A stretch of DNA of 43,074 nucleotides, taken from positions 1 to 43,074 of the forward strand of contig CAMCQY010000014.1 of the NCBI GenBank assembly GCA_945877135.1, given 5' to 3'. Of this stretch, positions 1 through 43,074 are shown piece by piece. The translations under genes and the position numbers were made by a program. The notes under the pieces were generated by a model. That model did no database searches and was not told where the DNA came from. It worked only from the letters and a program-made list of their open reading frames with translations. Each line of letters begins with the position of its first letter. Position 1 is the stretch's first letter. This stretch comes from Candidatus Kuenenia stuttgartensis (GTDB lineage: Bacteria > Planctomycetota > Planctomycetia > Pirellulales > UBA1268).

Positions 1-581
1 GGCTGCTCGAAGAGCGAGGGCAGCGGCGCGAGTTCGATGAGTTCGGCGAGTCCGGCCGCCACAAGTTCACGGCCGGTCACGTAGCGGTGGGTGCGGCTCC
101 ATTCGTTGATCTGGTCGGCGGAACTGCCGAAGAGATCGCAGAGCAACACGTCCATCTCGTGCTCCAACTCCGCGAAATGCCGCGACCACTCGGCGGCCTC
201 ACGGATGCCGATGTGTTCCTCGCTCTGCCACTTCATCGGATGGAACAGGAAGACGCTGAAGGGTGTCACCAGCCGCCGCTGGCAGGCGGCAAAGGGCCAG
301 AGCGCGGCCGAGGAACACTCCCCCGTCACCACGGCCGTGGCCCGGATCCCGCGAAGCCGCAGGAGCGTGACCAGCGACATGCCACAGTAGGGGCTGCCAC
401 CTGGCGAATCGAAGTAGATGATGCACTCGCCCCCCGGCTCGACACCGAGCAGCCGTTCGGTGAGGTCCGACTCGTTGTCGGTCAGATCGCCGACGATGGC
501 CACTTCCAGAGGGCCCGTCCGCTCCTGTTCCTGCTCCTGGTCGTGTTCCGGCTGCTGACGTTTTGAATCTCTTGGTCGCAT
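1..581 (-). CDS. ClpP-like serine protease family protein (partial, cut by the left edge)
   Basis: This frame is missing from the ORF track because it is open at the left edge. I translated it from the ATG at 581 on the minus strand; 193 codons are visible. The fold is that of ClpP/SppA-type (clan SK) serine peptidases: 'YFDSPGGSPYCGM' near residues 56-68 matches the oxyanion glycine strand, 'GECSSAAL' near 88-95 matches the nucleophile elbow (ClpP GQAASMGA, Ser about 91), and 'FLFHP' near 111-115 carries the catalytic His. Where ClpP has its third triad residue in 'RDRF', this protein reads 'THRY', so the Asp appears to be His. The Gln/Glu-rich N-terminus (QQPEHDQEQEQE) is unusual. It could be a proteolytic subunit variant or an inactive ClpR-like partner. 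No ClpX/ClpA neighbour is visible. Family membership is fairly sure; activity is not. Confidence 0.8.
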   Translation of the reverse strand, partial: MRPRDSKRQQPEHDQEQEQERTGPLEVAIVGDLTDNESDLTERLLGVEPGGECIIYFDSPGGSPYCGMSLVTLLRLRGIRATAVVTGECSSAALWPFAACQRRLVTPFSVFLFHPMKWQSEEHIGIREAAEWSRHFAELEHEMDVLLCDLFGSSADQINEWSRTHRYVTGRELVAAGLAELIELAPLPSLFEQ

Positions 582-635
582 GATGGTGCTCCCTTAGGGG
601 CTGCGGGCAGGGGCTGCGGGAATTATCGACGAGCT

Positions 636-641
636 TACAAT
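636..641 (+). promoter_or_regulatory. candidate -10 box (TACAAT) in the ClpP-like/zinc-ribbon divergent gap
   Basis: The 129-bp gap between the divergent ClpP-like gene and the zinc-ribbon gene contains the AT-rich stretch CTTACAATACT in an otherwise GC-rich area. TACAAT matches the sigma-70 -10 consensus at five of six bases. No convincing -35 box was found, so this is a weak call. Confidence 0.25.
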
Positions 642-710
642 ACTGGCAACGCGATCGTCGCGAGCCTCGCATGCAAAGGCTCGGCGGCCGCGAAGGGAGC
701 ACTCCATACC

Positions 711-1316
711 ATGGGAATCGTCTGCCGCTGCCCGAACGGGCACCGCGTGAAGGTCAAGGATCATCAAGCGGGGAAGCGGGCGCTCTGCCCAAACTGTGGG
801 GCGACGTTTTCCATCCCGGCCGCGAGCGGAGCGGCGGCAGATGGATCTCGGGCGTCTGAGAGCACGGCTGACCATTCGCAGCTGCCGCTGGCCCGGTTCG
901 TGCCACTGGAGCCATCGGTCATTGCGACGCTGCCGCGGGCCATGCCATTCGGCGCGGCACGCGCAGCGGCAGCCGCTGCCGCCGCTGCCGCTGCAACCGC
1001 GGCTGCAGCTGCAGCGGAACCCCCGGAGTCGTTGGAACCCTACGCGGAGACGATGCCCTTGGGAGTCGATCCATTCGCGGGTGGGCCGTCGGATGCCGCT
1101 TCGGCGCAACTTCACCCCGCGATCGCCGACCGGCCCGACCTCGCCTGGCGGATCGCGTATCCCGGAGGCGAGCCGTCGGAGCCTGTGGAGGCGGCGACCA
1201 TGCAGGACTGGCTCGCTGGCGGTCAGGCGGAGGGCACAGAGCTGGTCTGGCGGGCCGATTGGGCCGACTGGCAGCCGGTTCGAACGGTGTTCCCCGAGTT
1301 TTTTTCGGGTGACTGA
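711..1316 (+). CDS. zinc-ribbon protein with polyalanine linker and GYF_2-like C-terminal domain
   Basis: A 201-residue protein. Residues 4-29 hold a small zinc ribbon with paired cysteines (CRCPNGH...CPNCG), common at the N-terminus of planctomycete cytoplasmic or membrane-anchored proteins. A low-complexity linker follows with an alanine run of about 20 residues near 80-101. The C-terminal 60 residues (AWRIAYPGG...TMQDWLAGG...LVWRADWADWQPV) match the tryptophan pattern of GYF_2/DUF4339 domains, which are thought to mediate protein contacts. The start has an AGGGAG-type Shine-Dalgarno about 11 bases upstream. No transmembrane segment is visible. Function is unknown; an adaptor or scaffold role is inferred only from the domains. 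Confidence 0.75.
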   Translation: MGIVCRCPNGHRVKVKDHQAGKRALCPNCGATFSIPAASGAAADGSRASESTADHSQLPLARFVPLEPSVIATLPRAMPFGAARAAAAAAAAAAATAAAAAAEPPESLEPYAETMPLGVDPFAGGPSDAASAQLHPAIADRPDLAWRIAYPGGEPSEPVEAATMQDWLAGGQAEGTELVWRADWADWQPVRTVFPEFFSGD

Positions 1317-1470
1317 ACGGCGTTTGCAACAGGGATGGCGCGGTGTTTTTCCGTGCTGGAGGTCGCGGTGGTGTGATAGAGTCAGAGGCCTGCAGATGCT
1401 CGGGCCTCGCCGGCTGGATCGTCTGTCACGCACCGTTTCACCGCACCAATCCAGAGGAGACCACCCCATC

Positions 1471-2058
1471 ATGCGCGGTTCATTCGCCCTCGTTTGTCTG
1501 TTTGTCGCGTTTGCTTCGTTTGCCATGGCTGCCCCGGCGGCGGCGCAGGGTGTGGTCGCGGAGGATACGCGGTCATTTGCCATCGCTGGCGGCTCGCTCC
1601 TACTCGAGGCTCCGGCCGGCTGGAAACGGGTGCAGCCGAAGTCGGGGATCGTTGAGACGGAGTTCTCGATTCCGTCCGCCGGTGACTTGCCTCCCGGACG
1701 CATGACCGTGATGGGCGCCGGCGGCAGCGTGCAGGCCAACATCGACCGTTGGTATGGCCAGTTTGCGCAGCCCGATGGCGGCGATACCAAGGCCAAGGCG
1801 ACCACCAAGACGATCAAACTCGCCGGTAGCACCGTGACCATGGTCGATGTGTCGGGCACCTACAAGGACATGCCGGGCGGTCCGTTCGCCGGCGGCAAGA
1901 CGGTCGAACGCCCCGACTACCGGATGCTGGCCGCGATCGTCGAGACGGCCGACGCGGGGAGCCACTTCCTCAAGTTTTACGGGCCGGCCGCAACCGTGGC
2001 GAAGGAGGCCGATGGCTTCCGCAAGATGGTCGAGGGCCTGGTGCCCGCCGGGAAGTGA
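1471..2058 (+). CDS. secreted protein of unknown function
   Basis: The ORF track begins this frame far upstream at 796. The better start is the ATG at 1471, preceded by GAGGAG about 10 bases upstream and followed by a clear Sec signal peptide (MRGSFALVCLFVAFASFAMAAPAAAQ, cleavage near residue 26). The mature part of about 170 residues is beta-rich and contains 'LEAPAGWKRVQPKSGIVETEFSIP' and 'YGPAATVAKEADGFRKMVEGL', a layout seen in periplasmic proteins that begin with a PsbP/PrsW-like 'P.gW' strand. I do not recognise a named family with certainty. The next gene, the P-loop ATPase, starts 29 bp downstream, so the two may be cotranscribed. Confidence 0.8.
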   Translation: MRGSFALVCLFVAFASFAMAAPAAAQGVVAEDTRSFAIAGGSLLLEAPAGWKRVQPKSGIVETEFSIPSAGDLPPGRMTVMGAGGSVQANIDRWYGQFAQPDGGDTKAKATTKTIKLAGSTVTMVDVSGTYKDMPGGPFAGGKTVERPDYRMLAAIVETADAGSHFLKFYGPAATVAKEADGFRKMVEGLVPAGK

Positions 2059-2087
2059 GCGACTGAAACCCCCAGGAAGATCGAGTC

Positions 2088-3563
2088 ATGAAGATTCAGG
2101 AATTTCTCGAGCATCACGGCATCGCCGGCAATCCGTTTGCCGAGGAAGACGCGCAGAACGACACCGTCTTCAAGCGGACCTGCCTGGAATCGACGTTTCA
2201 TCCCGCCTGGGACAAGATCTACGGCGACCCGGCCGATCCGAGCACCGCGATCGTGTTTGGCGAAAAGGGGGCGGGCAAGACGGCGCTCAAGCTGCAGATG
2301 GTGCGGCAGTTCGATCGTCACAACGAGATGCATCCCGACAGCAAGACGCTCGTCGTGCTCTACGACGACTTCAATCCCTTTTTGGATCGTTTTGTGAGCC
2401 GCGTCGGCCCCAACAGGCCCGTGGACAAGGTGCTCTCGCAGTGGAAGCTCTGGGATCACATGGACGCGATCCTGTCGCTGGGCGTGACGCAGTTCGTATC
2501 GACGCTCGTCGATCCGCCTGCCCGCGAGGTGGCTGCTCGGCCGAAGCTCACGCCGCCGCAGGCGCGGGACCTCAGCCTGCTGGCCGCCTGCTACGACCAG
2601 TCCACGGCCGAGACTTTCCCTTCGCGATGGCGGAAGCTCCGCAGCCGCGTGGGCTACCAGGCCTGGCAGGGGCTCTGGCCGACGCTGGTCGGGGTCGCGG
2701 CGGCGATCATCATGGGCATCGCCCTGCTGATCAGCTTTCAACGCAGTTCCCTGGAGTGGGCCGGGGCGTGGTGGCCATGGCTCCTTCTGGCCGCCGCCTG
2801 GGCACCGTGGGCGTGGCGGAGGGCCCGCAGCTGGTGGCTGGCCACGCGGATTGTGCGGAGCATGCGAACCGGCAACCGCACTACAGGCCAATTGGCCCGC
2901 GCGCTGGCACGTGTGCCAGAGGTGGATCTTGCCGGCCAGCCGGTTCCCGCTTCCGCTCGCAGCGACGACCGCTATGAACTGCTGGCGAAGTTTCAGGGGA
3001 TTCTCGCCTCCCAGGGCTATGCCGGCATGGTGGTGATCGTTGACCGGCTCGACGAACCGCATCTCATCAATGGCTCCGCCGACCGGATGCGGCAGGTGAT
3101 CTGGCCCATGCTCGACAACAAGTTCCTCAAGTCGCCAGGCATCGGGCTGAAGATGCTCCTGCCGCTGGAGCTCTATCGCTTCATCGAACGGGAGGATGAG
3201 CAGTTCAACCAGCGGGCCCGGCTCGACAAGCAGAACCTCGTGCCGTCGCTCGAATGGTCCGGCGAAACGCTCTATGACATCGCTTCCACCCGCGTGAAGG
3301 CGGCGAGCGTGGGCAGTCCGCCAGCCACTCTCGCGCAGCTCTTCGAGCCGGAGGTTGATCAACGCCGCTTACTCGAGGGCCTGCGCAGCCTCCGCGTGCC
3401 GCGGCAGCTGTTCAAGTTTCTCTACCGGCTTCTCGTGGCCCACTGCCACGCCCACACGGGCGAGCAGGCTGTCTACAAGATTCCGCTCGAGCGGTTCGAC
3501 ACGGTGCTGGCCGTATTTCGCCGCGATCAGGACGCCTTCGACCGCGGCCTCGCGCCGCGGTAG
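2088..3563 (+). CDS. membrane-associated P-loop ATPase (KAP/AAA-like)
   Basis: A 491-residue protein with a Walker A motif GEKGAGKT at about residues 58-65 and a likely Walker B 'GMVVIVDRLDEP' at about 312-323, where the extra residues after the acidic pair resemble KAP-type NTPases. Between the two lies an insertion with two hydrophobic segments (about 195-215, LVGVAAAIIMGIALLISF, and 225-242, rich in Trp and Ala) that can form a membrane hairpin. Inserting membrane helices between the Walker motifs is a KAP hallmark. The N-terminal 'GNPFAEEDA' also recalls ExeA-like ATPases. The start has an AGGAAG Shine-Dalgarno. It is followed after 6 bp by apbE. Its substrate is unknown. Confidence 0.8.
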   Translation: MKIQEFLEHHGIAGNPFAEEDAQNDTVFKRTCLESTFHPAWDKIYGDPADPSTAIVFGEKGAGKTALKLQMVRQFDRHNEMHPDSKTLVVLYDDFNPFLDRFVSRVGPNRPVDKVLSQWKLWDHMDAILSLGVTQFVSTLVDPPAREVAARPKLTPPQARDLSLLAACYDQSTAETFPSRWRKLRSRVGYQAWQGLWPTLVGVAAAIIMGIALLISFQRSSLEWAGAWWPWLLLAAAWAPWAWRRARSWWLATRIVRSMRTGNRTTGQLARALARVPEVDLAGQPVPASARSDDRYELLAKFQGILASQGYAGMVVIVDRLDEPHLINGSADRMRQVIWPMLDNKFLKSPGIGLKMLLPLELYRFIEREDEQFNQRARLDKQNLVPSLEWSGETLYDIASTRVKAASVGSPPATLAQLFEPEVDQRRLLEGLRSLRVPRQLFKFLYRLLVAHCHAHTGEQAVYKIPLERFDTVLAVFRRDQDAFDRGLAPR

Positions 3564-3569
3564 TGATGC

Positions 3570-4571
3570 ATGCAGGGTGAGAACGACGTCCATACGCTCG
3601 TCATCGGCCGCGAGGCGATGGCCTGCCGGTTCGAGGTCGTGTTCAACGCCGGCGAAGTGCCAGACGCCACGGCGATAGCCGTTGACTGCCTCGACCTTGT
3701 CGATGAGATCGAGAGCCAGATCACGGTCTATCGCGACTCAAGCGAACTGGCTCGCCTCAACGCCACGGCGGCGGCCGGCTGGCAGCCGGTGGAAGCCGGT
3801 CTCTTCTCGCTCCTGCTCGAGGCCCGTGATCTCCACGAGCGGACAGGCGGCGCATTCGACATGGCGGCCGGCTCACTTGTGAGAACCTGGGGATTCCTCC
3901 GCCGACAGGGGCGGACTCCCACCGCGGACGAACTCGCTCTGGCCCGTGAGGCCGCCGGCACGCAGTGGGTGGAATTCGACACGGCTGGCAGTCGGGTGCG
4001 TTTCATCCGGCCGGGCGTGGAGTTGAACCCTGGCGCCATCGGAAAAGGCTGGGCGATCGATCGCGTGATGGACAAGCTTCGCGACTGTGACGTGCCCAGT
4101 GCGCTCGTACATGGCGGGGCCAGCAGCGTGCGGGCCATCGGCGGACAGGGAATCGCCCCGTCGGGACGGCGGTCCTGGCCGGTGGGCGTGCGGCACCCGC
4201 TGCGGCCTGGCCGTCGACTGGCAACGGTCCAGCTCATAGACAGGGCCCTGGGCACCAGCGGCTCGGGCACGCAGTTCTTCATCGAACGCGGCCGCCGGCT
4301 CGGCCACATTCTCGATCCCCGCACGGGCGTGCCGGCCGAGGGGGTGCTGTCGGCGACGGTGGTCGCGCCCACGGCGGCCGAGGCCGACAGCCTCTCCACG
4401 GCCCTCTATGTGCTCGGTCCGCCGGGCTTGGCTCGGGTGGCGCCGGCCGGCGGAGGCGTGGGAGCAATTCTGGTCGTTCCCGGCAAGGCGGCAGGGGCCG
4501 TCCGGGTGCTCACGGCCAACCTCTCCGAAGACCTGTTCGCCATCGAGCCGGGAGAGGGCGTGGAAGCCTGA
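3570..4571 (+). CDS. apbE: FAD:protein FMN transferase (ApbE family)
   Basis: 333 residues, normal for ApbE, which moves FMN from FAD onto threonine in proteins such as NqrB/NqrC/RnfG or supports flavin trafficking. Seen: 'REAMACRFEVVF' at the start, 'YRDSSELARLN' (SEISRLN-like), 'TGGAFDMAAGSLVRTWGF', 'NPGAIGKGWAIDRV' (the conserved lGgiaKGyavD strand), 'ALGTSGS', 'HILDPRTGVPAEGVLSATVVAPTAAEADSLSTALYVLG' (metal-binding region). The usual GGD/GGN of the FAD site reads GGA ('VHGGASSVRAIG'), a possible weakening. There is no signal peptide or lipobox, so it would act in the cytoplasm, unlike most ApbE. It follows the ATPase by 6 bp and has a terminator after it. Confidence 0.92.
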   Translation: MQGENDVHTLVIGREAMACRFEVVFNAGEVPDATAIAVDCLDLVDEIESQITVYRDSSELARLNATAAAGWQPVEAGLFSLLLEARDLHERTGGAFDMAAGSLVRTWGFLRRQGRTPTADELALAREAAGTQWVEFDTAGSRVRFIRPGVELNPGAIGKGWAIDRVMDKLRDCDVPSALVHGGASSVRAIGGQGIAPSGRRSWPVGVRHPLRPGRRLATVQLIDRALGTSGSGTQFFIERGRRLGHILDPRTGVPAEGVLSATVVAPTAAEADSLSTALYVLGPPGLARVAPAGGGVGAILVVPGKAAGAVRVLTANLSEDLFAIEPGEGVEA

Positions 4572-4583
4572 AGGAGCCGGTAA

Positions 4584-4605
4584 ACGGCGGAGCCGTGCCT
4601 TTTTT
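4584..4605 (+). terminator. intrinsic terminator after apbE
   Basis: ACGGC-GGA-GCCGT is a perfect 5-bp hairpin, followed three bases later by a run of six T. It lies 12 bp after the apbE stop and about 80 bp before dedA. The stem is short but GC-rich, and this is the clearest hairpin-plus-T-run in the window. Confidence 0.5.
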
Positions 4606-4687
4606 CATCGCCGGGATACACTATCGTTCTGGGCTCTGCCCAGTTCCCCCCCGCCTTTGGACCTCCGCCCGCGATACCCAATCTGAC

Positions 4688-5416
4688 ATGTTCGACTGGT
4701 TTGAGCGGGGTTCCTACCTCGGCATCGTGGTGTTTTTGACGCTCACTGGCATCGGTCTGCCCGTGCCGGAGGAGGTGCCGATCGTGGCCGCCGGTGTGGC
4801 CAGCAGGCTGTCTCAACTGAAGTGGTATTACGCGTTGCCCGCCTGCATGGTGGGGGCATTGCTCGGCGACAGCCTGATGTATGCCATCGGCCGGTTCTTC
4901 GGAGCCCGGATTCTCAAGGAGCATCCATGGTGGTCGGGCTTTCTCACGCCTGAACGCGAACGGACGATCGAAAACCTGCTCCGCAAGCACGGAATCAAAG
5001 CGTTTTTCGTGGCCCGGTTTCTGGTGGGGCTCCGCAGCCCCTTCTATCTGACGGCCGGCATCCTCAAGGTGAAGTATCGCTGGTTCCTGCTGGCTGATTT
5101 CATCTGCGCGTCGATCGTCATCGGTGGCTTTTTTGGTCTGGCCTACCTGTTTGGAGAACGGATCACCGGCCTCATCCAGTCGGCAACCCGTGGGTTCACG
5201 GCGATTACGATCGCGATGGCGGTCGTTGCCCTCACCGTGATCGCCTTCTTCTCCTTCCGGCAACGGCGGATTCGCATGCTCGATCAGGATCCGGAGTCGC
5301 TCTTCGACAACCGGGAGATCCTGCTCGGCCCCGCCGCCGACCGGATCGCCGACGCCGTCGCCCTCGGCGACAGCCGGCACACCGAGCACGACCGGCCGTC
5401 CGGGCCGAGAGACTGA
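4688..5416 (+). CDS. DedA family membrane protein
   Basis: The track's frame opens at 4595, but the 31 extra residues look non-coding and lie on the apbE terminator. The ATG at 4688 gives MFDWFERGSYLGIVVFLTLTGIGLPVPEEVP, the standard DedA start with its re-entrant proline segment. About 242 residues with five or six hydrophobic stretches. Conserved DedA features are present: 'GLPVPEE', 'GALLGDSLMYAIGRFFG' (G.xxGD..gY..GR..G), and 'FFVARFLVGLRSPFYLTAGILKVKYRWFLLAD' (F.gRF.p..R.......aG). DedA proteins act in membrane lipid and proton-motive-force homeostasis, and several are lipid carrier flippases. The C-terminal 45 residues are polar and cytoplasmic. Confidence 0.92.
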   Translation: MFDWFERGSYLGIVVFLTLTGIGLPVPEEVPIVAAGVASRLSQLKWYYALPACMVGALLGDSLMYAIGRFFGARILKEHPWWSGFLTPERERTIENLLRKHGIKAFFVARFLVGLRSPFYLTAGILKVKYRWFLLADFICASIVIGGFFGLAYLFGERITGLIQSATRGFTAITIAMAVVALTVIAFFSFRQRRIRMLDQDPESLFDNREILLGPAADRIADAVALGDSRHTEHDRPSGPRD

Positions 5417-5445
5417 GAGCTTCGGCCGATCGGTGTGTGAGGCCT

Positions 5446-5464
5446 GTGCCGATTCTGTCGGCAC
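5446..5464 (+). terminator. hairpin downstream of dedA (possible terminator without T-run)
   Basis: GTGCCGA-TTCTG-TCGGCAC is a perfect 7-bp inverted repeat, 29 bp after the dedA stop. No T-run follows, so it could be a Rho-dependent or processing hairpin rather than an intrinsic terminator. Confidence 0.35.
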
Positions 5465-5487
5465 GAGGGTGACGTCTGGGCAGGATT

Positions 5488-5515
5488 GTCGCCCTGCGGC
5501 GACTTTGCTGTCGCC
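5488..5515 (+). promoter_or_regulatory. two mutually exclusive hairpins in the sigma-54 regulator leader
   Basis: The sequence GTCGCC-CTGC-GGCGAC-TTTGCT-GTCGCC contains three copies of one 6-base arm in alternating orientation. The middle arm can pair with either the upstream or the downstream copy, giving two exclusive hairpins. It lies 67 bp before the regulator start at 5582. It may be an RNA switch or a pair of operator half-sites; no ligand can be guessed. Confidence 0.3.
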
Positions 5516-5581
5516 GGATTGCGACCTAAAGACATGGTGGAGACTTTTCTCGTCAGCACCTTTCCTCCCCAGGATGCCACC

Positions 5582-7003
5582 ATGATCCGCCCCACGGCGC
5601 CGGTCGATCGCCCCTCCAACCCGGGACGTGTCCTTGTGGTGGACGACGACCGCCGCGTGGCATCCCGTACCGCCCAGTGGCTCTGCAGCCTCGGTTGGCA
5701 TGCGAGCGCCGTCAGCCGCGCCGAGGAGGCGCTGCCGCTTCTCGCCCGCGAGCCCTATGTCGCCTGCATCGTTGACGGTCTGCTGGCAGGGAATGGGGCT
5801 GCTCGAATCGCGGCCAGCCTGCGACTTGCTGCCACGGGCACCGGACTGGTGATCACGATGCCGGAGGCTCCTGCCACGTCGATGGCCCCGGGCATCGATC
5901 CCGATGCGATCGTCCTCACGCCGGCACGCGATGCGGCCCTGCTGGCCGCGCTCGACACGGCGTTCGCGGCCGCCACGCGTCGTGCTGCGGCCGCCGAGGC
6001 CCAGCCCCCGACGCCGAAACTGCTCGGCTCGTCGGCGGCGATGCAGCACGTGCTCGACCTCGTGGCCCGGCTCGCCGATGCCCCGGCGACGCTGCTCATC
6101 ACAGGGGAGAGCGGCACGGGCAAGTCGCTCGTGGCCCGTGAGATCCATCGGGCCAGCCGGCGTCGCGGGAAGCGGTTCGTGGAAGTGGCCTGCGGTTGCC
6201 TCAGTGAAACGCTGCTCGAAAGCGAGCTCTTCGGCCACGTTGCCGGTGCCTTCACTGGCGCCACGGCTGACCGTGACGGAAAATTCCGCCAGGCCGATGG
6301 CGGAACCATCTTTCTCGACGAGATCGCCACCGCGTCTCCTGCCATGCAGGTGAAGCTGCTGCGGGTGCTTCAGGACCTGCGTTTCGAGTCGGTGGGTGGC
6401 TCGCAGACGCATGCAGTCGATGCGCGTGTGATCCTGGCCACCAACGAGGACCTCGCGGCGCTCGTGGCAGCGGGCACGTTTCGCGCCGATCTTTTCTGGC
6501 GAGTGAACGTGATCACGATCGAAATGCCCACGCTCCGGGATCGGGCCAGCGACATCCCGATGCTCGCTGAGCATTTTCGGGCCGCCGCAGTGGCCCGCGG
6601 CGGCCGCGAGGTGGAGGGATTCTCACCCGCGGCCCTGGAGGCCCTCGCGAGGTATCGCTGGCCGGGCAACGTCCGCGAACTCGAGCACGCGGTGGAATAC
6701 GCGGTGTTTCTGGGGCGTGGGGCATGGATCGGAGCCGCCGACCTGCCGCCCGCGGTCAGGCTCGCCGGCGCGGGGGATGGAGGTGAGATGGTGGCGGCTT
6801 GTGCCGCCGCCGCGGGATCGCTCAAGACCTCGCTGAAGACATCGATGGCCCATCCGGAGCGGCGGCTGATCATTGAGGCGTTGGAGCGATCCAACTGGCG
6901 GCGGGACGCCGCTGCCAGGGCCCTCGGCATCAACCGTACCACGCTCTATAAGAAGCTGAAGCGGCTGGGCATGAGTCTCGCCGAGCTGCAGCCGGCGAGG
7001 TAG
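5582..7003 (+). CDS. sigma-54-dependent response regulator (NtrC-type)
   Basis: 473 residues from the ATG at 5582; the track's extra 32 residues lie over leader hairpins. The receiver domain (about 15-125) has the acidic pair (VVDDD) and phospho-acceptor Asp (IVDGLL). The usual Lys near its end is Thr ('VLTPARD' in place of a K-P pair), so phosphorylation chemistry may be altered. The AAA+ domain (about 145-380) has Walker A GESGTGKS, the sigma-54 contact motif GAFTGA intact, Walker [10 protein letters not shown] and the '[13 protein letters not shown]' sensor region. A Fis-type HTH ends the protein ([22 protein letters not shown]). The linker contains a duplicated SLKTSLKTS. No histidine kinase is adjacent, so its partner is elsewhere. 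Confidence 0.93.
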
Positions 7004-7026
7004 GGGGGCGCAACGGGGACGCGGGA

Positions 7027-7091
7027 TCCTCTCGCTTGCGCTTCGGGCTTGGATGGACGTCCTCATCCAAGCCCGCAGCGCCAGCAAGGGA
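7027..7091. repeat. interspersed palindromic element, family P, copy 1 (L-R orientation)
   Basis: Left arm TCCTCTCGCTTGCGCTTCGG...GGATG and right arm CATCCAAGCCC...CAAGGG are near-complementary across an 8-base apex. The copy lies 24 bp after the stop of the sigma-54 regulator and about 100 bp before the TIM-barrel gene. The track ORFs that start here (LGWTSSSKP, IQARSASKG) are read-throughs of the repeat, not genes. Confidence 0.85.
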
Positions 7092-7196
7092 AATGCGGGT
7101 GGCCGGCCCAGCTTCCACCCCCCGCTTCAAAAAGTGGCCGCTTTCGGTCATACTGCCACGCCCCAGCCTTCACGAACACAGGAGATTTTCCCCAGG

Positions 7197-8132
7197 ATGT
7201 TCCGCAACCTCAGCACGTTTGGCCTGCCGCTTTCCGGACGCCCCAGCGAACTCATCGAACTGGCCCTGTCGTTCGGCTTCGACGCGATGGACATCGACCT
7301 CGTCGATTTTCAGCAGCAGGCAGAGACCTTCGGCGTGCCCCATGCCCGCCGGCTGATGGTGAGCGCGCGGCTGAAGTGCGGCGTGTTTCGACTCCCCGTG
7401 ACGCTCGATGCGGATGACGCGACCTTCAATGCAGAAATGGCGCTCCTGCCGAAACGGCTCGAGTTTGCCCAGGCGACCGAGGCCACCCGTGCGGTCGCCT
7501 CGATTGCGGCCGCATCCGACGAACATTCCTTCAAGGACTTCTTCGAGCAGTACCGCACGCGGCTCGACACCATCGGCGGCATGCTCGATCCCCATGGCAT
7601 TTCGCTCGGTCTGGCGATCACACCCGAGGCTGAGGCCCGCGCTGAGAAGACGCATCAGTTCGTGCATACCTTCGAAGGACTGCTCGGCCTGTTGGCCGTG
7701 TCGCATCCCCGCGTTGGCGCGGTGGTCGATTCCTGGGCCCTGCACGTCACGGGCGAACCGCTCGAGATGATCACGAAGGTGCCAAAGGGTCGGATCGTGG
7801 AAGTTCGGCTGTCCGATGCCCCCCGCGACGTGGCAGCGGCGGCACTCACGCACGCGCAGCGGCTGATGCCGGGCGATACCGGGGTGATCAATTCCGCCGC
7901 CGTGCTGACGCAGGCGAAGGCCGCCGGCTTCGATGGACCGGTGACGCCGTGGGCCGATCGCTCCACGCTGGCCGGCCGCGGCCGCGAACGGATCGTCAAG
8001 GTGGCCGGCGATCGGCTGGAAGCAGTCTGGAAGGAGGCCGGCCTGCCGATCGTGCCGCGGTGGTTCACGCCCGTCGCCAAGGACGCCTTCGGCCGTCCGC
8101 TCAACGAAGAAATCTTCGCCGGCGCGGAGTAA
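7197..8132 (+). CDS. sugar phosphate isomerase/epimerase-like TIM-barrel protein
   Basis: The track frame opens at 7053 inside the palindromic repeat. The ATG at 7197 is preferred because it is preceded by an AGGAG about 12 bases upstream and starts the conserved fold (MFRNLSTFGLPLSGRPSELIELALSFGFDAMDIDLVDF). 311 residues. The beta-alpha pattern 'ELIELALSFGFDAMDID' at the start and 'GVINSAAVLTQAKAAGFDGPVTPWAD' near the end is typical of AP endonuclease family 2 / xylose isomerase-like TIM barrels. The metal-ligand residues (E-D-H-E) are not easy to place, so catalytic activity is uncertain. It ends 6 bp from the convergent transglutaminase-like gene. Confidence 0.78.
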   Translation: MFRNLSTFGLPLSGRPSELIELALSFGFDAMDIDLVDFQQQAETFGVPHARRLMVSARLKCGVFRLPVTLDADDATFNAEMALLPKRLEFAQATEATRAVASIAAASDEHSFKDFFEQYRTRLDTIGGMLDPHGISLGLAITPEAEARAEKTHQFVHTFEGLLGLLAVSHPRVGAVVDSWALHVTGEPLEMITKVPKGRIVEVRLSDAPRDVAAAALTHAQRLMPGDTGVINSAAVLTQAKAAGFDGPVTPWADRSTLAGRGRERIVKVAGDRLEAVWKEAGLPIVPRWFTPVAKDAFGRPLNEEIFAGAE

Positions 8133-8138
8133 GCCGCA

Positions 8139-9101
8139 TCACGCCCCTTCTCGGATCCATGTCACCTTGGGCGAACCGCCGCCATCCTTGGCGGAGCCCT
8201 TGATGAACTCCGAGACGTATCGCAGTGTTTTGCCGGGACGGTCGGGATCGCGAAAGGCATCCCCCTTCTGCAGGATCGGCAGTTGATCAGGCATGCCGCC
8301 GAAGGCCCGCGTGCCGGCAGCCTGACAGGGATACCACCAGCCCTGGCCGTCTGCGTCGACGAGGTAGAACTCTGGGTAGCAGTGGCCCTCGACCCAGACC
8401 GTCCGCGCCGGAATGCCCTCAGCCCGTGCCATGGCGATGAACAGGCAGGTGAGTTCCTCGCAGTCTCCCCAGCCGTCGGCCAATGCCCGCGCCGCCCCCT
8501 TCAGGTCGCCGTTGCGGTATTCGACCTTCTCCCGCACCGTGTCATAGATCGCCTCCACCTTCTTCCAGCCATCGAGATCCTCGCCGGTCGCCTTCGCCAG
8601 TTTCATGATCTTCGGATGACGTGTTTCGATGTAGGGACTCGCCCCGAGGAAGATGCGCAGAGCCCGGTCGGGCTTCTGCGGGATCGTCAGCGGCGAAGGG
8701 TTGGCTGGCGGGGTGATCGATGCGCGTTCGAGCGAAAAGGTCACGATCGCGTGCGCCTTGCCGCCGGCTGGCAGGCTGGGGATCTCCACGATCATCTGCT
8801 TCACGCCCCCCGGCAGCGTGCGATACCGCAGGCCCCGGACGTCGGGCGAGACGTCTTCCTGGACAATCTGCACCTTCTGTTCAGGCCAGTCGGCAGGCAC
8901 CGGGAGGGTGGCATAGATATCCCGGCACGCCCCTCCCTCGGCCGTCACCATCACGCCGACCCGGTATTTCTGCGTGCGGGCGTCACCCAGCGAGGGGGCC
9001 GCAGAGACCGCCTCCGGGGCCGCGAATTGGGCCCTGGCAGGCAGGGGGAGGGCGAGTGCTGCCAAGGCGACCAGCAGCGGGATGGAATGGAACCGATTCA
9101 T
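8139..9101 (-). CDS. secreted transglutaminase-like domain protein
   Basis: 320 residues from the ATG at 9101. The track's 28 extra N-terminal residues are discarded because the signal peptide begins at MNRFHSIPLLVALAALALPLPARAQ. The C-terminal half has a transglutaminase/protease-like core: Cys in 'GWGDCEELTCLFIAMARAEGIPARTVWVEG', His in 'HCYPEFYLVD', and the Asp in that strand. In this family the Cys-His-Asp triad serves cysteine proteases or cross-linking enzymes. The N-terminal half is a beta-rich region (YRVGVMVTAEGG...). Likely periplasmic or cell-surface. Substrate is unknown. It is divergent from rpsA. Confidence 0.88.
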   Translation of the reverse strand: MNRFHSIPLLVALAALALPLPARAQFAAPEAVSAAPSLGDARTQKYRVGVMVTAEGGACRDIYATLPVPADWPEQKVQIVQEDVSPDVRGLRYRTLPGGVKQMIVEIPSLPAGGKAHAIVTFSLERASITPPANPSPLTIPQKPDRALRIFLGASPYIETRHPKIMKLAKATGEDLDGWKKVEAIYDTVREKVEYRNGDLKGAARALADGWGDCEELTCLFIAMARAEGIPARTVWVEGHCYPEFYLVDADGQGWWYPCQAAGTRAFGGMPDQLPILQKGDAFRDPDRPGKTLRYVSEFIKGSAKDGGGSPKVTWIREGA

Positions 9102-9193
9102 ACGAATTCCATCGGCCGCGGCCGTATGCCGCCTCGCGGGGCGGTGCCGCCGTAACGATCGGAGAATCTGGGGCGGCGGGGGCAAACACTCGA

Positions 9194-9222
9194 TTGTTCA
9201 GCCGCCCTGCGGCTGCTACACT
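9194..9222 (+). promoter_or_regulatory. candidate sigma-70 promoter of rpsA with palindrome in the spacer
   Basis: TTGTTC (9194-9199) and TACACT (9217-9222) are 17 bases apart, the ideal spacing. The spacer carries the perfect palindrome CAGCCGC-CCT-GCGGCTG (9199-9215), a possible operator or RNA-independent repressor site. Transcription would begin near 9229. That would leave the GTG at 9240 almost without a leader, which favours the ATG at 9291 as the rpsA start. Confidence 0.4.
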
Positions 9223-9290
9223 GCGCGGCTCGATCCATTGTGGCCCGCGAGTCCCCCTCCCCCAACCCGTTTACCCAAAACCCCCCACGC

Positions 9291-10976
9291 ATGGTCAACC
9301 GCAACCTCATTCGCGAACTTGAACTCGGAGACGAACTCGATCAGGAACTGGAACTCGCCCTGGCTGGAACGGAAGAGGGCGAATACTCGATCGGAACCTC
9401 CACGCTGGCGGTCAACTCGGTGCTCGAGGGGAAGGTGTTGCGGGTCGATGACGAGTTTGTGCTCGTTGACGTGGGCTACAAGAGCGAAGGCCACATCCCG
9501 CGGAACGAATGGGATGAGACCGAACCGCCGCCGCAGGTGGGCGACATCGTCAAGGTGCTGCTCGAGGAGTTCGAGGACGGTCAGGTCGAGGAGCAGCGTG
9601 GGCTGATCACGCTCTCCAAGCGGAAGGCGCGCCGGATCGAGGACTGGCTGCGCGTGATGGAGAGCGTTCACGAGAACGACGTCGTCACCGGCTTCGTCAC
9701 CCGCAAGATCAAGGGTGGTCTGCTCGTGGATATTTCCGGCGTCAACGTCTTCCTGCCGGCGAGCCAGGTTGACATCCGTCGCCCCGCCGACATCGGCGAC
9801 TACTGCGGTCGGGCGATCCAGTGCCTCGTGCTGAAGATCGACGAGGCGCGGCGGAATATCGTCGTGTCGCGTCGGGCGCTCATCGAACAGGAGCGGGCCG
9901 AGCGGAAGAAGCAACTCATGGAGACGCTCGAGGTGGGGCAGATCCGCCGTGGCGTCGTCAAGAACATCGCCGACTTTGGCGCCTTCGTCGATCTGGGCGG
10001 CATCGATGGTCTGCTTCACATCACCGACATGAGCTGGGGCCGCATCGGCCATCCGAGCGAGATGGTGCAGATCGACCAGGAGGTCGAGGTGCAGGTGCTC
10101 CACATCGACCGCGAGCGGGAGAAGATCGCGCTGGGCATGAAGCAGCGGACCGCCAGTCCGTGGGCGAAGGTGGCCGACAAGTATCCGGTCGGCACCGTCT
10201 GCAAGGGCACGGTCGTCAACGTGATGAGCTATGGCGCCTTCGTGAAACTGGAAGACGGTGTCGAGGGACTTGTCCACATCAGTGAGATGAGCTGGACCAA
10301 GCGGGTCAGCCATCCCAGCGAACTGGTCAAGCCGGGCGACGATGTCGAGGTGGTGGTGCTCGCCATCAACAAGGAAAAGCAGGAAATCTCGCTGGGCATG
10401 AAGCAGACCCAGCAGAATCCCTGGGAGAAGGTGGCCGCCGACTATCCGCCGGGCGCGATCGTCAAGGGCGTGGTGCGGAACCTCACCAACTACGGCGCGT
10501 TCATCGAGATCGACGACGGCATCGACGGCCTGCTCCATGTGACCGACATGTCGTGGACGCGGAAGGTGACGCATCCCAGCGAAATGCTCGACAAGGGTAA
10601 CGAGGTCGAGTGCAAGGTGCTCTCGGTCGACCAGCAGCGTCGCCGGATCGCCCTTGGTCTCAAGCAGATGGCCGACGATCCCTGGTCCACGGACATCCCG
10701 CAGCGCTACAAGACCGGCGACGTCGTGAAGGGCACTGTCACGAAGATCACCAACTTCGGCGTGTTCGTGGGGCTGGAGGACGGCCTCGAGGGCCTCCTGC
10801 ACATCTCCGAACTCTCGGAAGACAAAATCGAGAACGCCGAAGATGTCGTGAAGGTTGGCGATCCGCTCGAGGTCAAAATCCTCCGTGTCGATACCGACGA
10901 GCGGAAGATCGGCCTTTCCAAGAAGCGGGTTGGCTGGTCGAGCGATCGCGAAGCCGAGGAAGCCAGCGAGGCGTGA
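9291..10976 (+). CDS. rpsA: 30S ribosomal protein S1
   Basis: 561 residues from the ATG at 9291; a GTG at 9240 would add 17 residues and is less likely given the promoter position. Six S1 (OB-fold) domains are visible in order. Domains 1 and 2 are the divergent ones (VLEGKVLRVDDEFVLVDVGYKSEGHIP; VTGFVTRKIKGGLLVDISGVNVFLPASQ). Domains 3-6 are canonical repeats, each with '(Y/F)GAFV or GVFV ...DGLLHI(T/S)(D/E)(M/L)S'. E. coli S1 is 557 residues with six domains, so this is full length. S1 binds mRNA on the small subunit and helps initiation on weak Shine-Dalgarno leaders, which fits this window where several genes lack a good one. Confidence 0.97.
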   Translation: MVNRNLIRELELGDELDQELELALAGTEEGEYSIGTSTLAVNSVLEGKVLRVDDEFVLVDVGYKSEGHIPRNEWDETEPPPQVGDIVKVLLEEFEDGQVEEQRGLITLSKRKARRIEDWLRVMESVHENDVVTGFVTRKIKGGLLVDISGVNVFLPASQVDIRRPADIGDYCGRAIQCLVLKIDEARRNIVVSRRALIEQERAERKKQLMETLEVGQIRRGVVKNIADFGAFVDLGGIDGLLHITDMSWGRIGHPSEMVQIDQEVEVQVLHIDREREKIALGMKQRTASPWAKVADKYPVGTVCKGTVVNVMSYGAFVKLEDGVEGLVHISEMSWTKRVSHPSELVKPGDDVEVVVLAINKEKQEISLGMKQTQQNPWEKVAADYPPGAIVKGVVRNLTNYGAFIEIDDGIDGLLHVTDMSWTRKVTHPSEMLDKGNEVECKVLSVDQQRRRIALGLKQMADDPWSTDIPQRYKTGDVVKGTVTKITNFGVFVGLEDGLEGLLHISELSEDKIENAEDVVKVGDPLEVKILRVDTDERKIGLSKKRVGWSSDREAEEASEA

Positions 10977-10990
10977 TTCAACCCAAGAAG

Positions 10991-11009
10991 CCCCTGGCGG
11001 AAGCCGGGG
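10991..11009. terminator. hairpin between the convergent rpsA and exported-protein genes
   Basis: CCCC-T-GGC-GGAA-GCC-GGGG folds as a 7-bp stem with one bulged T and a GGAA tetraloop, 15 bp after the rpsA stop and 45 bp before the convergent gene's stop. No T-run follows. It may act on both strands or belong to a planctomycete repeat family; this is inferred. Confidence 0.35.
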
Positions 11010-11054
11010 GACTCCGGGTTTGAATATCGCCCCGCGTGACCTGCCTATTCGGGC

Positions 11055-11747
11055 TCACCGACCCTGGACTTCGACCGCCAGCACGGTGCCGATCGCTTCT
11101 TCATTCCCGAGCCCGATGACGCCGTGCAGCGGCGTGATCCGCAGCGTTCCGCCTTTGGCGATCCTGTTGGCGGCGTCGCGCGTAATCACCACGCGGCGTG
11201 GAGCCGCATACACGGTCGTGCCCTCGCTGCCGTGGGTCATCGCGGCATGGCGATGCTCGAGCGCTTCGCCGGTGTTCGGATCGATGAGATCCAGCGCGAT
11301 CAGGTCTGCCGAACGGGATCGGCCCGTGGAGCCAGGCCGTCGGACCCAGACGAGCATCCGACTGCCTGCCGGCAGCTGACGAAGATCGACGCTATCGGGG
11401 CCATTGGTGGGCGGCGGTGGGATTGCGACGGTTCGGCCAACCGGCGCGTCGAGCAGCGGAACGCTGGGCAGCGGCCGCGTGGGGGCCGGGGAGGGGGATG
11501 CAGGAGCCGTAGCGGGGGGCGGCTGGCCGGCGGACTGAGATGCCACGGCCGGGGCCGGTTGTGGGGCCTCGGTTTGCCGTGTGGCATCGAGCCCGTTGGT
11601 CACAGGCTCAGAGGGTGCCTCCGACGGCACCGTGCGGGCATCAAGAAGCCGCTGGCCGCGTTCCGCGAGCCGGCCTACGTCGCCGGTGAGCGTGAAACCG
11701 CCGGCGACGATGCCCAGAGCGGCACACTTGGCGAGGAATGACTGCAT
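11055..11747 (-). CDS. exported proline-rich protein of unknown function
   Basis: 230 residues from the ATG at 11747, which has a very good Shine-Dalgarno (AAGGAG four bases upstream); the track start at 11930 is rejected. An N-terminal hydrophobic segment (MQSFLAKCAALGIVAGGFTLTG) suggests a signal peptide or anchor. Residues 45-110 are a Pro/Ala-rich linker. The C-terminal 110 residues form a beta-rich domain (SRMLVWVRRPGS...ADLIALDLIDPNTGEALEHRHAAMTHGSEGTTVYAAPRRVVITRDAANRIAKGGTLRITPLHG) that I do not recognise. Downstream of bcp by 121 bp on the same strand. Confidence 0.65.
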   Translation of the reverse strand: MQSFLAKCAALGIVAGGFTLTGDVGRLAERGQRLLDARTVPSEAPSEPVTNGLDATRQTEAPQPAPAVASQSAGQPPPATAPASPSPAPTRPLPSVPLLDAPVGRTVAIPPPPTNGPDSVDLRQLPAGSRMLVWVRRPGSTGRSRSADLIALDLIDPNTGEALEHRHAAMTHGSEGTTVYAAPRRVVITRDAANRIAKGGTLRITPLHGVIGLGNEEAIGTVLAVEVQGR

Positions 11748-11868
11748 GGTGCTCCTTGTTGCGAGCCGGTGGATCCGGCCCGCAAGTATGCACCGCCCAG
11801 CTTCGCTGGCTGCCGTGCGGCAGCGGCGGACGCAGGTTCCAGAGAGGCTCTCCGGCGTGTGGTGACGG

Positions 11869-12357
11869 TTATGCCTTCCGTGCAGGCGGCAACAACGCGA
11901 GCGACTCGAGCACCTGGTCCGCGTGGCCATCCGCCCTTACCGCCTTGAACACCTTCGCCACCATACCGGCGGCGTCGATGATGAAGGTGCTGCGGGCGAT
12001 TCCCATCGACTTCTTGCCGTACATGTTCTTCTCACGCCAGGCGCCGTATTTCTCGGCGACCTTATGATCGACGTCGGCCAGCAGCGTGAATGGCAGTTTG
12101 TATTTCAGGCGAAATTGCTCGTGGCTCTCGGAGTCGTCGGGGCTCACGCCCAGGACCACGGCCTTGTGCTTGGCCAGCGTGGCCTTGGCGTCGCGGAAGC
12201 CACAGGCCTCCTTCGTGCACCCGGGCGTGTCGTCCTTGGGGTAGAAATAGAGGACCACCGGCGTACCCTTGAGGCTCGACAGTTTGAGCTTCGTGCCGTC
12301 GTGCGTCGGCAGCGTGAAATCGGGAGCCTTTGAACCTTCCTCGATCCAGTCAGCCAT
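11869..12357 (-). CDS. bcp: thioredoxin-dependent peroxiredoxin (Bcp/PrxQ)
   Basis: 162 residues, close to E. coli Bcp (156). Seen: 'APDFTLPTHDG' at the start and the active-site segment 'YFYPKDDTPGCTKEACGFRD', where the first Cys is the peroxidatic one and the second, five residues later, is the PrxQ-type resolving Cys. 'GVSPDDSESHEQFRLKYKLPFTLLAD' and 'GIARSTFIIDAAG' follow the family pattern. It reduces hydrogen peroxide and organic hydroperoxides in the cytoplasm using thioredoxin. Its start lies 91 bp from the preferred start of the divergent MnmE-like gene. Confidence 0.96.
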   Translation of the reverse strand: MADWIEEGSKAPDFTLPTHDGTKLKLSSLKGTPVVLYFYPKDDTPGCTKEACGFRDAKATLAKHKAVVLGVSPDDSESHEQFRLKYKLPFTLLADVDHKVAEKYGAWREKNMYGKKSMGIARSTFIIDAAGMVAKVFKAVRADGHADQVLESLALLPPARKA

Positions 12358-12448
12358 GGCTATGAACTCCGTGAACGGGTTGCAGGACGATCAACGCACG
12401 CAAGGTTCTAGCCATGATGGCGACGGCCGGCCAGTGGGGCGTGATGCC

Positions 12449-13546
12449 GTGAGGGTGGCTCTGCTCACGCCCGTGGGACGCGGTGCTCTGGCAGTGGTGG
12501 GAGTTGCGGGATCGGGTGCTCAGGAATGTGTCGCACGGCTATTCTCGCCGCGTGGTCCGCTGCCGCTGGCCCGACGGCCCGAGGGAGCGGTCGTGTTTGG
12601 CCGCTGGACGGGTGCCGGGGAAGGGCCGGGTGAGGATCTGGTCGTCGTTCGGCGCGGGGCAGACGATCTCGAGATCCATTGCCATGGCGGGCTCGCCGCA
12701 TCCGAGGCGGTCATCGCGAGCCTCGAGCAGTTTGGGGCTGCGCGGCAGGTATGGCCAGCGTGGCTGCGGGCGGGCGGCACCCCGGAGATCGAGGTCGAGG
12801 CCCGCGAGGCCCTCGCCATCGCTGGCGGGCCGAAGGCGGTGAGGCTCCTCTCGCGGCAGTTGGCCGGCGGGCTCGAGGCGGAGATTGTGCGAGCGAAGGC
12901 GCTCCTTGCCGACGGCCGCGTGGCCGAGGCACGAGTTGCCCTCGATAGGCTCGGCCGTGCGGCACGTGTCGGCCTGCGGCTGACGCGGCCGTGGCGGGTC
13001 GTTGTGGCGGGGAGTGTCAACGCTGGCAAGAGCAGCCTCGTCAATGCCCTCGCAGGTCACGCCCGGAGCATCGTGTCGTCCGAGCCGGGCACCACCCGCG
13101 ACCTACTGGAAACGCGTGTCGTACTCGACGGCTGGGAGATTGATCTGGTCGATACGGCCGGGCTTCGGGAGGAAGGTGGTGATGACGCGGCGATCGGCGT
13201 CGAGCAGGCCGGCATCGCCCGGGCGGTCGCCGCCCGTGAGGAGGCCGATCTCGTGCTCCGTGTCGTCGATGGGCGACAGGTCGGCATGACTTCGTCGGCC
13301 GCGGTGTCGAACCGCGAGCTGCTGGTGGCATCGAAGGCCGACCTGCTCGAAGGAGCGGTCCACCCGGTCGAAACCAGCGGAGTGGTCTGGACGAGCGCCA
13401 CGAGCGGCGCTGGGGTCGCAGCACTGGCCGCGGAAATCGTGCGGCGGCTCGTTCCGGAGGAGGCTCAGGAACCTGGGCTTCTCGACGGCGGCGTGCCGTT
13501 CACGGAGCGGCAGGTGGCATTGGTGGAGGGGCTGCGCGGGCGATGA
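12449..13546 (+). CDS. mnmE: MnmE-like GTPase lacking the C-terminal catalytic region
   Basis: Homology to MnmE begins at 'RVALLTPVGRGALAVVGVAG', so I chose the GTG at 12449; the in-frame ATG at 12356 would overlap the divergent bcp start. 365 residues against about 450 in MnmE. An N-terminal TrmE-like domain ('DDLEIHCHGG', residues about 72-81) is followed by a reduced helical part without the usual GEFTKRAFLNGK. The G domain is complete: G1 GSVNAGKSS, G2 TTRD, G3 DTAG, G4 SKAD. The protein stops at 'TERQVALVEGLRGR', where MnmE would begin its last helical bundle ending in the essential C-x-G-K. Either the gene is truncated or it is a reduced paralog. A palindromic repeat starts 12 bp after the stop. 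Confidence 0.82.
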   Translation: MRVALLTPVGRGALAVVGVAGSGAQECVARLFSPRGPLPLARRPEGAVVFGRWTGAGEGPGEDLVVVRRGADDLEIHCHGGLAASEAVIASLEQFGAARQVWPAWLRAGGTPEIEVEAREALAIAGGPKAVRLLSRQLAGGLEAEIVRAKALLADGRVAEARVALDRLGRAARVGLRLTRPWRVVVAGSVNAGKSSLVNALAGHARSIVSSEPGTTRDLLETRVVLDGWEIDLVDTAGLREEGGDDAAIGVEQAGIARAVAAREEADLVLRVVDGRQVGMTSSAAVSNRELLVASKADLLEGAVHPVETSGVVWTSATSGAGVAALAAEIVRRLVPEEAQEPGLLDGGVPFTERQVALVEGLRGR

Positions 13547-13557
13547 GGTCGAGGTCG

Positions 13558-13683
13558 ATGTCCTCTCGCTTGCGCTTCGGGCTTGCATGGGAGCGCGGAT
13601 GTCCTCTCGCTTGCGCTTCGGGCTTGCATGGGAGCCGGGCGGCGTGACCGCCCTTCATCCAAGCCCGCAGCGCAAGCAAGGGA
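13558..13683. repeat. interspersed palindromic element, family P, copy 2 (left arm duplicated)
   Basis: The left arm occurs twice as a 41-bp direct repeat (units at 13558-13598 and 13599-13639), then a right arm at 13656-13683. The apex carries its own perfect stem GGGCGG-CGTGA-CCGCCC. It lies between the convergent mnmE-like and der genes, beginning 12 bp after the former's stop. Confidence 0.88.
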
Positions 13684-13712
13684 ATACGTGCGGCGTTCCC
13701 GTATCCGCGGTC

Positions 13713-15131
13713 CTACTCCTCGTCCTTCTCATCCTTCGAGCGGCCGCGGACGTAGAGCCGGATCGGCACCTCGCGGAAGGGTGTCGTCTTGCGAAGGGCG
13801 CCGACGAGATACCGCTTGTAGCCCTCCGACACGCTCTTCGGTGCGCTCGTCGAGAGCACGATCGTCGGTGGCGCGGTCTCCACCTGCGTGGCATAGTAGA
13901 TCCGCACGGGCCGCCCCCGGGGATCGGCCGGTGGATGGTTGGCGTCGATCGCCTCACGCAAGATCGTGTTGAGCTTCGCCGTCGGCACGCGTTCGTGACT
14001 CTGCCGGTAGAGCCGCTGCGCGGTGTCCACCACCGCCTTCACGTTGCGGCCGCTCGTGGACGTCACGAATGCCACCGGCGCCCACGGCATCGTGCGGAAG
14101 GTATCCCGCAAATAGTCGGCCCACTCGCCGCGTTCGACATCCGCAGCGTAGAGGTCCCACTTGTTGACGACGAACACCACCGGCTTCGCTTCTTCCATGA
14201 TCGTGTCGGCCAGTTGCTTGTCGACACGGCCCACCGGCTCCGAGGCGTCGAAAAAGAGCAGCACGACGTCGGCGCGGCGGACACTTCGCTGTGCGCGATG
14301 GGTGGAGTAAAAGTCGATGTCGGTGGTGCGGCTCTTCGTCCGCCGCAGACCGGGCGTGTCGATGGCGAGGAACGTGTGGCCGTCCACCTCGAACCGCACG
14401 TCTACCGAGTCTCGCGTCGTGCCCGCCACTGGGCTCGTGATCACCCGCTCTTCCTGGGCCAGACTGTTCACGAACGTGCTCTTGCCGACGTTTCGCCTGC
14501 CAACAATCGCCAGCTTCATCTCGGGGAGTTCGGCAGAAGGCTCCTCCTCGCCGGCCGCCGTCTCGGGCAGGTGGGCCAGGATCGCGTCAACGAGCGGCTC
14601 GCGGTTGCGGTGCTGCCGGGCGCTCACGATCAGCGGTTCGCCGAAACCGAGCGCGGCGAACTCGTGGGCATGGTTGTCGAGTTTGGCATCATCAGCCTTG
14701 TTTGCGACGAGTAGGACCGGCACGCCAATGCGGCGAACGCGGGCGGCTACATCGTGGTCGGCCGCCACCAGACCACTCCGGACATCGACGACGAACAGGA
14801 TGACCGCAGCCTCGCCCAGGCCAGCCTCGATCTGGGCGTCGATCCGCGTGGTGAGGCCGTCGGGATCGTCAAAGCCCATGCCGCCGGTGTCGACCAGATC
14901 GACCGTGCGGCCCTCCAGCGAGAGCCGCTGCACAAGCCGGTCTCGCGTCACGCCTGCCGTCGGGTCCTCGATGGCGATCCGCTTCTCGACGAGCCAGTTG
15001 AAGAGGGTCGATTTGCCGACATTGGGTCGGCCAACGATCGCGATCTTGGGAATGAACTTGAGAACCAAGGGTGCATCTCGGGCGTGTGGGGCGTTGACCG
15101 GTCTCGCCCGATCGGCGGGCGTGATCAGCAC
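13713..15131 (-). CDS. der: ribosome biogenesis GTPase Der (EngA)
   Basis: 472 residues with two tandem G domains. First: G1 'GRPNVGKSTLFN', G2 'TAGVTRD', G3 'DTGG', G4 'NKAD'. Second: G1 'GRRNVGKSTFVN', 'AGTTRD', G3 'DTPG', G4 'NKWD'. The C-terminal KH-like domain follows ('RIYYATQVETAPPTIVLSTS..KSVSEGYKRYLVGALRK', residues about 400-460). Der is an essential GTPase for 50S assembly. The start is uncertain: GTG 15131 is the track start, but homology begins at 'KFIPKIAIVGRPN' about 27 residues in. It follows mtnA by 16 bp, likely in one operon (ald-mtnA-der). Confidence 0.96.
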   Translation of the reverse strand: MLITPADRARPVNAPHARDAPLVLKFIPKIAIVGRPNVGKSTLFNWLVEKRIAIEDPTAGVTRDRLVQRLSLEGRTVDLVDTGGMGFDDPDGLTTRIDAQIEAGLGEAAVILFVVDVRSGLVAADHDVAARVRRIGVPVLLVANKADDAKLDNHAHEFAALGFGEPLIVSARQHRNREPLVDAILAHLPETAAGEEEPSAELPEMKLAIVGRRNVGKSTFVNSLAQEERVITSPVAGTTRDSVDVRFEVDGHTFLAIDTPGLRRTKSRTTDIDFYSTHRAQRSVRRADVVLLFFDASEPVGRVDKQLADTIMEEAKPVVFVVNKWDLYAADVERGEWADYLRDTFRTMPWAPVAFVTSTSGRNVKAVVDTAQRLYRQSHERVPTAKLNTILREAIDANHPPADPRGRPVRIYYATQVETAPPTIVLSTSAPKSVSEGYKRYLVGALRKTTPFREVPIRLYVRGRSKDEKDEE

Positions 15132-15147
15132 GCCAGACCATCCCAGC

Positions 15148-16239
15148 TTACCTTGCCGACCGAGATTTGGTGGCTGGCACCATTTTGAGGACGTTGTCGC
15201 GGGTGACGGGCTGGATGACGCCGTGCTCGGTGATGATTCCGGTGATCAGCCGAGCCGGTGTGACATCGAAGGCAGGATTGTAGGCCCGGGCATGCTCGGG
15301 TGCTGCCGGCACGCCCAGCGGCCGCAGCACCTCGGCGGCGGCCCGCTCTTCGATCGGAATGTCGACACCCGTTTCGAGGGACAGGTCGAACGTGCTCGAC
15401 GGTGCGGCCACAAAGAAAGGCACGCCATGGGCCTCGGCAAGCACGGCCAGCCCGTAGGTGCCGATCTTGTTGGCGGTGTCGCCGTTGGCCGTGATCCGGT
15501 CGGCGCCGACGATGCAGGCCCCCACCCGGCCGGTTCGAAGCAGCTGGGCAGCCGCCGAATCGACGAGCACGGTCACGGGGATGCCGCGTTCCACCAGTTC
15601 CCAGGCCGTGAGCCGAGCGCCTTGAAACAGCGGCCGCGTCTCGTCGGCAAACACATCGAACCGCCGCCCCTGTGCCCAGGCGGTTGTGATCACCGCAAGG
15701 GCCGTGCCATCGCCTCCCGTGGCAAGCGCCCCGGTGTTGCAGTGCGTGAGCACGCCGCCCTCGGGCAGTATGGCTGCGCCGTGCATGCCGATGGCCGCGC
15801 AGAGCCGCCGATCCTCTTCGTGGATACTTCTGGCCTCAGCCAGAGCCGCCGCCGCGAGTGCCGCAGCCGAGGCGTTTTCAGGCAGGCTGGCGACAACGCC
15901 GACCACCCGCTCCACCGCCCAGCGCAGGTTGACCGCGGTCGGTCGGGCACAGGCGAGCAACTCGGCCCGGGCCAGCAGATGGGCCCGCGCCGCCTCAGGA
16001 GACAGCCCGTCACGAACGGCCTCGCCCGCCGCCACGGCCAGGCCGTAGGCGCCGGCGATGCCGATCGCTGGAGCGCCGCGGACCCGCAGCATTTTGATCG
16101 CCTCCACCAGCGTGTCGGCATCGCGACAGGTGATCCACTCGTGCCGCGTGGGGAGGAGCGTCTGGTCGATGAGTTCGAGATGACCGGCATCGGGCTGGCC
16201 GGCGGCGTTGCCATGCCAACGAAGGGAGACGGGGATCAT
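15148..16239 (-). CDS. mtnA: S-methyl-5-thioribose-1-phosphate isomerase
   Basis: 363 residues. It isomerises methylthioribose-1-phosphate to methylthioribulose-1-phosphate in methionine salvage. Key motifs: 'VRGAPAIGIAGAYG' (about residues 53-66), 'LTHCNTGALATGG' with the catalytic Cys, and 'CIVGADRITANGDTANKIGTYGLAVLA' with the catalytic Asp. The ATG overlaps the ald stop by 4 bases (ATGA), so the two are translationally coupled. The last residues, 'VPATKSRSAR', are encoded by repeat B (GGTGCCAGCCACCAAATCT), which has become part of the coding sequence. No other salvage genes are adjacent. Confidence 0.95.
   Translation of the reverse strand: MIPVSLRWHGNAAGQPDAGHLELIDQTLLPTRHEWITCRDADTLVEAIKMLRVRGAPAIGIAGAYGLAVAAGEAVRDGLSPEAARAHLLARAELLACARPTAVNLRWAVERVVGVVASLPENASAAALAAAALAEARSIHEEDRRLCAAIGMHGAAILPEGGVLTHCNTGALATGGDGTALAVITTAWAQGRRFDVFADETRPLFQGARLTAWELVERGIPVTVLVDSAAAQLLRTGRVGACIVGADRITANGDTANKIGTYGLAVLAEAHGVPFFVAAPSSTFDLSLETGVDIPIEERAAAEVLRPLGVPAAPEHARAYNPAFDVTPARLITGIITEHGVIQPVTRDNVLKMVPATKSRSAR
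15163..15185. repeat. repeat B (AGATTTGGTGGCTGGCACC), half-site within mtnA 3' end
   Basis: The 19-base sequence AGATTTGGTGGCTGGCACC is identical to one arm of the inverted repeat at 36639-36657. Here it is a single copy, encoding the MtnA C-terminus (reverse strand). Confidence 0.7.
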
Positions 16240-17369
16240 GATGGGGAGACTTTCCCTTCCTTCGTGAAGTGCATTGGCTCGCAGGGCAGCCCAAAGGCAT
16301 CGGCTACGGCCCGATAGGCCAGATGGCCGCGGTAGACGTTCACCGCCGAGAGAATGGCGGGGCTGCCGGCCGCCGCTCTCTCCACTCCCTGCGACGCCAA
16401 TTGCAAGACGTAAGGGAGCGTGGCGTTGCAGAGGGCATAGGTGCTCGTGCGACCCACGGCGCCGGGCATGTTGGTCACGCAGTAGTGCACGACGTCGTCC
16501 ACCACGAAGGTGGGGTTGGCATGCGTGGTCGGCCGGCTGGTGGCCACACAGCCCCCCTGGTCGATCGCCACGTCGATGATCACGGCCCCCGGCTTCATCA
16601 GCTTGAGATCGTCGCGCTCGACCAGGTGGGGCGCCCTCGCGCCCGGAATCAGCACGCTGCCGATCACGAGATCGGCGCGGGCGATCTGCTCGCGGATCGT
16701 GTGGCGGTCGGAATAGAGACAGTCGATGTTCGGCGGCGTCACGTCGTCGAGATACCGCAGCCGTTCGAGGTTGGTATCGAGCAGGCCGACATTGGCGCCG
16801 AAGCCCGCAGCCACCTTGGCGGCATTGGCCCCGACGCTGCCCGCCCCGAGCACCGTGACATGGGCCGGCGCCACGCCCGGCACGCCACCAAGCAGGATGC
16901 CGCGTCCCATCTGCGGCTTCTCCAGATACTTCGCCCCCTCCTGGATACTCATCCGCCCCGCCACCTCGCTCATCGGAATCAGCAGCGGCAGCCGGCCGCG
17001 GTCGTCGCGGAGTGTTTCATAGGCCACGGCGGTGGCGCCGGTAGCGAGAAAACCCTCCGTGAGCCCTCGATCGGCGGCGAAGTGAAAGTAGGTGAACACC
17101 GTCTGGCCGGCGCGGATCAGCTTCAGTTCAGCGGCTTGAGGCTCCTTCACCTTCACGATCATGTCGGCCCGGCCAAACACCTCTTCGGCTGTGTCAACGA
17201 GTTCCGCGCCGCACGTTGCATAGGCCTCGTCGGCGAGGCCGGAACCTGCCCCGGCCGACCGCTGCACGAGCACGCGATGGCCGGCACGCACCAACTCCTC
17301 CACGCCGACCGGGAGCATCGACACACGGTACTCGTCCTTCTTCGTTTCCTTCGGGATGCCGACGATCAT
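16236..17369 (-). CDS. ald: alanine dehydrogenase
   Basis: 377 residues from the ATG at 17369; the track's 17 extra residues come from repeat DNA. It reversibly deaminates L-alanine to pyruvate with NAD. Seen: 'MIVGIPKETKKDEYRVSMLPVGVEELVRAGHRVLVQ' (substrate-binding Arg and Lys region), 'VKVKEPQ', 'TYFHFAADRGLTEG', 'PMSEVAGRMSIQEGAKYLEK', NAD site 'VTVLGAGSVGANAAKVAAGFGANV', 'IGSVLIPGARAPHLV', 'DVAIDQGGC' and 'VVDDVVHYCVTNMPGAVGRTSTYALCN'. All are typical of Ald. First gene of the ald-mtnA-der operon. The family P palindrome lies directly upstream of its start. Confidence 0.96.
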   Translation of the reverse strand: MIVGIPKETKKDEYRVSMLPVGVEELVRAGHRVLVQRSAGAGSGLADEAYATCGAELVDTAEEVFGRADMIVKVKEPQAAELKLIRAGQTVFTYFHFAADRGLTEGFLATGATAVAYETLRDDRGRLPLLIPMSEVAGRMSIQEGAKYLEKPQMGRGILLGGVPGVAPAHVTVLGAGSVGANAAKVAAGFGANVGLLDTNLERLRYLDDVTPPNIDCLYSDRHTIREQIARADLVIGSVLIPGARAPHLVERDDLKLMKPGAVIIDVAIDQGGCVATSRPTTHANPTFVVDDVVHYCVTNMPGAVGRTSTYALCNATLPYVLQLASQGVERAAAGSPAILSAVNVYRGHLAYRAVADAFGLPCEPMHFTKEGKVSPS

Positions 17370-17413
17370 GCGGGCCTCGGGGTGGGGGTGGTGTGGTCGG
17401 GCAAACCCGCTCC

Positions 17414-17492
17414 CATCCAAGCCCGAAGCGCGAGCGAGGGACGGCGTGATCCGAGACCCGGATTTCCCTCGCTTGCGCTTCGGGCTTGGATG
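17414..17492. repeat. interspersed palindromic element, family P, copy 3 (near-perfect arms)
   Basis: Right-type arm CATCCAAGCCCGAAGCGCGAG... at 17414-17441 and left-type arm ...GCTTGCGCTTCGGGCTTGG at 17463-17492. Between them sits a small stem ATCCG-AGACC-CGGAT. Unlike the other copies, the two arms pair across the position that is otherwise mismatched. It lies between the stop of the Gfo/Idh gene and the start of ald, both on the minus strand. Confidence 0.83.
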
Positions 17493-17513
17493 AAACGCCT
17501 CAGCCCGGGTTCG

Positions 17514-18833
17514 CTACGCGATCTTGTAGCTGGACGGCATCGGGGGCGGGTAGTTGCCGTCCTTGTCGGGCATGACCGGCGGCGTCGCATCCCACGACAG
17601 CTTCTCCGGCATCGTGCGGAAGTTGCTCTTCAGCAGGTCGCTGTAGCTAACCTGCTTGCCCGTGTAGGTGGCCGTCCTGCCGAGCACCGATGAGAAGCTC
17701 GACGTCGTGCCGTAGTAGGCATTGTTGAGCGGCTTGTCGTTGCGGATCGCGTCCTGCAGTTCGTCGTGCTCGACCTGATAGGCATTCGCGGCCTTGCCGT
17801 CGTACTTCCAGAGCACCTTGCCCGCGTGATCGGTGATCTCACCGATCTTCACGTAGCCCTTCGTGCCCTGGAATTCCTCGTTCACGCGGCCGTCGCCGCC
17901 GGGAAACTGCCGGCACTGGCTGGCGATCCGCACGCCGCCCGGGTAGGTGAAGTTGACCGCGTGGTGGTCGTAGATCTCGCTGGGCTGATTGGCAATGCGA
18001 TTCTGCTTGCCCCCCACTCCGTAGGCCGTTTCGGGGAGTTTGTCGAGGAACCAGTTGGCGACGTCGATGTTGTGGACGTGCTGCTCGCAGATGTGGTCTC
18101 CGCAGAGCCAGTTGAAGTGGTACCAGTTGTTGACCTGGAACTCCATTTCGGTCATCTCGGGCTTGCGGGGGCGATACCAGATGCCGCTGCCGTTCCAGTA
18201 GACCTGACCGCCGATGATGTCGCCGGCCAGACCCTCGCGAACGCGGGCCAGCGTCTGGCGATACTTGTCGTCGTAGTGTCGCTGCAGGCCGACCACGACC
18301 TTGAGCTTCTTTTCGTCAGCGAGCTTCGCCGCCTGAAGGCAGAGGTTGGCGCCGAACGCATCGACGCAGACCGGCTTCTCCATGAAGACGTGCTTACCCG
18401 CCTTGATCGCCTCTTCGAAGTGGAAGGGACGAAAGCCCGGCGGCGTGGCGAGGATGACCAGGTCGCAGTGCTCGAGCACCTGCTTGTAGCCGTCGAGTCC
18501 CTTGAACTGCCGATCCTCCGGCACCTCGACCTTGTCCTTCATCGACTCGACCGCCTTGAGCGCGCCCTTGATGCGGTCGCCGAACGCGTCAGCGATCGCC
18601 GTCACTTTCACGTTCGAGCCGGGCACGGAGAGCGCCTGCTGGAGAGCGCCGGTGCCGCGGCCACCGGCCCCGATGAGGCCGACGCGGATGACGTCTGCCG
18701 AGGGCGACTGGGCGTGCACGGCACGCATGCTGGCCTGCACTCCGGTCAGCGCGGCGCTCGCGATACCGGCAGCCTTCAGGGCATCACGACGCGACAGGGG
18801 GCTCGAGGCAGAAGGCTCGCGGGAAGCGGACAT
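17514..18833 (-). CDS. Gfo/Idh/MocA family oxidoreductase, Tat-exported
   Basis: 439 residues from the ATG at 18833; the track adds 56 implausible residues. A twin-arginine signal (SRRDALKAAGIASAALTG) shows export in folded form, typical for planctomycete Gfo/Idh enzymes. The Rossmann fold follows with 'RVGLIGAGGRGTGALQQAL' (GxGxxG) and the family signature 'GKHVFMEKPVCVDA' (EKP). 'HICEQHVHNIDVANWFLDKLP' carries the conserved catalytic-region His. These enzymes oxidise or reduce sugars, inositols or their derivatives with NAD(P). The substrate cannot be read from the sequence. It is divergent from the CCA/poly(A) nucleotidyltransferase gene. Confidence 0.93.
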   Translation of the reverse strand: MSASREPSASSPLSRRDALKAAGIASAALTGVQASMRAVHAQSPSADVIRVGLIGAGGRGTGALQQALSVPGSNVKVTAIADAFGDRIKGALKAVESMKDKVEVPEDRQFKGLDGYKQVLEHCDLVILATPPGFRPFHFEEAIKAGKHVFMEKPVCVDAFGANLCLQAAKLADEKKLKVVVGLQRHYDDKYRQTLARVREGLAGDIIGGQVYWNGSGIWYRPRKPEMTEMEFQVNNWYHFNWLCGDHICEQHVHNIDVANWFLDKLPETAYGVGGKQNRIANQPSEIYDHHAVNFTYPGGVRIASQCRQFPGGDGRVNEEFQGTKGYVKIGEITDHAGKVLWKYDGKAANAYQVEHDELQDAIRNDKPLNNAYYGTTSSFSSVLGRTATYTGKQVSYSDLLKSNFRTMPEKLSWDATPPVMPDKDGNYPPPMPSSYKIA

Positions 18834-19046
18834 GCTTGGGCACTCCAGAGTGTGGGGGCGGGCGGGCGAACACCGGCCGACGCCGGGCGAAAGAAGGAAA
18901 CGAGCTGCCGGTGGGACTCCCCACCTCGCTCTGCCATCATAACCTCTGGTGCGATTGCCTGGAAATCCGGATGGACTGCCCGACGCTTGGGCCGCGGTCA
19001 TCCGTTACCATCGACGGCCGCGTCATCCCCCCGAGCCTCCGCCGCC

Positions 19047-20321
19047 ATGCCCGCCATCCCATGTGATCCTGCCGCGGCACGTGCGTTTGCCCTCGTCGTG
19101 GTCGGCCGGCTGCGGTCGGCAGGCCACGAGGCGCTCTGGGCCGGCGGCTGCGTTCGCGATGAACTGCTCGGCCGCACGCCGGCCGACTACGACGTCGCGA
19201 CGTCGGCCCATCCCGATCAGGTGCGGGCGGTTTTCGGCAACCGCCGCACCCTCGCCGTGGGGGCGGCGTTCGGCGTGATCACGGTGCTCGGTCCCCGCGG
19301 CGCCGGGCAGGTGGAGGTGGCGACGTTTCGCAGCGACGCGGCCTACACGGACGGCCGGCATCCGGCCGGCGTGACCTTCACCAACGCCCGCGAGGATGCG
19401 GTGCGGCGGGACTTCACGATCAACGGGCTATTCCTCGATCCCATCTCAGGCGAGGTGCACGACTACGTCGGCGGCCGAGCCGATCTCACCGCCGGGATCG
19501 TGCGGGCGATCGGTAACGCGGCGATGCGGTTTGGCGAGGATCACCTGCGGATGCTCCGGGCGGTGCGGTTTGCGGCGGGGTTTGGCTTTGCGCTCGAAGA
19601 GCAGACGGAGGCGGCGATCGTCCGCATGGCGCACTTGGTGACCACCGTCAGCCCCGAGCGGATTGCGGCGGAACTGCGGACGCTGGTGTCGCGGCCGGGC
19701 CGGCGGCGGGGACTCGAACTGCTTGCGCAAACCGGATTGGCCCGCGAGGTGCTGCCCGAGGTGGCGCCGGCGGACGGCGTCGCTGGCGACCGCGAAGCCT
19801 GGCACGACTCCGCCCGCATCATCGAGGCCCTCGACGAGCCGGAGCTTGCCTCGGCGCTGGCCATCCTCACGGCGAGGCTGCCACCGGAGTCGCCCCGCCA
19901 CATCGCGGCCCGGCTGCGGCTCTCCACTCGCGATCTGAAGACAGCCTGCTGGCTGCACGAGGCCGTCGCCTTCGTGGACGGCATCGGTGCAGGCGACCTT
20001 GATCAGTGTCCCTGGTCGCAGCTGCAGCCGTGGCTGGCCCACGATGCGGCTTTCCTGCTGGCCGATCTGCTGCGGGCCCGCGCCGCCTGCGGCCACGGCT
20101 CCGCTGCCACCGCCGGTTGGGTGACTGCGAAGCTGCAGATGCCGCGAGAGCACCTCGATCCATCGCCGCTCGTAACGGGCAATGACCTGCTCAGCGCCGG
20201 CGTGCCGGCCGGCCGCGCGGTGGGGCAGACGCTGGCGGCCCTGCGGGCGCTGCAGCTCGACGGCAGGATCACGACGCGTGACGCGGCGATGGAGTGGGTG
20301 AGAACGCAGCAGAGCGAATGA
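19047..20321 (+). CDS. CCA tRNA nucleotidyltransferase / poly(A) polymerase family protein
   Basis: 424 residues from the ATG at 19047. The track frame opens 427 codons earlier, antisense to the oxidoreductase. Class II nucleotidyltransferase head: 'ALWAGGCVRDELLGRTPADYDVATSAHPDQV' (GG..RD..LGR..D.D), with 'AVGAAFGVITV', 'VEVATFRSDAAYTDGRHPAGVTFTNAREDAVRRDFTINGLFLDP' (the RRDFTiN motif), and 'GEDHLRMLRAVRFAAGFGFALEEQTEAAI' in the neck. No HD domain is obvious. It could mature tRNA 3' ends or polyadenylate RNA; sequence alone does not separate these. Ends 137 bp before the convergent scpB. Confidence 0.92.
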   Translation: MPAIPCDPAAARAFALVVVGRLRSAGHEALWAGGCVRDELLGRTPADYDVATSAHPDQVRAVFGNRRTLAVGAAFGVITVLGPRGAGQVEVATFRSDAAYTDGRHPAGVTFTNAREDAVRRDFTINGLFLDPISGEVHDYVGGRADLTAGIVRAIGNAAMRFGEDHLRMLRAVRFAAGFGFALEEQTEAAIVRMAHLVTTVSPERIAAELRTLVSRPGRRRGLELLAQTGLAREVLPEVAPADGVAGDREAWHDSARIIEALDEPELASALAILTARLPPESPRHIAARLRLSTRDLKTACWLHEAVAFVDGIGAGDLDQCPWSQLQPWLAHDAAFLLADLLRARAACGHGSAATAGWVTAKLQMPREHLDPSPLVTGNDLLSAGVPAGRAVGQTLAALRALQLDGRITTRDAAMEWVRTQQSE

Positions 20322-20361
20322 GCGCCGTGAGGTGGTGATGCATGGGTTGGAGCAGCGCCGA

Positions 20362-20430
20362 TTCCTCTCGCTTGCGCTTCGGGCTTGGATGGGAGCGGGT
20401 ATCATCCAAGCCCGCAGCGCAAGCAAGGGA
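20362..20430. repeat. interspersed palindromic element, family P, copy 4
   Basis: Left arm at 20362-20391, right arm CATCCAAGCCCGCAGCGCAA... at 20403-20430, 11-base apex. It lies between the convergent CCA/poly(A) gene and scpB. Same orientation as copies 1 and 2. Confidence 0.87.
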
Positions 20431-20458
20431 AAAGCGGGTGACGTGTCACTCGCCGCCG

Positions 20459-21247
20459 CTATTTCGGCGGTTCGGTCGGCTCGGGGAGGTCGTCGATACT
20501 CTCCAGCCGGAAGACTTCGAGAAACTTCCGCGTGGTGCGATACGACGGCTCGGTGGGCGTGTCGTGGCCCTCATGAGCGGCCTCGTCGTGGACGACTTCC
20601 AGAAGACCGCGCTGCACCAACTGCCGCCATACCGTCGGCCGGGCGTCGCAGCCGAGTTCCACGATCCGGTTGCGCTTGACGGGCTGGTTCCACGCCACCA
20701 ACGCCAGCACGTCGAGAGCCTCGGCGTCGAGCCGCACCGTGCGGGAACGGGCCTCGACCACACTGCCAAACCTGGCAAACTCCGGCCGCAGCCGCATCAC
20801 CCAGCCGGCGTCCTTCGCCACGACTTCGTAGGGGCAGTTGTCGGCCCGATACCGTCGCCGCATGTCGGCGGCCAGTTCGTCGATCTCCTGCGGCCGCACG
20901 CCGCGCATCAGGCCGGCCACCGTGCGACTGGTGATCGCCTCGCCGCCTGGCAGGCCCACGAACAGGATGGCCTCCAGAATGCTCTCCGGACAGACGCGGA
21001 AGCTGGCGTCGCCTCCCGAGGACGCGAAGCCGTCGTCGTCGAGCACCGGTGAGGCATCCACCTTCACGACGTCCTCGCCGCCGGACGGCTGCGCATACGG
21101 ATCGCCGGTGCCCATCATCGCGGCGAAAGCCTGGGCAAGTTTGTCGATGGAAAGGCCACCGTCGGCCGGTGCCGCCTGGAAGCCGGCGGGCGGCGGGGAC
21201 GGCTTATCGGCTTCCGGTTTCGGCGATGGTGTCTTGCGCTTGGCCAC
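20459..21247 (-). CDS. scpB: SMC-Scp complex subunit ScpB (segregation and condensation protein B)
   Basis: The track merges this with an upstream gene; the GTG at 21247 (VAKRKTPSP) is the likely start, 5 bp after the stop of the epimerase gene. 262 residues, longer than typical ScpB (about 190), because of a Pro/Ala/Gly-rich N-terminal extension of about 85 residues. The ScpB core begins at 'ESILEAILFVGLPGGEAITSRTVAGLM' (first winged helix) and continues through 'YEVVAKDAGWVMRLRPEFA' and 'LDAEALDVLALVAWNQPVKRNRIVELGCDARPTVWRQLVQRGLLEV' (second winged helix). With SMC and ScpA it forms the bacterial condensin. ScpA is not adjacent. Confidence 0.93.
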   Translation of the reverse strand: MAKRKTPSPKPEADKPSPPPAGFQAAPADGGLSIDKLAQAFAAMMGTGDPYAQPSGGEDVVKVDASPVLDDDGFASSGGDASFRVCPESILEAILFVGLPGGEAITSRTVAGLMRGVRPQEIDELAADMRRRYRADNCPYEVVAKDAGWVMRLRPEFARFGSVVEARSRTVRLDAEALDVLALVAWNQPVKRNRIVELGCDARPTVWRQLVQRGLLEVVHDEAAHEGHDTPTEPSYRTTRKFLEVFRLESIDDLPEPTEPPK

Positions 21248-21252
21248 GGTCG

Positions 21253-22104
21253 CTACCGCCAACGCCTGGCGACGTTGGCCTTCATGAAGGCGAGGGAGTC
21301 GGTCGCGAGTTGATCCTCGGACGGAAACATCTTCCGCCAAATCTTGGTCGCCGCCACGATGTTGGGCAGCGCGAGGCCAAATGCCTCCACCACCATCCAG
21401 CCGTCGTAGCCCGCCGTGTGGAGGGCGTCGAAGGTTTCGTCCCAGTGCACGTGGCCGGTGCCGGGGATGCTGCGGTCGTTTTCGGAAATGTGCACGAGCA
21501 CCGTCCACGGGGCGGCCGCCTCGATCGCCGCCGCGAGGTTCTTCTCCTCGATGTTGGCATGGAAGGTGTCGTACATCATCCGCACGTTCGGATGATCGAC
21601 CGCCTGCACGAAGGCGACCGTCTGGGCGACGCTCGTAAGGAAATAGTTCTCGAACCGGTTGAGGTATTCCGTGGCGATGGTCACGCCCGCCTGTGCGGCA
21701 TGCTCCGCGACCGTTCGCATCGTGTCCACGCCCCACTTGAATTCGTCCGGAGTCGGTCCCTTGCCGGTGAACTCGCCGATGGCGGAATGCGTGGGGCCGA
21801 CGAGCACTTTCACGCCGGCGGCGTGGCAGCAGTCGAGCGTCTTCTTCATGGCATCGACGGCGGCCGCGCGGACGCTCGACGATGGGCTGATCGGATTGTC
21901 GCCGGGGCCGCGGACCGTGACGGCCGTCCGCTCCAGGCCAATGGCGTCGAGTTTCTTCGACCAGCCGTTGTAGAGTGACTCGTCGAGTTCGAAGATCGGG
22001 ATCTCGATGCCGTCGTAGCCGAGCTTCTTGATCCGCTCCACGACGGGCACCATCCCGTCGTGCATGCGGTCGGTCCAAAGCAGAAGGTTGAGGCCATATT
22101 TCAT
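21253..22104 (-). CDS. D-tagatose 3-epimerase / D-psicose 3-epimerase-like sugar epimerase
   Basis: 283 residues, ATG at 22104 with a GGGAG Shine-Dalgarno. Starts 'MKYGLNLLLWTDRMHDGMVPVVERIKKLGYDGIEIPIF', the TIM-barrel opening of the DTE family. Metal ligands fit the family E-D-H-E pattern: 'ATEYLNRFENYFLTS' (first Glu), 'VRMMYDTFHANIEEKN' (Asp and nearby His), 'LVHISENDRSIPGTGHVHWDETFDAL' (His), 'WMVVEAFG' (last Glu). The 'IPGTGHVHW' loop is typical of ketose 3-epimerases. Cytoplasmic; acts on free ketohexoses. Its partner scpB follows by 5 bp, so the two are probably cotranscribed, although unrelated. Confidence 0.9.
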   Translation of the reverse strand: MKYGLNLLLWTDRMHDGMVPVVERIKKLGYDGIEIPIFELDESLYNGWSKKLDAIGLERTAVTVRGPGDNPISPSSSVRAAAVDAMKKTLDCCHAAGVKVLVGPTHSAIGEFTGKGPTPDEFKWGVDTMRTVAEHAAQAGVTIATEYLNRFENYFLTSVAQTVAFVQAVDHPNVRMMYDTFHANIEEKNLAAAIEAAAPWTVLVHISENDRSIPGTGHVHWDETFDALHTAGYDGWMVVEAFGLALPNIVAATKIWRKMFPSEDQLATDSLAFMKANVARRWR

Positions 22105-22188
22105 CGCTGACTCCCGATTTCCAGAAGGAAAGGATTCCGGTGGAATTCAAGCAGGGAGGCGACCCAAAGAACAAGGCCAATGCCGCCC

Positions 22189-23106
22189 CTACTTCGCGCG
22201 GGATGGGCGTTTCTTGCCGCGGGCGTCGAGCCGACGGCCGTCCTTCGTGGCTGGGGCCGTCTTGAGCGGCTCAGCAGCGCCGTCGAGGGGATCGCCTGCC
22301 GAGATGCCGGCGAGCCGCGAGTTGACTCGGTCGGCGTAGTCCTCCGAGAGTTCCATGCCGAGGAACGAACGGCCCAGCTTCTTGGCCACCGCCAGGGTCG
22401 TGCCGCTGCCGGCGAACGGATCGATCACGGTCTCGCCTTCACGGCTCGACGCGCGGATGATCCGCCCCAGCAGCTGCTCCGGCATCTGGCAGCCATGCCA
22501 GCCCGACCGTTCTTTGAACGTGCCGCAGATCCGCGGGAAGTACCAGGTATCTTCCGCCGCGCCGAAGCCGTCGGGCAGGTCTTGGGGACGCAGCACCCAC
22601 GTGTCGTCGGGGAGCCGACCTGTGGGGTTGGCTCGCTTGTCACCGTAAACAAGTTCGCGGGCAGAGGGCACGCGGATCGCGTCTGTATTGAAGGTGAACG
22701 CCAAAGGATCGCGAACGAAGTGAAACAGGTGGACGTGCGAGCGGCTGAACTTCTGCTTGCAGTTGACGCCGAACGTGTAATACCAGACGACCCAACTGCG
22801 GCACGTGAGCCCCAGTTCACGCGTGGCGATCACCTTCAGTTCGGCCGCGTATTCGTCGCCGATCGCCAGCCAGAAGGTGCCGTCGGGCCGCAGCACCCGG
22901 ACGACCTCCCGCATCCATTTTCGGGACCAGTCGAGGTAGGCGTCGGCCGACAGGCGATCGTCGTAGGCGTCGTAGTCGTAGCCGATATTGAACGGTGGGT
23001 CGGCGAAGGCCAGGTGGACGCTGCCCGTGGGCACTCTCGCCACCAGATCGAGGCAGTCGCCCCGGTGCACCGCATCAATCGCAAGAGGCTCGCGTTTCAT
23101 GACCAT
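22189..23106 (-). CDS. solitary DNA methyltransferase, beta type (N4/N6)
   Basis: 305 residues. The catalytic motif IV '[17 protein letters not shown]' (DPPF, about residue 36) comes before the AdoMet motif I '[32 protein letters not shown]' (about 243). This order with the target-recognition region between them is the beta class of amino-methyltransferases (CcrM-like: N6-adenine or N4-cytosine). No endonuclease or specificity subunit lies nearby, so it looks like an orphan methyltransferase. The C-terminal 35 residues are Lys/Arg-rich. The start ATG GTC ATG gives a choice of starts at 23106 or 23100. Confidence 0.93.
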
Positions 23107-23265
23107 GACAGGGAACTCCGTTTCGGCCGGCCGCCCGACAATGGCAAGGTAATGCCAGTGAGACGCACCGTCCAGATGCGGCCGTCGGCAGCGGGCGGAA
23201 TCGACGGCTCGCTGGACGAGCCAAACTCGGCGGACGTTCCCGCCTCAATGGCGTGGTAGAGTGGA

Positions 23266-25086
23266 ATGGGGTATGCCATGGTTTGTCCTGCTTTCTTCGA
23301 GGCGGTGTCTGCGGTGATCGCCGTCAGGTGGGGATGGGCATTCGTCGCTTGGTGTGGGCTTACGCAGGCGGCCGCCGTCGCCGACGTACGGATCACCAGG
23401 GTGGTCGTCGACGGCCGTGACGCGGAAGGCGTTGTCGCGGACACGGAGAGGGGGGAACAGCGAACCAGGGTTCGTCTCTCTTCGGGGGCGAGGCAACTGC
23501 AAATCCATATCGCCGAAGCGGCACAGGCGGACGCTCCACGGGAAGAAGACTCCCCGAGCAGGCCGCCCTCGTCCGGTGGCCACCGGCTTCGATATCGGCT
23601 TGAAGGCGCGGATGTCGCGTGGCGGGATGCTCCTGCTGCGGCCCGGGTGATCCTGCAATTCGTCGACGTGTCGGGTGACACCGTCGACAACCGCGACACC
23701 GTCATCCGTGGTGAGTCGCCCGCCTGGCGCGGCGAGCCGGAGAGTTCCGGGTTCGTATCGCACCGCATCACGGCGGTCGCCCCGCCGCTCGCGACCCATG
23801 TCACCGCGAACTTCGTGTCGCACCACGGCAACGAGGTGATCGGCATGGTCGGAATCGACGACGTGGTGTTTGAGGTGAGCAGCCCTGACTCCGACCTCCC
23901 GGTCCGCTATCCGATAGCGATCGCACCGTCCGAACTCGACCTCCACCCGCTCGATACGCCGCCGGGCTGGACCCGCCGCGGCTCCCGCGGTGACATGGCC
24001 CAAGTGCGAATCCGCCAGGAACCGACCCCGCATCCGATCCTCGTTCTGCACGACGACGATGCGAAGCGATACGGCAACTGGTCGATGCTCAAGGGCATTC
24101 CCGTGAAGCCGAGCGACCGCGTAACCCTTCTGTGGACGTGCTCCCACAGCCTGGGCATCGGTGGCGAATGCGTGGCCGACTATCACGACCTGAAGCCCGG
24201 CACCTATTGGTTTCGGGCCGGGGTGTTCCAGCCCGGAGGCCAGCCCACCGGGCTGGAAACGAGCCTTGCGATCGAGGTCTTCGTGCCGTGGTACGAGCGA
24301 CCAGCCACATGGTTGGCGGGCGGCCTGCTTGGCGTGGGCGCAGCGGTGGCGATTGCCCGCTCCGTATCGCTGCGACGCATCAAACGGCGGCTTGAGGAAG
24401 TGGAGCGAGCCCACAGTCTCGAGCGAGAACGGACGCGGATCGCCCGCGACCTTCACGACGAGGTTGGGGCCGGTCTCACGGAGATCGCGATGGAGAATTT
24501 CTGGGTGCAGCGTGAGATGGAAGGGAAGGCTCCGCCAGCCACGCTCGACCGCGTGGAGCGAGCGAGACAGTCGGCGGTCGAGTTGGTGCGGAGCGTCGAT
24601 GCGATCGTCTGGGCCGTGAATCCCTCGAACGACACGCTCGATCGCTTCGTTCCCTACCTCACGCATTCCTTCGAGCAATTTCTCGACGCCGCAGGCGTGC
24701 GGGCGCGGCTCGACGTGCCCGATGCGGTGCCAAGGGTGGCGATCGAGGGCGCGGTGCGTCACAGCCTCTTCCTCGTCGTGCGGGAGGCGGTAAACAACGC
24801 CGTCAAGCACGCGAGTCCCACCTTCGTGGCACTCGCCATCCGCATCAATCAGGGCAGGCTCTTGATCGACGTGGAAGACGATGGCCGCGGCATCGATCCG
24901 CAGACGGTTTCCGCGGCTAGGCACGACCAGAGCAGCCGATCCGGATTGGGCAACATGAGGCGGCGGATCGAAGAACTTGATGGAAGCTTTGAGATCGGGG
25001 ATCGTCGTGCAGGCGGGACGCGGGTGGCCATCGCTGTGCCGCTTCCCGGTGCAGCTTCCGCTCCGATGACGGAGGGCAGACTATGA
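23266..25086 (+). CDS. sensor histidine kinase with Y_Y_Y-like ectodomain (HisKA_3 type)
   Basis: 606 residues. A signal-anchor stretch (AVSAVIAVRWGWAFVAWCGLTQAAAVAD) is followed by an ectodomain with Y_Y_Y-type strands ('LRYRLEGADVAWRDAP' and, before the helix, 'LKPGTYWFRAGVFQPGG...SLAIEVFVPWYERPATW'), but no beta-propeller. A transmembrane helix near 348-368 leads to HisKA_3 'ERTRIARDLHDEVGAGLTEI' (phospho-His about residue 397) and an HATPase domain ('LVVREAVNNAVKHA', 'DVEDDGRGID', 'GLGNMRRRIEELDGSF'). The ATGA overlap with the regulator gene shows they form one pair. A polysaccharide-sensing role is likely from the ectodomain family only. Confidence 0.94.
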   Translation: MGYAMVCPAFFEAVSAVIAVRWGWAFVAWCGLTQAAAVADVRITRVVVDGRDAEGVVADTERGEQRTRVRLSSGARQLQIHIAEAAQADAPREEDSPSRPPSSGGHRLRYRLEGADVAWRDAPAAARVILQFVDVSGDTVDNRDTVIRGESPAWRGEPESSGFVSHRITAVAPPLATHVTANFVSHHGNEVIGMVGIDDVVFEVSSPDSDLPVRYPIAIAPSELDLHPLDTPPGWTRRGSRGDMAQVRIRQEPTPHPILVLHDDDAKRYGNWSMLKGIPVKPSDRVTLLWTCSHSLGIGGECVADYHDLKPGTYWFRAGVFQPGGQPTGLETSLAIEVFVPWYERPATWLAGGLLGVGAAVAIARSVSLRRIKRRLEEVERAHSLERERTRIARDLHDEVGAGLTEIAMENFWVQREMEGKAPPATLDRVERARQSAVELVRSVDAIVWAVNPSNDTLDRFVPYLTHSFEQFLDAAGVRARLDVPDAVPRVAIEGAVRHSLFLVVREAVNNAVKHASPTFVALAIRINQGRLLIDVEDDGRGIDPQTVSAARHDQSSRSGLGNMRRRIEELDGSFEIGDRRAGGTRVAIAVPLPGAASAPMTEGRL

Positions 25087-25796
25087 GCGTGATTCGTGTC
25101 GCGGTCGTCGAAGACGATGCCCGCCTACGCCGTGCGTTCGTCGGCACGCTCGAAAGCGCCTCAGACTGCCGTTGCGTAGGGGCTTTTGCCACCGGGCAGG
25201 AGGCGGTCCACGGGGTTCCACCACTCGATCCTGACGTGGTGATCATGGACGTGAACCTTCCCGACTCGACCGGCATGGAATACATCCAGGCGTTGTCCGC
25301 GGAGCTCCCGCGGTCGCAAATTCTGATCGTCACCGTCTACCAGGATCCCGAGACGACCTTTCAGGCACTGGCCGCCGGAGCGCATGGCTACCTCGTGAAG
25401 CCCGTCATGCCCGACCGGCTACTGGAAGCGATCCGCGAGGTCCGTGAGGGGGGCGTGCCGATGACGCGCACGATCGCCAGAAAGGTGATTCAGGCGTTTC
25501 GCGACAGGGAGTCGCCAGACGACGGTGAAAAGCCGCCGGGCCGGCTGCCTGTAAAGGCCTCCCCAGCGCCGAAGCACGGGGGCCAAGAGGACGCGACGCT
25601 GGCGCCCCGAGAACAGCAGGTGCTGGAACTCCTTGTGGAAGGCCTTTTCTACAAGGAAATCGCCAAAAAACTCGGGATATCGATCTCGACCGTGGGCACC
25701 TATGTGAAGCGGATCTACGAGAAGCTCCACTGCACAAACCGCTGGGAGGTGGTGGCCCGATCCAGGCGGGGCGCTCGCGACGGGGGCGGAGGGTGA
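25083..25796 (+). CDS. LuxR/NarL-type response regulator
   Basis: 237 residues. Receiver: acidic pair 'VVEDDA', phospho-acceptor Asp at about 56 in 'VVIMDVNLPDSTGMEY', Thr in 'LIVTVYQ', Lys at about 106 in 'GYLVKPVMPD'. The linker of about 45 residues is Pro/Lys-rich. C-terminal HTH 'LAPREQQVLELLVEGLFYKEIAKKLGISISTVGTYVKRIYEKLHCTNRWEVVA'. It starts at the ATGA overlap with the kinase. The DUF1559-DUF1552-DUF1592 block begins 110 bp after its stop, so it is a plausible regulator of that block. Confidence 0.95.
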   Translation: MSVIRVAVVEDDARLRRAFVGTLESASDCRCVGAFATGQEAVHGVPPLDPDVVIMDVNLPDSTGMEYIQALSAELPRSQILIVTVYQDPETTFQALAAGAHGYLVKPVMPDRLLEAIREVREGGVPMTRTIARKVIQAFRDRESPDDGEKPPGRLPVKASPAPKHGGQEDATLAPREQQVLELLVEGLFYKEIAKKLGISISTVGTYVKRIYEKLHCTNRWEVVARSRRGARDGGGG

Positions 25797-25906
25797 ACGG
25801 CGTGTCGGAATCATAACGACATGCTCCGGACGGCGGGAAAAGCTACCGTAGCGTCCGCGGTCGTGGGGGAGCGTGCCCCCGTTTTCCAGCCCGGAGTCCA
25901 GGACCG

Positions 25907-26890
25907 ATGAACGTCGTCACTCGTCGCTACGGTTTCACGTTGGTCGAATTGCTGGTCGTGATCGCGATCATCGGCACGCTCGTGGGGTTGCTGCTACCCG
26001 CCGTCCAGAGCGCCCGAGAGGCCGCCCGCCGGACCATGTGCACCAACAACCTGAAGCAGATGGCAACGGCCGCCCATAATTATGAATCGGCTCGGAAGCA
26101 TTTCCCCTCCGGTGGCTGGGCGAGCCAGTGGGGTGCGGATCCCGATGCTGGCCTCGGGCAAGCACAGCCCGGTGGCTGGTCGTACCAAATCCTCCCCTAC
26201 TGTGAGCTGAACGATCTCTTCATGATGGGCAGCGACGGTCTGGCACCAACGACAAGTCCGTTCAGCAACCGCAACACAGCAACACAGAAAAGCGGTGCGA
26301 CCCAGCGGGAGAGTTCGCCGGTTCCCGTATTCACCTGTCCGTCACGACGCGCGGCCGTCGCCTATCCGGTGAAAGAGAAGGGCGCGAACGCTTATCAGAA
26401 TGTCAACGTCGATACCTCGTCCGCTGGCATCGACTACGCGGCCAACTGCGGCACGGCATCCAACACCGCCACTTTCGGCTCGAGCAACAGCGCCGGCTAT
26501 CCGGCGCTCGCCGACGCGACCGCCGGCGCCAACGGCATCGTGTTTCCGTGTTCCAAGATCACGGGAGCGAAGATCTCGGATGGCCTCTCTGTAACCATCC
26601 TGTTCGGCGAGAAGAACAGGAATCCAGACGATTACGGCACGTCTTTGTTCAGCGTTTACGGCGGCGGCACGGTCGTCGCTGGCGCGTCGATCCTGGCCGG
26701 CGGTGCCTTGGCCGAGGACAGACCCGGTGTAGCCACCACGGGCGACTTTGGCAGCGCCCATCGCCAAGTAGCCCATTTCGCCTTCTGCGACGGGAGCATT
26801 CGGCCGATCGCCTACAGCATCACCTCCACGCTGATGCAGCAAATCTCCGCCAGAGCCGATGGCAGGCCCACCGATAAGGGCGGGCTGTAG
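25907..26890 (+). CDS. DUF1559 type IV pilin-like protein with H-X9-DG motif
   Basis: 327 residues. N-terminal methylation motif '[44 protein letters not shown]' marks a pseudopilin cut before the Phe by a prepilin peptidase. The C-terminus '[13 protein letters not shown]' is the DUF1559 H-X9-DG motif. Conserved Cys pairs ('VFTCPSRR', 'YAANCGT') suggest disulfides. This family is massively expanded in planctomycetes, and its role in surface filaments or substrate handling is not settled. The 110-bp gap upstream contains a palindromic GCTACCGTAGC. Ends 26 bp before the DUF1552 gene. Confidence 0.95.
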
Positions 26891-26916
26891 TTCGTCGCAC
26901 CTTTGCTGGACGCACC

Positions 26917-28209
26917 ATGAAACGACGCAGCTTTCTCCGCGGGGCCGGGAGCCTCGTGGCGCTTCCCTTGCTCGAAGCCCTTGGGCCGACCGCGCACCGC
27001 GCCGGTGCCGGCAGTCGTTCTGCGTGGGCGGCGGAGGCCGGAGTGCCGCCCAAGCGGATGCTTCTGATCATGTCCAACATGGGCGTGATCCCCGCCAACT
27101 TTTTCCCCGAGCGGGCGGGCCGGGATTATGCCAGCACGCCATACCTGGACCTGTTGAAGGGGCACCGCGACCAGTTCACCGTCTTCAGCGGTCTTTCCCA
27201 TCCCGACGTTGGCGGGGCCCATACCACCGAGAAGAGTTTTCTGAGCGGCGCGCCTCATCCCGGCCGCAGCACGTTCAAGAACACGATTTCGATCGACCAG
27301 TTGGCCGCCGAGCAGACCGGCAACGCCACGCGACTGCCGTCGCTCGTGCTGATGGTGGGCAAGCCGGATCTCGGCCTGCCTTCGACGACCCGAGATGGCG
27401 TACCGATCCCGCCGGAAGACGATCCCGCCGCCCTCTACAAACGGCTGTTCGTGCAGGGTACGCCGGCAGAAATCGACCGCCGCATCGACGATCTTGGCAA
27501 GGGAGCGAGCATCCTCGACTTCGTGCTCGACGATGCCAGACGGCTCGACAGCACGCTTCCGGCCCGCGATCGGGCCCGACTCGACCAATACCTCACGAGT
27601 GTGCGTGAATTAGAGACGCGTTTGGCCAGCACGCAGGCCTGGGAACGCAGGCCCAAGCCCACGGTGGACCTGCAACTGCCGCGGAACCTTCCGGACGATA
27701 CCGAGATCAAGGACCAGACCGATCTGATGTACGACATCGTTCGCCTGGCACTGGAGACCGACAGCACGCGGATCGTGAGCATCTATCTCGGACCGCTTCG
27801 GGTGAAGCCGAAGATGCCCGGTATTTCCGGCGAGACGCACGGTCTCACGCACCACGGCGGCGACGAGGCGAAACTGGCCCAACTACGGTCAGTCGAAGAG
27901 ACGCTCTACCGTTCCTTCGGACGCCTTCTCGACGGCCTTTCCGGCGCGGGCGAGGCGGGTGGCTCGCTACTCGACAACACGATGGTGCTCTTCGGTTCGA
28001 ATCTCAGCAACGCCAACTCCCACGACACGACCAACCTGCCAATCCTGCTGGCTGGCGGCGGTTTCAGGCACGGGCAGCATCTCGCCTTCGACCGCAGGAA
28101 CAACGCGCCGCTGGCAAATCTCTACGTTTCGATGCTGCAGCAATACGGCATGGAGGTCGATCGTTTCGCGTCGAGCACGGGCACGCTCACGGGGCTCGAG
28201 CGAGCATGA
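26917..28209 (+). CDS. DUF1552 protein, Tat-exported
   Basis: 430 residues with a twin-arginine-like signal (MKRRSFLRGAGSLVALPLLEALG). The fold of the DUF1552/DUF1501 branch of the alkaline phosphatase-like superfamily is indicated by 'KRMLLIMSNMGVIPANFFPE', 'FTVFSGLSHPDVGGAHTTEKSFLSGAPH', and 'DNTMVLFGSNLSNANSHDTTNLPILLAGG' with conserved His residues such as 'GETHGLTHHGGDE'. Function is unknown; the gene almost always sits beside a DUF1592 gene in planctomycetes and verrucomicrobia (recalled, not checked). The stop overlaps the next ATG (ATGA), so it is translationally coupled. Confidence 0.95.
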   Translation: MKRRSFLRGAGSLVALPLLEALGPTAHRAGAGSRSAWAAEAGVPPKRMLLIMSNMGVIPANFFPERAGRDYASTPYLDLLKGHRDQFTVFSGLSHPDVGGAHTTEKSFLSGAPHPGRSTFKNTISIDQLAAEQTGNATRLPSLVLMVGKPDLGLPSTTRDGVPIPPEDDPAALYKRLFVQGTPAEIDRRIDDLGKGASILDFVLDDARRLDSTLPARDRARLDQYLTSVRELETRLASTQAWERRPKPTVDLQLPRNLPDDTEIKDQTDLMYDIVRLALETDSTRIVSIYLGPLRVKPKMPGISGETHGLTHHGGDEAKLAQLRSVEETLYRSFGRLLDGLSGAGEAGGSLLDNTMVLFGSNLSNANSHDTTNLPILLAGGGFRHGQHLAFDRRNNAPLANLYVSMLQQYGMEVDRFASSTGTLTGLERA

Positions 28210-30794
28210 CACGCGCCGTGATCGTGATCGTCGCGAACCTTCTGGCCCTGACGGTCGTCGCCACGGACGTTCCTGCTGCGCCGGCCGTCGGAGCGGCCTT
28301 CCTCGAACGCCATTGCCACGCCTGCCATGCCGGCAAGGATGCGGAGTCAGGACTCGATCTCACGGCCCTTTCCCAGGATGTTTCCGAGCTGGAATCGCTC
28401 GACCGCTGGGTGAGGATTCACGATCGCATCGCCAGCGGAGAGATGCCGCCACCGGGCGAGGAGCGGCCCGGCAAGGCCGAGACGCGGGAGGTGCTCGCGG
28501 CACTCGACGGCTGGCTGTCCGCTGCCGACCTCGCCCTCGAAGATCGTGAAGGCCGGACGATCTTCCGCAGGCTGACGGCCGCGGAATACGAGAATTCACT
28601 CCGCGATCTGCTCGCGATCCCCCACCTGGAGGTCAGGGCGATGCTGCCGGCCGACGGCACTCGCCGGGGGTTCGACAAGGTCGGGGAGGGGCTCGACGTT
28701 TCGCACGTGCAGATCCAGCAGTATCTCGCCGCCGCCGATCGGGCCCTTGATCTTGCGATCGCGACGCGGCCCACGCCACCACCGGTCGTGAAGCAGCGGT
28801 TCGAAGTCGCGACGATGCTGAAGTTTCGGCAGGGCTTGCGGTCCGGCAGCGCGGTGCTGCTGAAGGGCCGCTCACCCGACACCGGCTGGTATGGCGATGG
28901 CCGCAAGGATCCCGACGAGCGCGAGGCGGAAAACGCTGCCGTGCTCTCGGCCGACCGCTCCGTCGGCTTCTTTGGCCCGAACGTTCCGGGGCAGGAGAAG
29001 TTCATCAGCTTCATACCGATTCATCCCGGGCTCTATCGGCTGCGGATGTCGATCTGGAGCTTCCTGTGGAACAAGGGAGCGGTGGAACCGTCGCCGCAGA
29101 CCGAAGTGGCGTTGCTGCAGTCGGGTAAGCATGTGCTGGGCTACTACGATGCCCCGTCCCTGGCCCCGCAGGTGCATGAGGTTACAGCCTGGTTGTCGGA
29201 TGCGTCGGCGCCGATGTTTGACGTGGCCTCGCTGACCGTCCAGAGCGGTGAGTCGCGGGATCGCCGCCCTGGGATCGCCGTTGACTGGGTGGAGGTGGAG
29301 GGGCCGATCCACGAGACATGGCCCCCGCAGAGCCACCGGCTGCTTTTTGGCGACCTGCCCATTCGGGCCCTGCCGGCGAGCGGTGGCGTGCGGCCGCCCG
29401 GACGGCAGCCGATTCGGGAAGCGAAGTGGGCCTGGCCGCACCTCAAGGATCTGCCTGCCGCCGAACGCCAGCCGCAGGTCGCGAGCGTGTCGAGTAACGC
29501 GCCGGCTGCGGATGCCAGACGGCTCCTGGCCGCATTTCTGCCGCGGGCGTTCCGGCGGCCAGTGACGGATCAAGAGGTGCAACGGTATGGAATGATGGTT
29601 GCCGAAAGGCTCGCCAAGCACGATTGCTTTGAGGACGCGATGCGGCAGGCCTACAGGGCGGCGCTGACATCGCCCTCGTTTCTCTTTCGCCGCGAAGCAC
29701 CGGGACCACTCGACGACGACGCACTGGCAACCCGACTGGCTCTGTGGCTTTGGAACGGCGCTCCCGACGCCGAGTTACTGCAGTTGGCGGCCGAAGGCAG
29801 ACTCCGCGATCCTGCGGTGATCCACGGCCAGATCGAACGACTGCTCGCCGATCCTCGCTCCGACCGCTTCATCGTCGATTTCCTCGATCAGTGGCTGAAC
29901 CTCAAGAGCATCGACGACACGGACCCCGATCGGAAGCTCTATCCGGAGTTCCAGTTCTTCTACTTGAAGGAGTCGATGCTCGCGGAGTCGCGCGCGTTTT
30001 TTCGCGAGGTTGTCAAGGAGGATCTGCCGGTCACAAGCCTGGTGACCACCGACTTCGCGATGCTCAACGAGCGGCTCGTCCAGCATTATCGCATCCCAGG
30101 ACTGCAGCCTGAGAGCGTCGTCGGCAGTCAGATCCGTCGAGTGTCGCTGCCACGCGGGAGCCATCGCGGCGGTTTCCTCACGCAGGGGGCCGTGTTGAAA
30201 GTAACGGCCAACGGAACGACGACGTCGCCGGTGATTCGGGGTGCCTTCCTGATGGAACGCTTCCTCGGCGATCCCATCCCACCGCCGCCGGCAAACGTCC
30301 CCGCCATCGAACCGGATACCCAAGGGGCGACGACGATCAGGGCACAACTCGAACGCCACCGCGCCGATGTCGCGTGTGCCGGCTGTCACAAGAAGATGGA
30401 TCCCGCGGGATTCGCGCTCGAAAGCTTCGATGTGATTGGCGGCTGGCGGGATCGCTATCGATCGCAGGGCAAGGGGAGTCCCGCGACGGAGCGGCTCTTC
30501 AACGGGCAAATGCCCGCCTTCCGGCTCGGACCGCCGGTGGATGCGTCCGGCACGATGGCCGACGGGAAGTCGTTCGCCGACTTCGAGGCATTTCGCGGGA
30601 TCCTCGTCGACAACCGCGAACAACTCGCCCGCGCATTCGTGGGGCAATTGGTGATGTATGCCACTGGCGGCGAACCCTCCTACGCCGACCGTCGCGAGAT
30701 CGACCAGATCGTCGCCGCAACGGCAACGGCCGGCCACGGCATTCGTTCGCTCATGCAGGCGCTGGCACAGAGCCCGCTGTTCTTGAACAAATAG
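28206..30794 (+). CDS. DUF1587/1592/1588/1585 protein with two CxxCH heme motifs
   Basis: 862 residues. A signal peptide is followed by a cytochrome-c-like motif 'CHACH' at residues 37-41 and a distal Met in 'ASGEMPPPGE'. DUF1587 follows ('YENSLRDLLAIPHLEV'), then a region with 'VEGPI.ETWPPQSHRLLFGD', DUF1595/1592 ('AFRRPVTDQEVQRYGMM', 'SPSFLFRRE', 'RLALWLWNGAPDAEL'), DUF1588 ('RGGFLTQGAVLKVTANGTTTSPVIRGAFLMERFLG'), a second 'CAGCHKKMDPAGFALESFD' near residue 724, and DUF1585 ('LVMYATGGEPSYADRREIDQIV'). These are PSD-type planctomycete surface proteins thought to be redox-linked. The periplasmic partner is likely the DUF1552 protein. Confidence 0.96.
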   Translation: MTRAVIVIVANLLALTVVATDVPAAPAVGAAFLERHCHACHAGKDAESGLDLTALSQDVSELESLDRWVRIHDRIASGEMPPPGEERPGKAETREVLAALDGWLSAADLALEDREGRTIFRRLTAAEYENSLRDLLAIPHLEVRAMLPADGTRRGFDKVGEGLDVSHVQIQQYLAAADRALDLAIATRPTPPPVVKQRFEVATMLKFRQGLRSGSAVLLKGRSPDTGWYGDGRKDPDEREAENAAVLSADRSVGFFGPNVPGQEKFISFIPIHPGLYRLRMSIWSFLWNKGAVEPSPQTEVALLQSGKHVLGYYDAPSLAPQVHEVTAWLSDASAPMFDVASLTVQSGESRDRRPGIAVDWVEVEGPIHETWPPQSHRLLFGDLPIRALPASGGVRPPGRQPIREAKWAWPHLKDLPAAERQPQVASVSSNAPAADARRLLAAFLPRAFRRPVTDQEVQRYGMMVAERLAKHDCFEDAMRQAYRAALTSPSFLFRREAPGPLDDDALATRLALWLWNGAPDAELLQLAAEGRLRDPAVIHGQIERLLADPRSDRFIVDFLDQWLNLKSIDDTDPDRKLYPEFQFFYLKESMLAESRAFFREVVKEDLPVTSLVTTDFAMLNERLVQHYRIPGLQPESVVGSQIRRVSLPRGSHRGGFLTQGAVLKVTANGTTTSPVIRGAFLMERFLGDPIPPPPANVPAIEPDTQGATTIRAQLERHRADVACAGCHKKMDPAGFALESFDVIGGWRDRYRSQGKGSPATERLFNGQMPAFRLGPPVDASGTMADGKSFADFEAFRGILVDNREQLARAFVGQLVMYATGGEPSYADRREIDQIVAATATAGHGIRSLMQALAQSPLFLNK

Positions 30795-30796
30795 GA

Positions 30797-31435
30797 ATGC
30801 TTCCGGTGAGAAAGAATTGTCACGCCGTGCAGTGGATGCGATGCCCATGGGCCGTGGTCCTGTTCGTCACCGGATGCGGCCAGAGCCGGCCGCCACGTGT
30901 GATCGCTCCGGCGATCGTCACCGAGGCAGTGACAACGGCAGTGTTTACAGCCGCCGATGCCGATGGAAATACCCGGCTGGAGGGCAGTGAACTCGTGTCG
31001 GTGCCGGGCATCGCCTCCGCAGCCGCAGCGCTCGACACCGATGGCGACAAGGCAGTGTCGCGGCAAGAGCTCTCGCAGTGGCTCGAGGAAGTGCGTCGCT
31101 CCAAGGTGGCGATCACGCCTTTCGAGGCGCGGGTGCGGCACCGGGGCAGACCGTTGGCGGGCGCGGCGGTGAAACTCGTGCCGGAGTCGTTCATGGGGGC
31201 TGGGATGAAAGTCGCCGAGGGGGCAACCGACGCTGATGGCATCGCGCAGGTAACGATCCCGGCCAGCCAGCACTCCGGCGTCAATTGCGGTATGTACCGG
31301 GTGGAGATCGTTGGAAAAGGGAACGATGGCCGCCCCCTGCCGGAGCGATACAACTCCGCGAGCACGCTCGGCGTGGCCGTTGGAGGTGCGCTGCCCGAGC
31401 AGGGCACGGCCGTCTTTGACCTCCAGGATGATTGA
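30797..31435 (+). CDS. EF-hand lipoprotein with carboxypeptidase-regulatory-like domain
   Basis: The track frame opens inside the preceding gene. The ATG at 30797 gives a 212-residue protein. A basic start and 'AVVLFVTGC' form a lipobox (Cys 27). Two EF-hand calcium loops follow: 'DADGNTRLEGSE' (54-65) and 'DTDGDKAVSRQE' (80-91). Residues about 105-175 look like a beta-sandwich 'carboxypeptidase regulatory-like' domain (VRHRGRPLAGAAVKLVPESFM...GATDADGIAQVTI), often in planctomycete lipoproteins. It starts 2 bp after the DUF1592 stop, so it belongs to the same transcript. Confidence 0.88.
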   Translation: MLPVRKNCHAVQWMRCPWAVVLFVTGCGQSRPPRVIAPAIVTEAVTTAVFTAADADGNTRLEGSELVSVPGIASAAAALDTDGDKAVSRQELSQWLEEVRRSKVAITPFEARVRHRGRPLAGAAVKLVPESFMGAGMKVAEGATDADGIAQVTIPASQHSGVNCGMYRVEIVGKGNDGRPLPERYNSASTLGVAVGGALPEQGTAVFDLQDD

Positions 31436-31471
31436 GAAGCGTACGCTCTGCACCCGCCGTGACGGATCGTC

Positions 31472-32773
31472 TCACTCCGTCGCCAGCCGCAGCGCGGCGG
31501 TGCAGGCGGCCTCGAAGGCGTCGAGGTCGAGCTGTTCCTTGGTCGTGTGGATCTCCATCTGCCCGCAGCCAAGCGTCACCGTGGGGATGCCGTTGGCCGC
31601 CATCCAGTTGGCGTCGAGGCCGCCGTTGGAGATGTCGAGTCGGGGCGTGAGTCCGATGCCGCGGACGGCCTCCTGGGCCGCCACCACGCAGGGCTCATCG
31701 TCTGCCAGGCGAAACGCCTCGTAGTCGAGATGTCCGTCGAATGTCACGCCGCCCGTCTTGCCGTCGGCACTGCGCACCTTCTTGACCGCATCGGCGAAGG
31801 CTTTCTCGATCGCCTTGACGATCCTGCCGCGGAACGCCGGGTCGTGGCTCCGCGCCTCGGCCCGCAGCATGGCCGACTCGGCCACCACGTTGGTCGCACA
31901 GCCGGACTGGATCACGCCCACGTTGCTCGTGCCCCGCTTGCCGTCTTTCATCACGAGGCCGTGCCAGCCGTCCTCGACGAGCGACGCAATGGCCAGCGAC
32001 GCGATTGCGATCGCCGACACGCCCTTCTCCGGGGCCACGCCCGCGTGGCTGGGAATCCCTTCGATGGCGATGTCCATGCGGTAACCGCCCGTCGCGCCGA
32101 CCGTGATCTTCTCGACGGCACCGCCGTCGAAGTTGAAGGCCAGTTTCGGCTTGCCGAGGTCGGAGGCTTTGGCGAACCGCGCGCCATAGAGGCCGATCTC
32201 CTCCTGGATCGCGAAGAAGAAGGTCAGCGGCGGATGGGGCAGTTTGCGGCGGAGGATCTCCAGCGCCGTCGAGAGCACGACCGCGCAGCCGGCGCGGTCG
32301 TCGGCACCGAGCCCCGTCGCCGGATTGCCGCTCTTTACGAAGCGGCCGGCCACCACCGGTTTCGTGCCGATGCAGACCGGCACCGTGTCCATGTGAGCCA
32401 TGAACAGCCGTCGCGGGCCCGGCACAGTGCCCGGCAGTTTCACGATCAGATTGCCCACGTTGCCCCTGATCGGCGTCTTCGTGTGAGCCGAGTCAAAGGA
32501 GATGGCATCGGCGGGGCAGCCCGCCTCCCGCAGCCGCTTCACGATCTGGTCGGCCACCGCCTTCTCGTTACCCGATCCGCCTGGAATGGCGAGCAGATCG
32601 AGCACGGTGCGACGGGCAGCCGCGAGGTCGGGCTTCGTCGCAGCGGCCGCGGTTGATCCCGAGGCATTCGATCGCGCGTGCGATTTTGCGGCCGCAGGCC
32701 TTACACTGCCGGCGGCAGACCGAGACGACTTCGACGCCAGTTTCAGGGACGGTTTCAGGGAAGCTTTTTTCAT
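31472..32773 (-). CDS. M20-family metallopeptidase (peptidase T-like)
   Basis: 433 residues from the ATG at 32773; the track's 8 extra residues from 32797 are possible. After a 55-residue Lys/Ser/Ala-rich leader, the catalytic domain starts at 'AARRTVLDLLAIPGGSGNEKAVADQIVKRL'. Zinc ligands: 'LFMAHMDTVPV' (His and Asp), 'GLGADDRAGCAV' (bridging Asp), 'FAIQEEIGLYGA' (EE pair), 'FNFDGG', and 'TLGCGQMEIHTTKEQLDL' (last His). The lid domain has 'IEGIPSHAGVAPEKGVSAI'. It probably cuts peptides or deacylates small amides in the cytoplasm. Its ATG and the divergent gene's ATG share one CATG. Confidence 0.9.
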   Translation of the reverse strand: MKKASLKPSLKLASKSSRSAAGSVRPAAAKSHARSNASGSTAAAATKPDLAAARRTVLDLLAIPGGSGNEKAVADQIVKRLREAGCPADAISFDSAHTKTPIRGNVGNLIVKLPGTVPGPRRLFMAHMDTVPVCIGTKPVVAGRFVKSGNPATGLGADDRAGCAVVLSTALEILRRKLPHPPLTFFFAIQEEIGLYGARFAKASDLGKPKLAFNFDGGAVEKITVGATGGYRMDIAIEGIPSHAGVAPEKGVSAIAIASLAIASLVEDGWHGLVMKDGKRGTSNVGVIQSGCATNVVAESAMLRAEARSHDPAFRGRIVKAIEKAFADAVKKVRSADGKTGGVTFDGHLDYEAFRLADDEPCVVAAQEAVRGIGLTPRLDISNGGLDANWMAANGIPTVTLGCGQMEIHTTKEQLDLDAFEAACTAALRLATE

Positions 32774-33200
32774 GAGGATTTTTCTCGCGGGGATCATGCA
32801 GGGCTCGCACGTGGCGGCACTGGTGCACGATCAGGTGTATCGGGACACGCTTCGCGACCTCGTGCAGTCGCACTGGCCGGAGGCAGAAGTCTACGACCCC
32901 TTCGCCAATCATGGCAATTCGATCGCGTACGACCGCCGCCGGGCGGGTGAGGTGTTCATGGGGCACATCGAGATGTGCCGCGAATTCGAACTGCTGGTGG
33001 CGTATGTTCCCGAGGCGTCGATGGGGACGGCCATCGAGATGTGGGAGGCCCACCAGCAGGGCCGCACCGTGATCACGATCACGCCGCTGGTGCACAACTG
33101 GGTGGTGCAACTGACGAGCCGGGCGGTCTACCGCGATTTCGAGGACTTCGCCCACGCGGTCAACTCTGGCGAGATCGACCGGCTGCTCGCACAGGCCTAG
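32772..33200 (+). CDS. nucleoside 2-deoxyribosyltransferase-like protein
   Basis: 142 residues from the ATG at 32772; the track frame opens 90 codons earlier, antisense to the peptidase. The pattern 'MRIFLAGIMQGS...LRDLVQSHWPEAEVYDPFANHG...FMGHIEMCREFELLVAYVPEASMGTAIEMWEAHQQGRTVITITP' follows the nucleoside deoxyribosyltransferase/Rcl fold, with the catalytic Glu in 'GTAIEM'. Such enzymes exchange bases between deoxyribonucleosides or hydrolyse nucleotides. It is convergent with the GT-B-like gene across a repeat-rich gap. No nearby gene suggests its pathway. Confidence 0.82.
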   Translation: MRIFLAGIMQGSHVAALVHDQVYRDTLRDLVQSHWPEAEVYDPFANHGNSIAYDRRRAGEVFMGHIEMCREFELLVAYVPEASMGTAIEMWEAHQQGRTVITITPLVHNWVVQLTSRAVYRDFEDFAHAVNSGEIDRLLAQA

Positions 33201-33259
33201 CTGCCGACGGTTCGGGGATGCTTCCGAGATCGCTCCGAATATGACCGTTTGAAGTGCTC

Positions 33260-33468
33260 CATCCAAGCCCGCAGCGCGAGCAGGGCAAATGTGGGTTGTT
33301 GCCGGATAGCGACGCGCCGCCGGGACGGCAAAGCTTCCGTCGCTCGGAGCTTCCGACTTGTCACTGGGGACGGTGTGGCACGCACAACAAGTCGGACATC
33401 CTCCTCGTCTCCTCCAGCTTCGCCGATCCCGGCTCCCTTCATCCAAGCCCGCAGCGCAAGCGAGGGAA
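33260..33468. repeat. family P half-arms, copies 5 and 6 (partial, no partners)
   Basis: Two right-arm copies (CATCCAAGCCCGCAGCGC...) at 33260-33288 and 33440-33468, 180 bp apart in the same orientation and each without a matching left arm. The second is followed at about 33502 by a decayed left-like arm (TTCCCTCGCTGGCGCGTCGG). Confidence 0.7.
33331..33396. repeat. composite inverted repeat (AAGCTTCCG.. and TCCGACTTGT..ACAAGTCGGA)
   Basis: A bulged hairpin (33331-33352) is followed immediately by a second inverted repeat with perfect 10-bp arms 25 bases apart. This does not resemble family P and may be a distinct small repeat. Confidence 0.55.
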
Positions 33469-33605
33469 ATCGCCATCCATCACCCAGAAATCAGCAGCGG
33501 ATTCCCTCGCTGGCGCGTCGGGATTGTATTTGCATAGAGAAGAGCGATTGCCGCGGTTGTTCCGAGCCGTACAGAAGCCCGGAGCGTGAGCGATAGGACG
33601 GGGAT

Positions 33606-34244
33606 TTACCCGCGGCGGCGGGTGAGGGCGGTGCGGCAGGCGGAGGCGATCTGTTCCTCGCATGTTGGCCCGAGCGGCCAGATATCGAGCCGCTCGTCGT
33701 CGGGCTCGATCCAGCCAGCCCGGAGCATGTCGGCCGCGGCGGTGTCGGCCGCGATCACCGTCTCGCAGGAGCCGAGCGCGCGGCCCACGAGCGTCCGCAT
33801 GAATGGTTTCGCTGCGGCGGCGGTGAGGTCGGCCTGGGCGACGTGCACCACCACCGGCGCGCCGGTCTCCGCTGCGAGATCGGCGAGGAGTCCGGCGTGC
33901 ATCACGAAGATCACGTCGGGATCCGTGGCGTCCACCGCCTCGGCGATCAGCTGCCGAGCGGTCTCGCGGACCAGCCCCAGCAGCCGCGGTGAAAGCGAGG
34001 GCACCACACTGAGCAGCGACTCCGCCGAGCCATCCCGCACCGCCGCGAGAAAACGGTGCGATGCTGCCGCGATCGCATGGAGGTGAATGCCATACATGCC
34101 GTCATTCGGCTGCTCCAGCTGCGGGATCGACGAGGGACCGCAGACGGCGGCGGCAATGCCCAGCCGGCCGAGGTTCGCGCGGCAGTGATGCACGCGGGTG
34201 TGGTCGTGGTCGCAACTCCCGTGGTCGATCAGCAGCAGTCGCAT
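33606..34244 (-). CDS. GT-B-like protein lacking the C-terminal catalytic half
   Basis: 212 residues from the ATG at 34244; the track's 36 earlier residues overlap pgpA. The sequence fits the N-terminal Rossmann half of GT4-type glycosyltransferases: 'MRLLLIDHGSCDHDHTRVHHCRANLGRLGIAAAVCGP', 'ATDPDVIFVMHAGLLADLAAETGAPVVVHVAQADL', 'ALGSCETVIAADTAAADMLRAGW'. It ends at about the point where the nucleotide-sugar-binding half would begin ('LDIWPLGPTCEEQIASACRTAL'). It could be a truncated glycosyltransferase or a stand-alone N-half protein. It follows pgpA by 40 bp on the same strand. The repeat-rich region lies immediately beyond its stop. Confidence 0.65.
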   Translation of the reverse strand: MRLLLIDHGSCDHDHTRVHHCRANLGRLGIAAAVCGPSSIPQLEQPNDGMYGIHLHAIAAASHRFLAAVRDGSAESLLSVVPSLSPRLLGLVRETARQLIAEAVDATDPDVIFVMHAGLLADLAAETGAPVVVHVAQADLTAAAAKPFMRTLVGRALGSCETVIAADTAAADMLRAGWIEPDDERLDIWPLGPTCEEQIASACRTALTRRRG

Positions 34245-34284
34245 GGTGTCGGGCGGCGGGATTCGCGTGTGCGGTGAGGCCGCT

Positions 34285-34806
34285 CTAGAGCCAGCCCAGC
34301 CAGCGGCCGATGGTGAGGCAGACGGCCACGTAGGCCGCCGCTCCCCAGTCATCCGCCATGATACCGAGCCCGGCGGGCAGGTGTTCGAGTCGGCGACAGG
34401 GGAACGGTTTCGTGATGTCGAAGAGCCGGTGCAGCACGAAGAGGGCCACCAGCACCGTCGGCGATCGACTGGCGGCGGGCACGACCAAGGCCGCCAGCGG
34501 TACGCTCGCAGCCTCGTCGTAGATGATCGCCCCAGGATCCTTGCCCCGTCCGAGCGCTTGCGTTGCCCGTGTGCAGATTGGGATGCCGATCAGGTTGATG
34601 GCCGCGAGCAGGCCGGCCTCGATCAGGGGTGGCAGGGCCAGCCGCGCAAGGGACAGTGCGACAAGCGTGCCCAGCGCCGCGCCAAACGTGCCCGGGGCGA
34701 AGCCGATCCGGCCCAGTCCACCACAGGTGGCGAGCAGCGCTGCGGGATCGAACCACCGCGGGGCGGCAGGGGTGGACGTCGTCGGCGCTGGTGTGGCAGG
34801 GGGCAT
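34285..34806 (-). CDS. pgpA: phosphatidylglycerophosphatase A
   Basis: 173 residues from the ATG at 34806; a GTG 18 bases upstream is also possible. It removes phosphate from phosphatidylglycerol phosphate in the membrane. Family motifs: 'GGLGRIGFAPGTFGAALG', 'GKDPGAIIYDEAASVPLAAL' (catalytic acidic cluster), and 'HRLFDITKPFPCRRLEHLPAGLGIMADDWGAAAYVAV' (FDi.KP..i...e.l.gg.GIm.DD). Four hydrophobic helices. The N-terminal 20 residues are Pro/Thr-rich. Divergent from def. Confidence 0.95.
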   Translation of the reverse strand: MPPATPAPTTSTPAAPRWFDPAALLATCGGLGRIGFAPGTFGAALGTLVALSLARLALPPLIEAGLLAAINLIGIPICTRATQALGRGKDPGAIIYDEAASVPLAALVVPAASRSPTVLVALFVLHRLFDITKPFPCRRLEHLPAGLGIMADDWGAAAYVAVCLTIGRWLGWL

Positions 34807-34853
34807 ACCTGCGAAATGTAGCACGGCGGCGTATGATGCTGGGGGCTGACCGT

Positions 34854-34897
34854 AGCAACGCAGCGATAGTACCCTTCCTGCCGCAGCAACGCAGCGA
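34854..34897. repeat. 13-bp direct repeat AGCAACGCAGCGA in the pgpA/def gap
   Basis: AGCAACGCAGCGA occurs at 34854-34866 and 34885-34897, 31 bp apart (about three helical turns), in the 134-bp divergent region. It could be a tandem operator, or chance. Confidence 0.35.
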
Positions 34898-34940
34898 CAT
34901 CAATCTTCCCGACCCGCTACCTTCTTCCCCGCACAGGCCC

Positions 34941-35567
34941 ATGGCAGACAGTTCCCAGGTTTCGGCAGGTACGATCGGCCCGCTCTCGCTCGTCGAATAC
35001 CCCCATCCGGCGCTCCTGCGGCCCGCGAAGCCGCTCGTGCGGATCGATGAAGCTGTCTGCGATGCCGTCGAGCAGATGTTCGACATCATGTATGAGGCCG
35101 AGGGGATCGGCCTCGCCGCCAACCAGGTCGCGCTGCCCTACCGTCTGTTCATCGTGAATACATCCGGTCGTCGGGGCCATGGCGAAGAACTCGTCTTCAT
35201 CAATCCGGCGCTCAGCCGTCCCCGCGGCACCGCGGTGCAGGAGGAGGGCTGCCTGAGCCTGCCCGGTCTGCGGATGGACGTGCGACGCCCGGAGAAAATC
35301 GTCGTCGAAGCCTGGTCGCTCGAAGGCGAGCCGATCCGTCTCGACCTCGAAGGACTGCTCTCCCGTGTGGTGCAGCACGAGTTCGACCATCTCGATGGCA
35401 AACTGTTCACCGACCGTCTCCCGGAGGCGGCGGCGATCGAGGCGAGGCGGACGCTGGAGACGTTCCGCGAGGTGTTTACAGGGCAGGTGTCGCGGGGTGA
35501 ATTGCCTGGACATGACGAGATCGTCTCCCGTCTCGACAGGCTCGAAGCAGATCGCTGCAAGGCATGA
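34941..35567 (+). CDS. def: peptide deformylase
   Basis: 208 residues from the ATG at 34941. Removes the formyl group from nascent peptides. All three class motifs are present: 'EGIGLAANQV' (GxGxAAxQ, about residue 56), 'EEGCLSLPG' (EGCLS, metal Cys) and 'QHEFDHLDGKLF' (HEFDH, two metal His). Catalytic Gln, Cys, Glu and His are intact. The C-terminal extension after HEFDH is about 65 residues, longer than in E. coli. Stop overlaps the fmt start (ATGA). Confidence 0.97.
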   Translation: MADSSQVSAGTIGPLSLVEYPHPALLRPAKPLVRIDEAVCDAVEQMFDIMYEAEGIGLAANQVALPYRLFIVNTSGRRGHGEELVFINPALSRPRGTAVQEEGCLSLPGLRMDVRRPEKIVVEAWSLEGEPIRLDLEGLLSRVVQHEFDHLDGKLFTDRLPEAAAIEARRTLETFREVFTGQVSRGELPGHDEIVSRLDRLEADRCKA

Positions 35568-36577
35568 GTCTGTCCACGTTGAGTTCCGCGAAGCGAGCCC
35601 TGAAGATCGTGGTGATGGGCACCGGCCCGTTCGCCGTGCCGACGTTTCAGTCGTTGCTGCGATCGCCGCACACGGTCACCGCCGTCGTCACGCGGCCCGC
35701 CCATGCACCGTCCGGACGGAGGCCGCCTCCCAATCCGATGCGTGACGCGGCGGATGCCGCCGGCGTGCCGATCCTCGCCCCGGAGCGAATCAACGATCCC
35801 GAGGCGATCGCGGCGGTCGCGGCCCTGAGCCCCGACCTGCTCGTGGTCTGCGACTACGGCCAGATCCTTTCGCCCGCGGCGTTGGGCGTCGCCCCCTATG
35901 GCGGCATCAATCTGCACGGCTCGCTCCTGCCGAGGCATCGGGGCGCGGCGCCGGTGCAGTGGGCGATTCTCGCAGGGGATGCCTCGACCGGCGCGAGCGT
36001 GATCCATATGACTCCGGCGCTCGACGCCGGCAACGTGATCGCGGCGCGGGAGACGCCGATCGGCGTCGCTGAAACCGCAGCCGAACTGGAACGCCGGCTC
36101 GCCGAGATGGGCATGGGCGCCGTGCTCGAAGCGATCGACCTGCTTGTCGCCGCCGGGCCCGGCAGCACGCCGGGCGTTCCACAGGATCCCGCCCGTGTCA
36201 CCCGCGCGCCGCGGCTCGCGAAGGCCGATGGGATCGTCGACTGGTCTCTGCCGGCAGCCCGCATCGAGCGGATGCGGCGGGCGCTCGAACCCTGGCCACG
36301 GACCACAACCTTTCTCCACGCCGGTGCCGACCGGCCGCCAGTGCGAGTGGTGTTGGAGGACGTGGCGGTTGTCGATGAGTCGTCGGCTGGTCACGCCGCG
36401 GAGCCGGCCGTTGTTCCCGGCTCGATCCTCACCGCGGACGACGCCGGACTCGTCGTGGCCTGCGGTGAGCACACGCGGCTCGTCGTCCGGCGGCTCGTGC
36501 CGGAAGGGAAGCGGAGCATGTCGGCCGCCGAGTTCCTGCGGGGCCACGTCCTCTTCAGCGGCGCGCGTTTTGGCTGA
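35564..36577 (+). CDS. fmt: methionyl-tRNA formyltransferase
   Basis: 337 residues, starting in an ATGA overlap with def; this def-fmt pairing is widely conserved. Formylates Met-tRNA for initiation. Seen: 'LKIVVMGTGPFAVPTFQSLL', 'INLHGSLLPRHRGAAPVQWAILAGDASTGASVIHMTPALDAGNVIA' (catalytic Asn-His and Asp, plus the SLLP signature), and the C-terminal OB-like domain ('PGSILTADDAGLVVACGEHTRLVVRRLVPEGKRSMSAAEFLRG'). Complete. Confidence 0.97.
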   Translation: MSLSTLSSAKRALKIVVMGTGPFAVPTFQSLLRSPHTVTAVVTRPAHAPSGRRPPPNPMRDAADAAGVPILAPERINDPEAIAAVAALSPDLLVVCDYGQILSPAALGVAPYGGINLHGSLLPRHRGAAPVQWAILAGDASTGASVIHMTPALDAGNVIAARETPIGVAETAAELERRLAEMGMGAVLEAIDLLVAAGPGSTPGVPQDPARVTRAPRLAKADGIVDWSLPAARIERMRRALEPWPRTTTFLHAGADRPPVRVVLEDVAVVDESSAGHAAEPAVVPGSILTADDAGLVVACGEHTRLVVRRLVPEGKRSMSAAEFLRGHVLFSGARFG

Positions 36578-36579
36578 CG

Positions 36580-36661
36580 AAAAAGGTGCCAGCCACCACA
36601 TGTGGGGGTTTTGGCAAGCACCTTCCCGATGTTTCCTAGATTTGGTGGCTGGCACCTTTTT
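36580..36661. repeat. repeat B as a 19-bp perfect inverted repeat (possible bidirectional terminator)
   Basis: AAAAAGGTGCCAGCCACCA (36580-36598) and TGGTGGCTGGCACCTTTTT (36643-36661) are exact reverse complements, 44 bases apart. The run of A before and T after fits a bidirectional terminator between fmt and the minus-strand small gene. The region between arms also contains the palindrome CCACATGTGG (36596-36605). One arm matches 15163-15181. Confidence 0.75.
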
Positions 36662-36842
36662 GGTTGAGGAACCGATCTGAAAAGAGGGCGACCACCGTGA
36701 AGCGAGACAGCGCCACGATCGACCACGCGCACCAGAACGTCAGCACCGCGAGGTAGGTTGGAGGGGCAACCTGGTAGTGGATTCCATAGGCAACCGCGGC
36801 CACGGAGGCAGCGATGATCGCCAGGTGAGGCCAGACGGCCAC
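36636..36842 (-). CDS. small two-helix membrane protein (tentative)
   Basis: 68 residues from a GTG at 36842. Two hydrophobic helices (about 3-22 WPHLAIIAASVAAVAYGI and 31-52 LAVLTFWCAWSIVALSRFTVVAL) with polar ends. The last residues (NQKGASHQI) come from repeat B, so the true C-terminus may have shifted when the repeat arrived. No Shine-Dalgarno is visible. Only this small ORF fits between fmt and the GGDEF gene. It could still be a chance ORF. Confidence 0.45.
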   Translation of the reverse strand: MAVWPHLAIIAASVAAVAYGIHYQVAPPTYLAVLTFWCAWSIVALSRFTVVALFSDRFLNQKGASHQI

Positions 36843-36855
36843 GGCCCGACGGAGA

Positions 36856-36878
36856 AAGGTCGTACTCCGTACGACCTT
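36856..36878. repeat. perfect 10-bp palindrome AAGGTCGTAC-TCC-GTACGACCTT
   Basis: Arms of 10 bases with a 3-base loop, located just upstream of the small membrane ORF and 129 bp upstream of the GGDEF gene. It may be an operator shared by the divergent genes or another small interspersed repeat. Confidence 0.5.
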
Positions 36879-37006
36879 CGGGGTGACCCGTTACCCAGGC
36901 CGTGTGAAGGGGGAAACAACGATCCTGTTGCAACAACATGGCCGCGGCGGCACTGTGATAGCTCCCCCACTCTGTCCCCGCCACTCTGGCCCTCCTAAGG
37001 TTTGCC

Positions 37007-38467
37007 ATGTTCACGACGCACCTCCCTTCAGCGGCGTTCATCGTGCTGGGTGTGGCTGACTGGTGGCCGTTGGCGGCGATCGTGGCCACGGCCGTCGGTC
37101 TGATCGCCTCTCTGGCGTTTCGCTATGCTTGCGTCCTGCGGCAACTCGACCAGGCCACGGCGGCATGGGAGGCCGAACGGAGACGGCTCAACTCCATGCT
37201 GGAGAGCCTGTTCGATCCGCATGTGGTCATGCAGCCGGTGCGGGACGCCGCTGGCCGCATTGTCGATTTCATCTTCGACAATACGAACCCGGCAGCCTGC
37301 GGCTGGATCGGCATCGACCGCGACCATCTCACGGGGAGTCGTCTCCTCGAGGTGTATCCCACCGCCGACTCGACGGGGCTCCTGAAAATCCTGGCCGGCA
37401 TCGCCGATACCGGTTGTCCTGCTGCCATCGATGCGTTTCCGTTTCCACTCGGCGCGGCTGGACAGCGGCGGATCGATATCCGAGCCGTGCGGGACGGGGA
37501 GCAGGTCAGCTTCACATGGCGCGACGTCACCGATCGCGACGCCGTGTCGAAGAAATTGGCCGCCTCAGAGGAGCAGTTTCGACTGCTGGCGGAAAACTCC
37601 TCGGACGTCGTGGTGCGTGTTGACCATGACGGCACGATCATCTGGGTGTCGCCATCGGTCACCCCCGTGCTTGGCTGGTTGCAGAGCGACTGGATCGGCC
37701 ATCGGGCCACCGACTTTTTCAATTCCAGCGCCGATCGCGAGCGGTTTCTCCACGAGCAGCAGAAGGCGTTGCTCGGCCAGTCGATCCTCGTCCGCACGCA
37801 GATGCAGTCCAAGGGCGGCGACATCCATTGGGTGGAGATCCATGCCGGTCCCTACCGGACCGAGGACGGCACCATTGATGGCATCGCGGCATCGTTTCGG
37901 CTGGTCGATGCGGAGGTCTCTTCCCAACGGATCCTCGAACGCCGCGCTCGCACGGACGAGCTGACCGGGCTGCTCAATCGGACGGAGGCGATCGACCGGA
38001 TCGAAACCCTCACCCAGCACGACGGCCGCACCGACGCCGTGCTCTGGTGCGATATCGACCGGTTCAAGGTGGTGAACGACACCTACGGCCACGCCGCCGG
38101 CGACGCCGTGCTCGAGGCGCTGGCCGACCGGATCCGGGCGTGCCTGCGGACGCCCAATGACCTGGGGGCCCGGCTTGGCGGCGACGAATTGATGGTGTTC
38201 CTCCACGGAGTCCGCGATCTCCAGGATGCCGTGGCCATCGCCGAGAAGCTCCGCCGTCATGCCGCCGAGCCGATTCAGACCTCGTCGGGACCGCTCAGGG
38301 TCACGCTCAGCATCGGCGCGACCCTCGCCCGGCCTGACGAGAGCGCCGACGCCCTCATCGCCCGAGCCGACGACGCCATGTATCAGGCCAAGAAAAGCGG
38401 TCGAAATCAGGTGGTCGCGTTCGAGGAGGCTGCCGTCACGGGCGAGCAGCAGGCAGGCGGGGTGTGA
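37007..38467 (+). CDS. PAS-PAS-GGDEF diguanylate cyclase-like protein (GGDEL)
   Basis: 486 residues. An N-terminal membrane helix (LAAIVATAVGLIASLAFRY, about 20-40) and a short coiled coil lead to two PAS-like modules (about 60-170 and 188-305; 'SSDVVVRVDHDGTIIWVSPSVTPVLGWLQSDWIG' is a canonical PAS core). The GGDEF domain starts at 'RARTDELTGLLNRTEAIDRI' with 'WCDIDRFKVVNDTYGHAAGDAVLEALADRIR' and the active-site loop GGDEL at 391-395 in place of GGDEF/GGEEF. The Leu at the last position may be tolerated, because the catalytic GG-D-E is intact. Makes c-di-GMP if active. Followed by the nucleotidyltransferase gene. Confidence 0.92.
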   Translation: MFTTHLPSAAFIVLGVADWWPLAAIVATAVGLIASLAFRYACVLRQLDQATAAWEAERRRLNSMLESLFDPHVVMQPVRDAAGRIVDFIFDNTNPAACGWIGIDRDHLTGSRLLEVYPTADSTGLLKILAGIADTGCPAAIDAFPFPLGAAGQRRIDIRAVRDGEQVSFTWRDVTDRDAVSKKLAASEEQFRLLAENSSDVVVRVDHDGTIIWVSPSVTPVLGWLQSDWIGHRATDFFNSSADRERFLHEQQKALLGQSILVRTQMQSKGGDIHWVEIHAGPYRTEDGTIDGIAASFRLVDAEVSSQRILERRARTDELTGLLNRTEAIDRIETLTQHDGRTDAVLWCDIDRFKVVNDTYGHAAGDAVLEALADRIRACLRTPNDLGARLGGDELMVFLHGVRDLQDAVAIAEKLRRHAAEPIQTSSGPLRVTLSIGATLARPDESADALIARADDAMYQAKKSGRNQVVAFEEAAVTGEQQAGGV

Positions 38468-38521
38468 GGCGTCAATTCGGAGGCGGCCGTTCTGGCGTGC
38501 CGGCCGAGCGGGTGCAATAGT

Positions 38522-38553
38522 TGCCGAGAGGCTTCTCTGGGAAGCCTCAGGCA
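38522..38553 (+). promoter_or_regulatory. leader hairpin before the nucleotidyltransferase gene, touching its Shine-Dalgarno
   Basis: TGCC-GA-GAGGCTTC-TCTGG-GAAGCCTC-A-GGCA forms an 8-bp perfect stem (38528-38548) plus four more pairs. The last pair ends at the first base of the AGGA Shine-Dalgarno (38553-38556) of the gene at 38563. It could tune translation or terminate the GGDEF transcript; there is no T-run. Confidence 0.4.
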
Positions 38554-38562
38554 GGAACCCCC

Positions 38563-39402
38563 ATGCACATCAAGCGTGCCCTCATCACCGCCGCCGGCAG
38601 GGAGCAGCAACGGCTGCCGCTCCAGCGGCTCGTGGACCGGGACGGCATTCCCAAGACTGCGCTCGAAATCATTGTCGAGGAGGCCGTGGCGGCTGGGGCC
38701 CACGAGGTGGGAATCGTCGTGCGGCCCGGCGACGAGGCGGACTTCCGCGCGGCTGCCGGCAGTGCTGCCTCGCGGCTCGAACTGATTCCCCAGCCTGAGC
38801 CACTCGGCTACGGCAACGCTGTCAGCGTCGCCCGCGGCTTCATCAACGACGAGCCATTCCTGCATTTCGTGGGCGACCATCTCTACGTGAGCGACAGCGA
38901 TCGCCGCTGCGGGCAGCAACTCGTGGCAGTCGCCGAGGCGGAACAGTGCAGCGTGTCGGCCGTGCAGCCGACGCGGGAGAGCATGCTGCCCTACTTTGGC
39001 GCGATCGGCGGCCGCCGGGTGCCCCAGACGAAGAATCTCTACGAGATCGACACCGTCCTCGAAAAGCCGACGCCCACGCAGGCCGAGCAGGAACTGATCG
39101 TGCCGGGGCTCCGTGCCGGCCATTATCTCTGCTTCTTCGGCATGCACGTGCTCACGCCCGTGATCTTCGACCTGCTCGATGCGCTTGGCGACTCAGGCCG
39201 CCGTCAGGTCTCGCCCGCGCTTGCCATGCTGGCTGGCCGCGAGCGGTATCTGGCCTACCAGGTTGCTGGCAATCGCTCCAACCTCGGCGTCACCTACGGC
39301 CTGCTCCTCGCGCAACTTGCGCTCGGCCTCTCGGGCAAGGATCGCGGCGACATCCTCAGCCAGCTCGTTGACCTGCTGGCCCGCCAGCCTCACGCCACAT
39401 GA
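38563..39402 (+). CDS. GalU-like sugar-1-phosphate nucleotidyltransferase
   Basis: 279 residues from the ATG at 38563; the track's TTG start at 38521 lies in the hairpin. The fold is that of UTP-glucose-1-phosphate uridylyltransferases. '[23 protein letters not shown]...[24 protein letters not shown]' replaces the usual GxGTRxLP loop by GREQQRLP. Other anchors are '[17 protein letters not shown]' (GlGhAV), '[12 protein letters not shown]' (GD.l), '[16 protein letters not shown]' (VEKP), and '[21 protein letters not shown]'. The altered nucleotide loop may change base choice or activity. The stop overlaps the start of the next gene (ATGA), so the two proteins probably work together. Confidence 0.88.
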
Positions 39403-42400
39403 GCCGCCCCGTGGTCGCCAGTCGTTTGGTCGCGATCATCGAGTCGGACGAGCCGGCGATCCGCGATCAGTCGCTCGAGAGTGTCTGCGCCGCGGCTACG
39501 GCCGACGAACTGCTCGCCGAGGCGGCGGCGCTCGAGGCCTTCCGCCAGACGAGCACGAGCCTCTACCACTGCGTGCGCGGGCTGTTTTTCCTGGCCGGCA
39601 TTCATCGCTTCCAGCTTCCCGCCCGGCTGTCGGCCGGCGGTCGCGCCGCCGCCCTCGTTCCCCATGCCGGCTACGACCATTTGCTCCATCGGCGGTTCGA
39701 GGAGGCGATCGCCGCGTTTCTGGAGAGCCAGCGGGAGCATGGCCCGTCCGACGCGATCTCCAGCGCCCTCGCGGTCAGCTACCGTGAACTCGGCCTGCAG
39801 ACGCTCGCCAATCAGGTCCGCAAGAGCGTGCGATCGCTGCGGGGCAACCAGTGGATGTTTCGCGTCGGGCATCCGGCCGATCACGCCCTCCGCATCCGCC
39901 CCGAACTGCTGGCCCGCAGCGAGAACGGCACCTTTCCGCTGCTTCGCGAATCGACGCCTGTGCGAATGGACCTCTCGCACTCCTGCTGGAGCGACGTCTT
40001 CTTCCTCGGCATGGACTATCCCGAGGGGGCGCGGGTGCTCAACGTGTCGATCGATCTGGGCGTGCACGGCCGTGATGCCGCGCCCAAGCCGCCGGTCGAG
40101 GCCTATCTGCGGGTGATCGACAGCCCGGTGCTACGGCTCACGAGCGTTGACCTCGCCACGACCGCCGAGATCGCCGACCTTGGCGAGGTGTTCGACTTCG
40201 CCCGCGACTATCTCGGGCTCCTGAAGGCGGCGGTGATCGCCGCGGGCATCGTGCCGCCCGGCGTCGAGGGATCGGGGGCGAGCCTCGCTGATCTGCTCGC
40301 CCGCGTTGTCGGCCCCGGGCATGGCCTCGAGATCGTCAGCAGCGTCAACAACATTCCCAAGGGCTCGCGGCTGGCCGTCTCCACCAACCTGCTCGCCGCT
40401 CTCATCGCCGTCTGCATGCGGGCGACCGGCCAGGCCCAGTCGCTCACCGGACAGCTCACGGAGCCCGAACGCCGGCTCGTGGCGGCGCGGGCCATCCTCG
40501 GTGAATGGCTCGGTGGGAGCGGCGGCGGCTGGCAGGACTCCGGCGGCGTCTGGCCGGCGGCCAAGCTGATCCGCGGCGTGGTGGCAACGGAGCACGATCC
40601 CGAACATGGCACGAGCCGCGGCCGTCTGCTGCCGACCCACGAACCGGTTCGTGTCGGCTCGACCCTGCAGGACTCGCTCGTGCTCGTCCATGGCGGCATG
40701 GCGCAGAACGTGGGCCCGATCCTGGAGATGGTGACGGAGAAATACCTGCTGCGGTCGGCTGCCGAGTGGCAGGCGCGGCAGGATGCGGCCGGCGTGCTCG
40801 ACGAGATCATCGCGGCCGTCGAAGCGGGCGACATGCGCCGCATCGGCGATGCCACGTTTCGCAACTTCGTCGGCCCGATCCAGACGATCATTCCGGGAGC
40901 CACGAACCTCTACACCGAGACGATCATCCGCCGTGTGCGGGAGCGGTTTGGCGACGATTTCTGGGGCTTCTGGATGCTCGGCGGCATGTCGGGGGGCGGG
41001 ATGGGATTCATCGTGGCGCCCCACATCAAGGCGGCCGCGCAGCAGGCGCTCGGCGAGATCATGGCCGCCACGAAGCGGGAGCTGCAGCATTCGCTGCCCT
41101 TCGCGATGGAGCCGGTGGTCTATGACTTTGCGGTGAACGAACGCGGCACCTGGTGCGATCTTCTCGCCGGCACCGTCGCCCTGATGCCTGCCGCCTATTA
41201 CGCGCTCACGCTCCCCGAACTGTTGAAGGCCGACCGGCTCGCGCTTCCGGCCTCGCGCCGCGCCGAACTCGATGCCTTCGGCGCCGCCTGCCGCACGCAG
41301 CCGGAGCTGGCGGGCATGGTGAACACGCTCTTCGATCGACTGTTTCCGCGTGGCGACGGGGCCCACGGCAATGCAGGCGAACTCCGCCGGCTCCTGGCGG
41401 ACCTCGGCTTCGACGACGTGCAGCACGAACAGATCCGCGCCGACCTGCGGGCTGGTCGGATCGGCTTGGCGCAGAACCGTCTCCCTGCCGCAACCTCGAT
41501 CGAGGACGTGCACAATGAAGACGTCGCCTTCGCCGACGAGCAGTCGGGAGATGACGCGAGCCGGCAGCGTGGGCTCGACGCCCTGCGGCGTGGCGAGGTG
41601 GCGGTGGTGACGATGGCGGCGGGCGTCGGTAGCCGCTGGACGCAGGGAGCGGGCGTGGTGAAGGCGCTGCATCCCTTTTGCAAGCTGGCCGGCCGGCATC
41701 GGACCTTTCTCGACGTGCACCTCGCGAAATCGCGGCGGACGGGCCGGCTCGCGGCAATGCCCGTCCCCCACGTGATCACCACGAGCTATCTCACGCACCG
41801 CCAGATCGAGGCATTCGGGCTCGACACGGCCGGCGTCGATGCGGTGCTCTCGCCTGGCAGGGCGGTCGGCCTGCGGATGATTCCCATGACCCGCGACCTG
41901 CGGTTCGCCTGGGAGGAGCTTTCCCATCAGGTGCTCGACGAACAGAAGGAGAAAGTCCGCGACAGCCTCCGTGCGGCATTGGTCGCCTGGGCCGAGCAGG
42001 CCGGCGAGGGGGCCGACTACACCGACAACACACCGGGGCAGTGCCTCCATCCCGTCGGCCATTGGTTCGAGGTGGCCACCATGCTCCGCAACGGTGTGCT
42101 CGAGCGGCTGCTCGGCGACCGGCCGCAGCTTCGCTGGCTGTTCCTGCACAACATCGACACCGTCGGCGCCGACCTTGATCCCGCCCTGCTTGGCCGGCAC
42201 ATCGCGGGCGGCTCCTGCCTGACGTTCGAGGTGATCCCGCGGCGGATCGAGGATCGTGGCGGCGGGCTCGCCCGCGTCAATGGCCGGCCCAGGATCGTGG
42301 AGGGGCTGGCGATGCCCCGGGAGGAGGACGAGTTTCAGCTGCGGTTCTACAACACGCTCTCCACGTGGATCGACATCGACCAACTGCTCGCCGCATTCGG

Positions 42401-42710
42401 CCTGGCTCGCAAAGATCTCGGGAACGAGGAGAAGGTGGCCACAGCTATCCGTACCTTGGCGGCCAAGATGCCGACCTACGTGACGCTGAAGGACGTGAAG
42501 AAGCGGTGGGGCCACGGACAGGAAGACGTGTTTCCCGTGGCGCAGTTCGAGAAGCTCTGGGGCGACATGACGGCCCTGTCCGAGATCGGCTCGCGATACG
42601 TGGTGGTGCCGCGTCTCCGTGGCCAGCAGCTGAAGGACATCGCGCAGCTCGACGGCTGGCTTCGCGACGGGTCAGCTGCCTACGTCGAGTCGCTCGGCGA
42701 CTGGGCGTAG
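39399..42710 (+). CDS. fusion of a GHMP sugar kinase and a UDPGP-type sugar pyrophosphorylase
   Basis: 1103 residues. Residues 1-180 are an unrecognised helical domain. Residues about 185-600 are a GHMP kinase of the fucokinase/heptose-kinase branch: '[17 protein letters not shown]' (RxDLaGGWtD), '[26 protein letters not shown]' (IPKGSGLGTSSiLA), '[12 protein letters not shown]' (GGGWQDQ.GG), '[15 protein letters not shown]' (GAGGGGF). The ATP loop is degenerate (GSRLAVST). Residues about 730-1100 are a UDPGP-type pyrophosphorylase: '[12 protein letters not shown]', '[17 protein letters not shown]', '[18 protein letters not shown]', '[20 protein letters not shown]'. FKP of Bacteroides has the reverse order. 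It should phosphorylate a free sugar and then activate it as a UDP-sugar. Confidence 0.93.
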
Positions 42711-42764
42711 GAAGACGCGGGGACGGAGCAGCGGTGTTCGATACGGGATGTGCCGAGGAACGCA

Positions 42765-42847
42765 TTCCCTTGCTTGCGCTGCGGGCTTGGATGAGGGGCG
42801 ATCACGCCCCCCGTCTCCCATGCAAGCCCGAAGCGCAAGCGAGAGGA
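42765..42847. repeat. interspersed palindromic element, family P, copy 7 (reversed orientation)
   Basis: This copy runs in the opposite orientation: the right-type arm comes first (42765-42793) and the left-type arm second (42819-42847). The apex has its own stem GGGGCG-ATCA-CGCCCC, different in sequence from copy 2 but equally paired. It lies after the kinase-pyrophosphorylase gene and before the miaB-type gene. Confidence 0.87.
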
Positions 42848-42926
42848 ATCCGCGTCGTGGAATCAAAAATGCCCAACACGATCGCTCCCGTCCCCATTTG
42901 TCGCATCGCAGGCTAGAATCCCGGTC

Positions 42927-43074
42927 ATGACGAAACGGCTCTGGATCGAAACGGTCGGCTGCCAGATGAACGTGCTCGACAGCGAGCTCGTCGTCGCCGC
43001 GCTGCGCCGGCAGGGCTGGGAGCTGGCGAGCACCACCGCCGAGGCAGACGCCGTCTTTTACAACACCTGCAGCG
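42927..43074 (+). CDS. miaB: MiaB-type tRNA methylthiotransferase (partial, cut by the right edge)
   Basis: The ORF track does not list it because only 49 codons are visible. From the ATG at 42927 it reads 'MTKRLWIETVGCQMNVLDSELVVAALRRQGWELASTTAEADAVFYNTCS', the N-terminal UPF0004 domain of radical-SAM methylthiotransferases. 'T(V/F)GCQMNVLDSE' and 'NTCS' carry two of the three cysteines of the auxiliary 4Fe-4S cluster. The GCQMN form favours MiaB (2-methylthio-N6-isopentenyladenosine in tRNA) over RimO or MtaB, but the radical-SAM core lies outside the window. Confidence 0.9.
   Translation, partial: MTKRLWIETVGCQMNVLDSELVVAALRRQGWELASTTAEADAVFYNTCS

Follow-up and report, generated by a model that had tools for sequence, protein, structure and literature searches.

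The locus at positions 38563 to 42710 of the window, which is the whole 43,074-nucleotide stretch of DNA that we analysed, raises the question of whether a free sugar may be activated to a nucleotide sugar by one polypeptide, and of what the GalU-like protein encoded directly upstream of that polypeptide would contribute. An earlier, sequence-only reading had proposed that the two genes constitute an undescribed system for sugar activation.

The gene pair and its surroundings

The locus has the following layout:

38563-39402, plus strand: GalU-like gene, 279 amino acids, nucleotidyltransferase family; open reading frame without internal stops
39399-42710, plus strand: kinase-pyrophosphorylase fusion gene, 1103 amino acids; open reading frame without internal stops
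39399-39402, plus strand: ATGA overlap of the GalU-like and fusion genes (start ATG, stop TGA), read from the sequence

The ATGA junction had been claimed by the sequence-only reading, and positions 39399-39402 do read ATGA. That reading had also placed a third nucleotidyltransferase gene before the fusion. No such gene was found; the nucleotidyltransferase gene ahead of the fusion is the GalU-like gene itself. Upstream of the pair lie genes for a PAS-GGDEF protein, a methionyl-tRNA formyltransferase and a peptide deformylase. Downstream, at 42927-43074, the start of a gene for a MiaB-like radical-SAM methylthiotransferase (MTKRLWIETVGCQMNVLDSE...) was recognised by eye; it is cut by the contig end.

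Independently of the pair, the window contains 13 copies of a 21-base motif, CAAGCCCGAAGCGCAAGCGAG, at three mismatches or fewer, where none would be expected. The copies are located at 7031-7088, 13565-13680, 17418-17488, 20367-20427, 33444-33526 and 42769-42843, nearly always as two copies in opposite orientation with a few tens of bases between them, and the pair situated 3' of the fusion gene gives a strong hairpin (-68.6 kcal/mol, z -5.6). The element is REP/BIME-like, and a comparison with Rfam gave no match.

Distribution and co-occurrence of the two genes

In 84,980 species genomes, a scan detected at least 552 genome loci with confirmed relatives of the fusion. Those at 43-97% identity share its full-length architecture and keep one full-length open frame, which rules out that the fusion is an artefact of chance or annotation. 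Along with the sequence-only reading came the proposal to look for the same fusion and its neighbours in other planctomycetes; it is present there, and in further phyla as well. Among the best 80 of the at least 552 loci, at least seven phyla are represented by record title, that is, by the submitters' bin names taken at face value: Planctomycetota, Verrucomicrobiota, Chloroflexota, Acidobacteriota, Armatimonadota, Kiritimatiellota and Lentisphaerota. The module makes up a family conserved across several phyla, not one particular to planctomycetes. In a quick tree, the clade of the window is planctomycete with one verrucomicrobial-titled sister, and the labels change more often than a purely vertical history needs; horizontal transfer is likely.

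Two outlying copies were also recorded. A plasmid of Hymenobacter volaticus (Bacteroidota; NZ_CP095065, 13026-17309, our locus L203) carries a copy of the pair in which the fusion is not in one open frame. It adjoins a sugar phosphate nucleotidyltransferase that corresponds to the GalU-like neighbour and has kept the lysine segment described below. In the deep-branching relative L194 (G593:C101, 2152-6420, minus strand), the kinase and UDPGP parts are separate open reading frames; the UDPGP frame starts at an ATGA overlap and the kinase frame contains a break, for which an assembly error is possible.

The two genes are closely associated, as the sequence-only reading had claimed from a single locus, and both co-occurrence and adjacency bear this out. 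Among 398 genomes of the window's class, the fusion was found in 116 and the GalU-like gene in 109; every genome with the GalU-like gene also has the fusion (109/109), and 109 of the 116 with the fusion have the GalU-like gene (Fisher p 3e-90, kinship ignored). The genes are adjacent and on the same strand in 96 of the 109 class genomes with both, and the seven class genomes with only the fusion contain fragments or matches at a contig end, judging by the match coordinates. In the window's own family, both genes are present in all 12 carriers, and the other genomes searched have neither. At the best 80 of the at least 552 loci, the GalU-like gene is present in 62 cases, close upstream in 61 and 1.8 kb away in one, and 15 of these 62 homologous pairs overlap by exactly 4 bases. 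Eight of the 18 loci without an adjacent GalU-like gene have less than 350 bases of upstream contig, and a whole-genome search found the gene elsewhere in each of the remaining ten (10/10). In genome G067, the two genes lie 0.92 Mb apart, so that the association outlasts the loss of linkage. The GalU-like match in genome G022 was flagged with one stop, and the length of that match is what one would expect if the stop codon of the gene itself were included.

Genomic neighbourhood

Across the best 80 of the at least 552 loci, no conserved third gene or pathway was found around the pair. Operon-like neighbours are varied, glycosyltransferases being the commonest (6/37). In five of six other loci examined in the window's family (L195, L196, L197, L198 and L200), the pair is flanked by genes for a GT4-type glycosyltransferase and an NAD-dependent epimerase, an arrangement that fits the supply of sugar donors for glycan synthesis; these flanks are absent beside the window's pair and in the window's nearest relative, a sister species. 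One gene of family GH95 (the alpha-L-fucosidase family) occurs among the same-strand neighbours of the pair and, from its length, is probably the 880-residue gene at 5037-7676 of locus L119, 192 bases upstream, in an Akkermansiaceae bin.

The L-fucose isomerase family (PF02952) does not track the pair across families and is strong in a few families only. For the fucose pyrophosphorylase family (PF07959), the window genome gave no match, and a true member scored above the cut-off in one of 149 class genomes, which shows that the pair does not accompany FKP there. The distributions of PF02952 and PF07959 did not single out a substrate.

Domain organisation and predicted structure of the fusion protein

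The fusion protein consists, in this order, of a helical N-terminus, an FKP-type GHMP kinase, a linker and a UDPGP-type pyrophosphorylase:

39399-39950, plus strand: N-terminal domain, residues 1-184, mostly helical and without a Pfam match
39930-41078, plus strand: GHMP kinase of the fucokinase branch, residues ~178-560, from NF009948, PDB matches and structure
41514-42707, plus strand: UDPGP-type pyrophosphorylase, residues ~706-1103, from PF01704, structure and alignments

For residues 186-548, NCBIfam NF009948 gives a match to the FKP kinase half (E 3.6e-22) with 77.9 bits, below the equivalog cut-off of 721, and the same residues match PDB entries 9iip and 5yys, both FKP. Residues 881-996 match UDPGP PF01704 (E 5.7e-9; 35.6 bits, above the cut-off of 22). 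When a profile of 92 homologues was searched against PDB sequences, UDP-glucose pyrophosphorylases (1.1e-16) and FKP (2.9e-12) were found, each on its own half, and among kinases FKP was the only one found. An AlphaFold2 model built from these 92 diverse homologues is confident almost throughout (pLDDT 90.2, pTM 0.90); the 11 close homologues alone gave a pLDDT of 38.7. The model matches the fucokinase part of FKP (9iip) with a TM score of 0.80 by target length and the heptokinase WcbL with 0.79-0.80; the other top PDB matches are FKP and UDP-GlcNAc and UDP-glucose pyrophosphorylases. Thus, NF009948, PF01704 and the predicted structure agree with the earlier claim of a GHMP kinase of the fucokinase branch followed by a UDPGP domain in one 1103-residue chain.

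The active site of the kinase half

Alignment to BfFKP, whose fucose-binding and phosphorylating residues are listed in PMC11982464, equates R189, W197, D199, E369, Q379 and D380 of the fusion with R592, W599, D601, E751, Q761 and D762, respectively. These six residues are invariant in 92/92 sequences, a set that extends down to 43% identity. The position of FKP T602, which contacts O3 of fucose (PMC11982464), is occupied by I in 90 and by V in two of the 92 sequences, the window included, and the segment after WSD reads IFF in the relatives and VFF in the window, against TPP in FKP.

These residues bear on the identity of the sugar. An L-fuco-configured substrate (L-fucose, L-galactose or D-arabinose) would be the likeliest single choice, at somewhat less than even odds, because most of the FKP sugar pocket is preserved, with the stacking Trp and the Asp and Gln contacts to O2-O4. 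It is also quite possible, if short of probable, that both halves are active on a sugar that is not fuco-configured and serve the salvage of a heptose, a uronic acid or a pentose. The replacement of T602, the IFF or VFF segment and the match of the model to heptokinase WcbL all point in that direction; against it stand the WSD and GGGWQD pocket, which is as in FKP, and the retrieval of FKP alone among kinases in the profile search.

The kinase half has the GHMP fold together with motifs 1 and 3. Motif 2 of GHMP kinases holds the nucleotide phosphates, and here it takes an unusual form:

40353-40388, plus strand: kinase motif 2 (phosphate loop), residues 319-330, in a fixed variant form

The motif reads GSRLAVST in 92/92 sequences, in contrast to the GxGLGSS-like pattern and to the FKP form, IPAGSGLGTSS. 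The combination of an unusual form with complete conservation suggests a changed use, not decay. Such a non-canonical loop could mean an altered phosphate donor, or a kinase without activity. In the latter case, the kinase half would serve as a pseudokinase or an allosteric domain: it would bind a sugar or its phosphate and exert control over the UDPGP half. The enzyme would then form a common NDP-sugar (UDP-glucose, for example) from a sugar-1-phosphate produced outside the fusion. We consider this unlikely. It would account for a motif 2 that in none of the 92 sequences follows the GxGLGSS pattern and for the fact that the UDPGP half is nearest to UDP-glucose pyrophosphorylases by sequence. 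However, drift would then be expected at the equivalents of R592, E751 and D762, the catalytic residues in FKP, and of W599, D601 and Q761, its sugar-binding residues; none of these ever varies, and the invariance of the altered loop itself points to use.

The active site of the pyrophosphorylase half

Profile alignment of the second half against UDPGP-type enzymes of related planctomycetes identified four blocks, namely the signature G742-K755, GH (888), NxD (918-920) and the C-terminal lysine K1079, two of which are located as follows:

41622-41663, plus strand: nucleotide-binding signature, residues 742-755, with the spacing of FKP G76/R80/K89
42633-42635, plus strand: K1079, which profile alignment places at the catalytic lysine of UGPase (PVK block); conserved in 91/92

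Residues G742, R746, K755, H888, N918, D920 and K1079 align with their UGPase counterparts and nearly all are invariant (n=92), and by this comparison the pyrophosphorylase active site looks intact. As the second half is nearest to UDP-sugar pyrophosphorylases, UTP would probably be the nucleotide used.

The GalU-like partner protein

The GalU-like protein is a weak match to the GalU model TIGR01099 (80.1 bits, cut-off 326.8), and its nucleotide-binding signature has degenerated:

38587-38655, plus strand: degenerate nucleotide-binding signature, residues 9-31, in place of GalU GxGTRxLPxTK..PKExLP

Across 63 homologues, the GxGTR equivalent reads Gxx-Q-(R/H/Q): the second Gly is kept in 5/63 and the Thr in none (Q in 61/63), and the Arg survives in 48/63, the window having Q instead. 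In addition, the segment with the PKxML lysine is absent from the main clade of partners. This clade is eight residues short relative to the deep relative L187, which has VHKQLHP before the shared VDRDG; the gap depends on VDRDG as anchor, and a free alignment to canonical GalU sets an Arg opposite the lysine. The Hymenobacter relative retains GERLYP and QKAMLP. Since L187 and Hymenobacter both retain the lysine segment, its loss in the main clade looks derived. By contrast, D105 (the metal-site Asp), H106 and EKP (167-169) are invariant in 63/63. The partner keeps the sugar-phosphate side of the fold (EKP, GDH, LGYGHA), with the triphosphate-binding side degraded.

In Escherichia coli GalU, changing T20 and R21 of GxGTR lowered the activity about 500-fold and Vmax by about three orders of magnitude (PMC4643126). 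The same study reports that GalF naturally lacks both the T and the R, that its Vmax is lower than that of GalU by four orders of magnitude, and that it has been proposed to play a regulatory role towards GalU (PMC4643126). The trait that marks GalF, a degenerate GxGTR in a GalU relative, is present in the partner. By analogy with GalF, the partner is most likely a regulatory or structural subunit. The sequence-only reading had the GalU-like protein either supplying or regulating a related nucleotide sugar. Because the nucleotide-binding signature is degenerate, supply is unlikely in this clade, and a regulatory or structural partner is the better fit.

It is improbable, in our view, that the pair gives two products, the GalU-like protein being an active enzyme in its own right that makes a related nucleotide sugar. 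The constancy of D105 and of the EKP lysine (63/63) and the survival of the GxGTR Arg in 48/63 are what such an enzyme would show, and the Hymenobacter relative with its GERLYP and QKAMLP makes an active ancestor plausible. On the other hand, the second Gly and the Thr have gone in nearly all 63 and the Arg in the window, the main clade lacks the PKxML segment, and GalU with the T and R of the motif changed loses most of its activity (PMC4643126). Given the surviving Arg, which the window's partner lacks, some partners may have residual activity.

Proposed function

Based on these features, we propose, at a probability of roughly 0.6, that the pair encodes a bifunctional enzyme, sugar-1-kinase and NDP-sugar pyrophosphorylase in one, together with a GalU-like subunit that is obligate and probably non-catalytic. 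The kinase half would phosphorylate a free sugar at its anomeric carbon using ATP, the UDPGP half would convert the sugar-1-phosphate and an NTP to an NDP-sugar and pyrophosphate, and the obligate GalU-like partner would act as a regulatory or structural subunit, as proposed for GalF with GalU in E. coli. A more far-reaching version seems doubtful: that the pair forms a sugar-salvage system, widespread but unstudied, where the fusion is under the control of an obligate pseudo-pyrophosphorylase, and where a kinase with a remodelled phosphate loop perhaps uses an unusual phosphate donor or leads to a nucleotide sugar other than that of FKP.

Hundreds of environmental genomes, among them Verrucomicrobiota, Planctomycetota and Chloroflexota, carry the module, whose scores against the nearest curated models stay far under the respective cut-offs. 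Should the proposal be true, the module would offer synthesis a route to a nucleotide sugar on one chain, and it would show which sugar these bacteria salvage. Full-text searches of open-access literature returned no study of the module, and neither they nor a 2025 phylogeny of FKP mention a kinase-first UDPGP fusion, although absence from that literature is weak evidence; to that extent, the description of the system as undescribed holds.

Comparison with known systems

FKP of Bacteroides fragilis and the Arabidopsis enzyme FKGP resemble the fusion in their bifunctional salvage architecture and in having a homologous kinase half, whose catalytic residues and most of whose sugar contacts are retained in the fusion. 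The fusion may work like FKP. In BfFKP, however, the pyrophosphorylase precedes the kinase (PMC11982464), whereas the fusion has the kinase first and the pyrophosphorylase last. Its pyrophosphorylase is UDPGP (PF01704) and not the fucose pyrophosphorylase (PF07959), and it has an extra helical N-terminal domain, an altered kinase motif 2 and an obligate GalU-like partner. As it has neither the PF07959 domain nor the domain order of FKP, we do not class it as FKP. If its activities are as proposed, it would represent a second way of activating a sugar on one chain, the order of the domains being reversed and the pyrophosphorylase belonging to a different family.

The order, which the sequence-only reading had correctly described as reversed relative to Bacteroides FKP, is also the reverse of that of zebrafish GKUP (glucuronokinase/UDP-GlcA pyrophosphorylase), in which a GHMP kinase is likewise joined to a sugar nucleotidyltransferase. 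In GKUP, a protein of 619 amino acids, the pyrophosphorylase precedes the kinase: a small bacterial-type nucleotidyltransferase comes first and a glucuronokinase-type kinase last (PMC3938481).

With the UDPGP family (eukaryotic-type UGPase, UAP/AGX and USP), the second half shares the fold, the GxGSR...K signature and the GH, NxD and catalytic-Lys blocks. Unlike these enzymes, it has GHW[YF]E for GHGD, sits behind a kinase and has an FKP-like spacing of the signature.

Finally, the partner resembles GalF in being a relative of GalU with an altered GxGTR, GalF being the member whose activity is very low and whose role is proposed to be regulatory. It differs from GalU and GalF in that it is far more diverged, has lost a whole segment and has a kinase-pyrophosphorylase, not GalU, as its counterpart. 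Provided that the proposed activities hold, it would stand out as a particularly clear example of a degraded enzyme retained as an obligate partner.
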